From: Polyangiaceae bacterium
Lineage (GTDB): Bacteria > Myxococcota_A > Polyangia > Polyangiales > Polyangiaceae
Assembly (NCBI GenBank): GCA_015075635.1
Contig: JABTUA010000001.1
Coordinates: 186,001 to 250,000 of the forward strand
DNA: 64,000 nt
Direction: 5' to 3'
Numbering within the stretch: the first letter of the stretch is position 1; each line of letters begins with the position of its first letter. The notes beneath the pieces were generated by a model, which did no database searches, was not told the DNA's origin, and saw nothing but the letters and a program-made list of their open reading frames with translations. The translations under genes were made by a program, and so were the position numbers. This document shows, piece by piece, positions 1-64,000 of this stretch.

Positions 1-1
1 C

Positions 2-259
2 GCAGCGCAGGGCCGCGCGGCCCTGACCTACCTGGACGAGCTCGCGGTGCTCGACGAGCAACACCCCAAGCTGCACCACGCGCTCCGGCTGCGAGTCGTG
101 ACCCTCTCGACCCGAGCGACCCGCACCAAGGAGGTGATCACCGATCCAGCGACCTCGGACGAGGAGTCCTTGCGCGCCACTGGCACCGTCAACGACGCCA
201 TCGACGAGATCGGCTCGTACTGCGGGCCGCTGGTGTTCGTGGAGGGGGAGGCGAGCTGA
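2..259 (+). CDS. Hypothetical protein, C-terminal fragment (5' end outside window)
   Basis: The reading frame is open to the left edge, so only the last 85 or so residues are present and the start lies upstream of the window. A GTG at position 47 could be read as a start but the frame continues unbroken before it with Ala/Leu-rich helical sequence. The visible part is hydrophilic, with one Cys near the end and no motif that I recognise. It ends 8 bases before the convergent stop of the lipoprotein gene at 268. No function can be assigned. Confidence 0.55.
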   Translation, partial: AAQGRAALTYLDELAVLDEQHPKLHHALRLRVVTLSTRATRTKEVITDPATSDEESLRATGTVNDAIDEIGSYCGPLVFVEGEAS

Positions 260-267
260 CGGCCGGC

Positions 268-1446
268 TCACTTCCGCGGCTTCTTCGCCTTCTCCTCGGC
301 CTTCTTTGCCACGTCGTCGAGGGCCGCCTGCAACTGCTCGCGCGTGTAGGGCAGCTTGTCGATGGCCTCCTTCTCGGCCTTCTGCGCCTTCTGGAGCTTC
401 TGCTTGGCGTCTTCGGCCTTGCCCACCCAGGCGCTCTTCTCACCCGTGCGCGCCGACATGCTGAGCGTGTGTTCCATCATGGTCAGCGCTTTGTCGAGCA
501 AGATGCTGTAGCGCAGGCGCATCGCGCCCTCGAAGAGCTGCTTTTTCTTGTCGGTGTCCGCCTTGGGCTGCGGGATGTCCATCAGATCCTCGTGCAGCTT
601 GTGATACAGCTCGCCGACTCGGAAGCCCGCCATCGCCGACCAATGCGCGTCTTGGGCGCGCATCGAGTCCGAGTAGGCGCTCTGCGAGTCGAGCAAGAGC
701 TGGCAGCGCTCCTCGAGCACGACGGGGAAATTCGCCGGCAGCGGATTGAAGCGGATCTTCTCGGCGCGGAGGCGGCGCACCTCGCCGAGCGCGAAGTAGA
801 GCTGCGCCACGTCGCGGGGGATCTTGCCGGCGGCGTCGAGCCGGTGCTCCTCGACCAGGGTGCGCGCCTTCTCGATGTAATACGTGGCGCCTTCGACGTC
901 GCCCTCGGACACGCGCCACAGCGCCTTGCCGCCGAAGGCGACGATGTCCTCGCCGTAGTCGCGCTGGGGGTAGCGCGACATGAACAGATCGGAGGCTTCG
1001 CCGCAGCGCTTCCAGCGCTCCATGAAGCAGAGCAGACGGATGGCGCGGAGCAGCGCGTCGCGTGCGAGGGCGTGAGTGGGGAAGCGGCTCGCGAGCTGCT
1101 CGAAGCGTTGCAGGCTGGTCTCGCGATCACCGGCCTGCTCGTGACTGAGCGCGCCCCGATACAGGGACTCGGCGGCCCGGGGACCGTCGGGCTCTAGCCG
1201 GTAGACCCGATCGAACCCCTTGGCCGCGTCGGTAGCCGCACCCGCCGAGAGCTGGCGCTCGGCCTGGGCGTAGAGCTCGTCCAGGTCCGCCTCGCTGCCC
1301 GGCGTGATCACGGTCCGGGGCACGACGATCGGTCCCTGAGGAGCCGATCCCTGCGAATCCACGGGCTTGGGGGCGGCGGCGCCGGGACGGGCGGCGGGAG
1401 CGCACGCGAGGCTCAGGACGGCGGCGAGCGGCAGTGCAAAACGCAT
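268..1446 (-). CDS. TPR-type lipoprotein
   Basis: A 392-residue protein beginning with a short hydrophobic signal and a lipobox ending in LSLAC (Cys at about residue 15), so it should be lipid-anchored in the envelope. After a Pro/Ala-rich linker, residues about 55-190 form paired helices with the Tyr/Ala/Leu spacing of tetratricopeptide repeats, for example around AERQLSAGAATDAAKGFDRV and SLYRGALSHEQAGDRETSLQ. The last 80 residues are Lys/Glu/Ala-rich and probably coiled. TPR lipoproteins usually act as scaffolds for envelope complexes; the partner is unknown. It converges with the fragment at the left edge and stands alone upstream. Confidence 0.75.
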   Translation of the reverse strand: MRFALPLAAVLSLACAPAARPGAAAPKPVDSQGSAPQGPIVVPRTVITPGSEADLDELYAQAERQLSAGAATDAAKGFDRVYRLEPDGPRAAESLYRGALSHEQAGDRETSLQRFEQLASRFPTHALARDALLRAIRLLCFMERWKRCGEASDLFMSRYPQRDYGEDIVAFGGKALWRVSEGDVEGATYYIEKARTLVEEHRLDAAGKIPRDVAQLYFALGEVRRLRAEKIRFNPLPANFPVVLEERCQLLLDSQSAYSDSMRAQDAHWSAMAGFRVGELYHKLHEDLMDIPQPKADTDKKKQLFEGAMRLRYSILLDKALTMMEHTLSMSARTGEKSAWVGKAEDAKQKLQKAQKAEKEAIDKLPYTREQLQAALDDVAKKAEEKAKKPRK

Positions 1447-1503
1447 GCTCGGGCTAGTGTACCAGGGCCGGGGTGGAGTTCCCGAGCGGCCGAGAATTAG
1501 CCG

Positions 1504-1531
1504 TTGACCTCGAGGGGGAGGCTCCTAAGTT
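1504..1531 (+). promoter_or_regulatory. Possible sigma-70 type promoter for the small YdcH-like gene
   Basis: TTGACC (1504-1509) is followed after 16 bases by TAAGTT (1526-1531), which gives a 5/6 match in the -35 box and a 3/6 match in the -10 box. It points at the gene starting at 1633 and would leave a leader of roughly 95 bases. The consensus for this organism is unknown, so this is a weak call. Confidence 0.3.
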
Positions 1532-1632
1532 TGATCCGTGGTCGAGACCGCAGCAGCGCGTCGATCGCGTCAGAGGGGGCATGAAGTCGCGCTGTCGTGT
1601 GTTGCATCGATCGGAACCGGAGGTCAGAGCAC

Positions 1633-1821
1633 ATGGGTGAAAGCACGGCACAGAACCGCCTCTCGAGCCTGGAGCAGGAGCACCACGAACTGAAGGGTAT
1701 GGTCCGACGCCTCGAGCGGCGCGCCTTCCTGACGCCCACCGAGCAACACCACATGACGGAGCTGAAGAAGCAGAAGCTGGCGGCGAAGGATCAGATCGCC
1801 GCGCTGAAGCGCGAGGTCTGA
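1633..1821 (+). CDS. YdcH-like (DUF465) small helical protein
   Basis: A 62-residue all-helical protein. The pattern EHHELKGMVRRLERRAF, then TEQHHMTELKKQKLAAKDQI, matches the DUF465/YdcH family signature (H-x2-L near the N-terminus and LKKxKLxxKDxI near the C-terminus). The family consists of small cytoplasmic proteins of unknown role. The start at 1633 is chosen because GGAGGT lies at 1619-1624, eight bases upstream; an in-frame GTG at 1597 would add 12 unlikely residues. The gene is monocistronic and ends in front of a strong hairpin at 1826-1891. Confidence 0.8.
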   Translation: MGESTAQNRLSSLEQEHHELKGMVRRLERRAFLTPTEQHHMTELKKQKLAAKDQIAALKREV

Positions 1822-1825
1822 GAGA

Positions 1826-1891
1826 GAGCTGACGACGTGAATCGGAGGAGCGCCGGCGAGAGCCCCGCGCTCCTTCGTGTTTCGTCAGCTC
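1826..1891. terminator. Nested hairpin, probable bidirectional terminator
   Basis: Two nested inverted repeats fill the gap between convergent genes. The outer arms are GAGCTGACGA (1826-1835) and TCGTCAGCTC (1882-1891), a perfect 10-bp pair. The inner arms are AGGAGCGC (1846-1853) and GCGCTCCT (1867-1874), and inside them GGC/GCC closes a GAGA tetraloop (1858-1861). The outer right arm overlaps the stop codon of the minus-strand gene by two bases. There is no long T run, so it could act as a factor-assisted terminator or an mRNA 3'-end stabiliser for both genes. Confidence 0.6.
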
Positions 1892-2402
1892 AGAGCGTGA
1901 CGCACTCGTTGGCCTGACAGGTCTGCCCTTCGGGGCAGTCCTTGTTGGCGTTGCACTTGCCGGGTGCGAGCGGCGCGGCGGGGCGCTCGCCGGGACCCTT
2001 GGTGGTCTCGGTCGCGGTGGAGCGGCTCTTGTCGAAGCGCTCGCCGCCTCCGTACACCTCTTGGTTCAGATCGTTCAGCGCTTCTTCGAGGCGCTGCTTC
2101 CACTGCGGGCTGAGGCCACCGGGGTGCTCCTGCTCGACGGCCTTCGCCACGGCGAGCCAGTGGCGCGCGTCCGCGCGGAAGCCCAAGCGGTAGTCCGTCA
2201 TGCCACGCAGGTAGGCGTAGCGCGCCTGATCCGACAGCTCGAGGGAGTCCATGTCGGGCTCGAGCACGCGGAAGATCGCCAGTGAGCGCTCGTACTCGTT
2301 CTCCTCGTAGAAGCGCTGCCCGCGGTTCAGATCTTCGCGGTAGGTGGCGCAACCCACGACGGAAAGCGCCAGCGCGGCCAGGGCGAGCCAGGTGCGAATC
2401 AC
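1890..2402 (-). CDS. TPR-like lipoprotein with Cys-rich tail
   Basis: A 170-residue protein with signal peptide and lipobox (SVVGC, Cys at 18). Residues about 25-120 are TPR-like helices (RGQRFYEENEYERSLAIFRV). They include a block YLRGMTDYRLGFRADARHWL that is clearly shared with the lipoprotein at 24824-25294. The C-terminal 25 residues carry four Cys in the pattern C-N-A-N-K-D-C-P-E-G-Q-T-C...C, a small disulfide knot common in secreted myxobacterial proteins. It lies 33 bases downstream of trmB on the same strand and may share its transcript. It probably acts in the envelope; the function is unknown. Confidence 0.72.
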   Translation of the reverse strand: MIRTWLALAALALSVVGCATYREDLNRGQRFYEENEYERSLAIFRVLEPDMDSLELSDQARYAYLRGMTDYRLGFRADARHWLAVAKAVEQEHPGGLSPQWKQRLEEALNDLNQEVYGGGERFDKSRSTATETTKGPGERPAAPLAPGKCNANKDCPEGQTCQANECVTL

Positions 2403-2435
2403 GCTCGGCAGCCTAGCCCTACCGGTCCGGCCGGA

Positions 2436-3068
2436 TCAAGGCGGCGGCGTTTCGGCCGTGGATCGGCGCCGCCAGCGCATTCGGACCACCGGCAGCCGGT
2501 CCTCGATCGCCCGGCGTTCTCGCGGGCTCCGCGCGCCGTAGGGGTTCTCTTCGAGACGCGGGCCGCCGGGCCAGGGCTCGAAGGCGGGCTCGAGGCCGAC
2601 CACCTGCTCGTAGGCCAGGGCGCGCTCGACCACGTCGGTCTGCACGAACAGCTCGCCACCCGCTACGATCACCCGGCCGAGCTCGCGGGCGAGCTCGGGC
2701 GTCAGCACCAGCCGCTTCTGGTGGCGCTTCTTCCACCAGGGATCGGGGAAGTGCAGGTACGCGATGCTCACGCACGCGGCCGGAAAACGCGGCAAGGCGC
2801 CGCGGGCGTCCTCGGCGAAGACCCTCGCGCGCTCGCCGAAGCCCCGGGCGGCGAGCCGGCGATCGACCAGGGTCGCCCATTTGCGCCGGATCTCCAGCCC
2901 GATCATCCGAGCGTTCGGCTCGGCCTCGAGGCGCTCGATCAGGAACCAGCCCCGGCCAGGGCCGATCTCGAGCTCGATGGGCTCGCTGCCCGCCCCGACC
3001 AGCAGGCGCGGATCGACCGTGTCGCGCTCAGGCAGGCGCGGCGCGTCGGCATAGGGGTCGATCCGCAT
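2436..3068 (-). CDS. trmB: tRNA (guanine-N7-)-methyltransferase TrmB
   Basis: A 210-residue class I methyltransferase that makes 7-methylguanosine at tRNA position 46, using S-adenosylmethionine. The SAM-binding loop is ELEIGPGRGWFL (about residues 32-43), followed by an acidic residue in GLEIRRKW. The family signature HFPDPWWKKRHQKRRL-like stretch appears as YLHFPDPWWKKRHQKRLVL (about 104-122). The length is usual for the family. The start at 3068 leaves 30 bases to the divergent GT-C gene at 3099. The identification is secure from the PDPWWKKRHxKR motif. Confidence 0.93.
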   Translation of the reverse strand: MRIDPYADAPRLPERDTVDPRLLVGAGSEPIELEIGPGRGWFLIERLEAEPNARMIGLEIRRKWATLVDRRLAARGFGERARVFAEDARGALPRFPAACVSIAYLHFPDPWWKKRHQKRLVLTPELARELGRVIVAGGELFVQTDVVERALAYEQVVGLEPAFEPWPGGPRLEENPYGARSPRERRAIEDRLPVVRMRWRRRSTAETPPP

Positions 3069-3098
3069 GGGCGCCGGATATCATGCCGGCGGTCCGAG

Positions 3099-5090
3099 AT
3101 GGCAGCCCCGAGCTTCGTCGCGCGAGCCAAGCCCTGGCTGCCCTGGGGATTCGTTTGCCTCGTCTTGGGAGTCGTGGCGACGCGCGGCATCCTCGCCGCG
3201 ACGGGCGGCGAACCGGCGGTGCCTCTCGACGACAGCTACATCCACTTCCAGTACGCCAAGAGCTTCGCGAGCGGCCAGCCGCTGGTCTACACGCCGGGCT
3301 CGGCGCCCACCCCCGGCGCGACCAGCTTGCTCTGGCCGCTGTTGCTCGGCCCGTTCCACGCGCTGGGCCTGGGCGGCCTGCGCGTGATCTGGGTGGCCTG
3401 GGTCTTCGGCTGGCTCAGCCTGTCGCTGCTCGCCCTGGACACCTACCGGTTGGCGCTGGGCCTGACCAGCCGCCCCGTCGCCATCGCGGCCGGCGCCATG
3501 GTGCCGGCGTTCGGCGGACTGGTCTGGTGCGCGGGCAGCGGCATGGAGGTCGTACCGTTCGCCTGGCTCCTGGTGCGCGCCGCGCGACTGGCCGCCGAGC
3601 ACGCGGAGGGGAGCGAGCCGGCCCGGCGCGTCGAGCTCGTAGCGGCCGCGTGCGCCGCGCAGCTGATGCGACCCGAAGGCGCCATCGCGCTGCTCTGTGC
3701 GTGCGCCAGTCTGGCGCTCAGGCCCCGCGGAACGAGCCGGGGTTGGGCGCTGCTCCCGCTCGGCGGTCTCGCGCTGCCCGCGCTCCTGAACCGCGCGCTC
3801 ACCGGCCAGTCCACCAGCACGACCGCGCTCGCCAAGTGGCTGCCGCTCAACCCCTACCACCAGGACGAACGACTCTGGAGCGCGATCGGCGCCAACGTCG
3901 AGCTGCTCTTCGGCACGCTCTTCGACGGTCAGATCTGGAGCGCCATCTTCATTCCCGCCGGCGGGCGCTGGCTCGCCTGGCTCGCGCTGCCGGCGCTGGT
4001 CGCCTTGGCCTGGCGCGAGAAACGGGGCTTTCGCGGAGCATTCGTGCTGGCCGTCGCGCTGGGCATGCTGATCCCCGCGAGCTTCGACTGCATGCTGTGC
4101 AACCGGCTGCGCTACCTGTGGCCGTTCGCGCCGGGCTGGTTCATCGCGCTCGCGGCCTTGGCGGAGGGCGCGGGGCTGGTGCTGGCGCGCTTCACCCGCC
4201 ACGTGGGGGTGGCGCTGGCCGCCGGCCTGGTGGGCGCGTTCGCCTCCGAGCTGTCGCGGTCCATCGACGATCTGGCGGAGAGCTCCGACGCCATCCGGCG
4301 CCAGCAGACCAGCCTGGGGCGCTGGGCACGGGACGCGCTGCCTGCCGACGCGCTGATCGGCGTGAACGACACCGGAGCCATCGCGTACTTCTCCGAGCGG
4401 CGCACCTTCGACGTGGTCGGGCTCACCACCAAGAGCGAGCCGCGCTACTGGGCCGCCGGCGCCGGTTCGCGCTTCGAGCACTACGAGCGTCTGCCGCGGA
4501 GCGCGCTGCCGACCCACTTCATCGTCTACCCGGAGTGGATGGCGGTTCCGCCGCTGATGGGCGCAGAGCTCACCTCGCGCACGGTGAGCGCCACCATCCT
4601 GGGCGGCAAGACCATGGTCGCCCACGTCGCCGACTACGAGACGCTCGGCTCCGCCGAGGAGCCGCTCGGTGAGGTGCGCGGCGAGATCTTGGACCGGCTC
4701 GACGTCGCCGATCTGGAGAGCGAGGCGGAGCACGACTACTCCCTGTTCTGGGCCACCCAGGTCGAGAACCGAGTCCACGAGGCTTGGGTGTCGGAGCGCC
4801 GCCGCGCGGACGGCGGACGCGCCGGGCGCACGCTGGAGCGCTTCTCGCTGAGCGTCCGTCCTGGTGCCAAGCTGGTCGCGCGCCTCCTGACCGACAGCGC
4901 CATGCAGCTCGAGCTGTTCGTGGGCGGCGCGAAAGCCGGCAGCCTGGCGCTCGAGCCCGAGGCCGAGTGGCAGGAGGTCGCCGTGGAGCTGCCGGCGAAC
5001 GTCCCAACCGGCCCGGTGAAGCTCGAGCTCGCGGCGCCGAAGAGCCAGAGCTTCACCAGCCTCCACTATTTCTCGGTGGTTCCCAGGTAG
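3099..5090 (+). CDS. GT-C-type polytopic membrane protein, putative glycosyltransferase
   Basis: A 663-residue protein with about ten hydrophobic segments in the first 420 residues and a soluble C-terminal part. The early loop VPLDDSYIHFQYAKSFASGQ, followed by a PG-rich stretch and GATSLLWPLL, resembles the first extracytoplasmic loop of AftB-like GT-C enzymes that use polyprenyl-phosphate sugars. The Asp pair is the expected catalytic site. The last 130 residues look like a beta-rich carbohydrate-binding-like module. The frame continues upstream into trmB, but the ATG at 3099 begins a typical Arg/Lys-capped membrane segment. The sugar and acceptor are unknown. The ECF transporter genes follow after 53 bases. 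Confidence 0.62.
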   Translation: MAAPSFVARAKPWLPWGFVCLVLGVVATRGILAATGGEPAVPLDDSYIHFQYAKSFASGQPLVYTPGSAPTPGATSLLWPLLLGPFHALGLGGLRVIWVAWVFGWLSLSLLALDTYRLALGLTSRPVAIAAGAMVPAFGGLVWCAGSGMEVVPFAWLLVRAARLAAEHAEGSEPARRVELVAAACAAQLMRPEGAIALLCACASLALRPRGTSRGWALLPLGGLALPALLNRALTGQSTSTTALAKWLPLNPYHQDERLWSAIGANVELLFGTLFDGQIWSAIFIPAGGRWLAWLALPALVALAWREKRGFRGAFVLAVALGMLIPASFDCMLCNRLRYLWPFAPGWFIALAALAEGAGLVLARFTRHVGVALAAGLVGAFASELSRSIDDLAESSDAIRRQQTSLGRWARDALPADALIGVNDTGAIAYFSERRTFDVVGLTTKSEPRYWAAGAGSRFEHYERLPRSALPTHFIVYPEWMAVPPLMGAELTSRTVSATILGGKTMVAHVADYETLGSAEEPLGEVRGEILDRLDVADLESEAEHDYSLFWATQVENRVHEAWVSERRRADGGRAGRTLERFSLSVRPGAKLVARLLTDSAMQLELFVGGAKAGSLALEPEAEWQEVAVELPANVPTGPVKLELAAPKSQSFTSLHYFSVVPR

Positions 5091-5143
5091 CACGACCTGA
5101 AATAAAGGTGGCACGCCTCTGGGGCCGGCTCTACGTTCCGAGC

Positions 5144-5938
5144 GTGCACCTGGCAGACGGCATCGTCACCAGCCCCGGCTGGCTCATCGGCGTCAACACC
5201 GCGGGCGGGGCCGCCGCCGTGCTGGTCGGCCGGCACTTGCGCGACGGGGGCGAGCGGGGGCTGGCGTTCACCGGCACTCTGGCGGCGTTCGTGCTGGCCG
5301 CGCAGGCGATCAACGTGCCGCTCGTGCCCGGCGCCAGCGCGCACGTGATCGGTGCCGGGCTGCTCACGCTCGCGGTCGGCCCCGCGCGCGCGGTGCTCGC
5401 GCTCGTGGCGGTGCTGGTGGTGCAGGCCCTGCTCCTGGCCGACGGCGGCATCACGGCGCTGGGCATCAACGTGCTGAACATCGCCGTCCTGCCGGTGCTC
5501 GCGGTGCACGGCGTGCACCGTCTGCTCGGGCCCGGACGACTCGGGCTCTCGGCGGTGCTGGGCACGCTGCTCGGCAACGTGCTCTCCGCGGTGAGTCTCG
5601 CCTTCACTTTGGTCGCCGCCACGGGCGTGCCAGCCGGTCTGGCGTTCGGTTGGCTGGTCGGCATCCAGGCGCTGGCGGGTTGCGTCGAAGGAGTGCTCAC
5701 CGCGCTCGCGCTCGGACACCTGGTGAAGTTGGCGCCGGGGCTGCTCGCGGCGACCCGCCCGAGCGCGAGCGCGCTCCCTCCGCTGCTCGAGGGCCCCAGC
5801 GTTCCGGTGCGCTCCCGGCGCATGGGCTTCGTCTGGGCCGCGCTGGCGGTGGGCATCGCTTGCGCGCTCTTGCCGCTCGCCACCGAGACTCCCGACGCCC
5901 TCGGGCGCGTGGTCGAGCACGCGCGCCCGTCGCCGTGA
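5144..5938 (+). CDS. cbiM: CbiM-type ECF transporter substrate-binding membrane protein with PDGLE-like C-terminus
   Basis: A 264-residue membrane protein, the S component of an energy-coupling-factor importer for cobalt or nickel. In this family the N-terminal Met-His pair binds the metal. This decides the start: GTG at 5144 gives M-H-L-A-D-G, whereas an upstream in-frame GTG at 5108 would bury it. Family motifs include PGASAHVIGAGL (about 64-75) and DGGITALGINVLNIAV (about 102-117). After six hydrophobic segments, a final membrane segment is followed by TETPDALGRVVEHA, which resembles the PDGLE domain that replaces or supplements CbiN. It overlaps the CbiQ gene by GTGA. No cobalamin riboswitch is visible in the 53-base gap upstream. 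Confidence 0.82.
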   Translation: MHLADGIVTSPGWLIGVNTAGGAAAVLVGRHLRDGGERGLAFTGTLAAFVLAAQAINVPLVPGASAHVIGAGLLTLAVGPARAVLALVAVLVVQALLLADGGITALGINVLNIAVLPVLAVHGVHRLLGPGRLGLSAVLGTLLGNVLSAVSLAFTLVAATGVPAGLAFGWLVGIQALAGCVEGVLTALALGHLVKLAPGLLAATRPSASALPPLLEGPSVPVRSRRMGFVWAALAVGIACALLPLATETPDALGRVVEHARPSP

Positions 5939-6573
5939 CGCCCGGACCCGCTGCGCGGCTCGCGGGTTTGATCGTGCTGGCGGCGGGTATCGCCACGGCG
6001 CCCCTCGCCGGCACGACGAGTCGCGCTCTTCTGGCCGCGATCCTCGCCGGCGTGCTGCTCGTCACTCGACCGAGCCCGCGCTGGCTCGCGGTCCGGCTCG
6101 TGCCGGTGCTGCTCGGCCTCGGCGCGCTGCTCCTGCCGCTCCTCGTCGGCGGCGGCGGCGCGCGCGCGCCCGAGATCCTGGCGCGCGCGCTGGGCGCCGC
6201 GCTCGTCGCGACGTCGATCGCCAGCACCATCCCGCTCGCCGAGCTGGGCTCGGCGCTCGCCACGCTCGGCGTGCCCCGCAGCTTGGCCAGCACCGTACAC
6301 ACCTTGCTCTGGCAGCTCGAGCACGTCGGCAGCGAGGGACGTCGCCTGGTCCTGGCCCGGCAGCTCCGGGGCGCCAGACGCTTCGGCCCCGAGGTCTTGG
6401 CGCAGCTCCTGGTACGGACCACCGCGCGCGCCGAACGCGTCGATCTGGCGATGCGGCTCAGAGGTGCGTTCGGCGCCGAGCGCTCGCGCTTCGGCCTCGA
6501 CGGGCTGGCCGTGACCGCGCTCGCGCTCGCGCTCGCGTTCGCGCTCCACCTCTCCGACTGGAGCGTGCAGTGA
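5935..6573 (+). CDS. cbiQ: CbiQ/EcfT-type ECF transporter transmembrane protein
   Basis: A 212-residue membrane protein, the T component that couples the ATPase to CbiM. It starts at GTG 5935 inside the cbiM stop (GTGA overlap). It has four to five hydrophobic segments and two Ala-Arg-Gly coupling motifs typical of EcfT, seen as RQLRGARRFG (about 142-151) and AMRLRGAFG (about 172-180). The protein is somewhat shorter than usual CbiQ (about 225-260). Its position between CbiM and the ATPase makes the assignment firm, although the metal (cobalt or nickel) cannot be told from this gene. Confidence 0.8.
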   Translation: MTPGPAARLAGLIVLAAGIATAPLAGTTSRALLAAILAGVLLVTRPSPRWLAVRLVPVLLGLGALLLPLLVGGGGARAPEILARALGAALVATSIASTIPLAELGSALATLGVPRSLASTVHTLLWQLEHVGSEGRRLVLARQLRGARRFGPEVLAQLLVRTTARAERVDLAMRLRGAFGAERSRFGLDGLAVTALALALAFALHLSDWSVQ

Positions 6574-7304
6574 TCGCCGCTCGTGTCGCCATCGAAGACC
6601 TGCACGTCTGGCGAGAGGACGGTCTGGGCGGCGAGCCCAGAGAGGTCGTACACGGCATCAGCGCGACCATCGAGGCGGGGCGGCGAGTGGCTCTGGTCGG
6701 CGCGAACGGCGCTGGCAAGACTTCGCTGCTCCTGGCGCTGGTCGGCGCGGTACGCTTCTCGGGTCGCATCGCGGTGGACGACCTCTCGCTCGAGAAGAAG
6801 ACGCTGGCGGCGTTCCGCGCCCGAATCGGTTTCGTGTTCGCCGAGCCGGCGGACCAGCTGTTCTTGCCCAGCGTGCTGGAGGAGGCGGCCTTCGCCCCCA
6901 AGCGGCGGTCGTTGCCGGAGCCGCTCTCGCTCGCGCGCGCGGCGCTCGGGCGGGTGGGCCTCGCCGAGATGGAGGCGCGCGCTCCCTCGTCGCTGAGCCT
7001 GGGCGAGCAGCGCCGGCTCGCGCTGGCGACGGTGCTGTCCGCCGAGCCCGGTGTGCTGCTCCTGGACGAGCCCACGGCCAGCCTCGACGCGCGTGCGCGG
7101 CGGGCGGTCCTCGGCGCCGTTCGCGACACCAGAGCCACCACGCTCTTCGCCACCCACGATCTGGAGGCCGCGCTCGAGCTCGACGCCGACGTCCTGGTCA
7201 TCGGTGCCGGGCGTCTGGTCGGCCACGGACCGGCGCGCGAGGTGCTCGCGGACGCGGAGCTCCTGGACGCAGCAAACCTGGACGTGCCCGCCAGCCTGGC
7301 ATAG
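6570..7304 (+). CDS. cbiO: ECF/ABC transporter ATP-binding protein CbiO
   Basis: A 244-residue ATPase, the A component of the metal importer, peripheral on the inner face of the membrane. The Walker A motif is GANGAGKT (about 43-50), the Q-loop region is EPADQLF, the signature is LSLGEQRR (about 139-146), Walker B is VLLLDEPTA (about 160-168) and the switch His lies in ATHDLE. It starts at GTG 6570, four bases inside cbiQ, so the three genes are translationally coupled. The EPADQLF pattern is typical of the EcfA/CbiO subgroup. The next gene starts 10 bases after its stop and may be read through. Confidence 0.87.
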   Translation: MIAARVAIEDLHVWREDGLGGEPREVVHGISATIEAGRRVALVGANGAGKTSLLLALVGAVRFSGRIAVDDLSLEKKTLAAFRARIGFVFAEPADQLFLPSVLEEAAFAPKRRSLPEPLSLARAALGRVGLAEMEARAPSSLSLGEQRRLALATVLSAEPGVLLLDEPTASLDARARRAVLGAVRDTRATTLFATHDLEAALELDADVLVIGAGRLVGHGPAREVLADAELLDAANLDVPASLA

Positions 7305-7314
7305 GGAGACGCCC

Positions 7315-8259
7315 ATGCGCCGGAGACCCCTCGGCAAGACCGGCCTCTCCGTGAGCGAGCTCGCGCTCGGCACCTGGGGACTGTCGGGCGACGGCTACGG
7401 CCCGGTGCCGGAGAGCGAGCAGGACAAGGTCATCGACCGGGCCCGAGCCCTGGGCATCACGCTGTTCGAGACCGCCGACAGCTACGCGGGCGGCGCCATG
7501 GAGCGACGCCTGGGCGAGCGCCTGAAGGGCGACGAGAGCGCGCGCGTGGTCACCAAGCTCGGCACGGACCGCGACGCCTCGGTCCCGCGCAAGCGCTTCG
7601 ACGCCGCGTACTTGAAGGAGGCCTTCGAGCGCTCCCGGGAGCGGCTCGGGCGCGAGGTCGTGGACGTCGTGCTGCTCCACAACCCTTCCACCGAGGCCAT
7701 CGCCAAGGGCGAGGCGTGCGAGCTCTTGGCCGAGCTCGTGAGCGCCGGCAAGCTCCGCGCGTGGGGTGTCAGCGCGGGTAACGCCGAGGTGGCGCGGGCA
7801 GGCGTCGCCAAGGGGGCCGGCGTGATCTCGCTCGCGTACAACGTGTTCGCGACCAGCGACCTGGGCGCGTTGATCTCGGACATCGAGCAGAACGACGTGG
7901 GCGTCTTGGCCCACTCCGCGCTCTCCTACGGGCTCCTGTGCGGGCACTGGAGCGGCGACAAGGTGTTCCCGGAGGGCGATCACCGCGCCGAGCGCTGGAC
8001 GCCGGACGAGCTCAGGACCCGCGTGCGCCAGCTCGACGCGCTCAGGCCCACGGTCGGCGGCCCGATCCTGACGATGCGCGCCGCGGCCCTGCGCTTCGCG
8101 CTCCAGAACCGCAAAGTGAGCGCGGTCGTGCTCGGTCCCAAGAGCTCGCTCCAGCTCGATCAGCTGGTGCGCGAGGCGGGCAAGGGTCCGCCGTACCTGG
8201 AGGACTGGGTGCTGGTCGCGCTCCGAAACCGCCTGCGCGACGTGGGAGTCGACGCGTGA
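7315..8259 (+). CDS. Aldo/keto reductase
   Basis: A 314-residue TIM-barrel oxidoreductase of the AKR superfamily, which reduces carbonyls with NADPH. The N-terminal RRPLGKTGLSVSELALGTWG is the family start. The catalytic set is visible as D and Y in FETADSYAGG (about 51-60), K in VTKLG (about 83) and H in VVLLHNP (about 120). The start at 7315 follows GGGAGA. It overlaps the next gene (cysQ-like) by GTGA, so the two are coupled. The substrate is not predictable; family members act on sugars, ketosteroids or quinones. Confidence 0.85.
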   Translation: MRRRPLGKTGLSVSELALGTWGLSGDGYGPVPESEQDKVIDRARALGITLFETADSYAGGAMERRLGERLKGDESARVVTKLGTDRDASVPRKRFDAAYLKEAFERSRERLGREVVDVVLLHNPSTEAIAKGEACELLAELVSAGKLRAWGVSAGNAEVARAGVAKGAGVISLAYNVFATSDLGALISDIEQNDVGVLAHSALSYGLLCGHWSGDKVFPEGDHRAERWTPDELRTRVRQLDALRPTVGGPILTMRAAALRFALQNRKVSAVVLGPKSSLQLDQLVREAGKGPPYLEDWVLVALRNRLRDVGVDA

Positions 8260-9074
8260 GCGCTGTTTTGAACACGCTGCGCGAGATCGCCGAGCAGGCG
8301 GCGCTCATCATCAACGAGGTCTACTCGCAGCCCTTCGACGTGGACTACAAGGCGCCGCGGGACCCGGTGACCGAGGCCGATCGCCGCGCCAACGAGCTGA
8401 TCTGCCGGCGCCTCGCCGCGGCGTTTCCCGGCGTGCCCGTGGTCGCCGAAGAGAGCGATCCCGAGAGCTTCGCGGGTTACCGCGGGGCGGAGCGCGTGTT
8501 CTTCGTGGATCCGCTGGACGGCACGCGGGAGTTCGTGAAGAAGAACGGCGAGTTCGTGGTGATGATCGGCCTGCTCGAGGCCGGCCGCCCCGTGTGCGGG
8601 CTGGTCCATGCGCCGGCCACGGGCACGACCTGGCAAGGGCGCGTGGGTGAAGGCGCGGAGGTCGTCCAAGTCGATGGGACGCGACGACCGCTCGGCGTCA
8701 GCGCCACTGCGAGGCTCTCCGAGGCGCGGGTGCTCTCGACCCGGTCGCACCGGAGCCCGGCGCTCGAAGCAGCACTGGCCGCCTTGGGAGTCCGCCGACT
8801 CGACGCGCTGGGCAGCGCCGGGCTGAAGTGCGCGGAGGTCGCCGCCGGCACGGCCGACGCCTACGTGGCACCGGCCCGCGCGGGCAGCCGCTGGGACGTG
8901 TGCGCCGGCGAGGCCATCATCCACGCGGCGGGCGGGCGGTTCACCGACGCCTTCGGCGAGCCCATCGACTACCTGAGCGAGAGCTTGGTGAACGAGCGCG
9001 GAATCGTCGCGAGCAACGGCCGTCTGCACGCCGAGATCCTGGCGCGTCTGGCGGACGCTCGCGCGAAGGGCTGA
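8256..9074 (+). CDS. cysQ: CysQ-like 3'(2'),5'-bisphosphate nucleotidase / inositol monophosphatase family
   Basis: A 272-residue Mg-dependent phosphatase of the inositol monophosphatase superfamily. Metal ligands are visible in DPVTEADRRAN (about 30-40), VVAEESD (about 64-70), VDPLDGTREFVKKNGEF (about 85-101) and, near the C-terminus, SRWDVCAGEAI (about 208-218). The DPLDGTxEF pattern followed by NGEFVVMI is characteristic of CysQ, which hydrolyses 3'-phosphoadenosine 5'-phosphate and supports sulfate assimilation. It starts at GTG 8256 within the previous stop. No sulfate genes are adjacent, so the physiological substrate remains open. Confidence 0.8.
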   Translation: MSAVLNTLREIAEQAALIINEVYSQPFDVDYKAPRDPVTEADRRANELICRRLAAAFPGVPVVAEESDPESFAGYRGAERVFFVDPLDGTREFVKKNGEFVVMIGLLEAGRPVCGLVHAPATGTTWQGRVGEGAEVVQVDGTRRPLGVSATARLSEARVLSTRSHRSPALEAALAALGVRRLDALGSAGLKCAEVAAGTADAYVAPARAGSRWDVCAGEAIIHAAGGRFTDAFGEPIDYLSESLVNERGIVASNGRLHAEILARLADARAKG

Positions 9075-9076
9075 GC

Positions 9077-10225
9077 ATGCGACAGGAAGCCGAAGTCGTG
9101 ATCGTCGGCGCGGGCATCATGGGCCTGGCCATCGCGTACAACCTGGCAAAGCACCAGGGCTTGCGCGACATCGTGGTGCTGGACCAGTCGTATCTGTGCG
9201 GCGGTGCCAGCGGGCGCAACGGCGGCGGCGTGCGGGCGCAGTGGTCCAGCGAGGCCAACGTGCGCCTGATGCAGGAGTCGCTGCGCATCTGCCGGGACTT
9301 CGCCCGCGAGCACCGCATCAACACCTGGTTCAGACAGGGCGGGTACCTCTTCCTGGTGCGGAGCGACGCCAAGGCCAAGGCGCTGGCCGAGAGCGTGAAG
9401 CTTCAGAACGAGTGCGGCCTGACCACGCGGCTGCTCGAGCCGAAGCAGGCCCGCGGGGTCGTGCCGGAGCTGTCCACCGACGGCGTGGTCGCCGCCTGCT
9501 ACAACCCCGACGACGCCGTGGTCTTTCCCTGGCCGTTCGTCTGGGGCTACGCCGACGGGGCGCGGACCCGGGGCGTGGAGGTCGAGACCTTCACCCGCGT
9601 CACCGGCATCGAGACGACGGGCAAGCGCGTGAGCGCGGTCGTGACCGACAAAGGCACGATCAAGACGAGCCGCGTGGTGAACGCCGCAGGCGCGCTCAGC
9701 CCGGAGGTGGCGCGGCTCGCCGGCATCACGCTGCCGAACCGGCCCCATCGCCACGAGATCTGCTCGAGCGAGCCGCTCAAGCCCTGGCTCGAGCCGCTGG
9801 TGGCGGATCTCAGCGACGGCCTCTACTTCTCGCAGTCCACTCGCGGCGAGATCGTCGGCGGCATCAGCAACGAGAAGGTGCCGCACGGCGCCGACCAGGG
9901 CTCCTCGTACCGGTTCCTGGCGCTCTACTCGCGCTCGCTGCTCCGAGCCTGCCCCATCCTCGGCTCCGTGAAGATCCTGAGGCAGTGGGCCGGTCTCTAC
10001 GACATCACCCCCGACTCGAACCCGATCGTGGGCGAGATCGACGAGCTCTCGGGCTTCTTCCTCGCCTGCGGGTTCATGGGGCACGGCTTCATGATGGCGC
10101 CCGTGATCGGCAAGCTGATGGCCGAGGTCGTCGCCGGCGGCGCGGTCCCGGAGGTCTTCGAACGCTGGAACCTGCGCCGCTTCGAGCAGGGTGCGTTGCT
10201 CAGCGAGGGCATGATCATCGGCTGA
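9077..10225 (+). CDS. FAD-dependent oxidoreductase, sarcosine oxidase beta/DAO family
   Basis: A 382-residue flavoprotein of the D-amino-acid oxidase superfamily. The FAD-binding dinucleotide fold is VVIVGAGIMGLAIAYNLA (about 7-24). It is followed by the loop GGASGRNGGGVRAQW, which is very close to the sarcosine/dimethylglycine oxidase beta subunit. The C-terminal GFMGHGFMMAPVIGKLMAE is the second flavin-contact block of the same subgroup. It starts two bases after the cysQ-like stop, so the three-gene run from 7315 is probably one transcript. A dehydrogenase acting on N-methyl or imino/amino acids is expected; no partner subunits are present. Confidence 0.8.
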   Translation: MRQEAEVVIVGAGIMGLAIAYNLAKHQGLRDIVVLDQSYLCGGASGRNGGGVRAQWSSEANVRLMQESLRICRDFAREHRINTWFRQGGYLFLVRSDAKAKALAESVKLQNECGLTTRLLEPKQARGVVPELSTDGVVAACYNPDDAVVFPWPFVWGYADGARTRGVEVETFTRVTGIETTGKRVSAVVTDKGTIKTSRVVNAAGALSPEVARLAGITLPNRPHRHEICSSEPLKPWLEPLVADLSDGLYFSQSTRGEIVGGISNEKVPHGADQGSSYRFLALYSRSLLRACPILGSVKILRQWAGLYDITPDSNPIVGEIDELSGFFLACGFMGHGFMMAPVIGKLMAEVVAGGAVPEVFERWNLRRFEQGALLSEGMIIG

Positions 10226-10232
10226 TCTCGCC

Positions 10233-10256
10233 GAGCTGACGCAGCGCGTCACGCTC
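10233..10256 (+). terminator. Hairpin after the DAO-family gene
   Basis: TGACGC (10237-10242) and GCGTCA (10246-10251) form a perfect 6-bp stem with a 3-base loop. It can be extended by GAG (10233-10235) against CTC (10254-10256). It starts 8 bases after the stop at 10225. No T tract follows, so terminator function is inferred only from position. Confidence 0.35.
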
Positions 10257-10265
10257 CACCCTTCG

Positions 10266-10295
10266 TTGACAGGGGCTTTGAGGCCGACGTACGGT
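10266..10295 (+). promoter_or_regulatory. Possible sigma-70 type promoter for the HEAT-type lipoprotein
   Basis: A perfect TTGACA lies at 10266-10271. The best -10 box at a tolerable spacing is TACGGT (10290-10295, 18 bases), which matches only 3 of 6 positions. It would drive the gene whose start is at 10400. The -35 box is convincing, the -10 box is not. Confidence 0.3.
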
Positions 10296-10399
10296 CCGGC
10301 GGGGTTTTGGACCGCCGGATCCCTGGGGCTTTCGCGCCCTTCACGGCTCCCCGGCCCCCGAACGAACCCGATCCAGACAGACTCCGGAGGCACTACGAG

Positions 10400-12187
10400 A
10401 TGTTCCGCTCCTCGCGCGCTTGTGCGTCGCTCATCCGCTCCCTGCTCCTCGGCACCGCCACCACCGCGTTCGCGGTCACGGCGTCCAGCGTCCTTCTGGT
10501 CGGCTGCAAGGACGAGAGTCAGCCCGACTACTGGGTCTCGAAGCTGGACGACCCGTCCTGGCGGGCTCGGTCGGTCACCCGCCTGGGGCAGTTCTTCGAA
10601 GACGCCAGCAGCAAGGCCAAGGGGGACAACAACGCCCCCGAGGTCCAGAACCTGCTCAACAAGATCGTCGATCCGCTGACCAAGACCTACGTGGACAAGT
10701 ACAGCGAGATGGACACCAAGACCCGGGTCGCGCTGATCAAGCTCCTGGCCTCGTTCCGGGACAAGCGCACCGAGCCGGCGCTGAAGAAGGCCTTCGAGGA
10801 GTTCGCCAAGAAGCCGGCCACCAGCAAGGACGACGCCGACATCAAGTGGGCCGTGCGCGCCTCGTCCGACCTGAAGATCGAGTCGCTGAACGACCCGTTG
10901 GTGCAGGCGTTCTTGAAGCTTCGCGCCAGCACCATGCTCGGCGGCATCGCCTACAAGGACTTCAACGACGCCATGGTGCAGATCAAGGCGAAGAGCTGGA
11001 CGGGCCCGTTGATCTCGGCGCTGGAGGCCCCCATCGAGCGCCCCGCGGGCGACAAGGACAAGGACAAGATCGATCCCTACCGGGACCAGCTGTTCTGGCA
11101 GACCACGGCGGCGCAGGTGCTCGGCGAGCTCGCCGCGCCCGAGGCCGTGGAGCCCATGGTCAAGATCATGCTCGACCCGTCCAAGGTGGACTGCCAAGCC
11201 ACGGCCATCCTGGCCATGGTCAAGATCGGCAAGCCCGCCGCCGAAGCGGCCGTCAAGCTGCTCAAGGGCGAAGACGAGAAGATGATCGCCTTCCACTACC
11301 GGCGCCTGAAGGAGCTCAAGCAGATCAAGGAAGAAGACGAGAAGAAGATGAAGGAGAAGCCCCAGGATGCGCCGCACGTGCAGACGGCGGCCATCATGGT
11401 GGGCACCATCGGGCGCGGCGAGGGCGTCGCGCCCATGCTCGACGCGCTTCAGAAGGCCGAGAAGGACGTGACTCGGGCGCTGATCGCGCGCGAGCTGGTG
11501 AAGCTACCGGAGTCACCGGACACGATGAAGGCCTTCAAGGAGACCTTCGAGAAGATTTCGATCGAGGCCAACGTGCCACCGGGCATGAACGCGCTTCAGA
11601 TGCTCGCGGAGGCCGCCGGTCAGTTCTACAACGCCGACGAGTTCGTGGACTGGCTGCTCGAGCGCGCCGAGAAGACCAAGGGCAGCGGCGAGGACCTGAA
11701 GGCCCTGCAAGGCGCGATCCTCGTCACCACCATCAAGCTCGCCAAGGCCAGCCAGCTCGACAAGGTGAAGGCCGCGGTGGACAAATACGGCACCAAGCTC
11801 GAGAAGGACCTGTACGCGCAGGCCGAGAAGCTGGTGAAGACCTGCGGCGACAAGCCCGACTGCTACCTGGGCGAAATGGAGAAGAGCTCGAACCAGGAGC
11901 AGGCCACGCAGTTCGTCGCCATCAAGGCGGGCTACATGGGCGCCATCCTGGGCGGCGACGCGCAGCGCGACGAGCTCGTGACTCGCATCGACTCGTTCGA
12001 GAACGCGGCGGTGCGCTTCGTGGCAGCGCAGACCATCGACCACCTCTCGCCCAAGGGCTCGAAGGAAGCCGCCGCCAAGCTGCGCAAGGTCATCGACAAG
12101 AACGCGGAGAGCGGCGACCGCGACAAGATCGCCGGCGACGCGCCCGTCAAGCAGGTGATGTACCGCATCGAAGCGCGCGCGGACTGA
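10400..12187 (+). CDS. HEAT-repeat-like lipoprotein
   Basis: A 595-residue lipoprotein. The start at 10400 is fixed by GGAGG at 10386-10390; a longer frame upstream from 10307 has no signal peptide. The N-terminus carries a long signal ending in VLLVGC (Cys about 36). The body is helical with Ala/Leu-rich units reminiscent of HEAT/armadillo repeats, for example AAQVLGELAAPEAVEPMVKI and TAAIMVGTIGRGEGVAPMLD, and there is a Lys/Glu-rich insert near 310-345. Such proteins are usually scaffolds for protein-protein contacts in the periplasm. The FHA-GAF activator gene follows after 47 bases and may be co-transcribed. Confidence 0.72.
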   Translation: MFRSSRACASLIRSLLLGTATTAFAVTASSVLLVGCKDESQPDYWVSKLDDPSWRARSVTRLGQFFEDASSKAKGDNNAPEVQNLLNKIVDPLTKTYVDKYSEMDTKTRVALIKLLASFRDKRTEPALKKAFEEFAKKPATSKDDADIKWAVRASSDLKIESLNDPLVQAFLKLRASTMLGGIAYKDFNDAMVQIKAKSWTGPLISALEAPIERPAGDKDKDKIDPYRDQLFWQTTAAQVLGELAAPEAVEPMVKIMLDPSKVDCQATAILAMVKIGKPAAEAAVKLLKGEDEKMIAFHYRRLKELKQIKEEDEKKMKEKPQDAPHVQTAAIMVGTIGRGEGVAPMLDALQKAEKDVTRALIARELVKLPESPDTMKAFKETFEKISIEANVPPGMNALQMLAEAAGQFYNADEFVDWLLERAEKTKGSGEDLKALQGAILVTTIKLAKASQLDKVKAAVDKYGTKLEKDLYAQAEKLVKTCGDKPDCYLGEMEKSSNQEQATQFVAIKAGYMGAILGGDAQRDELVTRIDSFENAAVRFVAAQTIDHLSPKGSKEAAAKLRKVIDKNAESGDRDKIAGDAPVKQVMYRIEARAD

Positions 12188-12234
12188 GCGCGCGGCGCTC
12201 GGCCGGCCCGGGCGGCAGAGAGAAGAGCCAGGAG

Positions 12235-14190
12235 ATGGCCAGCGTCAGGCTCGAGGTACTGAACGGCAGCGCAAAAGGCCGGGTCCTCGAGCCCGACGGG
12301 GACGTCGTGCGCATCGGGCGCGCTGCCACGAACGAGCTGCAGCTCGAGGAGACGCACGTCTCCGGCGAGCACGCCCGGCTGGTGATCGGCGCCGAGCGCG
12401 TGACCTTGGAGGATCTGCGCAGCACGAACGGGACGGCCATCCTCCGCGGCACGCAGCGCATTCTGCTCGGCGAGGCCAGCTCGCTCCGCACGGTGCTCGA
12501 GTCCGGTGACGTTGTCGAGCTGGGCGGCGCGGCGGAAGAGAGCACCGGCGTGCGCGTCGAGCTCGGCGCCGAGCGCGAGCCCTCCCACGTGGTGAGCGTC
12601 CGGCCCATCGGCGAGCTCCCGGGTTTCACCGCGTCGAGCGAGCGGAACACCGGCGTGCTCGCCACGCTGTACCGAGTCGAGAAGGCCATTGGCGGGGCAG
12701 CCGACCTGGACTCGGTGCTGGTAGCCGTGGCGGACGCCGCGCTCGAGCTGGTGCCGGCCGCGACCCACGCCACGCTGGTCCTGCGCGACGACATCGAGAC
12801 CGAGGCGGAGCGCGGCGACGCCGGCTACGTCCCCGTGCTGACCCGGGTGCGCGGCGCCGAAGGTCGGGGCGAGGCGCCGGGCGGCGCCGTGGCGGTGACG
12901 CGCAGCGTGTTCCGCAAGGTGGTGCGCGAGCGCGCGGCGGTCCTGGCCGCCGACGCTCCGGCCGAGTCTTTCAGCTCCGAGTCGTTGCTCGGGGCCAGCA
13001 TCCGCAGCACCATCGGCGTGCCGCTGTGGAAGGGCGAGGAGATCCTGGGCGTGGTGCAGGTGGACAACCGCGCCTCGCCGGGGATGTTCGACTCGGCCGA
13101 CCTCGAGGCGCTGGGCGTGCTGGCGGCGAGCGCCTCTCTGGCCGTCGCCAACGCGCGCCTGGTGCGGCGCCTCTTGGCGGCCGAGGAGCAGCTCCAGAAG
13201 GAGAACTCGTTCCTCAAGAGCCGCGAGCGCGCCAAGACCAGCGGCGCCGTGGAGATCATCGGGCAGAGCCGGGCGATCCGCGAGCTGATGAAGCAGCTCG
13301 ACAAGGTCGTGGACACCCGCGTCACCGTGCTGGTCGAGGGCGAGACCGGGACGGGCAAGGAGCTGATCGCGTCGGCGGTGCACTACCGCTCACGTCGCCG
13401 CGCCAAGCTCTTCGTCGCACAGAACTGCGCGGCCCTGCCGGAGAACCTGCTGGAGAGCGAGCTCTTCGGTCACAAACGCGGGTCGTTCACCGGGGCCACG
13501 GAGGAGAAGCGCGGCCTGTTCGACGTGGCCGACGGCGGCACCTTGTTCCTGGACGAGGTGACCGAGATGCCCCTCGCGCTCCAGGCCAAGCTGCTCCGGG
13601 TGCTCCAGGAGGGGGAGATTCGTCCCGTGGGCGCCACCCACACCAAGATCGTGGACGTGCGCATCGTCGCCGCCTGCAACCGGAACCTGGAGAAGGAGGT
13701 GCAGGCCGGGCGCTTCCGCGAGGACCTGTACTACCGGCTCAAGGTGTTCCCGATCCGCGTTCCGCCGCTGCGCGAACGGCGCGACGACGTGCCGCTCCTG
13801 GCAGGCCACTTCCTGGAGCGCTACACCAAGGAGGTCGGCAAACCCGTAGCGGGATTCTCGCAGGGGTCCATGGAGCTGTTGATGGCGTACGACTGGCCCG
13901 GCAACGTGCGCGAGCTGGAGAACGAGATCCAGCGCCTGGTGATCCAGGCCGAGCCGGACGGCTTCATCACGCCGGATCTCTTGAGCCCCCGCGTGCGGCA
14001 GATGGAGGGCGTGATCGCCCAGGCCGGCGCGGTCAAGGGCTCCCTCAAGGACATGGTCGAGCGGGTGGAGAAGTACTTCATCCTGGAGACGCTGCGCGAG
14101 CACGGCAACAACAAGACCAGCGCGGCCAAGACGCTGGGCATCACCCGAGAGGGGTTGCACAAGAAGCTCAAGCAGCTGGGGATTGGCTGA
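12235..14190 (+). CDS. Sigma-54-dependent activator with FHA, GAF, AAA+ and Fis-type HTH domains
   Basis: A 651-residue enhancer-binding protein of the type abundant in myxobacteria. Residues 1-100 form an FHA phosphothreonine-binding domain (RIGR 26-29, SGEHAR from 43, STNG 63-66). Residues about 140-315 are a GAF domain and 340-575 the AAA+ domain. The latter has Walker A GETGTGKE (369-376), the sigma-54 loop GSFTGA (416-421, Ser in place of the usual Ala) and Walker B GGTLFLDE (434-441). The C-terminal 45 residues form a Fis-type helix-turn-helix. An FHA input suggests control by a Ser/Thr kinase instead of a histidine kinase. Targets are unknown. Confidence 0.9.
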
Positions 14191-14206
14191 GCACGAGGAG
14201 AAAAGG

Positions 14207-14575
14207 ATGCGCGCGCTCTGTTCGTTGGTGTTGCTGGGATTTGCGCTGAGCTTCTCGGCTTGCGGGGACGACGACGACGACCGCGGGGGAGTGGGCCCCG
14301 GTAGCAGGCTGGTCGGTGGCGCCTGCAACGACCACGCGGACTGCAAGGAGCGCTGCGTCGAAGGCAAAGACTACCCGGGGGGTATGTGCACGGTCTCGTG
14401 CGGGAGCGACCACGACTGCCCGTCGGGCTCCGCGTGCATCGACGACTCCGGCGGCATCTGCGCGGCGCTCTGCGGTGGCAACTCGGACTGCGACGGCTTC
14501 GGTCCGGGCTGGGCCTGCCGCGACCGCAGTCGCCGCAACGCGCCGGGTGACGTGGCGGTGTGCCGGGGCGACTGA
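14207..14575 (+). CDS. Cys-rich lipoprotein
   Basis: A 122-residue lipoprotein with signal and lipobox ending in SFSAC (Cys about 21), followed by a run of five Asp residues. The body holds twelve Cys in two or three small disulfide modules, with repeats of the form NDHADCKERC, SDHDCPSGSAC and NSDCDGFG. This resembles the EGF/Dickkopf-like Cys modules frequent in myxobacterial exported proteins. The start at 14207 is supported by GAGGAG at 14195-14200. Its stop overlaps the start of the DsbA-like thiol protein by one base (TGATG), a plausible functional link since this protein needs disulfides. Confidence 0.72.
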   Translation: MRALCSLVLLGFALSFSACGDDDDDRGGVGPGSRLVGGACNDHADCKERCVEGKDYPGGMCTVSCGSDHDCPSGSACIDDSGGICAALCGGNSDCDGFGPGWACRDRSRRNAPGDVAVCRGD

Positions 14576-15165
14576 TGCCGAGCCGGCGCGAGCTCCTGGG
14601 CGGCGTGGGCGCCCTCGCCCTGGGTGCCTGCGTTCCGGTCGCGACCGCTTCGGTGCCGCCCCAGCTGCCGCGGCGGGGCGCCGACAAGCCCGAGCTGGTC
14701 GTGCAGGAGATCGGCGATTACCAGTGCCCGTTCTGCGCCGCGGTCCAGCCGGCGGTGAAGCGCGTGATGCAGACCTACGGAGAGCGCGTCGCGCTGGTCT
14801 GGCGTGACTACCCCATCGCGCGCCACGAGCACGCGATGGGCGCCGCCGAGGCCGCGCGGGAGGCAAAGGCCCAGCTCGGCGACGAGGGCTTCTGGCAATA
14901 CCACGACGTGTTGTTCAGGAACCAGAGCACCCTCGCGCCGGCGGACCTGTTGCGCTTCGCGGAGGCGTTCGCCATCGATCGCACGCGCTTGCGCCGGGCG
15001 CTCGAGCTCGGCATCCACCGCGACGGCGTGCTGTCCGACAAGCGCGAGATCGACGCGCTGAAGCTCCCCGGGTTCGGCACGCCGGCGTTCATCATCGGCG
15101 CGGACCTGTTCGTGGGCAACTACAGCTACGAAGAGCTGGCGGGTTTGGTCGAGAACGCGCTCTGA
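14575..15165 (+). CDS. DsbA-family thiol oxidoreductase, Tat-type lipoprotein
   Basis: A 196-residue thioredoxin-fold protein. The signal begins MPSRRELLGG, a good twin-arginine motif, and ends at a lipobox-like ALGAC. The protein is therefore probably exported folded and lipid-anchored. The active site is CPFC (in DYQCPFCAAV, about residues 52-55) and the cis-Pro loop is FGTPAFIIG. The family includes DsbA, DsbG and BdbD-type enzymes that form or isomerise disulfides. It is translationally coupled to the Cys-rich lipoprotein at 14207. Its last 40 bases overlap, on the other strand, the 3' end of the GMC oxidoreductase gene. Confidence 0.82.
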   Translation: MPSRRELLGGVGALALGACVPVATASVPPQLPRRGADKPELVVQEIGDYQCPFCAAVQPAVKRVMQTYGERVALVWRDYPIARHEHAMGAAEAAREAKAQLGDEGFWQYHDVLFRNQSTLAPADLLRFAEAFAIDRTRLRRALELGIHRDGVLSDKREIDALKLPGFGTPAFIIGADLFVGNYSYEELAGLVENAL

Positions 15166-16691
15166 TCCTGCGCCAGCTTCGCCGACAGGTAGTGCGCCAC
15201 CGTCAAGATCGGCGTCATGGTGTGGCTCGACGCGCTGCTGGGAAATCCCGACGAGTCGAACACGTACACGCCGCGGGTGCCGAAGACCTGGCCGTCGGGG
15301 TCGGCGCCGCCTTGGTCCGGCGAGCCCGCGAAGCGCACGCTGCCTTGCTGGTGAGCGGAGATCAGCGGCGCCGTTGCGGGCGCAAACGGCAACGAGTCCG
15401 CCTTGCCGATGTCAGCCTCCGAGTCGAAGAGCAAGGGCGGGATCGTCGGCACGAGCACGCGGCGTGCGCCGGCGGCGAAGTAGATGCGCGCGGCCTCCTT
15501 GATGGCCTCCCGGAGGCGCGCCTTGTGGTTCTCGGCCTGGCGATAGAAGACGATGGGGTGACCGGCGCTCGCGCCCAAGCGCACCGTGCCGGAGGGCCCG
15601 TCTGGGACCAGCAGCAGTGAGGCGGCGATGCGGTCGTAGTTGGCCATCAGCTCCTTGCCGGCTCGACCGACCAGCGGAAGGAGCGAGGCGACGTTGCCCG
15701 GGGTGCCCATCACTGCCTCGATGCGGAAGCCCCAGAGCCCGTGCTCGGGATCGTCGTCCTTCTCGAACTCGGTGACCGCGTAGGCCTGCGGGATGCCGTC
15801 GAAGGCCCGGATGCGCTCGTCGAACAGCGCGGTGATGGGCAGCTGCGGTTGCAGCGTCAGGTGCTTGCCGACATGTTGTGTGCCGATCTCCGAGCGAAGG
15901 AGCAGCTCCGCGCTGCCGATGGCGTTCGCCGCCACGATCACCACCCGTGCCCGGATGTCGAAGTTGCCCTTGGTGTGATAGCCGTGCTCGTCGAGCGTGG
16001 CCACGCTGATCCGTTTGACCTCGGAGCGGAAGTCGTGGATGCGCAACGCGCGCGCGCGCAAGAAGAAGCGCGCGCCCTTGTCCATGGCCTTGGGGATGGA
16101 CACGAAGCGCGGGTTCCGCTTGGCGTTGAGCGGGCAGCCGAGCAGACAGGTGCCGAGGCCCGCGCAGCCGACGCGGTTGTGGAGCATGACCTCGCCGCGT
16201 TTGCCGAGCTTCTCCGCCCCCGCTCGCAACCGGCGGTTGGCCTCGTTCAGCGCCGCCTCGGGGATGCGGTTCGCGGACAGATCTTCCAGCGCCTTGGCCT
16301 TGAACGGCGCCAGAGTCTCGGGCGAGAAGTCGCTGAGCCCGTGCTTCTTTTGCCAGTGCCTGAGCACGCCGTCCGGGATGGGAACGACGTCGGAGACGTT
16401 GATCACCCCGCCGCCGCCCAGGGCGCGGCCTTGCAGCACGCTCACCGACAGGTCCTCGGTGACGCGCCCGCCGCGGTCCATGTAGAGCTGGTCGTACATG
16501 GCACCGTCGCGCTGGGTGAGGTCGGTTCCGGTGCGGTCGCCGCCCTCCTCGAGCACCACGACCTCGCGACCGGCCTCGGCGAGGACGCGGGCGGCCGTGG
16601 CGCCGCCGGGGCCCGAGCCGATGACCAGCACCTCACAGGTCAGCCCCGCGGGCGGCGGCTCTTTGGACAGATCGCGGATGCTGCCGCTCAT
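15126..16691 (-). CDS. GMC-family oxidoreductase, large subunit
   Basis: A 521-residue flavoprotein of the glucose-methanol-choline family. FAD binding is shown by VLVIGSGPGGATAARVLAEA (about 25-44) and the acidic end VVVLEEGG. GGGGVINV and the Cys-containing stretch GCAGLGTCLLGCP follow. The C-terminus has SAHQQGSVRF with the catalytic His and SSASSHTMTPILTVAH. It overlaps the Tat-signal small subunit gene upstream by ATGA (16688-16691), the standard two-gene arrangement of this dehydrogenase type. The enzyme is probably carried across the membrane by the partner signal. The substrate is an unknown alcohol or sterol. Confidence 0.87.
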   Translation of the reverse strand: MSGSIRDLSKEPPPAGLTCEVLVIGSGPGGATAARVLAEAGREVVVLEEGGDRTGTDLTQRDGAMYDQLYMDRGGRVTEDLSVSVLQGRALGGGGVINVSDVVPIPDGVLRHWQKKHGLSDFSPETLAPFKAKALEDLSANRIPEAALNEANRRLRAGAEKLGKRGEVMLHNRVGCAGLGTCLLGCPLNAKRNPRFVSIPKAMDKGARFFLRARALRIHDFRSEVKRISVATLDEHGYHTKGNFDIRARVVIVAANAIGSAELLLRSEIGTQHVGKHLTLQPQLPITALFDERIRAFDGIPQAYAVTEFEKDDDPEHGLWGFRIEAVMGTPGNVASLLPLVGRAGKELMANYDRIAASLLLVPDGPSGTVRLGASAGHPIVFYRQAENHKARLREAIKEAARIYFAAGARRVLVPTIPPLLFDSEADIGKADSLPFAPATAPLISAHQQGSVRFAGSPDQGGADPDGQVFGTRGVYVFDSSGFPSSASSHTMTPILTVAHYLSAKLAQDQSAFSTKPASSS

Positions 16692-17221
16692 TTCGAGAAC
16701 CTCGCGAGCGAAGGCCCCGGATAGCCGATGTGCGGCCAGACCTCCGGGTTGTCGTAGAACACCAGCGCCATGAACTTCCGGAACGCGGTGGCGACCTGGC
16801 GGCGCACCAGCCTGTCGCTGGTGGTCCAGGCCTCGTAGTGGCTGAGGCGTTCGGCGTCCGAGAGGCGCGAGAAGCTCGACCAACGGCGCTCGAAGAGCAG
16901 CGGCCCGAGCTCGAACAAGAGCAGCGCGCGCTGGAGTTTCTTCACGTTGTCCGCCGGCTCCCCGGCCAGGTAAGCGTCGAACGCCCGCCCGAGGTCGAAG
17001 CGCTCCGCGCCGATCTCGAAGGCCCCGCCGCTCGGCAGGAGCGTCTTGGCCAGCGCGTCCAGCGTGCGGTACTCGCGGGCGCTCAGCACCCGGAGGCCCG
17101 CGACGGGTGGCGCGCCGCCGAGCAGCGAGCTCACCCCGCCGCCCACGACCAGGACCGACGCCCCGGCGAGCCCGAGCGCCAGCACGCGACGCCGCGTCAG
17201 GAACCGGAAGCTCTCCGCCAT
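16688..17221 (-). CDS. Gluconate 2-dehydrogenase subunit 3-like Tat protein
   Basis: A 177-residue protein with a twin-arginine signal (FLTRRRVLALGLAGASVL), followed by a helical body of the gluconate 2-dehydrogenase subunit 3 family. The segment REYRTLDALAKTLLPSGG is the family opening motif. In known systems this small subunit carries the Tat signal and escorts a signal-less GMC flavoprotein subunit to the periplasm. That fits here, since the GMC gene starts inside its stop (ATGA overlap). The peroxiredoxin gene ends 16 bases upstream on the same strand. Confidence 0.8.
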   Translation of the reverse strand: MAESFRFLTRRRVLALGLAGASVLVVGGGVSSLLGGAPPVAGLRVLSAREYRTLDALAKTLLPSGGAFEIGAERFDLGRAFDAYLAGEPADNVKKLQRALLLFELGPLLFERRWSSFSRLSDAERLSHYEAWTTSDRLVRRQVATAFRKFMALVFYDNPEVWPHIGYPGPSLARFSK

Positions 17222-17237
17222 CGGGCGGGAGTGTACT

Positions 17238-17789
17238 TCAGCTCGCCGTCGCGCGGATCGCTGCCAAAACTTCCTGGGCGTGCTCCTTGGGCTTCACCTC
17301 CGGGAACACCTTGCTGATCTTGCCGTCCTTGCCGATGACGAAGGTCACGCGCTTGGCGTGGCCCATGCTCACCGGCACGCCGAAGGCAGCGGCGATGCTG
17401 CCCTTCTCGTCCGGCCAGAGCAGGAACGGCAGCGCGTGTTTCTCCGCGAACGCCTTGTGCGACTCGTTGTCGTCGGTGGAGACGCCGATCACGACCGCGC
17501 CCGCGGCAGACAGCGCGCCCCACTCGTCCCGGAGGCCCTGGGCCTCCACCGTACAGCCGGGCGTGTCGTCCTTCGGGTAGAAGTAGACGACCACCGGTTT
17601 GCCGCCGAAGTCGCGCAGGCGCACCGTCTGGCCGTTGTGGGCCGTTGCTGCGACGTCCGGCGCCGGATCGCCGACCGCGAGCAGGCCGGTGCGCGGTGCG
17701 GGGCTCGAGCTCGACGCGGTGGGCGCGGGCTCGGCTTGCTTGCAGGCAACCAGCGCGAGGCCGAGCCCGATCGCGAGGAGGAGCTTCAT
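17238..17789 (-). CDS. Bcp/PrxQ-like peroxiredoxin, lipoprotein form
   Basis: A 183-residue thioredoxin-fold peroxidase. The start at 17789 gives a clean lipoprotein signal (MKLLLAIGLGLALVAC), while an upstream frame start adds a Cys-rich stretch without a signal. The peroxidatic Cys is in DDTPGCTVEAQGLRD (about residue 87). Bcp/PrxQ enzymes often have a resolving Cys five residues later (C-x4-C), but here that position is Gln, so it should work as a 1-Cys enzyme. It would reduce peroxides in the envelope. It sits between the giant kinase-activator gene and the GMC dehydrogenase pair, all on the minus strand. Confidence 0.85.
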   Translation of the reverse strand: MKLLLAIGLGLALVACKQAEPAPTASSSSPAPRTGLLAVGDPAPDVAATAHNGQTVRLRDFGGKPVVVYFYPKDDTPGCTVEAQGLRDEWGALSAAGAVVIGVSTDDNESHKAFAEKHALPFLLWPDEKGSIAAAFGVPVSMGHAKRVTFVIGKDGKISKVFPEVKPKEHAQEVLAAIRATAS

Positions 17790-17830
17790 GACGCTCTTGT
17801 TTGGGGAAGAAGCGCACCGAGCGCAAGGGC

Positions 17831-20800
17831 TCACTGGATGCCGTACTCGCGCAGGCGGCGATAGAAGGTGCGCCGCGGGATGCCGGACAGCTCTGCGGCC
17901 TTGACCCGGTTCCAGTTGCAGGCCTGGAGGGCCTTCAGGATCTTCTCCCGCTCGTCCGAGCGGTGCTGGCTGATGGTGCTCTTGGGCGGCCGGCGCTGAC
18001 TGGAGCGGGGCGGCCGATTGGTCGTCGTGGTCGAGCGCGACTCGGTGGCGGGCCCGTGGTGCGACGAGTCCGTGCGCGGGGTGAAGACCCGGCCGTCCGG
18101 CACGTCGAGGTCGTCCACCTGAAGCTCACTCCGATCCGAGAGCACCCAGGCGTTCAGGAGCACGTGCTCGAGCTGTCGCACGTTACCCGGCCAGTCGTAG
18201 GCCATCAGCCGGCGCATGGCGTCCCGCGAGAGCGTGCCCTTGTCGCGCTTGTAGCGCGCGGAGAACAGACCCAGGAAGTGATCGACCAGCTGCGGGATGT
18301 CCTCCGAGCGTTCGCGCAGCGACGGCAGCCGCAGCTCGACGACGTGGATGCGGTAGTAGAGGTCCTCCCGGAAGCGACCGTCCTTGACCATCGCCTCCAG
18401 CTCTTTGTTCGTCGCGAAGACCAGGCGCACGTCCACCGGTTCTTCGGTTGCGCCGCCCACCGGGCGTACCTTGCGCTCCTGGAGCACGCGCAAGAGGCCC
18501 GCCTGCATCTTGTCGGGCATCTCGCCGATCTCGTCGAGCAGCACGCTGCCGCCCTCGGCCTCGCGGAACAGACCCTTGCGATCTCGATCGGCCCCCGTGT
18601 AGGCGCCCTTCACGTTGCCGAACAGCTCGCTCTCGAGCAGGTGCTCGGGAATGGCGCCGCAGTTGACGCCCAGGAACTTCGCCTTCCCACGCGGCGACGC
18701 CTCGTGCACCGCGCGGGCCACCATCTCTTTACCGGTGCCACTCTCACCGGTGATGAGCACGGGCACGTCGGTGTCGCGGATGCGGTCGATCAGCGCGTAC
18801 ACGCGGCGCATGGCGCTCGAGGTACCGACCAGGCCGTGGTAGCCGAAGTGCGAGTACAGCGTGTCGCGCGCGTCTCTGAGCTTCTTCCGGGCCTCCTTCA
18901 GCTTGTGGGTGCGCTCCCCGAGCAGCTCCCGCAGCCGCCCCTGAGCGTCCTCGAGCTCCCGGTTCGTGCGGCCCAGCTCGTCCGCGCGCTCGCGGTTCTC
19001 GTTGACCAGACGCGCCGTCTCGATGGCGATGGCCACCTGGTCGGCGAAGGCGCGCAGCGTCGGCAGCTCGTCCTCGAAGTGCGAGGCGGCACGGACGCGG
19101 GTCTCCACGTACAGGGCGCCGATGGGGCGGCCGGAAGGCGCCAGGATCGGCACGCAGGCCACCGACTGCAGGTGCATCTGGTGCACCGACGAGAAGCTCT
19201 TCAACCGCTTGTCGTCGCCGGCGCTCACGCTGACCATGGGCTCGCCCTTTGCGATCACGCTCTCGGCGATGGAGCGCGAGAACTCTGCGTGGGGCTCGTC
19301 GCCCAGGCGCGAGCGAGAGCTGAACACGCTGAGGGTGCCGTCCGGCTCGCGCAGGATCACGTAGCCGCGCTCGGCGCGGGTGAGCTCCACGGCGTGGCTC
19401 ACCACGCGCGAGGTGAGCCGCTCGAGATCGAGCTCGCCCACCAGCTCGGCGTTCACCTCGAGGATGCGCGCCAGGCGCTGCTCCAGCGGCGTCGACGCGT
19501 GGGACGAGATGGGCGAGAGCTGCGAGATCTGGCTGATGCGGGGAGTGAGCTTGGTCGCGGCGTGCGCGGTCACGGCCACGGCCATCTCGCGCTGCACCAG
19601 GGATCTGAGCTCGCGGCGCCGCGGATCGTTCCAGTAGACCTCGCGCAGGTCCCGGGGCAAGCGCGCGCCGATGTCCTCGAGCAGGGCGAGCGCCTCCTCG
19701 CGATCGCGCCGGGCGTTCATGCTCTGCCCGGACGCCTCCTCCAGCTCGGCGCGAGCGGCGAGCGCGCGCCACGACCACTCGCGCTGCCCAGCCTCGCGCG
19801 AGGCAGCGAGCGCGTCGTCCAGGGCCTGGCGCGCGCCGCCCTCGTCGTCCGCCAGCATCGCCACGCGGCCCTCGGCCAGCTTGCGCAGCGGGCGGTGCGC
19901 GGGGCTGTCCCCGATCTCGCGCTCCGCTCGATCGAGCCAACCCCGGAGCTCCGAGACGTCCTCCGTTCCCGAGCGCGTCGCGATCAGCACGGCCTCGAGC
20001 AGCGCCTCGGCCGCGTCGATGCCGCGTCCGAGCGCCTCGTACGCCGCGGCGCACGCCTCGTAGGCCCGCACGCTCTCGGCCGTTTGCCCGGACAGCGCGT
20101 GGAGCTCGGCCTGGAGCCCGTAGAGCTGCGCGCGCATCACCGGCGGCAGCTGCGCGCGCTGCTCTTCCAGCGCGGCGATGCTGGCGCGCGCGCGGGCCAG
20201 CCGGCCCAGGTAGAGGTCGGTGTTGGCGAGGTTCAAGAGCGCCTGCCGCGTCGTCGAGCGACGGCCGGAGCGCTTGCCCATGTCCACCGCGCCCTCGAAG
20301 TGCTGAATGGCCCCCGCGATGTCGCCACGCATCTTCAAGAGGCCGGCCAGGTTCAGCCGCAGCGTGGCGAGCATGCCCGCGTCCCCCGCCTTCTCCCCGG
20401 CGACCAGCCCTTCTTCGTAGAACTTGCGCGCCTCGTCCATGCGGTCGTGGCGCTGCAGCGCGAAGCCCAGGCAGGTGAGCGCGACGGACTCGGCGCGGGG
20501 CGAGTCGAGCTCGCGCGCGCGCATCACGGCGCGCGTCAAGAGCTCGCGAGCCTCGTCGTGGCGGCCCAGGAAGGACAGCGACGAGCCCTTGAAGGCCAGC
20601 GCTTCGACGCCGAGCGCGGACGGCTCGTCAGTGATGGGCGCGACCGTCTCCAGCGCCTTGGCGTAGTCCGCGAGGCCAACGTAGGCGCGCGTCAGGTACA
20701 AGAGCCAGGCCTTGCCGGCGGGCGACGCGAGCTGCTCTTCTGCCAGCGCGCGCACCGACTCCAGCTGCTCGAGCGCGCTCGTGGCTTCGCCCAGACCCAC

Positions 20801-22273
20801 CGCGAGGCGCGCCCGGGCGATCGCCATGGTCAGCGGGTCGGCGTCGCGCACCGCGTCCAGGGCGGTGCGAGCGTCGTCGTAGCGCCCCTTCTCCAGGAAG
20901 TGCTGCGCGCGCTCCAGGGCATCCGCGGGCAGTGCCGCCGCGCTGGCTGGATCTTCGGAGAGCACGCGCTCGATGTCGGACGCGGAAGCCACCGCCTCCG
21001 AGGCGATTGCGCGCACCACCCGGCGCAGCTCGCCCGGGCGGCAGCCGCAGGCGCTCACGATGCGCTCGATCATCGAGTCCGTGAGCGACGGCACGGCGCG
21101 CCGCACCAGGTCCATGGCCGCGGGTTTGTCCAGGGGCGGCACCACGCACTCGGGAGCGTCGGCGCCGAGCGCCGAGCCGCCGACCACCACCAGGCGGGCG
21201 CCCGCGGCCTGCGCGCGCTTCAGCGCGCCCAGGCTCTGCTCGTCCAGACGATCGGCGTCGTCGATCAGCACGATCAGCCGCTCCGCCGCCTGATCGGAGA
21301 GCTCGGCCTCCACCGCGGCGAAGGAGCCCGAGTCCACCAACGCGACCGGCGCGCCCTGTACGCCGAGCGACCAAGCGACGCGCCTGAGCAACGCAGTGCG
21401 CCCCGAGCCGGCGGGCCCAGCCAGGCGTAGCAGCCCGCCGGCGGGCAGCGCGTTGACGGCGTCCAGAAGCTTGTTCGCCACGCCATCGATGCCCACGACG
21501 GGCCAGATCGCCACCGCGCTGCCGCTCGGCTCGGGCGCGGGCAGCGCCGCCGCGTGGCGCAACGCGCTCGCGAACTCGTCGGCCGAGGGATAGCGTTCGC
21601 TCGGCTCGTCGCCGGTTGCTCGCTCCGCCACCTGGTTCAGCCGCTGGGCGACGTCGGCCGGCAGGCTCTTCGCCTGCTCCACCGCTTCCATCAGCGCTAC
21701 GCCGAGCGCGTACACCTCCGCGCGCACGGTGAGCGGTCCCCCCGCCAAGAGCTCCGGCGCGGCGTAGCGCGGCGTGAGCCCTTCGGCGGCGGTGCCTTTC
21801 TCGCGCCACGGAGCGGCCAGGCCAAGGTCCACCAAGGTCGCGCGCCCACCGCGCTCGACGATGATGTTCGCGGGCTTGATGTCACCGTGCAGGAGCCCAG
21901 CGCGGTGCACCAGCGTGAGCTGCTCTGCCGCGCGCGCCAGCGCGTCGAGCGTGCGCTGGGTCTCGAGCCCGCGCTCGATCAGATCCTGCAAGCTGTCTCC
22001 CTCGACGAGCTCGCGCACCATGAACGGCCGCAGGCTGCCCGGCAGGCGACCGAAGCGCACCACCCGCGGGACGCCCAGGCCCTCGAGACCGGAGAGCGCC
22101 ACGGCCTCGCGCACCAGCGCCGCCATCTCGCGCTCGCTGGCGCCTTCGGCCAGCACCTTCAGCGCGAGGCTCTGCCCGCTGTGGCGGTCACGGACCGACC
22201 ACACCTCCCCGCCGCCGCCCTTGCCGAGGCGGTTGACGGGGAGGTAACGCTTGGGCAGCTCGAGCCGGGCCAC
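17831..22273 (-). CDS. Ser/Thr protein kinase - ATPase - TPR - GAF - sigma-54 activator fusion
   Basis: A 1480-residue cytoplasmic regulator. Residues 10-245 form a protein kinase with Lys39 (LALKVL), HGDIKPANI with catalytic Asp131, DLG (149-151) in place of DFG, and APE (172-174). A STAND/AAA-like ATPase follows, with P-loop GPAGSGRT (286-293) and LIVLIDDA (333-340). About 440-900 are TPR helices, 925-1095 a GAF domain and 1095-1145 a coiled coil. The sigma-54 AAA+ domain has GESGTGKE (1176-1183), GAYTGA (1223-1228) and GGSVLLDE (1241-1248). A Fis-type HTH ends the protein. The GTG start lies 6 bases after the outer-membrane gene at 22280, so the two should share a transcript. Confidence 0.9.
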   Translation of the reverse strand: MARLELPKRYLPVNRLGKGGGGEVWSVRDRHSGQSLALKVLAEGASEREMAALVREAVALSGLEGLGVPRVVRFGRLPGSLRPFMVRELVEGDSLQDLIERGLETQRTLDALARAAEQLTLVHRAGLLHGDIKPANIIVERGGRATLVDLGLAAPWREKGTAAEGLTPRYAAPELLAGGPLTVRAEVYALGVALMEAVEQAKSLPADVAQRLNQVAERATGDEPSERYPSADEFASALRHAAALPAPEPSGSAVAIWPVVGIDGVANKLLDAVNALPAGGLLRLAGPAGSGRTALLRRVAWSLGVQGAPVALVDSGSFAAVEAELSDQAAERLIVLIDDADRLDEQSLGALKRAQAAGARLVVVGGSALGADAPECVVPPLDKPAAMDLVRRAVPSLTDSMIERIVSACGCRPGELRRVVRAIASEAVASASDIERVLSEDPASAAALPADALERAQHFLEKGRYDDARTALDAVRDADPLTMAIARARLAVGLGEATSALEQLESVRALAEEQLASPAGKAWLLYLTRAYVGLADYAKALETVAPITDEPSALGVEALAFKGSSLSFLGRHDEARELLTRAVMRARELDSPRAESVALTCLGFALQRHDRMDEARKFYEEGLVAGEKAGDAGMLATLRLNLAGLLKMRGDIAGAIQHFEGAVDMGKRSGRRSTTRQALLNLANTDLYLGRLARARASIAALEEQRAQLPPVMRAQLYGLQAELHALSGQTAESVRAYEACAAAYEALGRGIDAAEALLEAVLIATRSGTEDVSELRGWLDRAEREIGDSPAHRPLRKLAEGRVAMLADDEGGARQALDDALAASREAGQREWSWRALAARAELEEASGQSMNARRDREEALALLEDIGARLPRDLREVYWNDPRRRELRSLVQREMAVAVTAHAATKLTPRISQISQLSPISSHASTPLEQRLARILEVNAELVGELDLERLTSRVVSHAVELTRAERGYVILREPDGTLSVFSSRSRLGDEPHAEFSRSIAESVIAKGEPMVSVSAGDDKRLKSFSSVHQMHLQSVACVPILAPSGRPIGALYVETRVRAASHFEDELPTLRAFADQVAIAIETARLVNENRERADELGRTNRELEDAQGRLRELLGERTHKLKEARKKLRDARDTLYSHFGYHGLVGTSSAMRRVYALIDRIRDTDVPVLITGESGTGKEMVARAVHEASPRGKAKFLGVNCGAIPEHLLESELFGNVKGAYTGADRDRKGLFREAEGGSVLLDEIGEMPDKMQAGLLRVLQERKVRPVGGATEEPVDVRLVFATNKELEAMVKDGRFREDLYYRIHVVELRLPSLRERSEDIPQLVDHFLGLFSARYKRDKGTLSRDAMRRLMAYDWPGNVRQLEHVLLNAWVLSDRSELQVDDLDVPDGRVFTPRTDSSHHGPATESRSTTTTNRPPRSSQRRPPKSTISQHRSDEREKILKALQACNWNRVKAAELSGIPRRTFYRRLREYGIQ

Positions 22274-22279
22274 GACCGC

Positions 22280-23185
22280 CTAGAGCCCGTAGTCGGCTCC
22301 CAGCCCGAAGAAGAAGCCGCTGGTGCCGAAGCCCAGATCCAGGCGCCCCACGAAGCTCTTGCTGGGCTTGTAGCGGAAGCCGGTCTGAAGCACGAGCCAG
22401 GGGAAGATGATGGGCTTGCTGCCACCGTCGGCCCAGCTCGGCTCCGTGTAGCCGCCGTAGTGGTCGTTGTCGCTGCCGCAGAACGCGCCGGTTCCCGCTG
22501 GGTCGTTGGGGCCGGTGCACTTCTTCCACTTGTACGGATCTTCGTTCGGGTTGCCGCTCTCCGGATACGCCTGGGTCCGGAAGAGATCGCCGAACACCAG
22601 GCCGAAGCCGGCGCCCATGCCGTAGTTGACGGCGAACTGCGGTCCGAGCTCCTGGCTCCAAAGGAAGTCGGCGGTCAGGTAGATGACGTTGAGATCGCTC
22701 TTGACCACTTCCCAGGCGCTGGCCGGATCGTCACTCGCCTTGAAGGGCGTCTCGTCCATGTAGTAGCCCGCCCACCAGAGGCTGAAGATGTACTCGAAGC
22801 CGTCCTTGCGGATCGCGAACTCGGGCCCGACGCCGTGCACGAGCACCGTGTCGCCGCCGTCGCCGAACAGGTTGACCATGAACTTCGGGATCACGATGCC
22901 GCGGTAGCGCAGGCCCACGAAGCGATAGGTCTGGCCGGGCAGCTCCACCGGCGAGTCACCCGCCGGCGAGTCCGCTGCCGGATCGCCGGCCGCGGGCTTC
23001 GCCCCCTCTGCCTCCGCGGGCTTCGCGCCCTCCGCGGGTTTCGCCTCGACCGGCGGCGCGTCGGCTTCGCCCTCCGCCGGCTTGGCCTCCGCCTCTGCCT
23101 CACCCTGTGCCACGACGGCAGGCGCCGCAGCCAACACGACCACCCCGAGCGCGCTGCTCAAACTCCACTTCCGCCAACCCAACAT
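22280..23185 (-). CDS. Outer-membrane protein with Ala/Lys/Pro/Glu repeat region
   Basis: A 301-residue exported protein. The start at 23185 is supported by a GGAGG in the leader and gives a signal peptide ending at VVAQG. Residues about 25-85 are a low-complexity linker built on AKPAEG-like units. The rest is rich in aromatic beta strands with Gly/Tyr/Phe alternation and ends FGTSGFFFGLGADYGL, as expected for a beta-barrel whose last residue is hydrophobic. The gene is followed after 6 bases by the kinase-activator gene. It is preceded by -24/-12 sigma-54 elements at 23208-23243. The ligand or cargo is unknown. Confidence 0.7.
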   Translation of the reverse strand: MLGWRKWSLSSALGVVVLAAAPAVVAQGEAEAEAKPAEGEADAPPVEAKPAEGAKPAEAEGAKPAAGDPAADSPAGDSPVELPGQTYRFVGLRYRGIVIPKFMVNLFGDGGDTVLVHGVGPEFAIRKDGFEYIFSLWWAGYYMDETPFKASDDPASAWEVVKSDLNVIYLTADFLWSQELGPQFAVNYGMGAGFGLVFGDLFRTQAYPESGNPNEDPYKWKKCTGPNDPAGTGAFCGSDNDHYGGYTEPSWADGGSKPIIFPWLVLQTGFRYKPSKSFVGRLDLGFGTSGFFFGLGADYGL

Positions 23186-23205
23186 GTTCCAGCCCTCCGT
23201 GTGCC

Positions 23206-23222
23206 TTGGCACGCCCCGTGCC
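23206..23222 (+). promoter_or_regulatory. Sigma-54 type promoter towards the alpha/beta hydrolase gene
   Basis: TTGGCACG, then CCCC, then GTGCC gives the -24 GG at 23208-23209 and the -12 GC at 23220-23221. These are exactly 12 bases apart, as sigma-54 requires. Transcription would begin near 23233 and leave a leader of about 90 bases before the ATG at 23322. The overall match to TTGGCACG-N4-TTGCA is good apart from G in the first T position and C in the last. Confidence 0.55.
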
Positions 23223-23243
23223 ACTGCGGCGCGGATTGTGCCA
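23208..23243 (-). promoter_or_regulatory. Two sigma-54 type promoters towards the outer-membrane protein and kinase-activator genes
   Basis: Read on the minus strand, TGGCACAATCCGCGCC (23243 down to 23228) and TGGCACGGGGCGTGCC (23223 down to 23208) each have GG and GC 12 bases apart. The expected starts are near 23217 and 23197, which leave leaders of about 32 and 11 bases before the ATG at 23185. The stretch also holds the palindromes GTGCCTTGGCAC (23201-23212) and GTGCCATGGCAC (23238-23249). The elements for the two directions therefore interleave. Confidence 0.5.
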
Positions 23244-23321
23244 TGGCACTGTGCCAGATCGCAAAGCCTGGTTTCGCCGAGGAATTCTGGGGGTGCGCGG
23301 CGCTCCCCGACCGCTGGGGCC

Positions 23322-24458
23322 ATGCTATTGGTGCTCCGCCGCCTCGGGCGGCGCGCTCGCATGATCCTCCACAGTCTGGTCGTCGAGCAGGCCGTCGACA
23401 TCGACGAGCGTCTCCCCTTCGTCAAGGAGCTGGTGCTCGCCCGCGGCGTGATGCCGATCGCGATGGTCCGCAAGCGCGCGCTCCGCGCCCGCGAAGGAGG
23501 CCCGCTCGCGAGCGGCGCGCCGGAAGACGCGGCCGCTGAGACGCTCGCTCCGGTGCTCCTGATCCACGGCTACGGGCAGAACCGCTACGCCTTTCACCTG
23601 CCTCTCCGGAGCATGGCCAACCACCTGGCCCGGGCGGGCTTCGACGTGTTCAACGTGGATCTGCGCGGGCGCGGCCGCAGCGGCCACTTCGGCGCGCGCC
23701 GGCCCCGCTCGGTGCTCGAGTTCATCCATGAGGACGTACCGGCGGCGCTCGACGAGATCCGCGCGCTCTCCGGCGATCGACCCGTGTTCCTGGTCGGGCA
23801 CTCCCTCGGCGGCGTGGTCAGCTACTGCGTCGCGGTCGATCACCGCTCGCGCATCGCCGGCGTGGCCACGCTGGGCTCGCCGTACCACTTCACGGCGGGC
23901 TCGCGCTGGCTCACGAGCCTCACCAGCGCGTTCCTGGCGCTCGACCAGCGCATGAACCTGCCGAACTTCGCGGTCCCGGCTCGGGCCTACGGCAAGTTCG
24001 TGCGCACCGCGCGGCGGGTAGTGGACAGCCCGTTCTACCCGCTGCCGTTCCGCGGATTTCATCGGGGCGCCATCGAGCCCGAGGTGCTCGAGCAACACAT
24101 GGCGCTGGCCATGGACCGCGGCAGCGTCGCCACCATGCGCGCCATGTTCAGCTGGGCCCAGGAGGCCCGCGAGCGCAAGGCCGGCGACGACGGCCTGTTC
24201 GGCTACGCCAAGCGCTTCGAGTCGCTGGACCTGCCGCTCTTGGTGATCGCCGGCATCTACGACGACCTCGCCGCCCCCGAGTCGGTGAAGCCCGCCTGGT
24301 CACACTCCGGCTCGAGCGATCGCACCTATCGCGAGCTGCCCTTCGGGCACGTGGACCTGCTCATCGGCCGCGAAGCGCCGCAGCTCACCTGGCCGCTGCT
24401 CGAGTCCTGGCTCACCAAGCGCGTGCGCGACCGAGCGCGGGCCGCCGCCAGCTACTGA
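23322..24458 (+). CDS. Alpha/beta hydrolase (lipase/esterase-like)
   Basis: A 378-residue hydrolase. The oxyanion-region motif is LLIHGYGQNRYAF (about 80-92), the nucleophile elbow is VGHSLGG (Ser about 166), the acid lies in GIYDDLAAP, and the His in LPFGHVDLLIG near the C-terminus. The VDLRGRGRSG stretch is typical of the family. An alternative start is the ATG at 23361, which removes 13 basic residues. It lacks an evident signal peptide. Divergent sigma-54 elements lie upstream, and its 3' end overlaps the convergent coiled-coil gene by 7 bases. A PHA-depolymerase or acyl-esterase role is possible but not shown. Confidence 0.78.
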   Translation: MLLVLRRLGRRARMILHSLVVEQAVDIDERLPFVKELVLARGVMPIAMVRKRALRAREGGPLASGAPEDAAAETLAPVLLIHGYGQNRYAFHLPLRSMANHLARAGFDVFNVDLRGRGRSGHFGARRPRSVLEFIHEDVPAALDEIRALSGDRPVFLVGHSLGGVVSYCVAVDHRSRIAGVATLGSPYHFTAGSRWLTSLTSAFLALDQRMNLPNFAVPARAYGKFVRTARRVVDSPFYPLPFRGFHRGAIEPEVLEQHMALAMDRGSVATMRAMFSWAQEARERKAGDDGLFGYAKRFESLDLPLLVIAGIYDDLAAPESVKPAWSHSGSSDRTYRELPFGHVDLLIGREAPQLTWPLLESWLTKRVRDRARAAASY

Positions 24459-24724
24459 GCGTCCAGCTTCTTCTTCAGCTTCGCGACCTCGGACTCCAAG
24501 GTCTTGACCTGGCGCTTCAGGTCCTTGACCTCGTCGGCGGTGGCGACGCGCATCATCTTGGCGAAACGCTCGGTCTGCTCGGAGGTGAAGTGCTCCACCT
24601 TTCCAGGCACCTGGATCACCGTCATCATCGCGCGCATGAACTGCTCGTTTTGCATGAGCTTCGCCATGCGCGGATCGCCGAGGAGGGCGAGCCCCCGTTT
24701 CTTGACCTCGTCCTTGATGCTCAT
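24452..24724 (-). CDS. Small coiled-coil protein, phasin-like
   Basis: A 90-residue protein. The N-terminal half is amphipathic (PRMAKLMQNEQFMRAMMTVI). The C-terminal 35 residues form a regular heptad coiled coil (ADEVKDLKRQVKTLESEVAKL) very like the tail of polyhydroxyalkanoate granule-associated proteins. The family assignment is by pattern only; it could equally be a general scaffolding protein. It converges on the alpha/beta hydrolase with a 7-base overlap and is separated by about 100 bases from a lipoprotein on the other strand. Confidence 0.68.
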   Translation of the reverse strand: MSIKDEVKKRGLALLGDPRMAKLMQNEQFMRAMMTVIQVPGKVEHFTSEQTERFAKMMRVATADEVKDLKRQVKTLESEVAKLKKKLDAQ

Positions 24725-24823
24725 GGGGCGGTTCTAGCGTTTCTGAGCGTGGGTTGGCGGCCGAATTTGGCGCTGGCTGCGGAGGCCTTGGCGCCCGCGA
24801 TGGAAGGCGGGTATTCTGCTCTC

Positions 24824-25294
24824 GTGCGCCGGATCGCCCTCGCCCTGGCCCTGGCCGTGCCGCTCCTCGCGGGCTGCGAGACCCACGTGCGTCGAGGCAC
24901 CACACTCTACGCTGACGGTCGCTACGTCGAGGCGGCAGAGGTGTTCGAGCGCACCGAGTACCGCCTGACCGCCTACACGCCGCGGGAGCGCGCCGAATAC
25001 GGCGTCTACCGTGGGATGACGCTGTTGGTGCTCGGCGATCTTCAGAACGCGCGCCGCTGGATGACCTATGCCTACGAGGTCGAGCGCGTGGCGCCTGGAG
25101 CGCTGCGCTCGGATCGGCGCGCCCTCCTGGACCGCGGTTGGTTCGAGCTCGGCCAGCGGCAACGTGCCGAATTAGAGGCGACCCCGCGGGGGACCGACAC
25201 CGCTCTGGCGCACCGGCACCCGGAGCACCCGGCGCCTCCGCCTACCGATCGCGCGGTGCCGCCGGCGAACGAGCGGACGCTGGTCCCGCGCTGA
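24824..25294 (+). CDS. TPR-like lipoprotein, paralogue of the protein at 1890-2402
   Basis: A 156-residue lipoprotein. GTG 24824 gives the compact signal [18 protein letters not shown], while the ATG at 24800 would add eight residues; either is possible. The mature part has a TPR-like pair of helices ([20 protein letters not shown]) followed by [20 protein letters not shown] and VERVAPGAL. This closely parallels the block in the lipoprotein at 1890-2402. The C-terminus is Pro/Arg-rich and unstructured. The msrB gene starts 29 bases later on the same strand. No function is known. Confidence 0.65.
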
Positions 25295-25323
25295 GGGGGT
25301 TCCCGAATCCGGGCCGCTGCCCC

Positions 25324-25731
25324 ATGAGTCCGCCGATGTCCGACAAGCTGCGGAAGTCCGAGGCGGAGTGGCGCGCGGCGCTGAGCGAGGAGCAGTACCG
25401 GATCGCGCGCGAGAAGGGCACCGAGCGCGCGTTCACGGGTGAGTACTACGACTGCAAGGAAGCCGGCACGTACAAGTGCGTCTGCTGCGGCGCGGAGCTG
25501 TTCTCGTCGGAGACGAAGTACGACTCGGGCAGCGGCTGGCCGAGCTTCTGGCGACCCGCGACCGACGGCGCGATCGACCAGGAGAGCGACACCTCCTACG
25601 GCATGCGCCGCGTCGAGGTGAAGTGCGCGCGCTGCGACGCGCACCTGGGTCACGTCTTCGAGGACGGCCCGGCGCCCACGGGCCTGCGCTACTGCATCAA
25701 CAGCGCGTCGCTCCGGCTCGAGAAGAAGTGA
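25324..25731 (+). CDS. msrB: Peptide methionine-R-sulfoxide reductase MsrB
   Basis: A 135-residue enzyme that reduces the R form of methionine sulfoxide in proteins. Two Zn-binding CxxC pairs are seen at C52/C55 ([10 protein letters not shown]) and C101/C104 ([11 protein letters not shown]). The catalytic Cys is C124 in RYCINSASL, and GSGWPSFW (about 69-76) is the substrate-binding block. The length is typical. ATG 25324 and ATG 25336 are both possible starts. It has no signal peptide and should be cytoplasmic. It follows the TPR-like lipoprotein closely and converges with the lipoprotein at 25738. Confidence 0.93.
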
Positions 25732-25737
25732 TTCTCC

Positions 25738-26571
25738 TCAGCTCTCCGGCTGCACGCTGCCGATCTTGCTGACGTCGAAGGCGAACGCGCGCTTGCCGTT
25801 CTCGACGATCACCTTGATCGTGTCCTCGTCCACCCGCTGGAACGAGAGCTTCAGCTGCTTGTTCTTGGGGGTGAGCAGGGTGTAGCTGCCGGCCTGGGGC
25901 ACCGGATCGATCCAGCGCATCTGGACGCCGTCGATGGTCAGGTCCCACGCTCCGCGGGGGCTCGTCCAAGAGCGGGTTCCGTCCACCTGGATACCCTCGA
26001 GCACGCCGCCGGCGAGGGGGGTCTGGGTGCGGTCCCCTTCACCCGTCACCGTGAAGCCATCGAGAACTCTGGTCCACTGTACGCTGTGAACGACCTGGCG
26101 GCTCTTGGCCTGGAAGTCCCAGGTCACGTCGGCGGTGCCGTTGAGCTTCACGCGGCCGTTCGACAGGTCCGTCCACTCGTGGTGCACCAGCACCTGGGCC
26201 TGCTCGTTCTTGTCCACGCGGATGCTGTGCGAGCCGCTGAAGGTGTGGCCCTTGTAGGTGCAGCTGCCGGCCTTGGCACCGTAGCTGACGGTCAGGGTGG
26301 CGTCCGCCAGCGTGATCTCGGCGCAGGGCAGCTGCGAAGCGACGAAATCCCGGATTTCCTGGGCCGCGCTCTGCACCGCCTGGCCGATGGTGAAGCTCGT
26401 CGTGATCTCCACGGAGGCCGCCTGAAGGCTCTCGGCCTGCGAAGACAGCGTGGACTCCTCGACCGCCTGCTGGGCCTCGGCCAGGGTCAGGCTCTCCCCG
26501 TCGTCCTTCTTCTTGGGGCAGCCGCTGAGAACCACCGTCAACACCAGGCCCACGAGCGCGCGAGATCGCAT
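25738..26571 (-). CDS. Lipoprotein of unknown function
   Basis: A 277-residue lipoprotein with signal and lipobox VVLSGC (Cys about 18), followed by Pro-Lys-Lys-Lys. Residues about 25-75 are helical (SLTLAEAQQAVEESTLSSQ), and the remainder is beta-rich with alternating Thr/Val and several Trp. It has two Cys (in QLPCAEI and GSCTYKG) that could form a disulfide. The start is fixed by a strong AGGAGG 9 bases upstream. No homologous family is recognised. Its stop is 6 bases from msrB on the other strand. Confidence 0.68.
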   Translation of the reverse strand: MRSRALVGLVLTVVLSGCPKKKDDGESLTLAEAQQAVEESTLSSQAESLQAASVEITTSFTIGQAVQSAAQEIRDFVASQLPCAEITLADATLTVSYGAKAGSCTYKGHTFSGSHSIRVDKNEQAQVLVHHEWTDLSNGRVKLNGTADVTWDFQAKSRQVVHSVQWTRVLDGFTVTGEGDRTQTPLAGGVLEGIQVDGTRSWTSPRGAWDLTIDGVQMRWIDPVPQAGSYTLLTPKNKQLKLSFQRVDEDTIKVIVENGKRAFAFDVSKIGSVQPES

Positions 26572-26771
26572 GACGAATTCCTCCTAGCCTCCCCAGACTA
26601 GCAGCCTCCGTGCCAGGAGTTCAGACTCGGGTCTCTTCCTTTCGCGCCCCGTGATTTTCCGCCACGCCCCGCCTTCGTCGAGGTTGTTGTCGAGACGCAC
26701 TCTGGGAGCGCCACGCGAGAGTCCCCTCCTGACGGGGGGAGTGCGCCGGCCTCGCCGGTGTTCTCGTGGGT

Positions 26772-26803
26772 CTTGGTGTCAGTGGCGGATCGCGACACCC
26801 AAG
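26772..26803 (-). terminator. Hairpin downstream of the CoA-disulfide reductase gene
   Basis: CTTGGTGTC (26772-26780) pairs with GACACCCAAG (26794-26803), giving 9 bp with one bulged C and a 13-base loop. It lies about 48 bases beyond the minus-strand stop at 26851. The surrounding 279-base gap (26572-26850) contains other G/C hairpins, such as CCGGC-CTC-GCCGG just upstream, and no open frame that I believe. No T tract is present. Confidence 0.35.
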
Positions 26804-26850
26804 GGTGCTTCCTTCGGTCGTCTGCTCGTGCCAAGACAGCGGAAGTCGAG

Positions 26851-28488
26851 TCAGACCTGGTGCCGGTAGCTCTCGTAGCCGCCCGGGAGGTTCCGGACCA
26901 CATAGCCCCGCTGGAGCAGCGCGCGGGCGGCGTCGTAGGAGCGCTTGCCGCTCTGGCAATACACCCACAGCTCGCGCTCCGTCGGGATCTCGCCCAAGCG
27001 CCCGCGCAGCTCCGAGAGCGGGATGTTGACCGAGCCGGGCACCGCCCCTCGCGCCACCTCGTCCGGCTCGCGCACATCGAGCAACGTCACGTCCGCGCGA
27101 CCCACGTCGCTCCAGCGCGCCATCGCGACGTCGCCTCGGAGCACGTTGGCCGCGATCATCCCGGCCAGGTTCACCGGATCCTTCGCGGCGCCGAACTGCG
27201 GCGCGTAGCAGAGCTCCGCCTCTTCCAGATCGAACACGCTCGCACCGAGCTGGAGCGCCATGGCGATCACGTCGATGCGCTTCTCCACGTCGCGCTTGCC
27301 GACGGCCTGCGCGCCGAGCACCCGCCCTTCTTTGCGAGAGAACACCAGCTTCAGGTGGATGGGCTCGGCCCCGGGGTAATACGCGACGTGGTTGTTCGGA
27401 TGGAGCCACACCACCTCGGTGTCCTCGCGCCCCGCCAGCCACTTCTCGCTGGCTCCCGTCGCGGCCACGGTGAGACCGAACAGCCCGCAGACCACGGTGC
27501 CCTGCACGCCGCGAAACCGAGCCTCGCGGCCGCACACGTCGTCGGCGGCGATGCGCCCTTGGCGATTGGCGGGACCTGCCAGCGGGATCAGGCGCGGCCG
27601 CTGGGTGACGAAGCAGGTGTCCTCCACCGCGTCGCCCGCCGCCCAGATCCCGGGCACGTTGGTGCGCATATGCGCGTCCACGGCGATGCCGCCGAGCGCT
27701 CCGAGCGCGACACCCGCGCGCGACGCCAGGTCCGTCTCCGGTCGCACGCCCAGGCCCAGGATCACCAGATCGGCCGAGAGCTCCTGGCCGCTGGAGGTCA
27801 CCACGCACAGGCCGTCTGCCCGTTGTTCGATGCGCTCGAGCGCCTGGCCGAGGAGCAGCCCCACTCCGCTCTCGCGCAGGTGGTCCTCCACCGGCCGCGC
27901 CATCTCGGGATCCAGCGGCGGCAAGACCTGCTCGTCGCGCTCGACGACCTCGACCTCGAGCCCGCGTTTCGCCAAGTTCTCCGCCACCTCGAGCCCGACG
28001 AAGCCAGCGCCGACCACCACCGCACGGCGGGCCCGATGCTCGTCGATCCACTCGCGCAGGCGCCGCGTGTCCGGCACGGTGCGCAGCGTGAACACGCCGG
28101 GCAGGTCGATGCCGGTGATGTTCGGCCGGAGCGGCCTGGCGCCCGGCGCCAGCACGAGCGCGTCGTAGCGCTCGACGTACTCCTCCCCGGTCCGCGTGTG
28201 ACGCACGGTGAGCGTGCGCTCCGCCGCGTCGATGGCCACGACCTCGTTGAACACACGCACGTCGATGTCGAAGCGCTGCTTGAAACGCTCCGGCGTCACC
28301 AAGAGCAGCGCGCTCTCGTCGCGGATGACGTCGCCGACGTGGTAGGGCAGCCCGCAGTTCGCGAAGGACACGTGTGGCCCCTTCTCGAACACGACGATCT
28401 CTGCGGACTCGTCCAGGCGTCGCGCGCGCGCGGCGCACGACGCGCCCGCTGCCACTCCCCCCACGATCAGGATGCGTCTCTGGGACAT
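26851..28488 (-). CDS. CoA-disulfide reductase with C-terminal rhodanese domain
   Basis: A 545-residue flavoprotein. The FAD fold opens RRILIVGGVAAGASCAAR (about 4-21), and the redox Cys is C45 in SFANCGLPYHVG, the CoADR/NADH oxidase signature. A second dinucleotide fold is AVVVGAGFVGLEVAENLA. The last 95 residues form a rhodanese domain with the active loop CQSGKRS (Cys about 515). Such fusions reduce CoA disulfides, persulfides or polysulfides with NAD(P)H. The start at 28488 is chosen by the canonical MSQRRILIVGG opening; a longer frame to 28557 is Ala/Pro-rich. The response regulator gene ends 99 bases upstream. Confidence 0.88.
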   Translation of the reverse strand: MSQRRILIVGGVAAGASCAARARRLDESAEIVVFEKGPHVSFANCGLPYHVGDVIRDESALLLVTPERFKQRFDIDVRVFNEVVAIDAAERTLTVRHTRTGEEYVERYDALVLAPGARPLRPNITGIDLPGVFTLRTVPDTRRLREWIDEHRARRAVVVGAGFVGLEVAENLAKRGLEVEVVERDEQVLPPLDPEMARPVEDHLRESGVGLLLGQALERIEQRADGLCVVTSSGQELSADLVILGLGVRPETDLASRAGVALGALGGIAVDAHMRTNVPGIWAAGDAVEDTCFVTQRPRLIPLAGPANRQGRIAADDVCGREARFRGVQGTVVCGLFGLTVAATGASEKWLAGREDTEVVWLHPNNHVAYYPGAEPIHLKLVFSRKEGRVLGAQAVGKRDVEKRIDVIAMALQLGASVFDLEEAELCYAPQFGAAKDPVNLAGMIAANVLRGDVAMARWSDVGRADVTLLDVREPDEVARGAVPGSVNIPLSELRGRLGEIPTERELWVYCQSGKRSYDAARALLQRGYVVRNLPGGYESYRHQV

Positions 28489-28587
28489 GGCGGGCGCAGG
28501 CGTAGCCCGGCCGGGGGCGCTTGTCATGTCGGAGGTGACGGCGGTCAGGGCGGCCATGCCCGATCTCGCCGTGAGGCGGGCGTGTCC

Positions 28588-29988
28588 CTAGGCTCTCGGC
28601 TTTCGCTCCAGCTCGATGCCCAGTCGCTCCATGCGCCGGTAGAGCGCCTGCCGGCTGAGCCCGAGCTCGGCCGCTGCCTTGGAGACCACGCCCCTGGCGG
28701 CCACGAGCGCCGTTTCGATGACCTGACGCTCCGCCTCGGAGAGCGGATCGCGCTCGGCGCTCGGGGGCGCCGGGGTTTCGCTGCTCCTGCCACCGCCGAG
28801 GTCCAGATCCACGGCGCGGAGCAGGTCGGAGCTACGCACCAGGAGCGCGCGCTTCACGCGATTCTCCAGCTCCCGGACGTTGCCGGGAAAATCGTGGGCC
28901 TCCAGCGCCGCGAGAGCGTCTTCGCTCAGCACCGGCAGCGGGCGTCCGTCCTTGGCATCGTGGTGCAGCCGCACGAAGTGCTCCGCGAGCAGGCGGATGT
29001 CCTCGCTGCGCTCGCACAGCGGCGGCACTCTCACCTCGATTACGTTCAGGCGAAAGTACAGATCCTCGCGGAAGCTGCCGGCTGCGATGGCGCGGACCAT
29101 GTCGGTGTTGGTGGCGCTGATCACGCGCACGTCCACCTTGCGAGTGGTGCTGCTGCCCAGACGCTGGAGCTCGCCGTTCTGGAGCACCCGGAGCAGCTTG
29201 GCTTGCCCGGCCAGCGAGAGCGTGCCGATCTCGTCCAGGAACAGCGTGCCGCCGTGCGCCGCCTCGAACACGCCCGTGCGCGCCTTCTGGGCACCGGTGT
29301 AGGCGCCCGCTTCCGCGCCGAACAGCTCGGCCTCGAGCAGCGTGTCAGGCAGCGCGCCGACGTTGACCTTCAGGAGCGGCTGCCCGCGGCGGGACGAGTT
29401 GGCGTGGACGATCTCGGCGAGCTTCTCCTTGCCGGAGCCGTTGGGTCCGGTGATCAGCACCGGCACGTCGGCGCGCGCGACCTGAGTCGCGAGCGAGACG
29501 GCCGTCTGCATGCCCGCGCTCTGGTACACGAGCCCGCACAGGTCGTAGCGCTGCGAGAGCGCGGTACGCTGTCGATCGGCCTGGTGCCTGAGCCTGGTGT
29601 TCTCCTGCCGCGCGGCGCGCAGCCGAAGCAGGTTCTGAACGGTCACGACCAGCTTGGTGTCGTCCCAAGGCTTGGCGACGTAGTCGGCAGCGCCCTCCTT
29701 GACCAGCTTCACGGCGGTCTCCAGCGAGGTCCACGCCGTCATCAGCACGACGGGCAGATCCGCGTCGAGAGCGTGGATCTCCCGGAACAGCGCGATGCCC
29801 TCGTCGCCGCTGGTGGTGTTCAGCGAGAAGTTCATGTCCTGAACGACCACTCCCACGTCCGCCTCGCGCACCGCACGGAGCGCGTCCGCGGCTGACGCCA
29901 CGGCGATCACGCCGAGCCCGTGGAGCTCGAACAGGAGCGAGAGCGCGATGCGAACTGGCTCCTGGTCGTCGACGACGAGGACCTTCAT
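28588..29988 (-). CDS. NtrC-type response regulator (receiver, sigma-54 AAA+, Fis HTH)
   Basis: A 466-residue two-component activator. The receiver domain covers residues 1-118 with the acidic pair D7/D8, phospho-acceptor D51 (in VVVQDMNFS), T84 and K106. The AAA+ domain has GPNGSGKE (181-188), the sigma-54 contact loop GAYTGA (228-233) and GGTLFLDE (246-253). The last 45 residues are a Fis-type HTH ([20 protein letters not shown]). The start at 29988 has an AAAGGA upstream. It is divergent from the RND efflux/histidine kinase operon. That operon has a sigma-54 promoter and dyad sites, so this is the likely activator. Confidence 0.9.
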
Positions 29989-30076
29989 CCGCGTCCTTTC
30001 TAGCATGGCTCGCTTTCTTTCTCGTCGAGGCCGAAGCGCATACTCGACGCACCTACACGCGGCGTGCCAAGCGAGA

Positions 30077-30160
30077 GTCCGCGGGATCGCCGCGCGGCGC
30101 CCCGGACAGGTGTCCGCGAGCCGGACGAGCGTCCGCGAGAGTGGCGCGGACACGCGGTGT
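30077..30160 (+). promoter_or_regulatory. Upstream activator-binding dyads for the RND efflux operon
   Basis: Two near-identical 17-base units, GGACAGGTGTCCGCGAG (30104-30120) and GGACGAGCGTCCGCGAG (30123-30139), each contain a dyad GGAC(A/G)-NN-(T/C)GTCC. They repeat every 19 bases. A third GTCCGCG block lies at 30077-30083, and an inverted copy CGCGGACA at 30145-30152. The array is 50-130 bases before the predicted sigma-54 start at about 30205, the usual place for enhancer sites. The receiver-AAA-Fis protein encoded next door is the natural ligand, by inference. Confidence 0.55.
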
Positions 30161-30178
30161 TTTTGGCTGAATCAGCGC

Positions 30179-30194
30179 TGGCCCAACCCGTGCA
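30179..30194 (+). promoter_or_regulatory. Sigma-54 type promoter of the RND efflux operon
   Basis: TGGCCC-AACCC-GTGCA has GG at 30180-30181 and GC at 30192-30193, exactly 12 apart, close to the consensus TGGCAC-N5-TTGCA. The predicted start is near 30205, only two bases before the ATG at 30207. No Shine-Dalgarno sequence precedes that ATG, so the message may be nearly leaderless. Confidence 0.6.
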
Positions 30195-30206
30195 ATTACG
30201 CGCGGC

Positions 30207-31268
30207 ATGACGAGAGAACGTCCCATCGCCCTGGCCCTCTTGCTCAGCGCCGTGGCCTGCGCCCGGGCCGAGGCGGCCCCCTCCGCCGGGGAGAGCCCAG
30301 AGGCCGTGGCCGTCACCACCACCCTGGTGACCGAGCAGAGCTTCGCCAAGACCACGCTCCTGTCTGGCTCGCTGCTCGCGAACCAGCGCGCCGAGATCGC
30401 CGCCGATACCGCGGGCAAGGTGCTGAAGACCTACGTCGAGCGCGGCGACGTCGTGGCCAAGGGTGCGCTGCTCGCCAGGCTCGACTCGCGCGAGAACGCG
30501 ATGCACGCGGCGGAGGCCAGCGCCGCCGCCGAGGCCGCCCTCACCCAAGAGCAGCACCAGAAGCTCGAGTGTCAGCGCTCCGAGAAGCTCCTGGCGCAGA
30601 AGGTGATCAGCCGGGCCGAATACGATCGGCAGAAAGCCAGTTGCGACTCGAGCGCGGCGGCCACGCGGGCCGCCAAGGCGCGGGCCGCGCGCGCCGGAAA
30701 GGAGGTGGGCGACTCCAGCATCCGGGCGCCGTTCGCCGGCATCGTCGTGGAGCGCTCGGTCGCGGCCGGCGAGCTCGTGGTCCCCGGCAGGCGCATCGCC
30801 GTGCTGGTGCAGCGCGATCCGCTGCGGGTGGAGCTGGCGGTGCCGGAGGCCGCGGTGACCAAGATCGGAAAGGGACAGGCCGTCTGGTTCAGCGTCGCGC
30901 CGCTTCCGGCCGAGCGCTTTCGAGCCGAGGTGCGCTACGTGGGCCCCGTCCTCGATCAGAAGAGCCGAAACCTGATCGTCGAGGCCCTCGTCGAGAGCGA
31001 TGACGCGCGGCTCTTGCCCGGCATGTTCGCCACGGCGCGCTTGCCGGTGGGCGAGCAGCGCTGGGCGAGCATCCCGGCCACGGCGGTGACCGGCAGGAGC
31101 GAAAGCCCCCGGGTGTTCGTGGTGCAGAACGGGAAGCTCCAGGAACGCTTGGTGCAACTCGGGGAGCGCGACGGGGATCGGGTGGCAGTGCTGAAGGGCC
31201 TCGCGCGGGGCGAGCGCATCGTGGCGGCGCCGGTCCCGGGCCTGGCGGACGGCACGCGGGTCGAGTGA
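30207..31268 (+). CDS. RND efflux adaptor (HlyD/MexA family), lipoprotein
   Basis: A 353-residue periplasmic membrane-fusion protein. The N-terminal signal ends in a lipobox-like SAVAC (Cys about 18), so it is probably anchored to the inner membrane. The paired biotinyl-lipoyl halves are visible around GSLLANQRAEIAADTAGKVL and SIRAPFAGIVVERSVAAGEL, with a helical hairpin between (about 95-165). The C-terminal beta-barrel and ASIPATAVTG segment complete the family layout. It would link the RND pump to an outer-membrane channel; none is encoded here. The pump gene follows after 13 bases. It is preceded by a sigma-54 promoter. Confidence 0.86.
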   Translation: MTRERPIALALLLSAVACARAEAAPSAGESPEAVAVTTTLVTEQSFAKTTLLSGSLLANQRAEIAADTAGKVLKTYVERGDVVAKGALLARLDSRENAMHAAEASAAAEAALTQEQHQKLECQRSEKLLAQKVISRAEYDRQKASCDSSAAATRAAKARAARAGKEVGDSSIRAPFAGIVVERSVAAGELVVPGRRIAVLVQRDPLRVELAVPEAAVTKIGKGQAVWFSVAPLPAERFRAEVRYVGPVLDQKSRNLIVEALVESDDARLLPGMFATARLPVGEQRWASIPATAVTGRSESPRVFVVQNGKLQERLVQLGERDGDRVAVLKGLARGERIVAAPVPGLADGTRVE

Positions 31269-31281
31269 GGAGGAGGACGCG

Positions 31282-34200
31282 ATGCAGTGGCTCTCGAACG
31301 TCAGCGTGCGGCGCCCGGTGTTCGCCACCGTGCTGGTATTGGTGATCGCGGTGCTGGGCACCGCCGGTTACTTCCAGCTCGGCGTGGACCGCTTCCCCAA
31401 GGTGGATTTCCCGACGGTGGTGGTGGTGACGCGCCTGCCCGGCGCGGCGCCCGCGGAGATCGAGACCGAGGTCAGCGACAAGCTCGAAGAGGCCGTGAAC
31501 ACCATCAGCGGCATCGACGAGCTGCGCTCGATCTCGAGCGAAGGGGTCTCGCAGGTCATCGTGACCTTCGTGCTGGAGAAGGACGTGGACGTCGCCGCGC
31601 AGGAGGTCCGCGAGCGCGTTAACACCGCGCTCGGGAACCTGCCCAGCGGCACCGAGGCCCCGGTGGTGATGAAGTTCGACGCCGACGCGACCCCCGTGCT
31701 CTACGTCGCAGTCAACGCGCCGGCGCCGCTCGGCGAGATCACCGAGGTCGCTGACAAGACCGTGCGCCGCCGCATCGAGAGCGTACGGGGCGTGGGCCAG
31801 GTGAACGTGCTCGGCGGCACCAAGCGACAGGTCAACGTGGTGCTGGACGCCGAACGGCTGCGCGCCCACGGCCTCACCGCAATCGACGTGCAACGCGCCA
31901 TCTCCGGCGGCAACCTGACCGTGCCCGGCGGCCGCATCGAGGCCGGCCCGGACCAGAAGGTGCTGCGCGTCCGCGGCCGAGTGCAGAGCCCGGCGGAGGT
32001 CGCTGAGCTGGTGCTGCGCGACCAAGGCGGTCAGCGCGTCACGGTCGGTGACGTCGCCAAGGTCGAGGACGGCGTCGAGAGCGCGGAGACCGCGGCGCTC
32101 CGCGACGGCAAGCCCGCCGTCTTGCTGTCGATCCGCAAGCAGTCGGGCGAGAACAGCGTGGCGATGGCGGACGAGGTGCGCGCGCGGCTGGACGAGATCC
32201 GCCCGGGTCTGCCCGCCGGCTACGGCCTGGAGGTCATCCGCGACAACACCGCCACCATCCGGGCCAGCGTCGGCGCGGTCAAGGAGCACCTCCTGCTCGG
32301 CGCGCTGTTCGCCGGCGCGGTGGTGTTGATCTTCCTGGGCAGCGTGCGAAGCACCCTGATCGCCGCGGTGGCGATCCCGGTGTCCATCGTCGGCACCTTC
32401 GCGCTGATGTGGTGGCAGGGCTTCTCGCTGGACACCATCACGCTCCTGGCGCTGGCCCTGGCGGTGGGCATCGTGATCGACGACGCCATCGTCGTGCTCG
32501 AGAACATCCACCGCCACATCCAGGAGAAGCAGCTCTCGCCGGTGAAGGCGGCGGTGGTCGCCACCAAGGAGATCGGCCTGGCCGTGCTGGCGACCACGCT
32601 CTCGCTGGTCGCCGTCTTCCTGCCGGTGGCGTTCATGAGCGGCATCGTCGGGCGGTTCCTGAAGAGCTTCGGCCTGACCATGGCCTTCTCCATCATGGTC
32701 AGCATGCTGGTGAGCTTCACGCTCACGCCCATGCTGTCGTCGCGCTGGCTCGGCCGCGCGCGGCCCCACGCCGCCGGCCGAGGGGCGAAGCAGCCCGTGC
32801 TCGAGCGGATCGTCGACACGCTCTACGCTCCCGTCGAGCGGGCCTACGTGCGGCTCTTGTCCTGGGTCATGCGCCGGCGCTGGGTGGTGGTGGCAGCGTC
32901 GCTCGTGACGCTCGCGAGCACCGTACCGCTGTTGGCCAAGGTGCCGAAGGGCTTCTTGCCGCGCAGCGACGACGCACAGTTCGAGGTGAACGTCCGCGCG
33001 CCCGAGGGTCAGAGCCTGGAGGCCACCGCTCTCACCGCGGAGCGCATCGCGCGACAGGTGCGCGAGCTGCCCCACGTGACCTCCACTGTGGTGACGATCG
33101 GCGACTCCAACGACAAGACTCCGAACCTGGCCAAGGTCTTCGTCAAGCTGACCGACCCGGAGACCCGCGAGCTGTCGCAGGACGAGCTGATGGCGATGGC
33201 CCGCCGCGAGATCGTGCCGAACCAGCCGAAGGACCTGCGCATCGACGTCTCCGACGTGCCGATGTTCGCCGGCGGCGGCGCTTGGGCAGCCATCCAGTAC
33301 GAGATCAGCGGGCCGGACCTGGCGGAGCTCGAGCGCCTGAGCGCGCAGATCGTGGCACGCGTGAAGAAGGTCCCTGGAGCGGTGGACGTGACCAGCACCC
33401 ACGTCACCGGCAAGCCGGAGCTCGCGCTTCGCGTGGACCGCAGCAAGGCGGCGGACCTGGGCGTGTCGGTGGCGGACGTCGCCGCGACGCTGCGGCTATT
33501 CGTCGGCGGGCAGGAGGTCTCCAGCTACGAGGAGGATGGCCAGACCTACGGCGTCTTCGTGCGCGGCGTCCCGATCCAGCGTGCCGACCTCGATGGGCTG
33601 TCGCAGCTCGGCGTGCCCTCCTCGAAGCTCGGCAACGTGCCGCTCCTCGACGTGGTGGAGAGCAGCGACGGCGCCGGCCCCGCCTCGATCACGCGCCTGA
33701 ACCGCAAGCGTCAGGTGATGTTCCTGGCGAACCTGGCCCCGGGCGCCGCGCAGAGCGAGGTGATGGCGGGCGTGGAGGCCGAGATCGCTGCGCTCGACCT
33801 GCCGCCCGAGTACAAGGTCGCCGCGGTGGGTCAGTCCCGCGAGATGCAGCGCACGGCACAGGGCTTCCTGGTGGCCTTCCTGCTCTCGTTCGTCTTCATG
33901 TACCTGGTGTTGGCGGCACAGTTCGAGTCCTGGCTCCACCCCATCACCATCCTCCTGGCGCTGCCGCTCACCTTGCCCTTCGCGCTGGTGTCGCTCCTGC
34001 TCTTCCGGCAAGCCCTCGACATCTACTCGATGTTGGGGCTCTTGGTGCTGTTCGGCGTGGTGAAGAAGAACTCGATCCTCCAGATCGACCACACGAACCA
34101 GCTGCGCAGGGAGGGGAAAGATCGGCTCGAAGCCATCCTGGTCGCCAACCGCGACCGCCTCAGGCCCATCCTGATGACCACCCTGGCCTTCGTCGCGGGC

Positions 34201-34467
34201 ATGTTGCCTCTGGCCTTCTCGACCGGCATCGGCGCCGGCATGAACCGCGCGACCGCCGGCGTGATCGTGGGCGGCCAGGTGCTCTCGCTCCTGCTTACGC
34301 TGCTCGCCACGCCGGTCGCCTACTCGCTCCTGGACGACCTCTCGGCCTGGCTGCGCCGGCGCTTCGCCGCCTCGCCGGAGCGCGCGGAGCGCGAACGCGA
34401 GCTCGCCGAGCTCGAGCGCGAGATGGAAACCGGCACCGCCCCCGTCCTATCCTCCCCCACGCCATGA
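31282..34467 (+). CDS. RND efflux pump, AcrB/HAE1 family
   Basis: A 1061-residue inner-membrane proton-driven exporter. It begins with the standard VRRPVFATVLVLVIAVLG membrane segment and has two large periplasmic loops and twelve predicted transmembrane helices. The proton-relay Asp pair is in AVGIVIDDAIVVLENIHRH (TM4), and the matching Lys is in VLFGVVKKNSILQIDHTN (TM10). The subgroup is hydrophobe/amphiphile exporters, so drugs, lipids or natural products are possible cargo, not heavy metals. The start at 31282 follows AGGAGGA. Its stop overlaps the histidine kinase start by ATGA, which ties transport and sensing together. Confidence 0.93.
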   Translation: MQWLSNVSVRRPVFATVLVLVIAVLGTAGYFQLGVDRFPKVDFPTVVVVTRLPGAAPAEIETEVSDKLEEAVNTISGIDELRSISSEGVSQVIVTFVLEKDVDVAAQEVRERVNTALGNLPSGTEAPVVMKFDADATPVLYVAVNAPAPLGEITEVADKTVRRRIESVRGVGQVNVLGGTKRQVNVVLDAERLRAHGLTAIDVQRAISGGNLTVPGGRIEAGPDQKVLRVRGRVQSPAEVAELVLRDQGGQRVTVGDVAKVEDGVESAETAALRDGKPAVLLSIRKQSGENSVAMADEVRARLDEIRPGLPAGYGLEVIRDNTATIRASVGAVKEHLLLGALFAGAVVLIFLGSVRSTLIAAVAIPVSIVGTFALMWWQGFSLDTITLLALALAVGIVIDDAIVVLENIHRHIQEKQLSPVKAAVVATKEIGLAVLATTLSLVAVFLPVAFMSGIVGRFLKSFGLTMAFSIMVSMLVSFTLTPMLSSRWLGRARPHAAGRGAKQPVLERIVDTLYAPVERAYVRLLSWVMRRRWVVVAASLVTLASTVPLLAKVPKGFLPRSDDAQFEVNVRAPEGQSLEATALTAERIARQVRELPHVTSTVVTIGDSNDKTPNLAKVFVKLTDPETRELSQDELMAMARREIVPNQPKDLRIDVSDVPMFAGGGAWAAIQYEISGPDLAELERLSAQIVARVKKVPGAVDVTSTHVTGKPELALRVDRSKAADLGVSVADVAATLRLFVGGQEVSSYEEDGQTYGVFVRGVPIQRADLDGLSQLGVPSSKLGNVPLLDVVESSDGAGPASITRLNRKRQVMFLANLAPGAAQSEVMAGVEAEIAALDLPPEYKVAAVGQSREMQRTAQGFLVAFLLSFVFMYLVLAAQFESWLHPITILLALPLTLPFALVSLLLFRQALDIYSMLGLLVLFGVVKKNSILQIDHTNQLRREGKDRLEAILVANRDRLRPILMTTLAFVAGMLPLAFSTGIGAGMNRATAGVIVGGQVLSLLLTLLATPVAYSLLDDLSAWLRRRFAASPERAERERELAELEREMETGTAPVLSSPTP

Positions 34468-35636
34468 GCGAGCCGTTGACGATGATTCTACCCGCGGTCG
34501 TGACAGCCGTGCTCGGCGCCGTGGCCGCGCTCGGCGTCGCGCGTCGCGCCCGTGTGCGCGAGCGAGCGCTGGAGAGCGAGCTCGCGCAGCTCCGCGCCGG
34601 CGTCGCCGAGCACGAGGAGATCGCGAAGCGCGCGGCCGACGCCAACCCGGACGCAGTGGTGCTGTTCGACGAGCTCGGCGGCATCCTCTATGCGAACCCC
34701 TCCGCCCGCGAGCTGTTCTTCGAGGGCGAAGCGCCGGAGGGGAAGAACTTTCTGCGCCTGCTCGCCTCGGCGCCGGAGCCGCTGCGCGAGGCGCTCTCCG
34801 GCGAGACCGAGCGCCTGTTCACGGTGGACCTGGAGGGACAGCGCGAGACCTACCATGTGTGCCGTTGCCCCGTCGCCATGCGAGGCGAGCCCCACACCAT
34901 GCTGATCGTGAAGCTCCTGACCAAGGAGGTGTCGCGGCGCGAGGTGGACACGCTGAAGAACGTCGTGCGCGTGGTGAGCCACGAGGTGAACAACTCGCTG
35001 GCGCCCATCACCTCACTGGTCAGCTCCGCGCGCCTGATGCTGGACAGGCCCGAGCACCTGCCGAAGCTCGGCAGCGCCTTGGACACCATCGAGGAGCGGG
35101 CGCGCCACCTTCAGAGCTTCCTCGAGGGCTACGCGGGGCTGGCGCGGCTGCCGCTGCCGCGCCCGTCGGCCGTGAGCTTCGGCCCGCTGCTCGAGCACCT
35201 GCGCTCGCTCTACCCCGGCGTGCGCTGGCCGGAGGCTCCGGAGAAGTCGGGGTACTTCGACGCCGCCCAGATCGAGCAGGTGCTCATCAACGTGGTGAAG
35301 AACGCCGTCGAAGCGGGCAGCTCGGCCGAGTCGATCGAGGTCTCGCTCGGCGTGGACGCCTCCGGCACCACCCGCTTCGAGGTGGCCGACCGCGGGCGAG
35401 GCCTCTCGAGCGAGGCGCTGGAGAGCGCGCTCCTGCCGCTCTACACCACCAAGGAGAAGGGCTCCGGCATCGGGCTGACCATCTGCCGCGAGATCGTGGA
35501 CGCCCACGGCGGAAGCCTGAGCCTCGCCAACCGCGAGGGCGGCGGCGCGGTGGTGACGTTGCTCCTGCCGGGGAAGAAGAAGCCGGACGCCGCGACGCAG
35601 AGGTCGCGGACCCGGCTCACGCTCTCCCGTACCTGA
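34464..35636 (+). CDS. Sensor histidine kinase (PAS, HisKA, HATPase)
   Basis: A 390-residue kinase with a single N-terminal hydrophobic segment (about 6-26) and a short coiled linker. A PAS-like domain spans about 55-155 (NPDAVVLFDELGGILYAN). The dimerisation box is VVSHEVNNSLAPITSL with phospho-acceptor His173. The ATPase domain shows NVVKNAVEAG (N box), DRGRGLSS (G1) and KGSGIGLTICREI (G2). With one membrane helix and no periplasmic loop it should sense a cytoplasmic or membrane signal. It is the only histidine kinase in the window. It is translationally coupled to the RND pump, so it is the likely partner of the response regulator at 28588-29988. Confidence 0.9.
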   Translation: MSEPLTMILPAVVTAVLGAVAALGVARRARVRERALESELAQLRAGVAEHEEIAKRAADANPDAVVLFDELGGILYANPSARELFFEGEAPEGKNFLRLLASAPEPLREALSGETERLFTVDLEGQRETYHVCRCPVAMRGEPHTMLIVKLLTKEVSRREVDTLKNVVRVVSHEVNNSLAPITSLVSSARLMLDRPEHLPKLGSALDTIEERARHLQSFLEGYAGLARLPLPRPSAVSFGPLLEHLRSLYPGVRWPEAPEKSGYFDAAQIEQVLINVVKNAVEAGSSAESIEVSLGVDASGTTRFEVADRGRGLSSEALESALLPLYTTKEKGSGIGLTICREIVDAHGGSLSLANREGGGAVVTLLLPGKKKPDAATQRSRTRLTLSRT

Positions 35637-35637
35637 C

Positions 35638-37737
<2,100 letters not shown>

Positions 37738-37806
37738 GGTGAGGCAGCATAGCCCCAAAAGCGGCCTCCGTCAGTCCGCGTCCCGCCGCAGGATTCGGCC
37801 GAATCG

Positions 37807-39060
37807 TCAGGGATTCGCGAAAGCCGCGAGCGCCTCGAGCACGCTCGACAGCGCCGGCTTCGCGGTCTGGTCCGCGGCGCGCAGTCCGAGCGAGCAGCGC
37901 GCCGCGACGGCGGCGCCGTTCGCCGCGGCGCCGAACGCGGCGGCCTCGGTCGCGCAACGGGCAGGTGGCGGGTCGTGGAGCCCGTTCACGCTCACGAAGG
38001 GGAAGCGTTCGCGGCGCGTGGTCAGCGCTTGGAACAAACCCTGGTAGAAGGCCCGTTGCTGCTCCGGCGAGCTGCCGTTCTCCGCCGCGCTGGGGTAGCC
38101 GACCTCCTGCAAGAGCACCGGACGCGCGGCGCCTGCCTCGCCGGCGTCGGCAGTCCCGCCCGAAGAGAGCGCGTCCAGATCCTGCGCGACCTGGGTGGTC
38201 GGCCGCGCCTGGAACTGCTCGTCGAGCGCGTAGTAATTGGCGACGACCACGTCGGACTTCATCAGGATCTTCGCCATCGACGCCGTGGGGCCCTTGGCCA
38301 GCGCGTCGGAGCTGAAGGTGGCGCCGACCAGGAGCGCGGCCGGACGCGACGGGTGCTGCTTGGCGTAGTCGAGACCGTGCTCGACCAGGGCGGTCAGATC
38401 GTCGGCGGTGGTGGCGCTCTGGCCGGCGAGATAGCGGTCGAGATCGTTGCCGAACGAGAGCGCGTAGAGCTCGTCGCCGAAGCTGTCGAACACCTTGTCG
38501 ATCAGCGCGTCGAGGGCGGTGCGGGTCGCGACGCTGTTCCAGCCCGCCGGGGAGCCGCTCGGCCTCGCGTCCAGGGTCCGATCCACCAGGGCGACGGACA
38601 GGAGGAACGCCCGCGCGGAGCTCTGGTAGAGCTGGGCGGAGCCCTGGAGCTTCTGCCACGCCGTCGGCGACGGGACGCTCGGGCTCGAGAACAACGCGTC
38701 CCAGCGGACGACGTGGCTCACGCCGCGGGAGCCGAGCGCGAGCACGTCGAGCTCCGCGAGCTTGTCGTCCGCCGCCGACGGTCCGGCGTCCCCCTTCGAT
38801 GGCGGGACGGGGATGATCCCGAGACGAAGCGGTGACGGCGGCGCGTCCGTGGCGTCGGCGTCGCTGCCCGCGTCGGGCGGACCGTCTTCGCTGCCGGAGT
38901 CCGGCTTCCCGCCGACGCCGCCGCCACCTCCGCTGCCGCCCGCGTCGCCGTTCGGCTTCTGGACCTCGGGATTTCCGCCGTCGGAGCAGGCCGAGCCCAG
39001 CGCGAGCACGACCGCCACCGAGGCGGCGAGCGCGCGGAGCTTCCCGATTCGGGCAGCCAT
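37807..39060 (-). CDS. Lipoprotein with glycosidase-like (TIM barrel) domain
   Basis: A 417-residue lipoprotein. The start at 39060 gives a signal ending in LGSAC (Cys about 25). Residues about 26-75 are a Gly/Asp/Ser/Pro-rich spacer that would extend the protein from the membrane. The rest alternates helix and strand and includes YALSFGNDLDRYLAG and PVLLQEVGYPSAAENG. Both resemble the acid-bearing ends of strands in retaining glycosidase barrels (the latter like the nucleophile EVGYPS). That suggests a cell-wall or polysaccharide hydrolase, but it is a guess. Divergent from ppk with 66 bases between starts. Confidence 0.62.
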   Translation of the reverse strand: MAARIGKLRALAASVAVVLALGSACSDGGNPEVQKPNGDAGGSGGGGGVGGKPDSGSEDGPPDAGSDADATDAPPSPLRLGIIPVPPSKGDAGPSAADDKLAELDVLALGSRGVSHVVRWDALFSSPSVPSPTAWQKLQGSAQLYQSSARAFLLSVALVDRTLDARPSGSPAGWNSVATRTALDALIDKVFDSFGDELYALSFGNDLDRYLAGQSATTADDLTALVEHGLDYAKQHPSRPAALLVGATFSSDALAKGPTASMAKILMKSDVVVANYYALDEQFQARPTTQVAQDLDALSSGGTADAGEAGAARPVLLQEVGYPSAAENGSSPEQQRAFYQGLFQALTTRRERFPFVSVNGLHDPPPARCATEAAAFGAAANGAAVAARCSLGLRAADQTAKPALSSVLEALAAFANP

Positions 39061-39126
39061 CGTCGCGAAGACTACCACTGTTCACGGAAGTCACGCGGCG
39101 TGGGGTAGGATTGGCCCCCTTCGCAC

Positions 39127-41376
<2,250 letters not shown>

Positions 41377-41382
41377 AAGGGT

Positions 41383-42993
41383 CTATGGGCAGCTGTGAGC
41401 CGGCTCCGTGGTCCGGGACAGGCCGGCCACCCCGGGGACGGGCGCGAAGGCCGCGAGCAGTCGCGGATCCCCGAGCGCGCGCCGGCGAAACGACGGCATC
41501 AGGTGGGTGACGCCGTAGCGCTTCGCGGTCGCCAGGATCGTGTCCAGATCGGCGTTCGGGATCTGGATGCTCCGGTACCCTGTGAGCTCCGTGAGCTGCC
41601 AGGGCTCTCGGGTCATCACCACGACGGGTCGATGGAAGCAGCGCGCCTCGCGGTCGAGCGCGCCATGAAGGACGGCGAGCCGCTCCGCCACGGCGTTGTT
41701 CTCTCGAACATCACGCAGGGGCATGCCCTTCGCCTGCTCGTGCCAGGGCCATACGAGCAGCAGCGCGGCGGCTGCCACGGTGACCCCGGCACCGGCGCGG
41801 ATCGCGATCGCCCCCGAGATCGCCGCCACGACCACGAGGGCGAGGACCGCGGGGAGCGTGCGCGACACGGCACCCGAGCCCGAGGCCACGGGGGTGATGC
41901 TGATGTGCAGGAAGCAGACGCCGAGGACGTACAGGGACGGCAAGAGCCACCTGGTTCGCCGGAGCTGCCCGAGCAGCGAGCTCTCCGGCGCTCGCCCCGC
42001 GACCTTGGCGCCCAAGAGCATCCCTACTCCGAGCGCGAGCGCGAGCAGCGGAACGCCGAGCGCCTCCTTCACCACGTCGAGCGAGCGGTCGAGAGAGGCG
42101 CGTTGGCGAAGGAGCAGCGCGTCCCACAACCCCGCACGCGCGAGGTCGCTGAACGACGGCCCCGGCGGGAGCGCGAACAGGTCTTCGTAGTCGACGAGGA
42201 ACGGCAGCGCGCCGTGCGCGGGCATCAGCCTGCCGGTGCGAGTGAACGAGAGCAGCAGCCAAGGCGCGAGCAGGAGCGCGTATCCTGCACAGAGAACGCC
42301 CAATCTACGCAAAAATTGCGAGGGGGGCGACCAGCACAGCTGGGCCACTGCCAGGCTCACGATCACCAGCACGCCGTCGTTGCGGGACAGATGCGCGGCG
42401 CCCGCGACGAGGCCGGCGCCGAACAACAACCGCAGATCGCCGGAGTCGCGCGCGCGGATCCCGAGCGTCAGCGCGCCGAGCACGAACACCGCGTAGTACA
42501 GGCTCGGATCGGCGCGGACGCTGAAGTGGCCGACGGGCAACGCGAGGAAGACGGCCGCGCACGCGAGGAGCGCAGCCCAGCGCGGCAGGGACGACGTCCT
42601 GGCGAAGACCCAGACGAGCGCGGCGAGCGCGACCGACGCGACCACCGCGCAGCGCGCGGCGACCACGACCGACGGCGCCGAGAGCTTCATCACCGCCGCG
42701 ATGAGCAGCGACGGCAGCGGCATCCAGTAGTCCGGACCAAAGTGCGTGAGGTCCGTGTGGGGAGCCCAGAAGTGCCAGATGTAGTCGATGACGGGCCCCC
42801 GCCCGTTGGCGAGGTTCTTGGCGAGCGAGAAGTAGAAGCTGGAGTCGGCGTGGCCGGGGAAGCTCGCTTGTCCCGCCGCCGCCCAGCGTTCGAGGAGAAC
42901 CATCCAACACACGGGCGCGAACAGCACCGCGACCAGGCCGGTCGCGGTCGCCTCGCGGGCGAGCACTGCGCGCAGCCTCTCGACGAACGCCAT
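41383..42993 (-). CDS. GT-C-type polytopic membrane protein
   Basis: A 536-residue inner-membrane protein with about eleven hydrophobic helices. The first extracytoplasmic loop contains HADSSFYFSLAKNLANGRGP, an acidic-residue loop like that of GT-C glycosyltransferases (compare the protein at 3099). The C-terminal 110 residues are soluble and contain WQLTELTGYRSIQIPNADLD, resembling the periplasmic tail of this class. The donor would be a polyprenyl-phosphate sugar, but substrate and acceptor are unknown. It converges with ppk1 with a 6-base gap. The class recurs three more times in this window. Confidence 0.62.
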   Translation of the reverse strand: MAFVERLRAVLAREATATGLVAVLFAPVCWMVLLERWAAAGQASFPGHADSSFYFSLAKNLANGRGPVIDYIWHFWAPHTDLTHFGPDYWMPLPSLLIAAVMKLSAPSVVVAARCAVVASVALAALVWVFARTSSLPRWAALLACAAVFLALPVGHFSVRADPSLYYAVFVLGALTLGIRARDSGDLRLLFGAGLVAGAAHLSRNDGVLVIVSLAVAQLCWSPPSQFLRRLGVLCAGYALLLAPWLLLSFTRTGRLMPAHGALPFLVDYEDLFALPPGPSFSDLARAGLWDALLLRQRASLDRSLDVVKEALGVPLLALALGVGMLLGAKVAGRAPESSLLGQLRRTRWLLPSLYVLGVCFLHISITPVASGSGAVSRTLPAVLALVVVAAISGAIAIRAGAGVTVAAAALLLVWPWHEQAKGMPLRDVRENNAVAERLAVLHGALDREARCFHRPVVVMTREPWQLTELTGYRSIQIPNADLDTILATAKRYGVTHLMPSFRRRALGDPRLLAAFAPVPGVAGLSRTTEPAHSCP

Positions 42994-43083
42994 GGAGCGC
43001 CAGCGAGGCTATCACGGCTCACCCTCGAGACGTGGCTCACCGGTTCACGAAGCTGACGGGACGCTCGCTGAGGCGCTACGTCA

Positions 43084-44454
43084 CTAGCTGATCCACACCG
43101 ACTTGGTGTCCGTGAGCTCGAGCATACCCTCGCGGCCGAGCTCGCGCCCCCACCCGCTCTGCTTGGTGCCGCCGAACGGCATGCGGGGATCGGAGCGGAC
43201 GAGGTCGTTCACGAAGACGGCGCCGCAGCGGAGCTCCACCGCCATGCGCGCGCCTTGCTCGCGGTCGGCGGTCCAGACGGCGGCGCCCAGACCAAAAGGG
43301 CTCGCGTTGGCGGCGCGCACCGCCGCTCTAGCGTCTTCGACGACGTGAACCGCGGCGGCGGGCCCGAAGGTCTCCTCGTCCCACACCGCCATGCCCGGAC
43401 CGGCGCCGAGCAGCAGGGTGGGCGGGTACCACCAGCCGTCCCGCGCGGGCGCCTCAGCGCCCAGCAGCACGCGCGCGCCGGCGGCGACCGAGCGCGCGAC
43501 CTGACCGGCGAGCTCGTCGCGCAGATCGCGGCGGGCCATGGGGCCGACCTGCGTCGTCGGGTCGCGCGGATCGCCGACCCGATGGGCCGCGAGGGCCGAG
43601 CGAAAGCGCTCGACGAAGTCGTCGGCGACGGCCCGCTCGACGATGAAGCGCTTGGCGGCGATGCAGCTCTGGCCGTTGTTCAAGAGGCGCGCGCGCGCGG
43701 CGACCTCTGCCGCCTGATCGAGATCTGCGTCGGCTAGCACGATGAAGGCGTCGCTGCCGCCGAGCTCGAGCACCGACGGCTTGAGCGCTCGTGCCGCGAG
43801 CTCTGCAACGGTCTTGCCGGCGCGAGTGCTGCCGGTCAGCGTCACCGCGGCGATGCGGTCGTCGGCGATCACGCCGGGGAGCTGGTCCACGCGGGCGAAG
43901 AGCGAGAGGATCAGCCCTTCGGGGAGATCGGCCTCGGCGCAGGCCGCGACGATGGCCTCGGCGCAGCGTGGGACGTTGGGCGCGTGCTTGAGGACGATGG
44001 TGTTCCCGGCGGCCAGGGCGGAGGCGCCGAAGCGGAAGAGCTGCCAGAACGGGAAGTTCCACGGCATGATGGCCAGGATCGGCCCGACGGGATCGTGGCG
44101 GACGTAGCTCGCCCTGGCCTCCGTGGGGACCGGCTCGGGCGCGAGCCAGGCCGCGGCGTGCTCGGCGGCGTGCTCGCACGCGAGCGCGCACTTTTCGCTC
44201 TCGGCCTTGCCTTGTGCGACGGGCTTGCCCATCTCCTCTGCCATCAGCATCCCGTCCCTTTCGGCGCGCGCACGCAGCGTCGCGCCGAGCCGGCGGAGCG
44301 AGGCGGCCCGGGTGGCGATGGGCTCCTCCGACCACGCGCGGAACGCCGCGGCAGAGCGCGTGAGCGCGGCGTCGACCTCGGAGGCGCTGGCCTCGGGACG
44401 CTCGAGCACGAGCCGGCCGCTGGACGGATCGACGGAACGAAACTCGGTCAGCAT
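43084..44454 (-). CDS. Aldehyde dehydrogenase, succinate-semialdehyde type
   Basis: A 456-residue NAD(P)-dependent dehydrogenase. The cofactor region shows MPWNFPFWQLFR (about 122-133) and LTGSTRAGKTVAEL; the catalytic Glu is in LELGGSDAF and the catalytic Cys in LNNGQSCIAAKRFIV. The pattern NNGQSCIAAKR matches the GabD2-like succinate-semialdehyde subgroup. It begins directly with the TEFRSVDPSSG opening, so the start at 44454 is preferred. The 184-base gap upstream has no believable gene. It is monocistronic in appearance. Confidence 0.87.
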   Translation of the reverse strand: MLTEFRSVDPSSGRLVLERPEASASEVDAALTRSAAAFRAWSEEPIATRAASLRRLGATLRARAERDGMLMAEEMGKPVAQGKAESEKCALACEHAAEHAAAWLAPEPVPTEARASYVRHDPVGPILAIMPWNFPFWQLFRFGASALAAGNTIVLKHAPNVPRCAEAIVAACAEADLPEGLILSLFARVDQLPGVIADDRIAAVTLTGSTRAGKTVAELAARALKPSVLELGGSDAFIVLADADLDQAAEVAARARLLNNGQSCIAAKRFIVERAVADDFVERFRSALAAHRVGDPRDPTTQVGPMARRDLRDELAGQVARSVAAGARVLLGAEAPARDGWWYPPTLLLGAGPGMAVWDEETFGPAAAVHVVEDARAAVRAANASPFGLGAAVWTADREQGARMAVELRCGAVFVNDLVRSDPRMPFGGTKQSGWGRELGREGMLELTDTKSVWIS

Positions 44455-44638
44455 CCCGGCAGCGTACCATCGCGTCATGCGCGCTGACGACGTGTGGCTC
44501 ACGCAGCGTGGGAGCCAGCGACCTCGTCACCGGCCGAAGAGCCGCGACATGTTGGCTCGGCGTGTGGTGATGGCGGCTCGCCACGTGGACGAAGCGATGG
44601 AGATCTTTTCGGACGCGGCGCGCGCGGTCGGTTGGCGC

Positions 44639-45214
44639 CTACGGCTCGCTCGGCGTGAAATCGATGGGGTTCGTCGGCGCGCCCTGGTGCAGGCCACCCT
44701 CGCCGACCCAGTAAATGTAAGCCGGCGCCGGGGCGTCATCCAGGTAGACGTCCACGCGCACCGTGGCGCCCGGGGTCACGTCGAAGGTGAAGCCGTCGAA
44801 GTCCAGGGTGTTCGTCGCGACCATCCGCACGCTCCTCGAGTCGCGCCAGTCGAGGTAGTCGGAGCTCTCGAGCTCTTCGGCGGTGAACTCGATCAGCTCG
44901 CTGCTGGAGCCGACGGACACGATGATGTCCCAGCGGCAGCTGAGCTTGGAGACCTCGGTGTCGCAGGCGGTGAAGACGCGCCACTTGCCGCCGGTCTGAT
45001 ACTCGACGAAGGCGCCTGCGCCCTGGCCCGGATCGATGTCGGCCAGCGTAGCGCCGGTGTCGATGGTGGCCTTCGCCGCGCTCGTGGGCGGGTAGTAGGG
45101 ATCGCAATTCGGTCCGTAGCAGTCGTCGTGGTGACCGCGATCGTACATGCAGCCCCCGAGCGCGAGCGAGAGCAGGGCGAGCGAGCCGATGGCGAAGTGT
45201 GAGCGAACGTGCAT
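44639..45214 (-). CDS. Lipoprotein of unknown function
   Basis: A 191-residue lipoprotein with signal and lipobox ALGGC (Cys about 22), followed by a His/Asp/Cys-rich stretch (RGHHDDCYGPNCDPYY) that could bind metal. The remainder is beta-rich (KWRVFTACDTEVSKLSCRW, DGFTFDVTPGATVRVDVYL) and looks like a small immunoglobulin-like or lipocalin-like fold. The start at 45214 has GAGGT upstream. It ends 184 bases before the aldehyde dehydrogenase start. The DUF6600-like gene lies 7 bases upstream on the same strand, so the two are probably co-transcribed. Confidence 0.7.
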   Translation of the reverse strand: MHVRSHFAIGSLALLSLALGGCMYDRGHHDDCYGPNCDPYYPPTSAAKATIDTGATLADIDPGQGAGAFVEYQTGGKWRVFTACDTEVSKLSCRWDIIVSVGSSSELIEFTAEELESSDYLDWRDSRSVRMVATNTLDFDGFTFDVTPGATVRVDVYLDDAPAPAYIYWVGEGGLHQGAPTNPIDFTPSEP

Positions 45215-45221
45215 GGTGACC

Positions 45222-46457
45222 TCAGCGGCGACGACCCGGACGACCGGGATGGGCCGGCGCGGGCGCAGGTGCAGGGGGCCGATACGATGGCGCCGGCGCG
45301 GGGGAGGTGCGCGGCGGCGAGGAGCGATACGAGGGCTGCGACGGGCGGGACGGCGCCGCGCTCGGCGGAGAGCTCTCCGAGCGCGAGGGCGCGGCGCGCG
45401 ACGGGGACGGCGAGCGCGAGGGGTAGCGCGGCTCGGCGCGGTACGGCGAGGGAGCGCTGCGCTGGCCGGCGCTGGGAGCGCGATAGCCCGGCTCGACGCG
45501 GCTCGGACCGCCGGGTCCAGAGGGCTGCCGGTAGGAGCGCAAGGGCTCGTTGCTCGTTCCGGGCAAGGTGCGGGAGGCCGGACGCCGATCCGGAACGCGA
45601 CGCGCGCCGGCGCCGTCGTAGCTGCGACCGCCCGGCGTGATGACCTTCGCGTTGCGCTCGCTCGCCTTCTGCCGCGAGGCCGCCACGGCCTTGGGGTGCG
45701 CCGGCGCGTGGGTCTTCGGGATCGCCTTGGCGGGGACGTGCGCTTGCCGCGGCGGCGGCCCGGCCCAGGAAGGGGCGCCGCGCGGCGGGACGTAGCGGTG
45801 CGAGTGCGCGGCGATCCGATGCACGTGATAGTGGTCGTGCACGATGTAGCCGTGCAAATGCGAATGGTAGATGTAGGCGCTCGGACAGAACACCCAGGGG
45901 GTGTAGAATCCGAACCACACGCCCACCGCGACGCCGTCGAACCACACGTAGTCCGGCGGCATCGGCGCCCAGCCGACGTAGGCCCAGCCCGGATCGGCGA
46001 CCCGCCAGGTGACCCAGGCGTGGGCGTATTGGCGGCCCGGCACCCAGGCCCAGCCCACGCCCGCGATCCACACCCAGCGCCCGTAGTGGAAGACGACCCA
46101 ACCCCAAGGGTAGTCGCTGACCCAGATCCAGCCGCCGTCGCTGGCGACGGCCCAGTGCCCGGAGGTGACGTAGGGCGCGAAGTCCGGGCCGACCACGCTG
46201 CGGTGCGGGAGCCAGACCCGCCCGTAGGTGGGGTCGTCGCGCCAAGCACCGTGGGGCGCGAGCTCGGCGTTGAAGTCGGTGAGCGCAGCCGGATCGCGAT
46301 CGTCGTACGGGACCAGCTCGTCGCCAGCGGGGTCGTCATCGGGTGCGTCGTCCCACTGCGCCCCCTGCGCCCGAGCCACGCTCGGCGCGACGATGCTGGC
46401 CACGAGCAGGGCGAGACCCAGGTTGAACGACCTTCGGGTCGGCATTGGAGGAATCAT
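45222..46457 (-). CDS. Exported Trp/Tyr-rich DUF6600-like protein with Ser/Pro/Arg tail
   Basis: A 411-residue exported protein. The start at 46457 has a GGAG in the leader; an in-frame ATG at 46445 is a second choice. The signal TRRSFNLGLALLV contains a twin arginine and ends ARAQG. The core (about 60-190) is exceptionally rich in Trp, Gly, Tyr and Pro, for example HWAVASDGGWIWVSDYPWGW and YGRWVWIAGVGWAWVPG, as in the DUF6600 family. A His/Tyr stretch follows (SHLHGYIVHDHYHVHRIAAH). The last 170 residues are a low-complexity Ser/Pro/Arg tail. The role is unknown; a wall- or matrix-associated protein seems likely. The longer upstream frame is not coding. Confidence 0.72.
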   Translation of the reverse strand: MIPPMPTRRSFNLGLALLVASIVAPSVARAQGAQWDDAPDDDPAGDELVPYDDRDPAALTDFNAELAPHGAWRDDPTYGRVWLPHRSVVGPDFAPYVTSGHWAVASDGGWIWVSDYPWGWVVFHYGRWVWIAGVGWAWVPGRQYAHAWVTWRVADPGWAYVGWAPMPPDYVWFDGVAVGVWFGFYTPWVFCPSAYIYHSHLHGYIVHDHYHVHRIAAHSHRYVPPRGAPSWAGPPPRQAHVPAKAIPKTHAPAHPKAVAASRQKASERNAKVITPGGRSYDGAGARRVPDRRPASRTLPGTSNEPLRSYRQPSGPGGPSRVEPGYRAPSAGQRSAPSPYRAEPRYPSRSPSPSRAAPSRSESSPPSAAPSRPSQPSYRSSPPRTSPAPAPSYRPPAPAPAPAHPGRPGRRR

Positions 46458-46575
46458 GCGCGTTAGCTCCGGGTGTAGCAACCGGCGTACCCAGTTGGAC
46501 GACGCCGGCACGACGAGCATTCTTCGTGCCGACGGGCCGGGTGGTTGCGGGCTTTTCTCACGATTTCCATTCTTT

Positions 46576-46590
46576 CCCGCCGGTGGCGGG
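46576..46590. terminator. Short G/C hairpin in the 46458-46688 gap
   Basis: CCCGCC-GGT-GGCGGG is a perfect 6-bp stem with a 3-base loop, located in the 231-base gap between two divergent genes. T residues lie on its 5' side on the plus strand, which become A residues on the minus strand. A terminator role is therefore doubtful and it may be a leader structure. Nothing else stands out in this gap. Confidence 0.25.
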
Positions 46591-46688
46591 TTCGCCCGGC
46601 GCCCCGCCCAGTGAGAACTCGCGGGCGTGGCGTGCGCGGCACACTGCCGGTGCGCGCTAGCCTTGCGCGTTTGGACTAAGGTTCGCCC

Positions 46689-47879
46689 ATGCTCTCGTTC
46701 GATGAGGCGCGGGAACGCATCCTGCGTGACGTTGAGCCGCTGGGCACGGAGCGGGCTCTGCTCGCCGACGCCTTGGGCCGCGTTCTCGCGGAGGCGTTGA
46801 CGGCGGCGCAGCCGATGCCCGCGTTCGACTACAGCGCGATGGACGGCTACGCGGTGCGCAGCGCCGACCTCTCGGGAGCGGGGCCATGGAGCCTGCCCGT
46901 CGCGGGCGAGAGCCGTACCGGCGCGACGCCGCCCGAGCTCGCAGCCGGCGCGGCGTGTCGCATCTTCACGGGCGCGGCGCTGCCGCTGGGCGCCGACGCC
47001 GTGGTGATGCAGGAGGACGTCGAACGCGACGGCGAGCAAGCGCGCTTCGAGTCGCGGCCGGCGGTCGGCAGCCACGTGCGCAAGCGCGGCGAGGATCTCG
47101 ACGTCGGCGGGCTCGGGCTCGCCGCTGGCACTCGCCTCGGCCCGGCGCAGATCGGTCTCGCGGCGGCGATGGATCGCGCGGAGCTCCCCGTGTTCGTGCG
47201 GCCGCGGGTCTCGATCCTGTGTACCGGGGACGAGCTGCGCGCGCCGGGCTCGCCGGCCCGACCGGGGAGCATCCCCGAGTCGAACGGGCAGGCGCTCTCG
47301 GCCACGCTGCGCGTGCTGGGCGCCGCGCCGCGTCTTCTGCCTTACGTGCGCGACGACCGCGAGGCCACGTTGGCCGCCGTGCGCGACGCGCTCTCCGGCG
47401 CGGATCTGCTGCTGACCGTGGGCGGCGTGAGCGTGGGCGAGCACGATCTGGTGCGGCCGGCGCTCGAGGCCGCGGGCGCGAGGCTCGATTTCTGGAAGGT
47501 CGCGATCCGTCCGGGCAAGCCCTTGGTCTTCGGCAGGTGCGGCGCGACCCGCATCCTGGGCCTGCCGGGCAATCCCGTGTCGGCGCAGGTCACGTTCGCG
47601 CTGTTCGGCGCACCGCTGGTTCGGATGCTCGCAGGGGATCGCAAGCCCGTGCCCGGCTTCCGCCGCGCGCGGCTGACCCAGGCGGTGCGCCAGAAGGCGG
47701 GGCGGATGAGCTTCGTGCGCGGCACGCTCGACGGCGACGCCGTCACACCGTTGCCGAACCAAGCCTCCGGTGCGCCGACCAGCATGGCCTGGGCCGACTG
47801 CCTGCTGGTCGTGCCGGCGGAGTCGGAGGGCTTCGCGGCGGGCGCGGAGGTGAGCGTGCTGGCGCTCGGATCGCTCTGA
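46689..47879 (+). CDS. moeA: Molybdopterin molybdenumtransferase MoeA
   Basis: A 396-residue enzyme that inserts molybdate into adenylylated molybdopterin. Typical motifs are MPAFDYSAMDGYAVR (about 43-57), FTGAALPLGADAVVMQED, CTGDEL, TVGGVSVGEHD and LGLPGNPVSAQVTFA. The length matches the family. It overlaps mobA by one base (TGATG). Together with moaE, moaC and moaA a few kilobases away it shows that this strain makes Mo cofactor. No moaB/mogA or moaD is visible here. Confidence 0.93.
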   Translation: MLSFDEARERILRDVEPLGTERALLADALGRVLAEALTAAQPMPAFDYSAMDGYAVRSADLSGAGPWSLPVAGESRTGATPPELAAGAACRIFTGAALPLGADAVVMQEDVERDGEQARFESRPAVGSHVRKRGEDLDVGGLGLAAGTRLGPAQIGLAAAMDRAELPVFVRPRVSILCTGDELRAPGSPARPGSIPESNGQALSATLRVLGAAPRLLPYVRDDREATLAAVRDALSGADLLLTVGGVSVGEHDLVRPALEAAGARLDFWKVAIRPGKPLVFGRCGATRILGLPGNPVSAQVTFALFGAPLVRMLAGDRKPVPGFRRARLTQAVRQKAGRMSFVRGTLDGDAVTPLPNQASGAPTSMAWADCLLVVPAESEGFAAGAEVSVLALGSL

Positions 47880-48448
47880 TGCCAGCTCCGCTGGTCGGCA
47901 TCTTCGTGGGAGGTCGCGGCAGCCGCATGGGCGGCGTGGCGAAGGGGCTGCTCGTGGCGCCGGGCGCTGCCGAGACGCTGGTTGCTCGCCTGGAACGCGT
48001 GGCGCGCGAGGCGCTCGGTGACCCCGAGGTGGTGCTGGTGGGCCGCGCCGAGGCATACGCCTCGCTCGGCCTGCCGTTCCTCGAGGACCAGCCGCCCGGC
48101 GTCGGCCCCATCGGCGGCCTCGGCGCGCTGCTCGGCGCGGCGGCGGAGCGCGGTTCGCCCTTCGCCCTGGCGCTGGCCTGCGATCTGCCCTTCGTGAGCG
48201 CGGCGCTGCTCCGGCGGCTCAGCGCCTTCGAGCCGCGCGCGAGCGCGGTCGCGCCGCGCCAAGGAGAGCTCTGGCAACCGCTCTGCGCGCGCTACGCGCC
48301 CACTCCGGCGCGCGAGGCGACCCGCGCGCTGATCGCCACTGGTGCGCGCTCGCTGCAGGCAGTGCTCACCGCGCTCGACGCCGTCGAGCTCCCGCTCGAA
48401 ACGAGCGACGAGCTCCGCGACTGGGACGAGCCAGGCGACTTGAGCTAG
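47879..48448 (+). CDS. mobA: Molybdenum cofactor guanylyltransferase MobA
   Basis: A 189-residue nucleotidyltransferase that converts Mo-molybdopterin to the guanine dinucleotide form used by DMSO-reductase family enzymes. The N-terminal GTP loop is IFVGGRGSRMGGVAKG (about 8-23), a variant of the LAGG-x-S-x-R-M-G motif. The DLPF motif is CDLPFVSAALL. It starts on the moeA stop (TGATG). Its TAG stop shares the tetranucleotide CTAG with the stop of the convergent PP2C gene, so the two reading frames overlap by 4 bases. Confidence 0.86.
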   Translation: MPAPLVGIFVGGRGSRMGGVAKGLLVAPGAAETLVARLERVAREALGDPEVVLVGRAEAYASLGLPFLEDQPPGVGPIGGLGALLGAAAERGSPFALALACDLPFVSAALLRRLSAFEPRASAVAPRQGELWQPLCARYAPTPAREATRALIATGARSLQAVLTALDAVELPLETSDELRDWDEPGDLS

Positions 48449-49707
48449 GCGTCCGGCGGACCCGGCAAGAGCGACGGCATCGGGGCGGGAGGCAGGCCTT
48501 TGACGGCGGTGCGCGCGACGTGCTTGGCGATGCGTTTGTAGAGCTCCGCGCCGAGCGCCGCGTCGCGTCCCGTGACCTCGTCGAAATCGTGGGCACGCCA
48601 GCGCAAGAGACGCGCGCTCTCCTCGACCACCGGCAGCTCGCCGTCGCTCCACACACCGACCAGCGACTCCGCAAACAAGAGCGCGCCGGTGCCGACGCGG
48701 CGCTTGGCCGGAACGCGCACGATGCCGTCCAGCACGATGTACGCGCAGAGATCGCTGGTCACGACTCGAGGCACGATGGCGCCGGCCTCGAGCTCGATCT
48801 CGACAGCCGCGGCAAGAGCCTGCAAGACCAGCGGGCGCTTCAGGTCGGCCAAGAGCGCGCTCATGCAGACCCGCTCGAGATCTTCGGCGGAGAGGCCGCG
48901 ATCGGAGTCCTTGCGCTCCACCAGCCGCTCGCCGAGCTCGACCACCACCGCGGTGGCGTTGTCGCGGCCCCTGAGCGTCGCTGCGGCGACCAGCTCGCGC
49001 GGCGCCTCCTCCACGCTGCCGGTGCGCAGGAGCCGGGCCAGCGCCGCTTCGTCGCCGATGGCGTCGTGCACGCCGTCGCTGGAGAGGAGCAGGCGGTTTC
49101 CCGTCGAGAGATCGACGAACAGCGTGTCCACCAGCACGTTCTCGGCGAGGCCAAGACCGTTCACCAACCGATCGAAGAAGGGATTCTTCTGATTGGGGCG
49201 CACCGTGCCTTCGGCCTTCAGCGTCTCTCCATGGGCGTGATCCTGGGTCAGCTGCAGCATCGCCGTGTCGCGCGCCAAGTACACGCGACCGTCCCCGGCG
49301 TGGGCGACGAAGGCGTGGTCGCGAGCCAACCAGACCGCGTCGAGCGTGGTCGCCATGCCCTTCAGCTCCGGGTGCGCCTTCGCGTGCTCGACGATGGCGG
49401 AGTTCGCGCGGGCGAAGGCCCGATTCAAGGCCTCGAAGACGCGATGGCGGAGTGCCCGATCCGGCGCACGGGCGTAGGCGCCGATGATCTCCTGCGCTTC
49501 GTGGTCCTCGACGGCGCGGCGGAGCTCCGCGAGCGCGAGCTCTGCGGCCACCTCGCCTCCGACGTTACCGCCGACGCCGTCGGCCACCGCGAACAACCCG
49601 AGCTCCGGCGCGAGCAGGTGGCGATCTTCGAGCGATTTGCGCTTGCCGATCTCACTCGCCACCGCGCACGCGACGCGAAAGTCGAAGCCGGGAACAGCCG
49701 AGCCCAC
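48445..49707 (-). CDS. PP2C-type Ser/Thr phosphatase with C-terminal cyclic-nucleotide-binding-like domain
   Basis: A 420-residue phosphatase. The metal-site motifs are RKSLEDRHL (about 23-31), AVADGVGGNVGGEVA (about 40-54), VAHAGDGRVYLARD (about 133-146), LSSDGVHDAIGD and RDNATAVVVEL, the full PPM/PP2C set. After a linker at about 270 the C-terminal 145 residues look like a cNMP-binding or FHA-type beta-roll (IVPRVVTSDLCAYIVLDGIV, GTGALLFAESLVG). A similar output domain appears in other myxobacterial PP2Cs. It could reverse phosphorylation by the Ser/Thr kinases in this window, including the kinase at 17831, but there is no direct evidence. Confidence 0.82.
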   Translation of the reverse strand: MGSAVPGFDFRVACAVASEIGKRKSLEDRHLLAPELGLFAVADGVGGNVGGEVAAELALAELRRAVEDHEAQEIIGAYARAPDRALRHRVFEALNRAFARANSAIVEHAKAHPELKGMATTLDAVWLARDHAFVAHAGDGRVYLARDTAMLQLTQDHAHGETLKAEGTVRPNQKNPFFDRLVNGLGLAENVLVDTLFVDLSTGNRLLLSSDGVHDAIGDEAALARLLRTGSVEEAPRELVAAATLRGRDNATAVVVELGERLVERKDSDRGLSAEDLERVCMSALLADLKRPLVLQALAAAVEIELEAGAIVPRVVTSDLCAYIVLDGIVRVPAKRRVGTGALLFAESLVGVWSDGELPVVEESARLLRWRAHDFDEVTGRDAALGAELYKRIAKHVARTAVKGLPPAPMPSLLPGPPDA

Positions 49708-49716
49708 GCGACGACG

Positions 49717-51033
49717 TTACCGCGATCTGCGCCGCAGTGCCGAGAGCGCAGCGGCGAGCAGCAGAAACAGCGCCCCGGACCGCGCGGCGCCGCCACCCGG
49801 GGCTCGGCAGCTGCAGTCGCCGGCGTCGTCCTTCAGCACGCGGGTCTTCTGTCCGCTGCCGCCGGCCCCAGCCGAGCCAGCTGATCCGGCCGAGCCGGAG
49901 CTGCCCGCCGCGCCGTCGCCGGCGCAGTCCACCACGTTGAAGGTCAGGAACATCTCCGGGCCGAACCAGGCTTTGAGCTCGTCCAGCAGGCGCCAGCGCG
50001 ACTCGTACACGCCGGGTACAGAGGGCGCCACGCCGGAGATGCCTGGGGTCTTCTGGAAGACCGTGCGGCGACAGCCGGCCTGGTCGTTGCAGTCGCCGCC
50101 CGTCGGGCTCACGCTCGCGTTGGCGTTCTCGTTCAGGCTGATGCGCGAGGTCCCGGTGAACGGATCGGTGGCGTCACCCGGAACGCCCAGGCGAATCGCC
50201 TGCCCGTCGCCGCTGCCGGCGTCCGTCCAGCTGAGCGCGCCGGTGTTCTCGAGCTCGAACCAGAAGTGGACGGGCTCACCGGCGCAGACGCGGTAATACG
50301 CCTTGCCCTCGGGATCCGCCTCGGCGTCGCTGCCCTGCGCCACGAACTTCGCGTCGAGCTTCGGCAGCACGGGTCCGACCAGCGCCTGGTAGCTCTCGAC
50401 CAGCGAGGTGTACGGCGGCACGAACACCTTGCCGATGCCGGACACGTTCTGCTCGAGATCGAAGTGCAGGTGCACCGTGGTCGGCGTGCCGCCGAACTCG
50501 TTCGACACCTTGCCCAGGAGGTCGCCCTTCTTGACGGTCTGGCCCGTCGAGACCGCCAGGCTCCCCATGTGCAGGTAGCGGTACACCGTGCCGTCGTTGC
50601 CGGTCAGGTACACCGAGTAGGTGCCGATGCTGGTGATCTTGCCGTCCGTCGTGGCGACCGTGCCGTGCACGTTCTTGGTGCAGGTCGCGGCGCGGATGTC
50701 CTGCCCCTGATGACCCTTGCCGGCCGGGCAGAGCGGCATGCTCCAGCTGCGCGTCTCGCAGTAGTTGTCCCACCACGGGTAGCTGAAGTTCTCCGTGTCG
50801 CACTGCCCCCCGCCGGGACCGCTCGACCCGCCGTGCCCCCAGACCTGGGAGTTGGCGTAGGCCGGGGCCTTCTCGATGGGGAAGCGCATGCCCGGGGCGT
50901 AGACCTTCGAGTCCACGCGCCCGGTGCCGGAGCCCGAGACCAGCGTGCCCGGTGGGTTGTAGCTGAAGTCCGCGGCGAAGGCGGAGCTCGCCAGACAGAA
51001 CGCCGCGAGGCCAGAGGCGAGCGCGAGCCTCAC
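49717..51033 (-). CDS. M23-like peptidase-family secreted protein with MYXO-CTERM tail
   Basis: A 438-residue exported protein. The GTG start at 51033 gives a signal peptide ending SSAFAAD. An M23 (lysostaphin-like) fold is suggested by GHQGQDIRAA with the His-x3-Asp pattern (about 117-126) and by VHLHFDL with the His-x-His (about 207-213). Residues about 275-400 resemble an immunoglobulin-like module (FWFELENTGALSWTDAG). A Gly/Ser spacer then precedes CSCRAPGGGAARSGALFLLL and Arg-rich ALRRRSR, a MYXO-CTERM sorting tail that would be cleaved at the Cys. It overlaps the upstream lipoprotein gene by GTGA. Confidence 0.82.
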   Translation of the reverse strand: MRLALASGLAAFCLASSAFAADFSYNPPGTLVSGSGTGRVDSKVYAPGMRFPIEKAPAYANSQVWGHGGSSGPGGGQCDTENFSYPWWDNYCETRSWSMPLCPAGKGHQGQDIRAATCTKNVHGTVATTDGKITSIGTYSVYLTGNDGTVYRYLHMGSLAVSTGQTVKKGDLLGKVSNEFGGTPTTVHLHFDLEQNVSGIGKVFVPPYTSLVESYQALVGPVLPKLDAKFVAQGSDAEADPEGKAYYRVCAGEPVHFWFELENTGALSWTDAGSGDGQAIRLGVPGDATDPFTGTSRISLNENANASVSPTGGDCNDQAGCRRTVFQKTPGISGVAPSVPGVYESRWRLLDELKAWFGPEMFLTFNVVDCAGDGAAGSSGSAGSAGSAGAGGSGQKTRVLKDDAGDCSCRAPGGGAARSGALFLLLAAALSALRRRSR

Positions 51034-51605
51034 GGCGCACCGCCTCGACCGCCGACGTAGGCCAGCGACTCCACGCTCGCGATCAGGAACTTGTCGTCGG
51101 CGCAGCGACCGTCGCCCGCGGCGGCGCACTCGGCGTGAAGCGAATACGCGACTCCTCCCTCGCTCCACGAGGCCTGCCAGATGTTCGACTCGACTGTGAC
51201 GAAGCCCGGCTTGCCGCGCAGCGTGCGGTCACCGGCCACCGGCGCGACGTCGGGGTACTTGTAGGCGAGCTTCGAGCCGTGCAGCGTCAGCGTGACACCG
51301 TCCGCCGTGGCGGACACCGCAGCCCAGACCGGGCCCACGCTGACCATCGCGTTCGACGCGAACGCCGCGGTCGGCGGCGCGAGCACGGGCACCGGCGACT
51401 TCGCGATCTCGGCGCGGGCCGCAGCGGGCAAGCGGTCCCGGACTTCGCGATCCAGCGACGCCGGCCAGACCGGTTCCGCCAGCTCGACGCTGCGCGCGGC
51501 GGCGACTGGCTGGGATGAGCTGCCGACCGGCGAGGGTGCAGGCGCCTCGGCTTCGCACGCAGCGAGCCCGAGCGCGGCGACCAGGGGCAGGACGCGCGGC
51601 GACAT
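51030..51605 (-). CDS. Lipoprotein partner of the M23-like protein
   Basis: A 191-residue lipoprotein with lipobox ALGLAAC (Cys about 17), then a Pro/Ala/Ser-rich spacer. The mature part has a beta-rich segment (ADGVTLTLHGSKLAYKYPDV, NIWQASWSEGGVAYSLHAEC). Two Cys close to the end (SLHAECAAAGDGRC) probably form a disulfide. Its stop overlaps the GTG start of the M23-like gene (GTGA), so the two are translationally coupled and probably act together in the envelope. No family is recognised. moaE starts upstream of nothing shared with it; the 9-base gap to moaE's stop is on the same strand. Confidence 0.7.
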   Translation of the reverse strand: MSPRVLPLVAALGLAACEAEAPAPSPVGSSSQPVAAARSVELAEPVWPASLDREVRDRLPAAARAEIAKSPVPVLAPPTAAFASNAMVSVGPVWAAVSATADGVTLTLHGSKLAYKYPDVAPVAGDRTLRGKPGFVTVESNIWQASWSEGGVAYSLHAECAAAGDGRCADDKFLIASVESLAYVGGRGGAP

Positions 51606-51614
51606 GGCGGACGC

Positions 51615-52064
51615 TCAGTCTACGTGATCTGCGTGGCCGCCGCAGCGGGCATCGCGGAAGCCCACCCAGTACGGCCCATCCGGGCCGTGCTCGCGCTTCC
51701 AGATCGGGACCCGCTCCTTGATGCGGTCGATGAGCAGGCGACAAGCTCGGAACGCCTCGTCGCGGTGCGGGGTGCTGGCGCCGCACACCACCGCCAGGTC
51801 GCCGACCTCGAGCCGGCCCACGCGGTGCAAGACCGCCAGGCGAACGCCGGGGATCTCCCGGGCGATCTCCTCGGCGATGCCCTGCATCTCCTTCACCGCC
51901 ATGCTGGCGTAGGCCTCGTATTCGAGCAGCGTGATGCGGTTGCCTTCGTTCTCGTCGCGCACCGTACCGATGAAGAGCGCCGTGCCGCCGGCCCCAGGGT
52001 GAGCCACGGCTCGCGTCACCTCGTCCACGGACAGCGGCGTGTCTCGGATCTCCAGCAAGCTCAT
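51615..52064 (-). CDS. moaE: Molybdopterin synthase catalytic subunit MoaE
   Basis: A 149-residue subunit that, with sulfur-carrying MoaD, converts precursor Z to molybdopterin. Family blocks are visible as FIGTVRDENEGNRITLLEYEAY (about 29-50, quoted here in part), HRVGRLEVGDLAVVCG and PIWKREHGPDGPYWVG with the catalytic Lys. The start at 52064 overlaps the MoaC fusion gene stop by ATGA, so the two are coupled. MoaD is not encoded next to it and must be elsewhere. The longer frame upstream is the moaC gene in another phase. Confidence 0.93.
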   Translation of the reverse strand: MSLLEIRDTPLSVDEVTRAVAHPGAGGTALFIGTVRDENEGNRITLLEYEAYASMAVKEMQGIAEEIAREIPGVRLAVLHRVGRLEVGDLAVVCGASTPHRDEAFRACRLLIDRIKERVPIWKREHGPDGPYWVGFRDARCGGHADHVD

Positions 52065-52948
52065 CGTGCGAAGTCTCCCGAACGCCCGCCGGACTTGGCG
52101 AGCAGGCGCGTGGGGCCGAGCTCCATCGCGCGGTCGTAGGCCTTGAGCATGTCGTAGACCGTGAGGCCGGCGACCGAGGCCGCGCACAGCGCCTCCATCT
52201 CCACCCCCGTGCGGTCGAAGGTCTCCACGGTCGCCAGCAGGCGCACGCGGCGCGTACCGGCGTCGAGCTCGATGTCCACGTGCACGTGGGTGATGGCGAG
52301 GGCGTGGCAGAGCGGGATCAGCTCCGAGGTGCGCTTGGCCGCCATGATGCCGGCGATGCGCGCCGTGCCGAGCACGTCACCCTTGCCGACGTTCGCCTGT
52401 TCGAGTCGTGAGAACGCCTCCGCGCTCATGCCGACGAAGCTCTCCGCGACCGCCCGGCGCAAGGTCGGGGACTTGGGCCCCACGTCCACCATGCGCACCG
52501 CGCCAGCGGCGGACAGGTGCGTGGAGAGGGCGCTCGCGCCGACGATCTCGGCGTAGGCCGCCGCGAGTCGCTCGGGCCGCCGCTTCTCCGCCACCTTTGC
52601 CAGCGCGAAGCGATCGAGGGGCGACAGGCTCGACCACAGCGCCGCCGGCAGCGGCCGGCTCTGCCCGAACGCCTCGCCGACCTCGGGGGGAGCGGCGTCC
52701 GCGGGCGGATCGAGCGCTGGGGTGGCGGGCAACGCCGCGGGGCTCGCCTGCTCGACCAGGGCGCGCACTCGGACGTCCTCCACCCGGGGCTCCGAGCCGA
52801 GCTGCGTGAGCTCGCGACGCGCGGCGACGTCCAGGCTGAGCCAACCGGCGCGGGACAGGCGCCGCCCGGCGTGGTCGAGAGCCCGGCGTGCCGCCATCGG
52901 CAAGAGCAGGAGCGACTCGTCCACCTCGTCGAAAGCGTAGAGCTTCAC
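52061..52948 (-). CDS. moaC: Nitrate-reductase-associated domain fused to MoaC
   Basis: A 295-residue protein. The C-terminal 155 residues are MoaC, which completes the conversion of the MoaA product to cyclic pyranopterin. Motifs are MVDVGPKSPTLRRAVAES, AGIMAAKRTSELIPLCHALA and GVEMEALCAASVAGLTVYDM. The N-terminal 130 residues resemble the Nitr_red_assoc family. YAFDEVDESLLLLPMAARRA with a downstream LSxxGWxxL matches its opening, and SPLDRFALAKVAEKRRPERL its end. The GTG start at 52948 is chosen because it begins that domain. A fusion of the two families is unusual. It overlaps moaE by ATGA. Confidence 0.85.
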   Translation of the reverse strand: MKLYAFDEVDESLLLLPMAARRALDHAGRRLSRAGWLSLDVAARRELTQLGSEPRVEDVRVRALVEQASPAALPATPALDPPADAAPPEVGEAFGQSRPLPAALWSSLSPLDRFALAKVAEKRRPERLAAAYAEIVGASALSTHLSAAGAVRMVDVGPKSPTLRRAVAESFVGMSAEAFSRLEQANVGKGDVLGTARIAGIMAAKRTSELIPLCHALAITHVHVDIELDAGTRRVRLLATVETFDRTGVEMEALCAASVAGLTVYDMLKAYDRAMELGPTRLLAKSGGRSGDFAR

Positions 52949-52975
52949 GCCGCGGAAGGTACCACACGAAGAGCC

Positions 52976-54373
52976 GTGACATACTCCGAGCCCTTGCACT
53001 CGCGCGCCGCTTTGGTCCTCGCAGCGCTGGCTCTCGCCGGCTGCCCCCGCTCACCTGCTGGTACGGGACCGGAGGGAGCCGGCGCGACCGAGTGCGGCGT
53101 GCGCCTCGCCGACGTCCAGCTCGAGGCCCAGGCGCCGGAGCCGCTTCCGGAGCAGCGCTCGCGCATCGGCGTCGAGGTCCACGCGGAGCTCGCCGCGCTC
53201 GAGCGCGCGCTAGGCAAGGAAGTGCCGGTCACCCTGGCCGCCGAGCAGCGCAAGCCCGTGGGCGCCCCCGGCGAGGTCAGCTACGTGGTCCGGCGCGGTC
53301 GCATCGGCATCGGCTTGGATGCCGAGCGGCTCACCGTGCAGGTCCCGGTCGAGGTCGAGGCGGAGGTCTGCAAGCCGCTCGGACCGTTCTGCCCGACCTA
53401 CGGCCGCTGTAGCCCGAGGCTCGCGGCGGTGGCCAGCGTGCCTCTCCTTCTGAACGAGGGCTACGAGATCGGCAAGAGCCGGGTCTCCATCGCGGTCACG
53501 CGTCCCTGCACCATCGCCGGAGTCGACGCCACGCCCCAGATCCGCCAGCAGGCCAACCGGCAGATCGGCAACGTCCAGGGCCGCATAGACGCCTCCATGC
53601 CCGAGATCCGGCCGAGCGTGGCGGGGGTGTGGGAGCTGTTGCACCACCCCATCGCCCTCAGCACCTCGACTTGCCTGCGCATCCAGCCGGACCGCATCAC
53701 GCAGCAACGGCCGAAGCTGCGCGACGGCGCGCTGGTGTCCCAGCTCGGCGCGGAGGGCACGCTGCGCATCCAGGATCCGTGCGAGCCCAACGTCGCGGTC
53801 AAGGCGCCGCCGCTGCCGCGCCTGGTCACCAGCGACGACGGCGCGCGGGGCATCGAGCTCCGAGTACCCGTGCGCGCGAGCTGGGTGGACGTGTCCGCCC
53901 AGCTGACCCGCTCGCTCGGCACCAAAGCGGCACAGAGCGGCGAGACCCGCGTGGTCAAGCTCGAGGCCCGAGGCGCGCGCTCGGGCTCCCGCGATCTGGT
54001 CGCACTGCGCGCGACGCTGGCGGGCGCAGCCTGCGGCGACCTCGGGATCCTGGCCGAGCCGTGGTTCGACGCGCAGCTCGGCCGGGTCCGCCTGCGTCGG
54101 CTCGCGGTCGCGCCGGGAACGCCGGAGCTGCCGAACCTCGCAGCGCTGCTCGAGCTCATCGAGCGGCACGCGTCCGCCGCGCTGCCCGTGGACGTCGCCT
54201 CGGGGCCGGCCGCCCTCACCGGGCTCGTGCAGGGCTTTGGCAAGGACCTGCCGGAGGGCGTCGAGATCGACAGCGAGATGAAGAAATCCGTGGTCGAGCG
54301 CGTCCACCCCGAGCAGGACGGCCTGGTGGCCCTTGCGATCTTGTCCGGTCACACGACGTTTCGGGTGAGGTAG
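52976..54373 (+). CDS. DUF4403-like lipoprotein
   Basis: A 465-residue lipoprotein. GTG 52976 gives a signal ending ALAGC (Cys about 22); a TTG at 52994 is an alternative. The body is a large beta-rich protein with blocks GEVSYVVRRGRIGIGLDAER, LTVQVPVEVEAEVCKPLG and GIELRVPVRASWVDVSAQL, as in the DUF4403 family, thought to have a lipid-binding tubular fold and an envelope location. Cys residues near 120-135 (CKPLGPFCPTYGRC) may form disulfides. It is divergent from moaC with only 27 bases between starts, and moaA starts 10 bases after its stop. Confidence 0.75.
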   Translation: MTYSEPLHSRAALVLAALALAGCPRSPAGTGPEGAGATECGVRLADVQLEAQAPEPLPEQRSRIGVEVHAELAALERALGKEVPVTLAAEQRKPVGAPGEVSYVVRRGRIGIGLDAERLTVQVPVEVEAEVCKPLGPFCPTYGRCSPRLAAVASVPLLLNEGYEIGKSRVSIAVTRPCTIAGVDATPQIRQQANRQIGNVQGRIDASMPEIRPSVAGVWELLHHPIALSTSTCLRIQPDRITQQRPKLRDGALVSQLGAEGTLRIQDPCEPNVAVKAPPLPRLVTSDDGARGIELRVPVRASWVDVSAQLTRSLGTKAAQSGETRVVKLEARGARSGSRDLVALRATLAGAACGDLGILAEPWFDAQLGRVRLRRLAVAPGTPELPNLAALLELIERHASAALPVDVASGPAALTGLVQGFGKDLPEGVEIDSEMKKSVVERVHPEQDGLVALAILSGHTTFRVR

Positions 54374-54383
54374 ACCTGCCCCG

Positions 54384-55394
54384 ATGGCTCCGGACCTCCT
54401 GGACTCCCGTGGCCGAGCGCTCCGCGACCTGCGGCTGAGCGTGACGGATCGCTGCAACTTCCGCTGCCGCTACTGCATGCCCAAGGAGCACTTCGGCCCG
54501 GGCTTCAAGTTCCTGCCGCGCGCCGAGCTCCTGAGCTTCGAGGAGATCGCGCGCGTCGCCCGGGTCTTCGTCTCGCTCGGCGTGAAGAAGCTGCGCCTCA
54601 CGGGCGGAGAGCCGCTCTTGCGCGCGGACCTGCCCAAGCTCGTCGCGCAGCTCGCCAGCATCGAAGGCGTGGACATCGCCCTCACCACCAACGGCTCGCT
54701 CCTCGGCGAGCGCGCGGAGGAGCTGGCGCGGGCCGGGCTCAGGCGCATCACCGTCAGCCTGGACTCGCTGGACGAGCGCGTGTTCCGCGACATGACCGAC
54801 GCCGACCTGTCTCCGGCCGTCGTGCTCGCGGGCATCGAGGCGGCGGCGCGCGCCGGGCTTCGACCGATCAAGGTCAACGCCGTCGTGCGCCGCGGCGTGA
54901 ACGACGCTGGCCTGGTGGACCTCGCCCGCCATTTCAAGGGGAGCGGGCACATCCTGCGCTTCATCGAGCTGATGGACGTCGGCGTCACCAACGGCTGGCG
55001 CATGGATCAGGTGGTGAGCGGGCAGGAGATCGTGGACAGGATCTCGCGCGAGCTGCCCCTCGAGCCCGCCAGCCCGAGCTACCGCGGCGAGGTGGCGGCA
55101 CGATGGCGCTACCGTGACGGCAGCGGCGAGATCGGCGTCATCACCAGCGTCACGCGCCCGTTCTGCGGCGACTGCTCGCGCGCGCGCCTGAGCGCGGAGG
55201 GCAGCGTGTACACCTGCTTGTTCGCGACCTCCGGCACCGATCTCCGGGGCCCGCTCCGGAGCGGCGTGGACGACGAAGGGCTCCGCGAGCTGATCCGGAG
55301 CCTGTGGGCGCGCCGGAACGATCGCTACTCGGAGCTGCGCTCGGAGAACACGCGCGGCCTGCGCCGCATCGAGATGAGCTACATCGGCGGCTGA
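54384..55394 (+). CDS. moaA: GTP 3',8-cyclase MoaA
   Basis: A 336-residue radical-SAM enzyme for the first step of Mo-cofactor synthesis. The N-terminal [4Fe-4S] motif is CNFRCRYC with Cys at 24, 28 and 31. The C-terminal cluster motif is FCGDCSRARLSAEGSVYTC with Cys spaced C-x2-C-x13-C. RLTGGEPLLR and SLDSLDERVFRDM are family blocks. The length is typical. The C-terminal GG pair of MoaA is present as YIGG. Its last 16 bases overlap the 3' end of the convergent GT-C gene. It sits next to moaE and moaC but on the opposite strand. Confidence 0.94.
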   Translation: MAPDLLDSRGRALRDLRLSVTDRCNFRCRYCMPKEHFGPGFKFLPRAELLSFEEIARVARVFVSLGVKKLRLTGGEPLLRADLPKLVAQLASIEGVDIALTTNGSLLGERAEELARAGLRRITVSLDSLDERVFRDMTDADLSPAVVLAGIEAAARAGLRPIKVNAVVRRGVNDAGLVDLARHFKGSGHILRFIELMDVGVTNGWRMDQVVSGQEIVDRISRELPLEPASPSYRGEVAARWRYRDGSGEIGVITSVTRPFCGDCSRARLSAEGSVYTCLFATSGTDLRGPLRSGVDDEGLRELIRSLWARRNDRYSELRSENTRGLRRIEMSYIGG

Positions 55395-57196
55395 GGCAGG
55401 GCTCCCGTGCAGCGCGCCGAGCTCGGCACCGGCGCGCCGTCTTTCAGCGAGAGCTCGACACCGAAGTCGAAACGCGGCTCTGCGGCGCTCCCGAGCTCGA
55501 GCCCGCAGCTGCGCACGCCCGCGCTGAGCGCGCCGCAGCGACCCTGCTTCGAGCTGGCACGCCGCACGGCCTCGGCGAGCCCGGCCTGGAGCGTTCCCTC
55601 CGGAGTAGCTTGCGCGAGCTTCGCGCAGCTCGAGCCCGGCTCCGGCTTCACACCGGCGAGGTCTCCGAGAAACCGCTGGACCGCGTCAGCGCCTTCGAAG
55701 GGCAGGCTCGGATCGCGCCGCTTCCACACCTTCCAGCGCGCTCCGTCGTGGTGGAGCTCAAATGCCTCCGCGTAGAGCCTCAAGGTCCCGGGATCACCGC
55801 GCGTGATCACGAAGTCGTACCAGCCGAGATCCGGCACGGGGCGCACGAAGGCGGGCGACCACTCCCAGCGTCGCGGCAGCTGGGGCGGCCGATTCTCGGG
55901 CTTGAACGAGAACGGCGACTGCGGGTACTCGGCGAAGCTGAACGAGACCGCTCCGCCGCGCTTGGCCTGGTACATCGCCGCAGCGTGGAGGTAGGGGCTC
56001 CACTTGACGAAGCGCGACCCGTGATCCCAGACCAGGCCCACGACCCGCTGGCCCATCGGGATGCTGTCGAGCGCAACATCCACTCCGGCGAGCTCTTCGC
56101 GTTCGCAGCGCCGGAAGGCTACGGCCACCTCGCGGTAGAAGAGCACGCTGATCAGCGCGGCTCCGGCGTAGACGGGCAGCGCGAGCTTCGGCCGCGGCGC
56201 GGGCAGCGCGAGGAGCGAGAAGAGCGCGCCGACCAGCGCAAACCGGCCATTGATGGGCCAGATCCAGTCGAACGACGCCGGCGCCGCGAAGTAGACCACG
56301 AACGCGACGGGACCGAGCAGCGCCAGCCGGCCGGCGAGGGTGCGACGCAGCGCATCTTCTTCGCTCGCCTTCGTGCCCAGAACGACCACCGCCACGACCA
56401 ACAGCACCCACACGGCCATCAGGTGGTCGTCGGACTTCGACTGGAGCACGTCGAACAGCCACTGACCCACCTCTCGAGAGGAGCGAGCGAGCGGGTGGAA
56501 CGTGGGCTTCGCGCCGGCGAGCAGCGTTCGGGCCGCTGGACTGGTGAGCGCCCAGCCGAGCGCCGCGGCGAGCGCTGGCAGCACAGGGGAGAGAAGGCGC
56601 AGCGTCGAGCGGCGGCCTGCGCCCCAAGCCGTGGCGAGCATGCCGACGGCCAGGAAACCGAAGGGCACGACGTGGGTGTAGAAGGTGACGAGCGCGACGC
56701 CGCTCAGGAGCAGAGCGTGCTTCGGGTCCCAGCTCGAGCGGAGCCGCACCGCCACGGCGAGCCCCCAGAGCGCAAGCGGGATGGCGGCGGCGAAGTTCAC
56801 GAAGCCTAGCACCAAGTGCGCGTTCCAGACCAGCGGACCGGCGAGCAGCGCCAAGCGCCAGTCGCGCCCTAGGGAGAGGAGGAGCGCGCGCAACGAATAG
56901 GGCAAGCCGACGATGGCCGCCGTCAGCACGAGCTTGTTCGCGGTGACCAGCCCGAGCGGGTAGCTGAGCAGGTGGGTCAGCAGGTAATACGTGAGGTACT
57001 GCGTGCGACCGAGGTGGATCTCGAAGTACGGCTCGAAACCGAACGCCGGGTTCCCATAGTCGTGGAGCACGCGGATCGCGGCCAGGTGCTGGGGCAAGTC
57101 CTGAATCGGGAGCTGCTCGACCAGCCACACCGGGACGGCAGCCGCGACGGCGAGCGCGGCGAAGGCGAACGCCCACGCCGTCGAGTGCCGCGTCAT
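55379..57196 (-). CDS. Large polytopic membrane protein, GT-C-like
   Basis: A 605-residue inner-membrane protein with about eleven hydrophobic helices up to residue 350 and a C-terminal soluble part of about 250 residues. The first loop VEQLPIQDLPQHLAAIRVLH has acidic and His residues at the place where GT-C enzymes carry theirs. Another loop has WDHGSRFVKWSPYLHA. The C-terminus contains four Cys that could pair. It starts 3 bases after the MBL-fold gene stop and ends in overlap with moaA. It is therefore the last gene of the run that begins with the RlaP-like pair. The substrate is unknown. Confidence 0.62.
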   Translation of the reverse strand: MTRHSTAWAFAFAALAVAAAVPVWLVEQLPIQDLPQHLAAIRVLHDYGNPAFGFEPYFEIHLGRTQYLTYYLLTHLLSYPLGLVTANKLVLTAAIVGLPYSLRALLLSLGRDWRLALLAGPLVWNAHLVLGFVNFAAAIPLALWGLAVAVRLRSSWDPKHALLLSGVALVTFYTHVVPFGFLAVGMLATAWGAGRRSTLRLLSPVLPALAAALGWALTSPAARTLLAGAKPTFHPLARSSREVGQWLFDVLQSKSDDHLMAVWVLLVVAVVVLGTKASEEDALRRTLAGRLALLGPVAFVVYFAAPASFDWIWPINGRFALVGALFSLLALPAPRPKLALPVYAGAALISVLFYREVAVAFRRCEREELAGVDVALDSIPMGQRVVGLVWDHGSRFVKWSPYLHAAAMYQAKRGGAVSFSFAEYPQSPFSFKPENRPPQLPRRWEWSPAFVRPVPDLGWYDFVITRGDPGTLRLYAEAFELHHDGARWKVWKRRDPSLPFEGADAVQRFLGDLAGVKPEPGSSCAKLAQATPEGTLQAGLAEAVRRASSKQGRCGALSAGVRSCGLELGSAAEPRFDFGVELSLKDGAPVPSSARCTGALPQPPM

Positions 57197-57199
57197 CCG

Positions 57200-57805
57200 T
57201 CAGCCATCGAGGGAGGCCACCAGCTCGCGCAGCACGCGGTGCCCGTCGCGGAAGATGGGCCAGCCGTCGCCGACCAGAATCGCCTGTACCTTGGTGAAAT
57301 CGAGCAGCCGGCGCACCGAGTCCAGCGCCGCCTCGCGGCTCACGAGCTTGTCGTCCGGTAGCAGGTTCAGCGAGCCAGCCTGGTGCGCGCGCACCAGATC
57401 ACCGGTGACCAGCGTGTGCTCCTCGATCAAGAGCGCCAGCTCGCCGTTGGTCTTGGAGCCCTTCATCTCCAGCACGGTGAGGCCGGGCACCGGCTCGTCA
57501 CCCTCCCTGAGCCAGTGCTTGCAGGGGATCGGGAAGCTGTCGCGCTCCGCGATTGGCCCGGCGACCTTGGCCCCGCAGAGCTCGGCGATCTTCTGCGTGT
57601 CCCGCACGTGGTCCGAGCCGGTCACGATGATCAGCGACGCGCCTCCCAGGGCCGCGAGGTGCGCCTCGTCGTGGGGCGAGAGCGGCAAGGGATCGACCAG
57701 CACGTTCCCGCCGGGCCGAACCCAGAGCAGGCTGTGAAAGTCGATGTTGCGCGCCTCGTCGAAGCGCGACCAGCCAAAGAACTCGGGACGGTGGAGCTTC
57801 TTCAT
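57200..57805 (-). CDS. Metallo-beta-lactamase-fold protein
   Basis: A 201-residue protein with the MBL-fold layout. The strand NVLVDPLPLSPHDEAHL (about 34-50) is followed by LIIVTGSDHVRDTQKIAEL. The usual HxHxDH metal motif is reduced to SDHVRD, so not all ligands are conserved. TLVTGDLVRAHQAGSLNLL and ILVGDGWPIFRDGHRVL give the later ligands (Asp and His). The start at 57805 has GGAG upstream. It lies 35 bases downstream of the RlaP-like gene on the same strand. The substrate is unknown; a reduced metal site may mean one metal ion or a non-hydrolytic role. Confidence 0.75.
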   Translation of the reverse strand: MKKLHRPEFFGWSRFDEARNIDFHSLLWVRPGGNVLVDPLPLSPHDEAHLAALGGASLIIVTGSDHVRDTQKIAELCGAKVAGPIAERDSFPIPCKHWLREGDEPVPGLTVLEMKGSKTNGELALLIEEHTLVTGDLVRAHQAGSLNLLPDDKLVSREAALDSVRRLLDFTKVQAILVGDGWPIFRDGHRVLRELVASLDG

Positions 57806-57840
57806 CGACAGGCTCCGGGTATCGCGGAGCACTCGGGAGG

Positions 57841-58944
57841 TCAACGATGGTCCAACATGAGCGCCGTCGCCAGCGCGTCCACCCGCTCGAGATCCACGTC
57901 GTCGGGGAGCGCCGTCTTCTCTGCGGCCTGCTCCATGGCCGACCTGAGCTCACCCGCCGACGCCAGGAGCTGCTCGAAGGGCATCGCCCCGTCACGAATG
58001 GCCGCGAGCTCCCCTGCATCGCTGCGGCGGACGAACAGGTCGCCTTGCTCGAGGGCTTCGAGGCCCATGCGCATCAGGCGGATCAGGTGCATCGCGTGCT
58101 TGGTGTCGTAGCCGTGAGCGCGCTCGAGCTCCGCACGCGCGGGGTTTCGCTGGGCTTGCCAGGTCTGGTACGAGTCCCAGCGCTTCATCGCCGCCCGGTA
58201 GCGTTTCTCGGCGTTCAGCGCGGACACCACCTCCGGCGGCAGCCGGAGCTCTCGGGTCGCCACGGCTCGCATCCGTGCCTCGATGTCGGCTTCGCTCGCG
58301 GAGAGCAGGTCGCGGGTGAGGGCCGCGACCCGCTCCGCCAGCGCGATGCGCGCGGGCTTCGGCATCTCGATGTCGTCGATGCCGTACTGGCGCAGCTTCT
58401 CGGCGATGCCCTGCTCGATCCGGTTCTGGTCGTCGCGACTCAGCGTGCCTCCGCCCGCGGGGAGGCCGAAGTCCTCGCGGGAGGGCTGCTTCGCCGGCGG
58501 CTGGAGCAGCCACGCTCGGTGGGTCTCGATCCTCTGGAGCTGCGCCAGCGCGTAGCCGAGGAAGGTCTGCTGGACCTTCTTGGTCAAAAACCCGTGTCGC
58601 TGGTCGTACAGGCGCCGCCAGGCGGGGGTGTCGAGCAGCCAGTCCCGCGGATCCGCGAACAGGATCTCCAGCGCATTGGGGTTCGCGTTCGCGCAGAGGC
58701 GCACGAACTTGGCGACGTCGAAGATCACGCACTCGGCCTCGGCGCGCTCCCGGGACACCGCGCGCGCGAGCCCTTCGGGCAGCGGTCCTTCGTACTGCTC
58801 GAAGGCGGAGAACAGCGACAACCTGATCGGAAGCGGCGCCACGCAGACTCCGCGCAGGTCCAGATCCGAGCTCTCTCGCGCCGTACCGTGGGCCTGGCTC
58901 CCCGCGACCGTCAGGAAGATGGTGTGCTCGTCGAGCCAACTCAT
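57841..58944 (-). CDS. RlaP-like nucleotidyltransferase 1
   Basis: A 367-residue protein of the pol-beta superfamily, COG3541/RlaP type. The nucleotidyltransferase motif is VAGSQAHGTARESSDLDLRG (about 13-32), with two catalytic Asp in SDLDLRG and the third carboxylate expected near CVIFDVAKFVRL. The rest is helical (about 190-360), ending with NKHAMHLIRLMRM-like segments (YDTKHAMHLIRLMRMG). Known RlaP proteins occur with RNA ligases in RNA repair operons. None is present here. It overlaps the second RlaP-like gene by ATGA (58941-58944), so the two are co-translated. Confidence 0.78.
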   Translation of the reverse strand: MSWLDEHTIFLTVAGSQAHGTARESSDLDLRGVCVAPLPIRLSLFSAFEQYEGPLPEGLARAVSRERAEAECVIFDVAKFVRLCANANPNALEILFADPRDWLLDTPAWRRLYDQRHGFLTKKVQQTFLGYALAQLQRIETHRAWLLQPPAKQPSREDFGLPAGGGTLSRDDQNRIEQGIAEKLRQYGIDDIEMPKPARIALAERVAALTRDLLSASEADIEARMRAVATRELRLPPEVVSALNAEKRYRAAMKRWDSYQTWQAQRNPARAELERAHGYDTKHAMHLIRLMRMGLEALEQGDLFVRRSDAGELAAIRDGAMPFEQLLASAGELRSAMEQAAEKTALPDDVDLERVDALATALMLDHR

Positions 58945-59738
58945 CGACGCTCGCCCTCGCTGAGCGGAGCCAGCCGCAGCCGCACGACGAGCGCCTCGAG
59001 CGCCGCCACGCTGGTGGGTTCGTTCGGGAGCGAGCTCCGATCGTGCGCCTGCTCCAACTCTGCCTCCAGCCGATCCAGGCGCGCGGCGTGTTCGCGGAGC
59101 TCGCGCTCGTCGAGCAACATCGCCTCGGCCCCCACCCGCTTTCGCTCCGAGAGCTCGTCGAGGGCGCTGATGCGGAAACGCTGATTGAGCGCGCCGATGT
59201 TGGCCACGACTTCACCGGTCTGCATGAGGTGAATGCCCGTCAGCAGCACGCGGTAGGCGTAGAGCAGGTGCTTCACGGTCGGCTGTGGCTCCCCGAGGCG
59301 CTTGCGACGGCCGCGGGCGAAGCCTTGGTAGTGCCGCACCGTCGGCCGGGTGACGCAGCCCCGCCCGAGCTCCATCAGCTCCTGGTGGGCGGGCGTGGAC
59401 AGCACGATCAAGGGCGAGAAGAGCTGCTCGAGGACGTAGCCGTTGTGACGGGTCATGAGCCGGGCGAACTTGCGGACGTCGTGCGCCACCCAGTCCAGCT
59501 CGACGCTCGTGCCGTCCGCGATGCTGACGGTCTCGGCCGGCGGGTGCAGGCCCAGGAGCTCCGCGGCCGAGAGCAAGAACGCCCCACGCAGGTCCACGTC
59601 GCTGTCCGGCGAGGCGAACCCGTACAGGTGAGCCCCGCTGATCGTCGCAAACACCGGCTGCGGCCCCTGGCGCACCACCCGAGCCAGGTGCTCGCGATCG
59701 AGCAGCGTCCAGATCTCTTGCTGCTGCTCGGGAGTCAT
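58941..59738 (-). CDS. RlaP-like nucleotidyltransferase 2
   Basis: A 265-residue companion of the preceding protein and the first gene of its run. The motif is TISGAHLYGFASPDSDVDLRG (about 31-51), the RlaP form of G-S-x-x-Y-G-x-A-T-P-D-S-D-x-D-x-R-G with Ala in place of Ser after the first Gly. The third carboxylate region is VELDWVAHDVRKFARL. LLYAYRVLLTGIHLMQTGE is a shared helical block with the first copy. The start at 59738 is favoured because the frame further upstream is Arg-rich. Tandem copies of unequal length suggest a heteromeric enzyme. Confidence 0.77.
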   Translation of the reverse strand: MTPEQQQEIWTLLDREHLARVVRQGPQPVFATISGAHLYGFASPDSDVDLRGAFLLSAAELLGLHPPAETVSIADGTSVELDWVAHDVRKFARLMTRHNGYVLEQLFSPLIVLSTPAHQELMELGRGCVTRPTVRHYQGFARGRRKRLGEPQPTVKHLLYAYRVLLTGIHLMQTGEVVANIGALNQRFRISALDELSERKRVGAEAMLLDERELREHAARLDRLEAELEQAHDRSSLPNEPTSVAALEALVVRLRLAPLSEGERR

Positions 59739-59919
59739 TACATTGCGGTGCCGCGCGCGAACGATCCGAACACCCACACGGCGGCGACGCCCGGGACCTG
59801 GGCGAGCGCCTCGCGAATCCGGGCGAGCGTCGCTGGATCGAGTGAGCGCTCCATGCGCTCTCGAGTCTAGCAAACTTCTCGATCCGGGCGGCCCCGACCC
59901 GCGCTAGGTTGGACCGCGG

Positions 59920-60720
59920 ATGCGAAGCCGGAGCGTCCTCGCGTTGTGCCTCGCTGCCTCCGCGTGCGCGCCCGCGAAAGCGCCCGACCCCGAGCCCAGG
60001 CCCGTGGCGTCGCCGCTCTCCGAAAAGCCCTTCGCCAGCCCCGCGGAGCCGGAGCTCCTCGCGCTCCCGGTCGAGGGCTTCCTCTCCGCCGTCGTCGCCC
60101 TGCCGGGCGGAGCGGAGCGGCTGCCGCTCCTGGTCGTGGCCCATGGCGCCGGCGACAAGCCGGAGTGGCAGTGCGAGTGGTGGTCGGCCGCGCTCGGCTC
60201 CCGCGCGGTCGTGCTCTGTCTGCGCGGCTCGGCGATGTACCCGCGGCGGGCGGACACCGGCTTCTACTTCCGCGATCACCACGCGCTCGGCCGCGAGCTC
60301 GTCGCGGCGCTAGCCGCCGTGGAGCGCGAGCACGGCGCGCGGCTCGCCCAGGGCGCGCCGGTCTTCGCCGGCTTCTCGCAGGGCGCGATCATGGGGGCGC
60401 TGGTCGCGCAGGAGCGCGCGCCGCTCTTCTCGCGCCTGATCCTGATCGAGGGCGGCTACGACGAGTGGAGCGTGGCGAGCGCGAAGAAGCTCGGCCCTGC
60501 CCGCGTGCTCTTCGCCTGCGGGCAGGAGTACTGCGCGAGCCGGGCGCGGACCAGCGTGCAGTGGCTGCGCCGGGCCGGCGTCGAGGCCCGGCTCGAGCAC
60601 GCGCCCGGCGCGGGGCACACCTACGCCGATGCGGTCGGCGACAAGGTGCTCGCGGCGCTGCCGTGGCTGGTCGAGGGAGACGCCCGCTGGGGCGCGCCGC
60701 TCACTTCTTCGCGACGTTGA
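59920..60720 (+). CDS. Alpha/beta hydrolase lipoprotein
   Basis: A 266-residue lipoprotein hydrolase. The signal ends with the lipobox-like AASAC (Cys about 16), then Ala/Pro/Glu-rich spacer. The fold shows LLVVAHGAGDKPEW (about 70-83), the nucleophile elbow AGFSQGAIMG (Ser about 150) and the His in PGAGHTYADAV. The Asp is probably in ACGQEYCASRA or the preceding strand, and is not certain. Dienelactone hydrolase or esterase activity is likely. The last 20 bases overlap the convergent Pro-rich outer-membrane protein. The 181-base gap upstream (59739-59919) shows no clear promoter. Confidence 0.77.
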   Translation: MRSRSVLALCLAASACAPAKAPDPEPRPVASPLSEKPFASPAEPELLALPVEGFLSAVVALPGGAERLPLLVVAHGAGDKPEWQCEWWSAALGSRAVVLCLRGSAMYPRRADTGFYFRDHHALGRELVAALAAVEREHGARLAQGAPVFAGFSQGAIMGALVAQERAPLFSRLILIEGGYDEWSVASAKKLGPARVLFACGQEYCASRARTSVQWLRRAGVEARLEHAPGAGHTYADAVGDKVLAALPWLVEGDARWGAPLTSSRR

Positions 60721-61987
60721 GCCGGCCGGCCTTCGCCGCCTGCTCGCCGCTGGCCGTCTTGTACAGCTCGTCGAGCGCCAGGCTCGCGCCCAGGAAGAAG
60801 CGGGCTTCGGGGCTGTAGAAGATGTTGCGGCGCTGGCTGTCCGGGCCGAGCTGCGGCGAGAGGTTCTCGTACGCCAGGGCGACGCCGAACTCCTTTGTCA
60901 CGTCCACGCTGATCTCGCTGGTGAACAGCGTGTTCACGCCGAAGCGCTTCGGGTCGTTCACCCGCTCGGGCTCGACGCAACCGGTGGCCACGCTGCAGAT
61001 CTCCTGGCTGTCGTTGAACTTGTACTTCCAGAACAAGCTCCAACCCAGGCCGTTGCTCCAGGCCACGCGCTCGTGGATCTGCACGCCGGCCTCGAAGCGC
61101 AGCGGCACGGTGTGCTCGGCGAAGGCGCCGGCGCTGAGCTGGTCCGTGGAAACGGCGCGGCCGTCCGGGTCCATGCGAATGCGGTCCAGGTCGGCGTTGG
61201 TCGGCGTGGTCGCGCGGCTGAACCAGTGCTGGTAGCCCACGGTGAACGCGCCGTTCGCGGTCGGGAACAGCTCCTGATCGCTGCCGGCCAGCGGGATCTG
61301 CTGCCCCACGCCGACGCTGGCGCCGAGCTGGAAGTAGCGGCCATTGTTGGCGCTGACCTTCGAGGTCGGGAAGTCGATGGTCGGGACGCGCAGGCGGAGG
61401 TCGGTCTTGTAGTCACCGTCCTTGGCCAGGTCGCGACCGTAGGCGCCCTGCACGCGGAAGTCCGTGAAGGACCACTCGCCGCGCCGCGTGGTGGAGTCGC
61501 TGTTGGTGAACTCCTTGAACACCCCGAGGTCGGCGCGGATGCTGATGTTCTGCTCGGCGTCGTCGTAGACGTACCAGCGCGGCCGCAGATTGAAGGCCAT
61601 CTCGTAGCTGGGGTTGCGGGTCTGGATGTCCTGGCCGATGCCGACCGTCTCCGTGGACACGCTGTTGCCCCAGACGAACGTGGTGCCGCGCCACTTGAGC
61701 TTCTCGGGCGTCTTCGCCGGCGCTCCGGGCTGACCGGGCTTCTTGCCCGTGTCGGCCTGCGGCGCCGTGCTCGCTCCGAAGGAAATGCCGGCGGCGGGCG
61801 GCGGCGCGGCGGCCGGTGGCGGCTCCGCCGGGGGCGGGGTCGCGGGCGGTGGCTCGGCGGGCGGCGGCTCCGTGGGCGGCGGCTCGGGAGGCGGAGGCTG
61901 AGGCTCCTCGCCCTGGGCAAAGCTCGTGTTCGCGAAAAGGAAAGAGGTCGCTGCGAGCGCGACCCAGCCCAAGCTCCTGCGCTTCAT
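60701..61987 (-). CDS. Outer-membrane beta-barrel protein with Pro-rich linker
   Basis: A 428-residue exported protein. The signal peptide ends NTSFAQG. Residues about 27-70 are a proline ladder built of PPPAEPPP-like units. This should be a stiff periplasm- or wall-spanning linker. About 95-428 alternate strands rich in Trp/Tyr/Phe and Gly (YEMAFNLRPRWYVYDD, TKEFGVALAYENLSPQLG) like an outer-membrane barrel with a roughly 330-residue pore. There are two Cys (ICSVATGC) probably in a loop disulfide. The start has GGAGAACC upstream. A similar Lys/Pro-linker barrel lies at 22280-23185. The cargo is unknown. Confidence 0.75.
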   Translation of the reverse strand: MKRRSLGWVALAATSFLFANTSFAQGEEPQPPPPEPPPTEPPPAEPPPATPPPAEPPPAAAPPPAAGISFGASTAPQADTGKKPGQPGAPAKTPEKLKWRGTTFVWGNSVSTETVGIGQDIQTRNPSYEMAFNLRPRWYVYDDAEQNISIRADLGVFKEFTNSDSTTRRGEWSFTDFRVQGAYGRDLAKDGDYKTDLRLRVPTIDFPTSKVSANNGRYFQLGASVGVGQQIPLAGSDQELFPTANGAFTVGYQHWFSRATTPTNADLDRIRMDPDGRAVSTDQLSAGAFAEHTVPLRFEAGVQIHERVAWSNGLGWSLFWKYKFNDSQEICSVATGCVEPERVNDPKRFGVNTLFTSEISVDVTKEFGVALAYENLSPQLGPDSQRRNIFYSPEARFFLGASLALDELYKTASGEQAAKAGRLNVAKK

Positions 61988-62068
61988 GGTTCTCCTGAGC
62001 CTCGAATGGACGAACGGCCGAGAGGCCGGCCCCGCCTAGGGAGCGGGTAGCTCCCACGGGGGTAGACG

Positions 62069-62085
62069 GGTGTCAACGGGACACC
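62069..62085 (-). promoter_or_regulatory. Inverted repeat with -35-like box upstream of the Pro-rich barrel gene
   Basis: GGTGTC (62069-62074) and GACACC (62080-62085) form a perfect dyad around AACGG. On the minus strand it contains TTGACA (62076 down to 62071), but no good -10 box sits 16-18 bases further on. It could be an operator for the outer-membrane gene starting at 61987, or for the bactofilin at 62232. The 244-base gap has nothing else that I recognise. Confidence 0.3.
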
Positions 62086-62231
62086 GGTCGGCCTCTACAA
62101 GCAGGATCCGGGCCGAGGCTGAGGCTTGGAAGATCCAGGGCATTTCCGCGGAGCAAGGACGAGCGTCACCCCCCGAACGCCCCGGGGCGTTAGCAAGCGG
62201 ACGCGTGCCCTGGCCGGGCTAGGATGCCCCC

Positions 62232-62576
62232 GTGGACCCGACCCTGCCCGCGACGGAGATCACGGCCCTGCTCGGCCGCGGCACGCACTTCGAGGGCAAG
62301 CTCGCCTTCGACGGCCGCGTGCGCATCGACGGCAGCTTCAAGGGCGAGATCAAGAGCGCGGACATCCTGATCGTCGGGGAGGGCGCCGAGGTCGAAGCGG
62401 AGATCGAGGCCGGCACCGTGATCATCAAGGGCGGAAGCGTGACGGGCAACGTGCGCGCCCACCAGGCCATCGAGCTGTACGTCCCCGCGCGCGTCACCGG
62501 CAACCTGCACGCGCCGGAGATCTTCATGGACAAGGGCGTGCAGTTCTCGGGCAACTGCACCATGGCTCCGCTCTGA
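62232..62576 (+). CDS. Bactofilin
   Basis: A 114-residue cytoskeletal protein that forms filaments without nucleotides. The central beta-helix has six-residue rungs visible as FEGKLAFDGRVRIDGSFKGE, ILIVGEGAEVEAEIEAGTVI and IKGGSVTGNVRAHQAIELY. Short disordered ends flank the core. Bactofilins organise cell-shape and polar structures. The start is GTG 62232; the length fits a core-only bactofilin. It is monocistronic in appearance and converges with the GT-C gene at the right edge. Confidence 0.88.
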   Translation: MDPTLPATEITALLGRGTHFEGKLAFDGRVRIDGSFKGEIKSADILIVGEGAEVEAEIEAGTVIIKGGSVTGNVRAHQAIELYVPARVTGNLHAPEIFMDKGVQFSGNCTMAPL

Positions 62577-62601
62577 CTTCGGCTTCGCTCTCGCGCCTTC
62601 C

Positions 62602-64000
62602 TCACTTCGGCCGGACGTAGACCCAGATCACCGGAACGCCGTCGTGCGTCCCGATGTACGCGGGCGCGGTCGTGCCGTAGTCCACCCAGATCTGGTACTC
62701 GACGCGCAACATGTGGGGCTCGTGGTGATAGAGCGCCACGCTCGACTGGGCTGGCGACCAAGCGGCGCGCAGGTCGCTGCGCAGCCGCCCGTCCTTGACC
62801 ATCTGATCCCAGCTCTGCATCGCCGTGTCGTGGACGAAGACCGCGGCGCCTGGCTCCGCGCGCTGGTTGACGAAGCCCGCGACGGATCCGGTGGTGTAAC
62901 CCCAGAAGCTCCGGTTCAAGCCCAGGCTCGCGGCTCCGGGAGCGCCGCCGACCAGCGGCGTGTACGCAGTCAGGCCCCAGGGGTGCGAGCCGAGGGCGAT
63001 GGCAGTGGGAGCCGCCGTCACCGAGACGGCGAGCCCCAGCGTCGCGGCAACGCGGTAGCGCTCCGAGAGCAGGCCGCCGAGCGCGCGGCACGCGAGCACG
63101 AACGCCTGCGCCGCGAACAGGCACAGGAACGGGTACGCCGTGATCCAGTGCTTGGTGCCGCCGAAGATGGGCGTGGTCTTCGACAGCCACGGTGCGTAGC
63201 TGGTCAGGATGCAGAGCAGCCACAAGAGCTCGGTGGAGAACAGCTCGCGCTCCCCCGGCGAGGCGGGCTCGGGCTTGGTCTTGCCGAGCACGCTCGCCAG
63301 CCAGGTCAGGCGCACCGCGTACGCGCGCCGGGCCGCGGCAGCTAGCCCGATGGCGAACAGGAGCAGCGTGACGCCGGGCACCGTGCCCAGCGTCATCACC
63401 CAGGCGTAGCCGAGCGGCATCGGCGGCTTCCAGTAGGTCCGCCCGAGGAACTCCATGTTGTAGTACTCGTGCCCGGTGTGGAAGGCGACGTAGGCCGCGA
63501 GCCGCCGCCCCGTGTCGTGCCAGATCCAGGGCCACATCAGGTAGAACAACACCGGACCGATGAAGGCCATGCACACCAGCGCGAGCGGCGCGCGCACGCG
63601 TCCGGCGCGGAGCTCCCGCCAGATGCCGTCGCCGCGGGCGATCACGAAGTGCGCGATCAGGGCCGGCGGCAAGAGCCACGAGTTGTGCTTGGTGTTCAAG
63701 AGGAGGCCGTACAGCACGCCGGTGAAGAGCGCCCAGCGCCAGCCGCCACCCGAGATGGAGCGCCAGTAGGCGTAGGTGGTGAAGAGCCACATCGCCGCCA
63801 CCGGCATGTCGAAGCAGTCGAGGTGCGAGTGGTAGAAGACCCGCGGCATCATCGCGAACGAGAGCGCGGCCACCAGCCCGGCCACGCGCCCGCTCACGCG
63901 CCGCCCCCACAGGTAGGTCACCGCCACCGCCAGGCTCGACAGCAACATGCCCGGGAAACGGAAGCTCGTGCCCTCGTCGCGGATCAGCTTCCACTCCGTG
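62602..64000 (-). CDS. GT-C glycosyltransferase-like membrane protein, 5' end outside window
   Basis: At least 466 residues are visible and the frame is open to the right edge. An ATG at 63948 would give 448 residues, but the codons before it (TEWKLIRDEGTSFRFPG) continue the fold: FRFPGMLLSSLAVAVTYLWG is the dolichyl-mannosyltransferase/ArnT-like opening. Eight to nine hydrophobic segments, WPWIWHDTGRR and HTGHEYYNMEFLG follow, with a soluble tail. PMT/ArnT-like proteins transfer sugars from polyprenyl phosphate. The first catalytic loop is outside this window, so activity cannot be judged. Confidence 0.68.
   Translation of the reverse strand, partial: TEWKLIRDEGTSFRFPGMLLSSLAVAVTYLWGRRVSGRVAGLVAALSFAMMPRVFYHSHLDCFDMPVAAMWLFTTYAYWRSISGGGWRWALFTGVLYGLLLNTKHNSWLLPPALIAHFVIARGDGIWRELRAGRVRAPLALVCMAFIGPVLFYLMWPWIWHDTGRRLAAYVAFHTGHEYYNMEFLGRTYWKPPMPLGYAWVMTLGTVPGVTLLLFAIGLAAAARRAYAVRLTWLASVLGKTKPEPASPGERELFSTELLWLLCILTSYAPWLSKTTPIFGGTKHWITAYPFLCLFAAQAFVLACRALGGLLSERYRVAATLGLAVSVTAAPTAIALGSHPWGLTAYTPLVGGAPGAASLGLNRSFWGYTTGSVAGFVNQRAEPGAAVFVHDTAMQSWDQMVKDGRLRSDLRAAWSPAQSSVALYHHEPHMLRVEYQIWVDYGTTAPAYIGTHDGVPVIWVYVRPK

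Follow-up and report, generated by a model that had tools for sequence, protein, structure and literature searches.

The operon in the window, a stretch of 64,000 nucleotides from a Polyangiaceae bacterium, is preceded by a conserved element arranged like a σ70 extended -10 promoter; it overlaps the upstream one of two minus-strand -24/-12-like sites. We consider it about evenly balanced that the operon, which encodes a predicted outer-membrane β-barrel protein and a kinase-fused σ54 activator, is under this promoter, and that the overlapping TGGCAC half-sites allow a regulator to occlude it, the likeliest being the activator that the operon encodes. Directly visible in the sequences are the conserved promoter layout, the half-site excess and the conserved gene pair. 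The divergent σ54 promoters that a first-pass annotation had taken as drivers of the operon and of a neighboring hydrolase gene did not stand up to comparison with relatives. A two-way σ54 switch is unlikely, because the conserved stretch reads like a σ70-type promoter crowded with TGGCAC repeats.

Table 1. Features of the operon, the hydrolase gene and the region between them (window positions).
Feature	Position	Strand	Sequence or remark
-24/-12-like site	23207-23222	+	TGGCACGCCCCGTGCC
-24/-12-like site, upstream of two minus-strand ones	23243-23228	-	TGGCACAATCCGCGCC
-24/-12-like site, downstream of two minus-strand ones	23223-23208	-	TGGCACGGGGCGTGCC
Palindrome TGGCACG-CCC-CGTGCCA, 17 bp	23207..23223	both	plus site and downstream minus site
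TGGCAC half-site	23251..23256	-	inside promoter spacer, 13 bp upstream of TGGCAC in the -10
TGGCAC half-site	23244..23249	+	with 23243-23238 forms GTGCCATGGCAC
-35-like hexamer TTGCGA	23259..23264	-	pattern conserved in relatives
Extended -10, TGG + CACAAT	23235..23243	-	18 bp from -35-like hexamer; overlaps site 23243-23228
Kinase-activator gene	17831..22273	-	1480 aa; Pkinase, STAND-type ATPase, TPR, GAF, σ54-interaction ATPase (GAYTGA), HTH_8
Predicted outer-membrane β-barrel protein gene	22280..23185	-	301 aa; OmpA/OmpX-like fold
α/β-hydrolase gene	23361..24458 (likely start; predicted ORF from 23322)	+	domain match, start comparison

The operon layout, with 6 bp between its two genes, and the activator-type domains of the larger product are as first annotated. 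In the latter, PF00069 spans residues 13-210, PF00158 1148-1314 and HTH_8 1441-1477. It has the attributes of a σ54 activator (bEBP), i.e., the AAA+ motifs GESGTGKE and LLDEIGEMP, the GAYTGA loop and a HTH. The loop, as GAFTGA or GAYTGA, is kept in 21/22 aligned kinase-activators (GSFTSA in L075), and the recognition helix PRRTFYRRL is identical in all 22 that reach that region. The predicted kinase retains the lysine of A(L/V)K in 25/25 aligned sequences, window included, all of which carry HGDxKP, with HGD replacing the usual HRD; DLG stands instead of DFG in 23 of them (DFG in L084, a gap in L077). The barrel protein matches no Pfam or NCBIfam family; in its structure model most barrel blocks have a pLDDT of 84-96, and the top Foldseek matches are OmpA/Ail/OmpX. 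The gene pair is kept in 24/25 loci, and the hydrolase is a close divergent neighbor in 12/25. The genome has 55 places, the gene itself among them, that match the kinase-activator at E<=1e-40, almost always across its σ54-activator domain, so adjacency alone does not name the activator.

The hydrolase most likely starts at 23361 and not at 23322, because hydrolase alignments take in the predicted protein only from residues 9-14 onward and because residue 14 is an ATG or GTG codon followed by I-L in 15/15 hydrolases (the window and 14 relatives). The intergenic gap would then be 175 bp, and not 136 bp as first annotated. A conserved hydrolase promoter was set aside: TA-boxes near the start in some relatives were noticed by eye and are uncounted.

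We compared 25 operon upstream regions, i.e., the window and 24 relatives, two of them congeners and 22 of the regions from outside the genus. Each covers at most 300 nt ahead of the extrapolated gene start and the first 45 nt that follow (250 and 30 in the window). Loci on identical contigs from two locus searches were counted once, and 13 further loci, more distant or loosely anchored, were counted apart. L097, whose barrel gene lies at a contig end with no upstream DNA, is outside the 25 regions; we counted none of L018, L019, L023 and L027-L030, each being distant, cut or a paralogue.

The three -24/-12-like sites are present as first described, with GG and GC 12 apart in each. The strict motif (TGGCAC and TGC, GG/GC 12 apart) is found at the plus site and at the downstream minus site, while in the upstream minus site no T precedes the GC. 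These two strict sites are a single palindrome read on both strands, and a TGGCAC-N5-GTGCCA palindrome automatically resembles a σ54 site in both directions. Across the whole window there is no excess of -24/-12-like matches (18 found, 21.3 expected, with at most 2 mismatches to the 16-mer consensus). Among the 25 regions, the strict motif occurs in one on the operon strand, the window alone, in one on the hydrolase strand, and on either strand in 0/22 outside the genus. Moreover, both congeners have one more bp in the palindrome gap, which puts GG and GC 13 apart. Conserved divergent σ54 promoters were thus rejected. Comparing relatives, as the first-pass annotation had suggested, upheld the regulatory region as worth attention and failed to bear out the conservation of its σ54 motif.

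Counts of sites nevertheless indicate that a σ54 promoter class is real in this genome, which carries a σ54 (RpoN) gene. Indeed, TGGCAC-N6-TGC has 9 sites in 345 upstream regions (864 kb of genome), against 0.2 expected from shuffles and 0.3 from coding density; two of them are the palindrome of this locus and seven lie elsewhere. The offset of GC after intergenic TGGCAC peaks at 12 (37%, against 1% at 13), and about 19/62 remain at 12 after two repeat families were collapsed by eye. All this favors the use of 23223-23208 (operon) and 23207-23222 (hydrolase) as σ54 promoters, the kinase-activator driving its own synthesis and the hydrolase, as do two reports: in Myxococcus xanthus, mutations served to characterise a σ54-type promoter of the Nla28 operon, which is autoregulated, and the consensus given for σ54 is TGGCACG-N4-TTGC(T/A) (PMC9765219); and a spacing of 5-7 nt between the two σ54 elements (PMC12316311) would admit that of the congeners. 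Still, we judge this use unlikely: beyond the lack of conservation, the congeners' spacing and the shared palindrome, measured from the predicted minus start at 23198, the other half-sites (23238-23256) would be just some 40-58 bp upstream, a short distance for an enhancer. They would also lie downstream of the plus start predicted at 23233, so that we rejected them as an enhancer for the plus-strand site.

What the relatives do share is TTG(C/G)NN-17/18-TGNCANNNT (TGN·CANNNT), found on the operon strand in 17/25 upstream regions and on the other strand in 0/25, with 0.001 expected per region from own-genome counts. Outside the genus, TTGNNN and TGNCANNNT lie at a spacing of 17-18 in 14/22 regions, at 11 in 5 and at 13, 25 and 26 in one each, and at none of the remaining spacings within 10 to 24; this 22-region test is not blind, because the pattern was spotted by eye with all regions in view. 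The T, G, A and T columns of TG-N-CANNNT are invariant among the 17 regions, partly by selection with the pattern, and its flanks are 32% identical pairwise. L078, L081 and L084 have no TGGCAC at the -10 and retain TTG/TG/A/T. Of the 8 regions without the main pattern, 7 contain TGTA(G/C)NNT (0/17 of those with it; 0.045 expected per region), and L096 alone has neither -10 form. Polyangium and Minicystis rosea records have the operon with the TGTA(G/C)NNT form. The window site fits the extended -10 layout, in which TG and one further base precede a hexamer whose second letter is A and whose sixth is T (TGG CACAAT). Against the σ70 reading, a manual count gives 8/12 letters in common with TTGACA/TATAAT, short of a close match. 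A generic promoter scan with a cut-off of 9 reports no promoter, and the upstream regions of the genome show no enrichment of TGNCANNNT over shuffles (28 against 25; 9 from coding density), in contrast to TGNTANNNT (26, against 12 from shuffles and 0.7 from coding density). Unguided dyad scans were discarded as proof of the pattern, both versions being indecisive: TTG-N21-CAC ranks 4th of 110,592 with 1/20 controls better, and in an earlier version, run against another background, the best real dyad was outscored by shuffled sets.

TGGCAC itself is abundant in the 25 regions (67 copies against 8.5 expected; 23/25 regions), also outside the promoter cores (34 against 7.6; 22/25 regions), and GGCACA and TGGCAC top the hexamer ranking. 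Among the 13 loci counted apart, only 5 contain TGGCAC, and 6 contain TGTA(G/C)NNT. The arrangement of the half-sites varies, with direct repeats at 13 bp in 9/25 regions and GTGCCATGGCAC in some others, which is odd for a single dimer and counts against an autogenous operator. This 12-mer occurs at one place only in the genome. TGGCAC-N7-TGGCAC has two further places besides the locus, both set aside: C3:1412831 lies inside a 318-aa ORF, and C2:2599142 has ORFs in both directions and is without the T that marks the promoter family's -10. Genome-wide, half-site pairs stay at control level (14 against 15; 15 against 18), as for a local operator, and a genome-wide TGGCAC regulon was rejected.

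The half-site excess names no protein, and the words could bind an unlinked repressor or activator instead of the operon's product, the promoter still being σ70-type. L078 and L094, which keep the recognition helix and have no TGGCAC, speak for this, as do the direct repeats, since the usual site of a Fis-type HTH is a dyad. The control-level pairs, which fit a local regulator better than a global one, speak against it, and we consider it unlikely. It is very unlikely that the σ54 holoenzyme is itself the repressor, binding the TGGCAC words and blocking the σ70-type promoter by competition. In E. coli, σ54 is reported to act in this way on overlapping σ70 promoters (PMC4551910), and the upstream minus site has GG and GC 12 apart, likewise 7/15 aligned sites with GG; on the contrary, GC at 12 is no commoner than at 10 (8/15 aligned sites), and with T before GC it occurs in 0/22 regions outside the genus. 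We also find it quite improbable that TGGCAC serves at once as σ70 extended -10, σ54 -24 box and operator of the kinase-fused activator, with the two holoenzymes and the activator competing for the same bases and the operon switching between a housekeeping mode of transcription and one controlled by phosphorylation.

In the reading that we prefer, the operon would be transcribed by RNA polymerase with σ70, probably RpoD, from TTGCGA, 18 bp and TGG·CACAAT (minus 23264-23235), starting near 23228. The TGGCAC half-sites would be the operator; they overlap the promoter, so that a TGGCAC-binding regulator could occlude it, and we infer repression from their positions in the spacer between the -35 and -10 elements, within the -10 itself and downstream of the start. 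The binder may be the HTH_8 domain of the kinase-activator, with the timing of activity governed by the kinase, GAF and TPR parts of the protein. The σ54 targets of this activator were not found at the locus, and its own operon need not be among them; the hydrolase would use its own promoter. Hence, of the first proposal that the activator drives its own synthesis and the hydrolase, self-regulation of some kind is still favored, repression being likelier than activation through σ54. The control is probably autogenous repression, on a putative assignment of the regulator, and such local feedback would be a simpler account than a two-way σ54 switch.

This promoter-operator arrangement is ordinary in kind. 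PspF and NtrC of enterobacteria repress their own promoters through activator sites that overlap the σ70 promoter of the activator gene, and the candidate sites here lie likewise. They differ in being TGGCAC words in varying order, the σ54 target promoters of the candidate activator not being identified. SoxR of Bacillus thuringiensis, also a σ54 activator, is reported to regulate its own promoter negatively (PMC4941409). Its locus likewise has opposing transcription units, a promoter of its own without a -24/-12 motif and a shared binding site for autoregulation, which is inferred here and rests on reporter assays there; the accessible part of that paper mentions neither a kinase fusion nor an outer-membrane gene for SoxR. 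Nla28 offers another myxobacterial σ54-activator operon with self-regulation, as proposed here; its listed promoter is of the -24/-12 type (PMC9765219), which is not conserved in the relatives of our locus. In the open-licence literature we found no paper on the β-barrel/kinase-activator unit and, among titles and abstract openings, nothing specific on kinase-fused σ54 activators in myxobacteria.

For GC-rich myxobacterial DNA, these results bring a caution: an inverted repeat of TGGCAC whose gap has the right length mimics a divergent σ54 promoter pair, and comparing orthologous upstream regions can separate σ54 boxes from σ70-type boxes made of the same letters. They also describe a two-gene unit, a predicted β-barrel and a kinase-STAND-TPR-GAF-σ54 activator, that is conserved in Polyangiaceae and kin with a defined candidate promoter and operator.

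The gene of the 301-residue barrel protein is followed after 6 bp by that of the kinase-activator, bearing out the operon layout proposed in the first-pass annotation, and the hydrolase gene is transcribed in the opposite direction. The window covers 186001-250000 of contig C1 in genome G000, which measures 9.47 Mb. The barrel protein is modelled as a β-barrel, with a mean pLDDT of 77.9 and values of 84-96 for most barrel blocks. OmpA, Ail and OmpX are its best matches among solved structures; since identity to them is only 8-12%, the query TM-scores lie at 0.33-0.37, and the sequence is family-less, its label as an outer-membrane protein is a prediction. Redox-type genes are found below the kinase-activator and beyond the hydrolase, and a second σ54 activator is close by (see the table).

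Features of the operon and its surroundings in the window
Feature	Position	Strand	Remark
Predicted barrel protein, 301 aa	22280-23185	-	no Pfam or NCBIfam family
Kinase-activator, 1480 aa	17831-22273	-	Pkinase, STAND-type ATPase, TPR, GAF, σ54-interaction and HTH_8 domains
-35-like hexamer TTGCGA	23264-23259	-	window instance of the conserved element
Extended -10, TGG and CACAAT	23243-23241 and 23240-23235	-	upstream minus-strand -24 box of the first-pass annotation
Palindrome TGGCACG-CCC-CGTGCCA	23207-23223	both	plus and downstream minus -24/-12-like sites
AhpC/TSA peroxiredoxin-like and GMC oxidoreductase genes	17238-17789 and 15126-16691	-	redox-type
SelR-domain gene	25336-25731	+	redox-type
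Second σ54 activator	12235-14190	+	FHA, GAF, σ54-interaction and HTH_8 domains
TGGCACGGAGGCTGCT	26615-26600	-	differs from the σ54 16-mer at one position
277-aa gene	25738-26571		no Pfam family

With the barrel protein as query, 25 loci were recovered from named genomes, and the kinase-activator directly follows the barrel gene in 24 of them, the exception being L097, where about 4.8 kb downstream are without it. The named records with both genes belong to Polyangiaceae and to other Polyangia or Myxococcales; a few bear the label Deltaproteobacteria. An opposite-strand hydrolase homologue is present in at least 14 of the 25 loci, in at least 12 of them no more than 400 nt from the barrel gene; both counts are lower bounds because some loci end near that gene. 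In all 15 hydrolases (window included), the position of residue 14 of the window ORF holds ATG or GTG followed by I-L. This residue is likely the start, which places the intergenic region most likely at 23186-23360, instead of the 136 bp first assigned.

The three -24/-12-like sites that had been read as divergent σ54 promoters are all present, with GG and GC 12 apart in each, two of them being the strands of one palindrome. This class of site is real in the window's genome, and σ54 is kept in play for the species. Indeed, TGGCAC-N6-TGC (the strict motif) occurs 9 times in 345 upstream regions (864 kb of genome) vs 0.2 in shuffles and 0.3 at coding density, two of the nine being the palindrome; 37% of intergenic TGGCAC words have GC at offset 12 against 1% at offset 13, a peak due partly to an 11-copy repeat (about 19 of 62 are left with repeats collapsed by eye); and the perfect 16-mer consensus is found 12 times in the whole genome vs 2 for its reversed control. 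σ54 is matched once in the window's genome and once in each of the 20 genomes searched. Elsewhere, TGGCACGGAGGCTGCT, 44 nt upstream of the 277-aa gene, is by its letters a better σ54 promoter candidate than the sites at the operon, and an intergenic repeat with TGGGTTCACCTGGCTGGCACGCCGCTCGC occurs in 11 identical copies in about 136 kb (L053-L060, G000:C2:1-160000).

The relatives, by contrast, argue against two divergent σ54 promoters at the operon, so that the sites stand and their reading is not borne out. In 25 upstream regions (the window and L073-L096), the strict motif occurs once on the operon strand, in the window, and once on the other, as the window palindrome again; outside the genus, neither strand of any of the 22 regions has it, and the spacing of TGGCAC..GC does not peak at 12 (4/22; other spacings 2-8/22). 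In both congeners, the gap from TGGCAC to GTGCCA is 6 nt vs 5 nt in the window, and GG and GC are therefore 13 apart. At the place of the supposed upstream -24 box, the GC needed by σ54 is at 12 in 7 of 15 aligned sites with GG, no more than at 10 (8/15).

What is conserved is a σ70-type layout, of which the supposed upstream -24 box reads as the extended -10. The pattern, TTG(C/G)NN, 17-18 bp, TGN, CANNNT, was spotted by eye when the complete set of regions was already on view; it occurs in 17 of 25 regions on the operon strand and in none on the other (expected 0.001 per region). Outside the genus, spacing 18 is found in 11 of 22 regions and 17 in three, while other spacings from 10 to 26 give five at 11 and one each at 13, 25 and 26. 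The T, G, A and T of TG-N-CANNNT are constant in the 17, partly since the pattern demands them; TGTA(G/C)NNT is present in 7 of the 8 regions lacking that form and in 0/17 of those having it. Three members without TGGCAC at the -10 place still keep the σ70-type letters. An unguided dyad scan ranked TTG-N21-CAC 4th of 110,592 (1 of 20 controls did better) and σ54 dyads below 2,600; an earlier scan against a different background had shuffled sets scoring above the best real dyad. The element matches TTGACA/TATAAT at 8 of 12 letters, is missed by a generic promoter scan, and could be read by another σ factor of the σ70 family. Upstream of genes in the window's genome, TGNTANNNT is enriched over shuffles and TGNCANNNT is not.

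Superimposed on this probable σ70-type promoter are the TGGCAC half-sites. GGCACA and TGGCAC are the top enriched hexamers of the 25 regions, TGGCAC having 67 copies in 23 regions vs 8.5 expected from own-genome upstream regions, and 34 copies in 22 regions outside promoter cores (7.6 expected). TGGCAC-N7-TGGCAC occurs in 9 of the 25, and GTGCCATGGCAC, two opposed half-sites, in some others; only 5 of 13 further loci contain the word. The cluster looks local, because paired half-sites across the whole genome do not exceed the control rate and GTGCCATGGCAC occurs only upstream of the operon (its control likewise in one place). In the window, half-sites occupy the promoter spacer and the -10 and also lie downstream of the predicted start, positions from which a bound protein would obstruct σ70 polymerase; those at 23238-23256, about 40-58 bp above the predicted minus-strand σ54 start, would be close for an enhancer.

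Since this conserved cluster adjoins its own operon, the kinase-activator may be the protein that binds TGGCAC. Its recognition helix is identical in all 22 aligned proteins reaching it, including L078 and L094, whose regions lack the word. At E<=1e-40, the kinase-activator matches 55 places in the genome, its own among them, and nearly all of these matches cover the activator domain. The kinase-activator should act on σ54 somewhere, as the GAFTGA-type loop is kept in 21 of 22 aligned activators (GAYTGA in the genus and L088). The L075 activator has GSFTSA, with Walker motifs and HTH kept. Of the self-regulation first proposed, autogenous control of some kind is probably right, judging from the local cluster, with repression more likely than σ54 drive of its own synthesis.

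Taken whole, the statement that the operon has a σ70-type promoter under a TGGCAC-word operator, probably autogenous and repressive, is in our estimate evenly balanced between right and wrong, with greater confidence in the promoter than in the regulator. PspF and NtrC are among the precedents. SoxR is reported to exert negative autoregulation at its own promoter (PMC4941409), overlapping σ70 promoters of E. coli are repressed by σ54 holoenzyme (PMC4551910), and the Nla28 operon is autoregulated from a σ54-type promoter (PMC9765219). In kind, the circuit is of a known sort.
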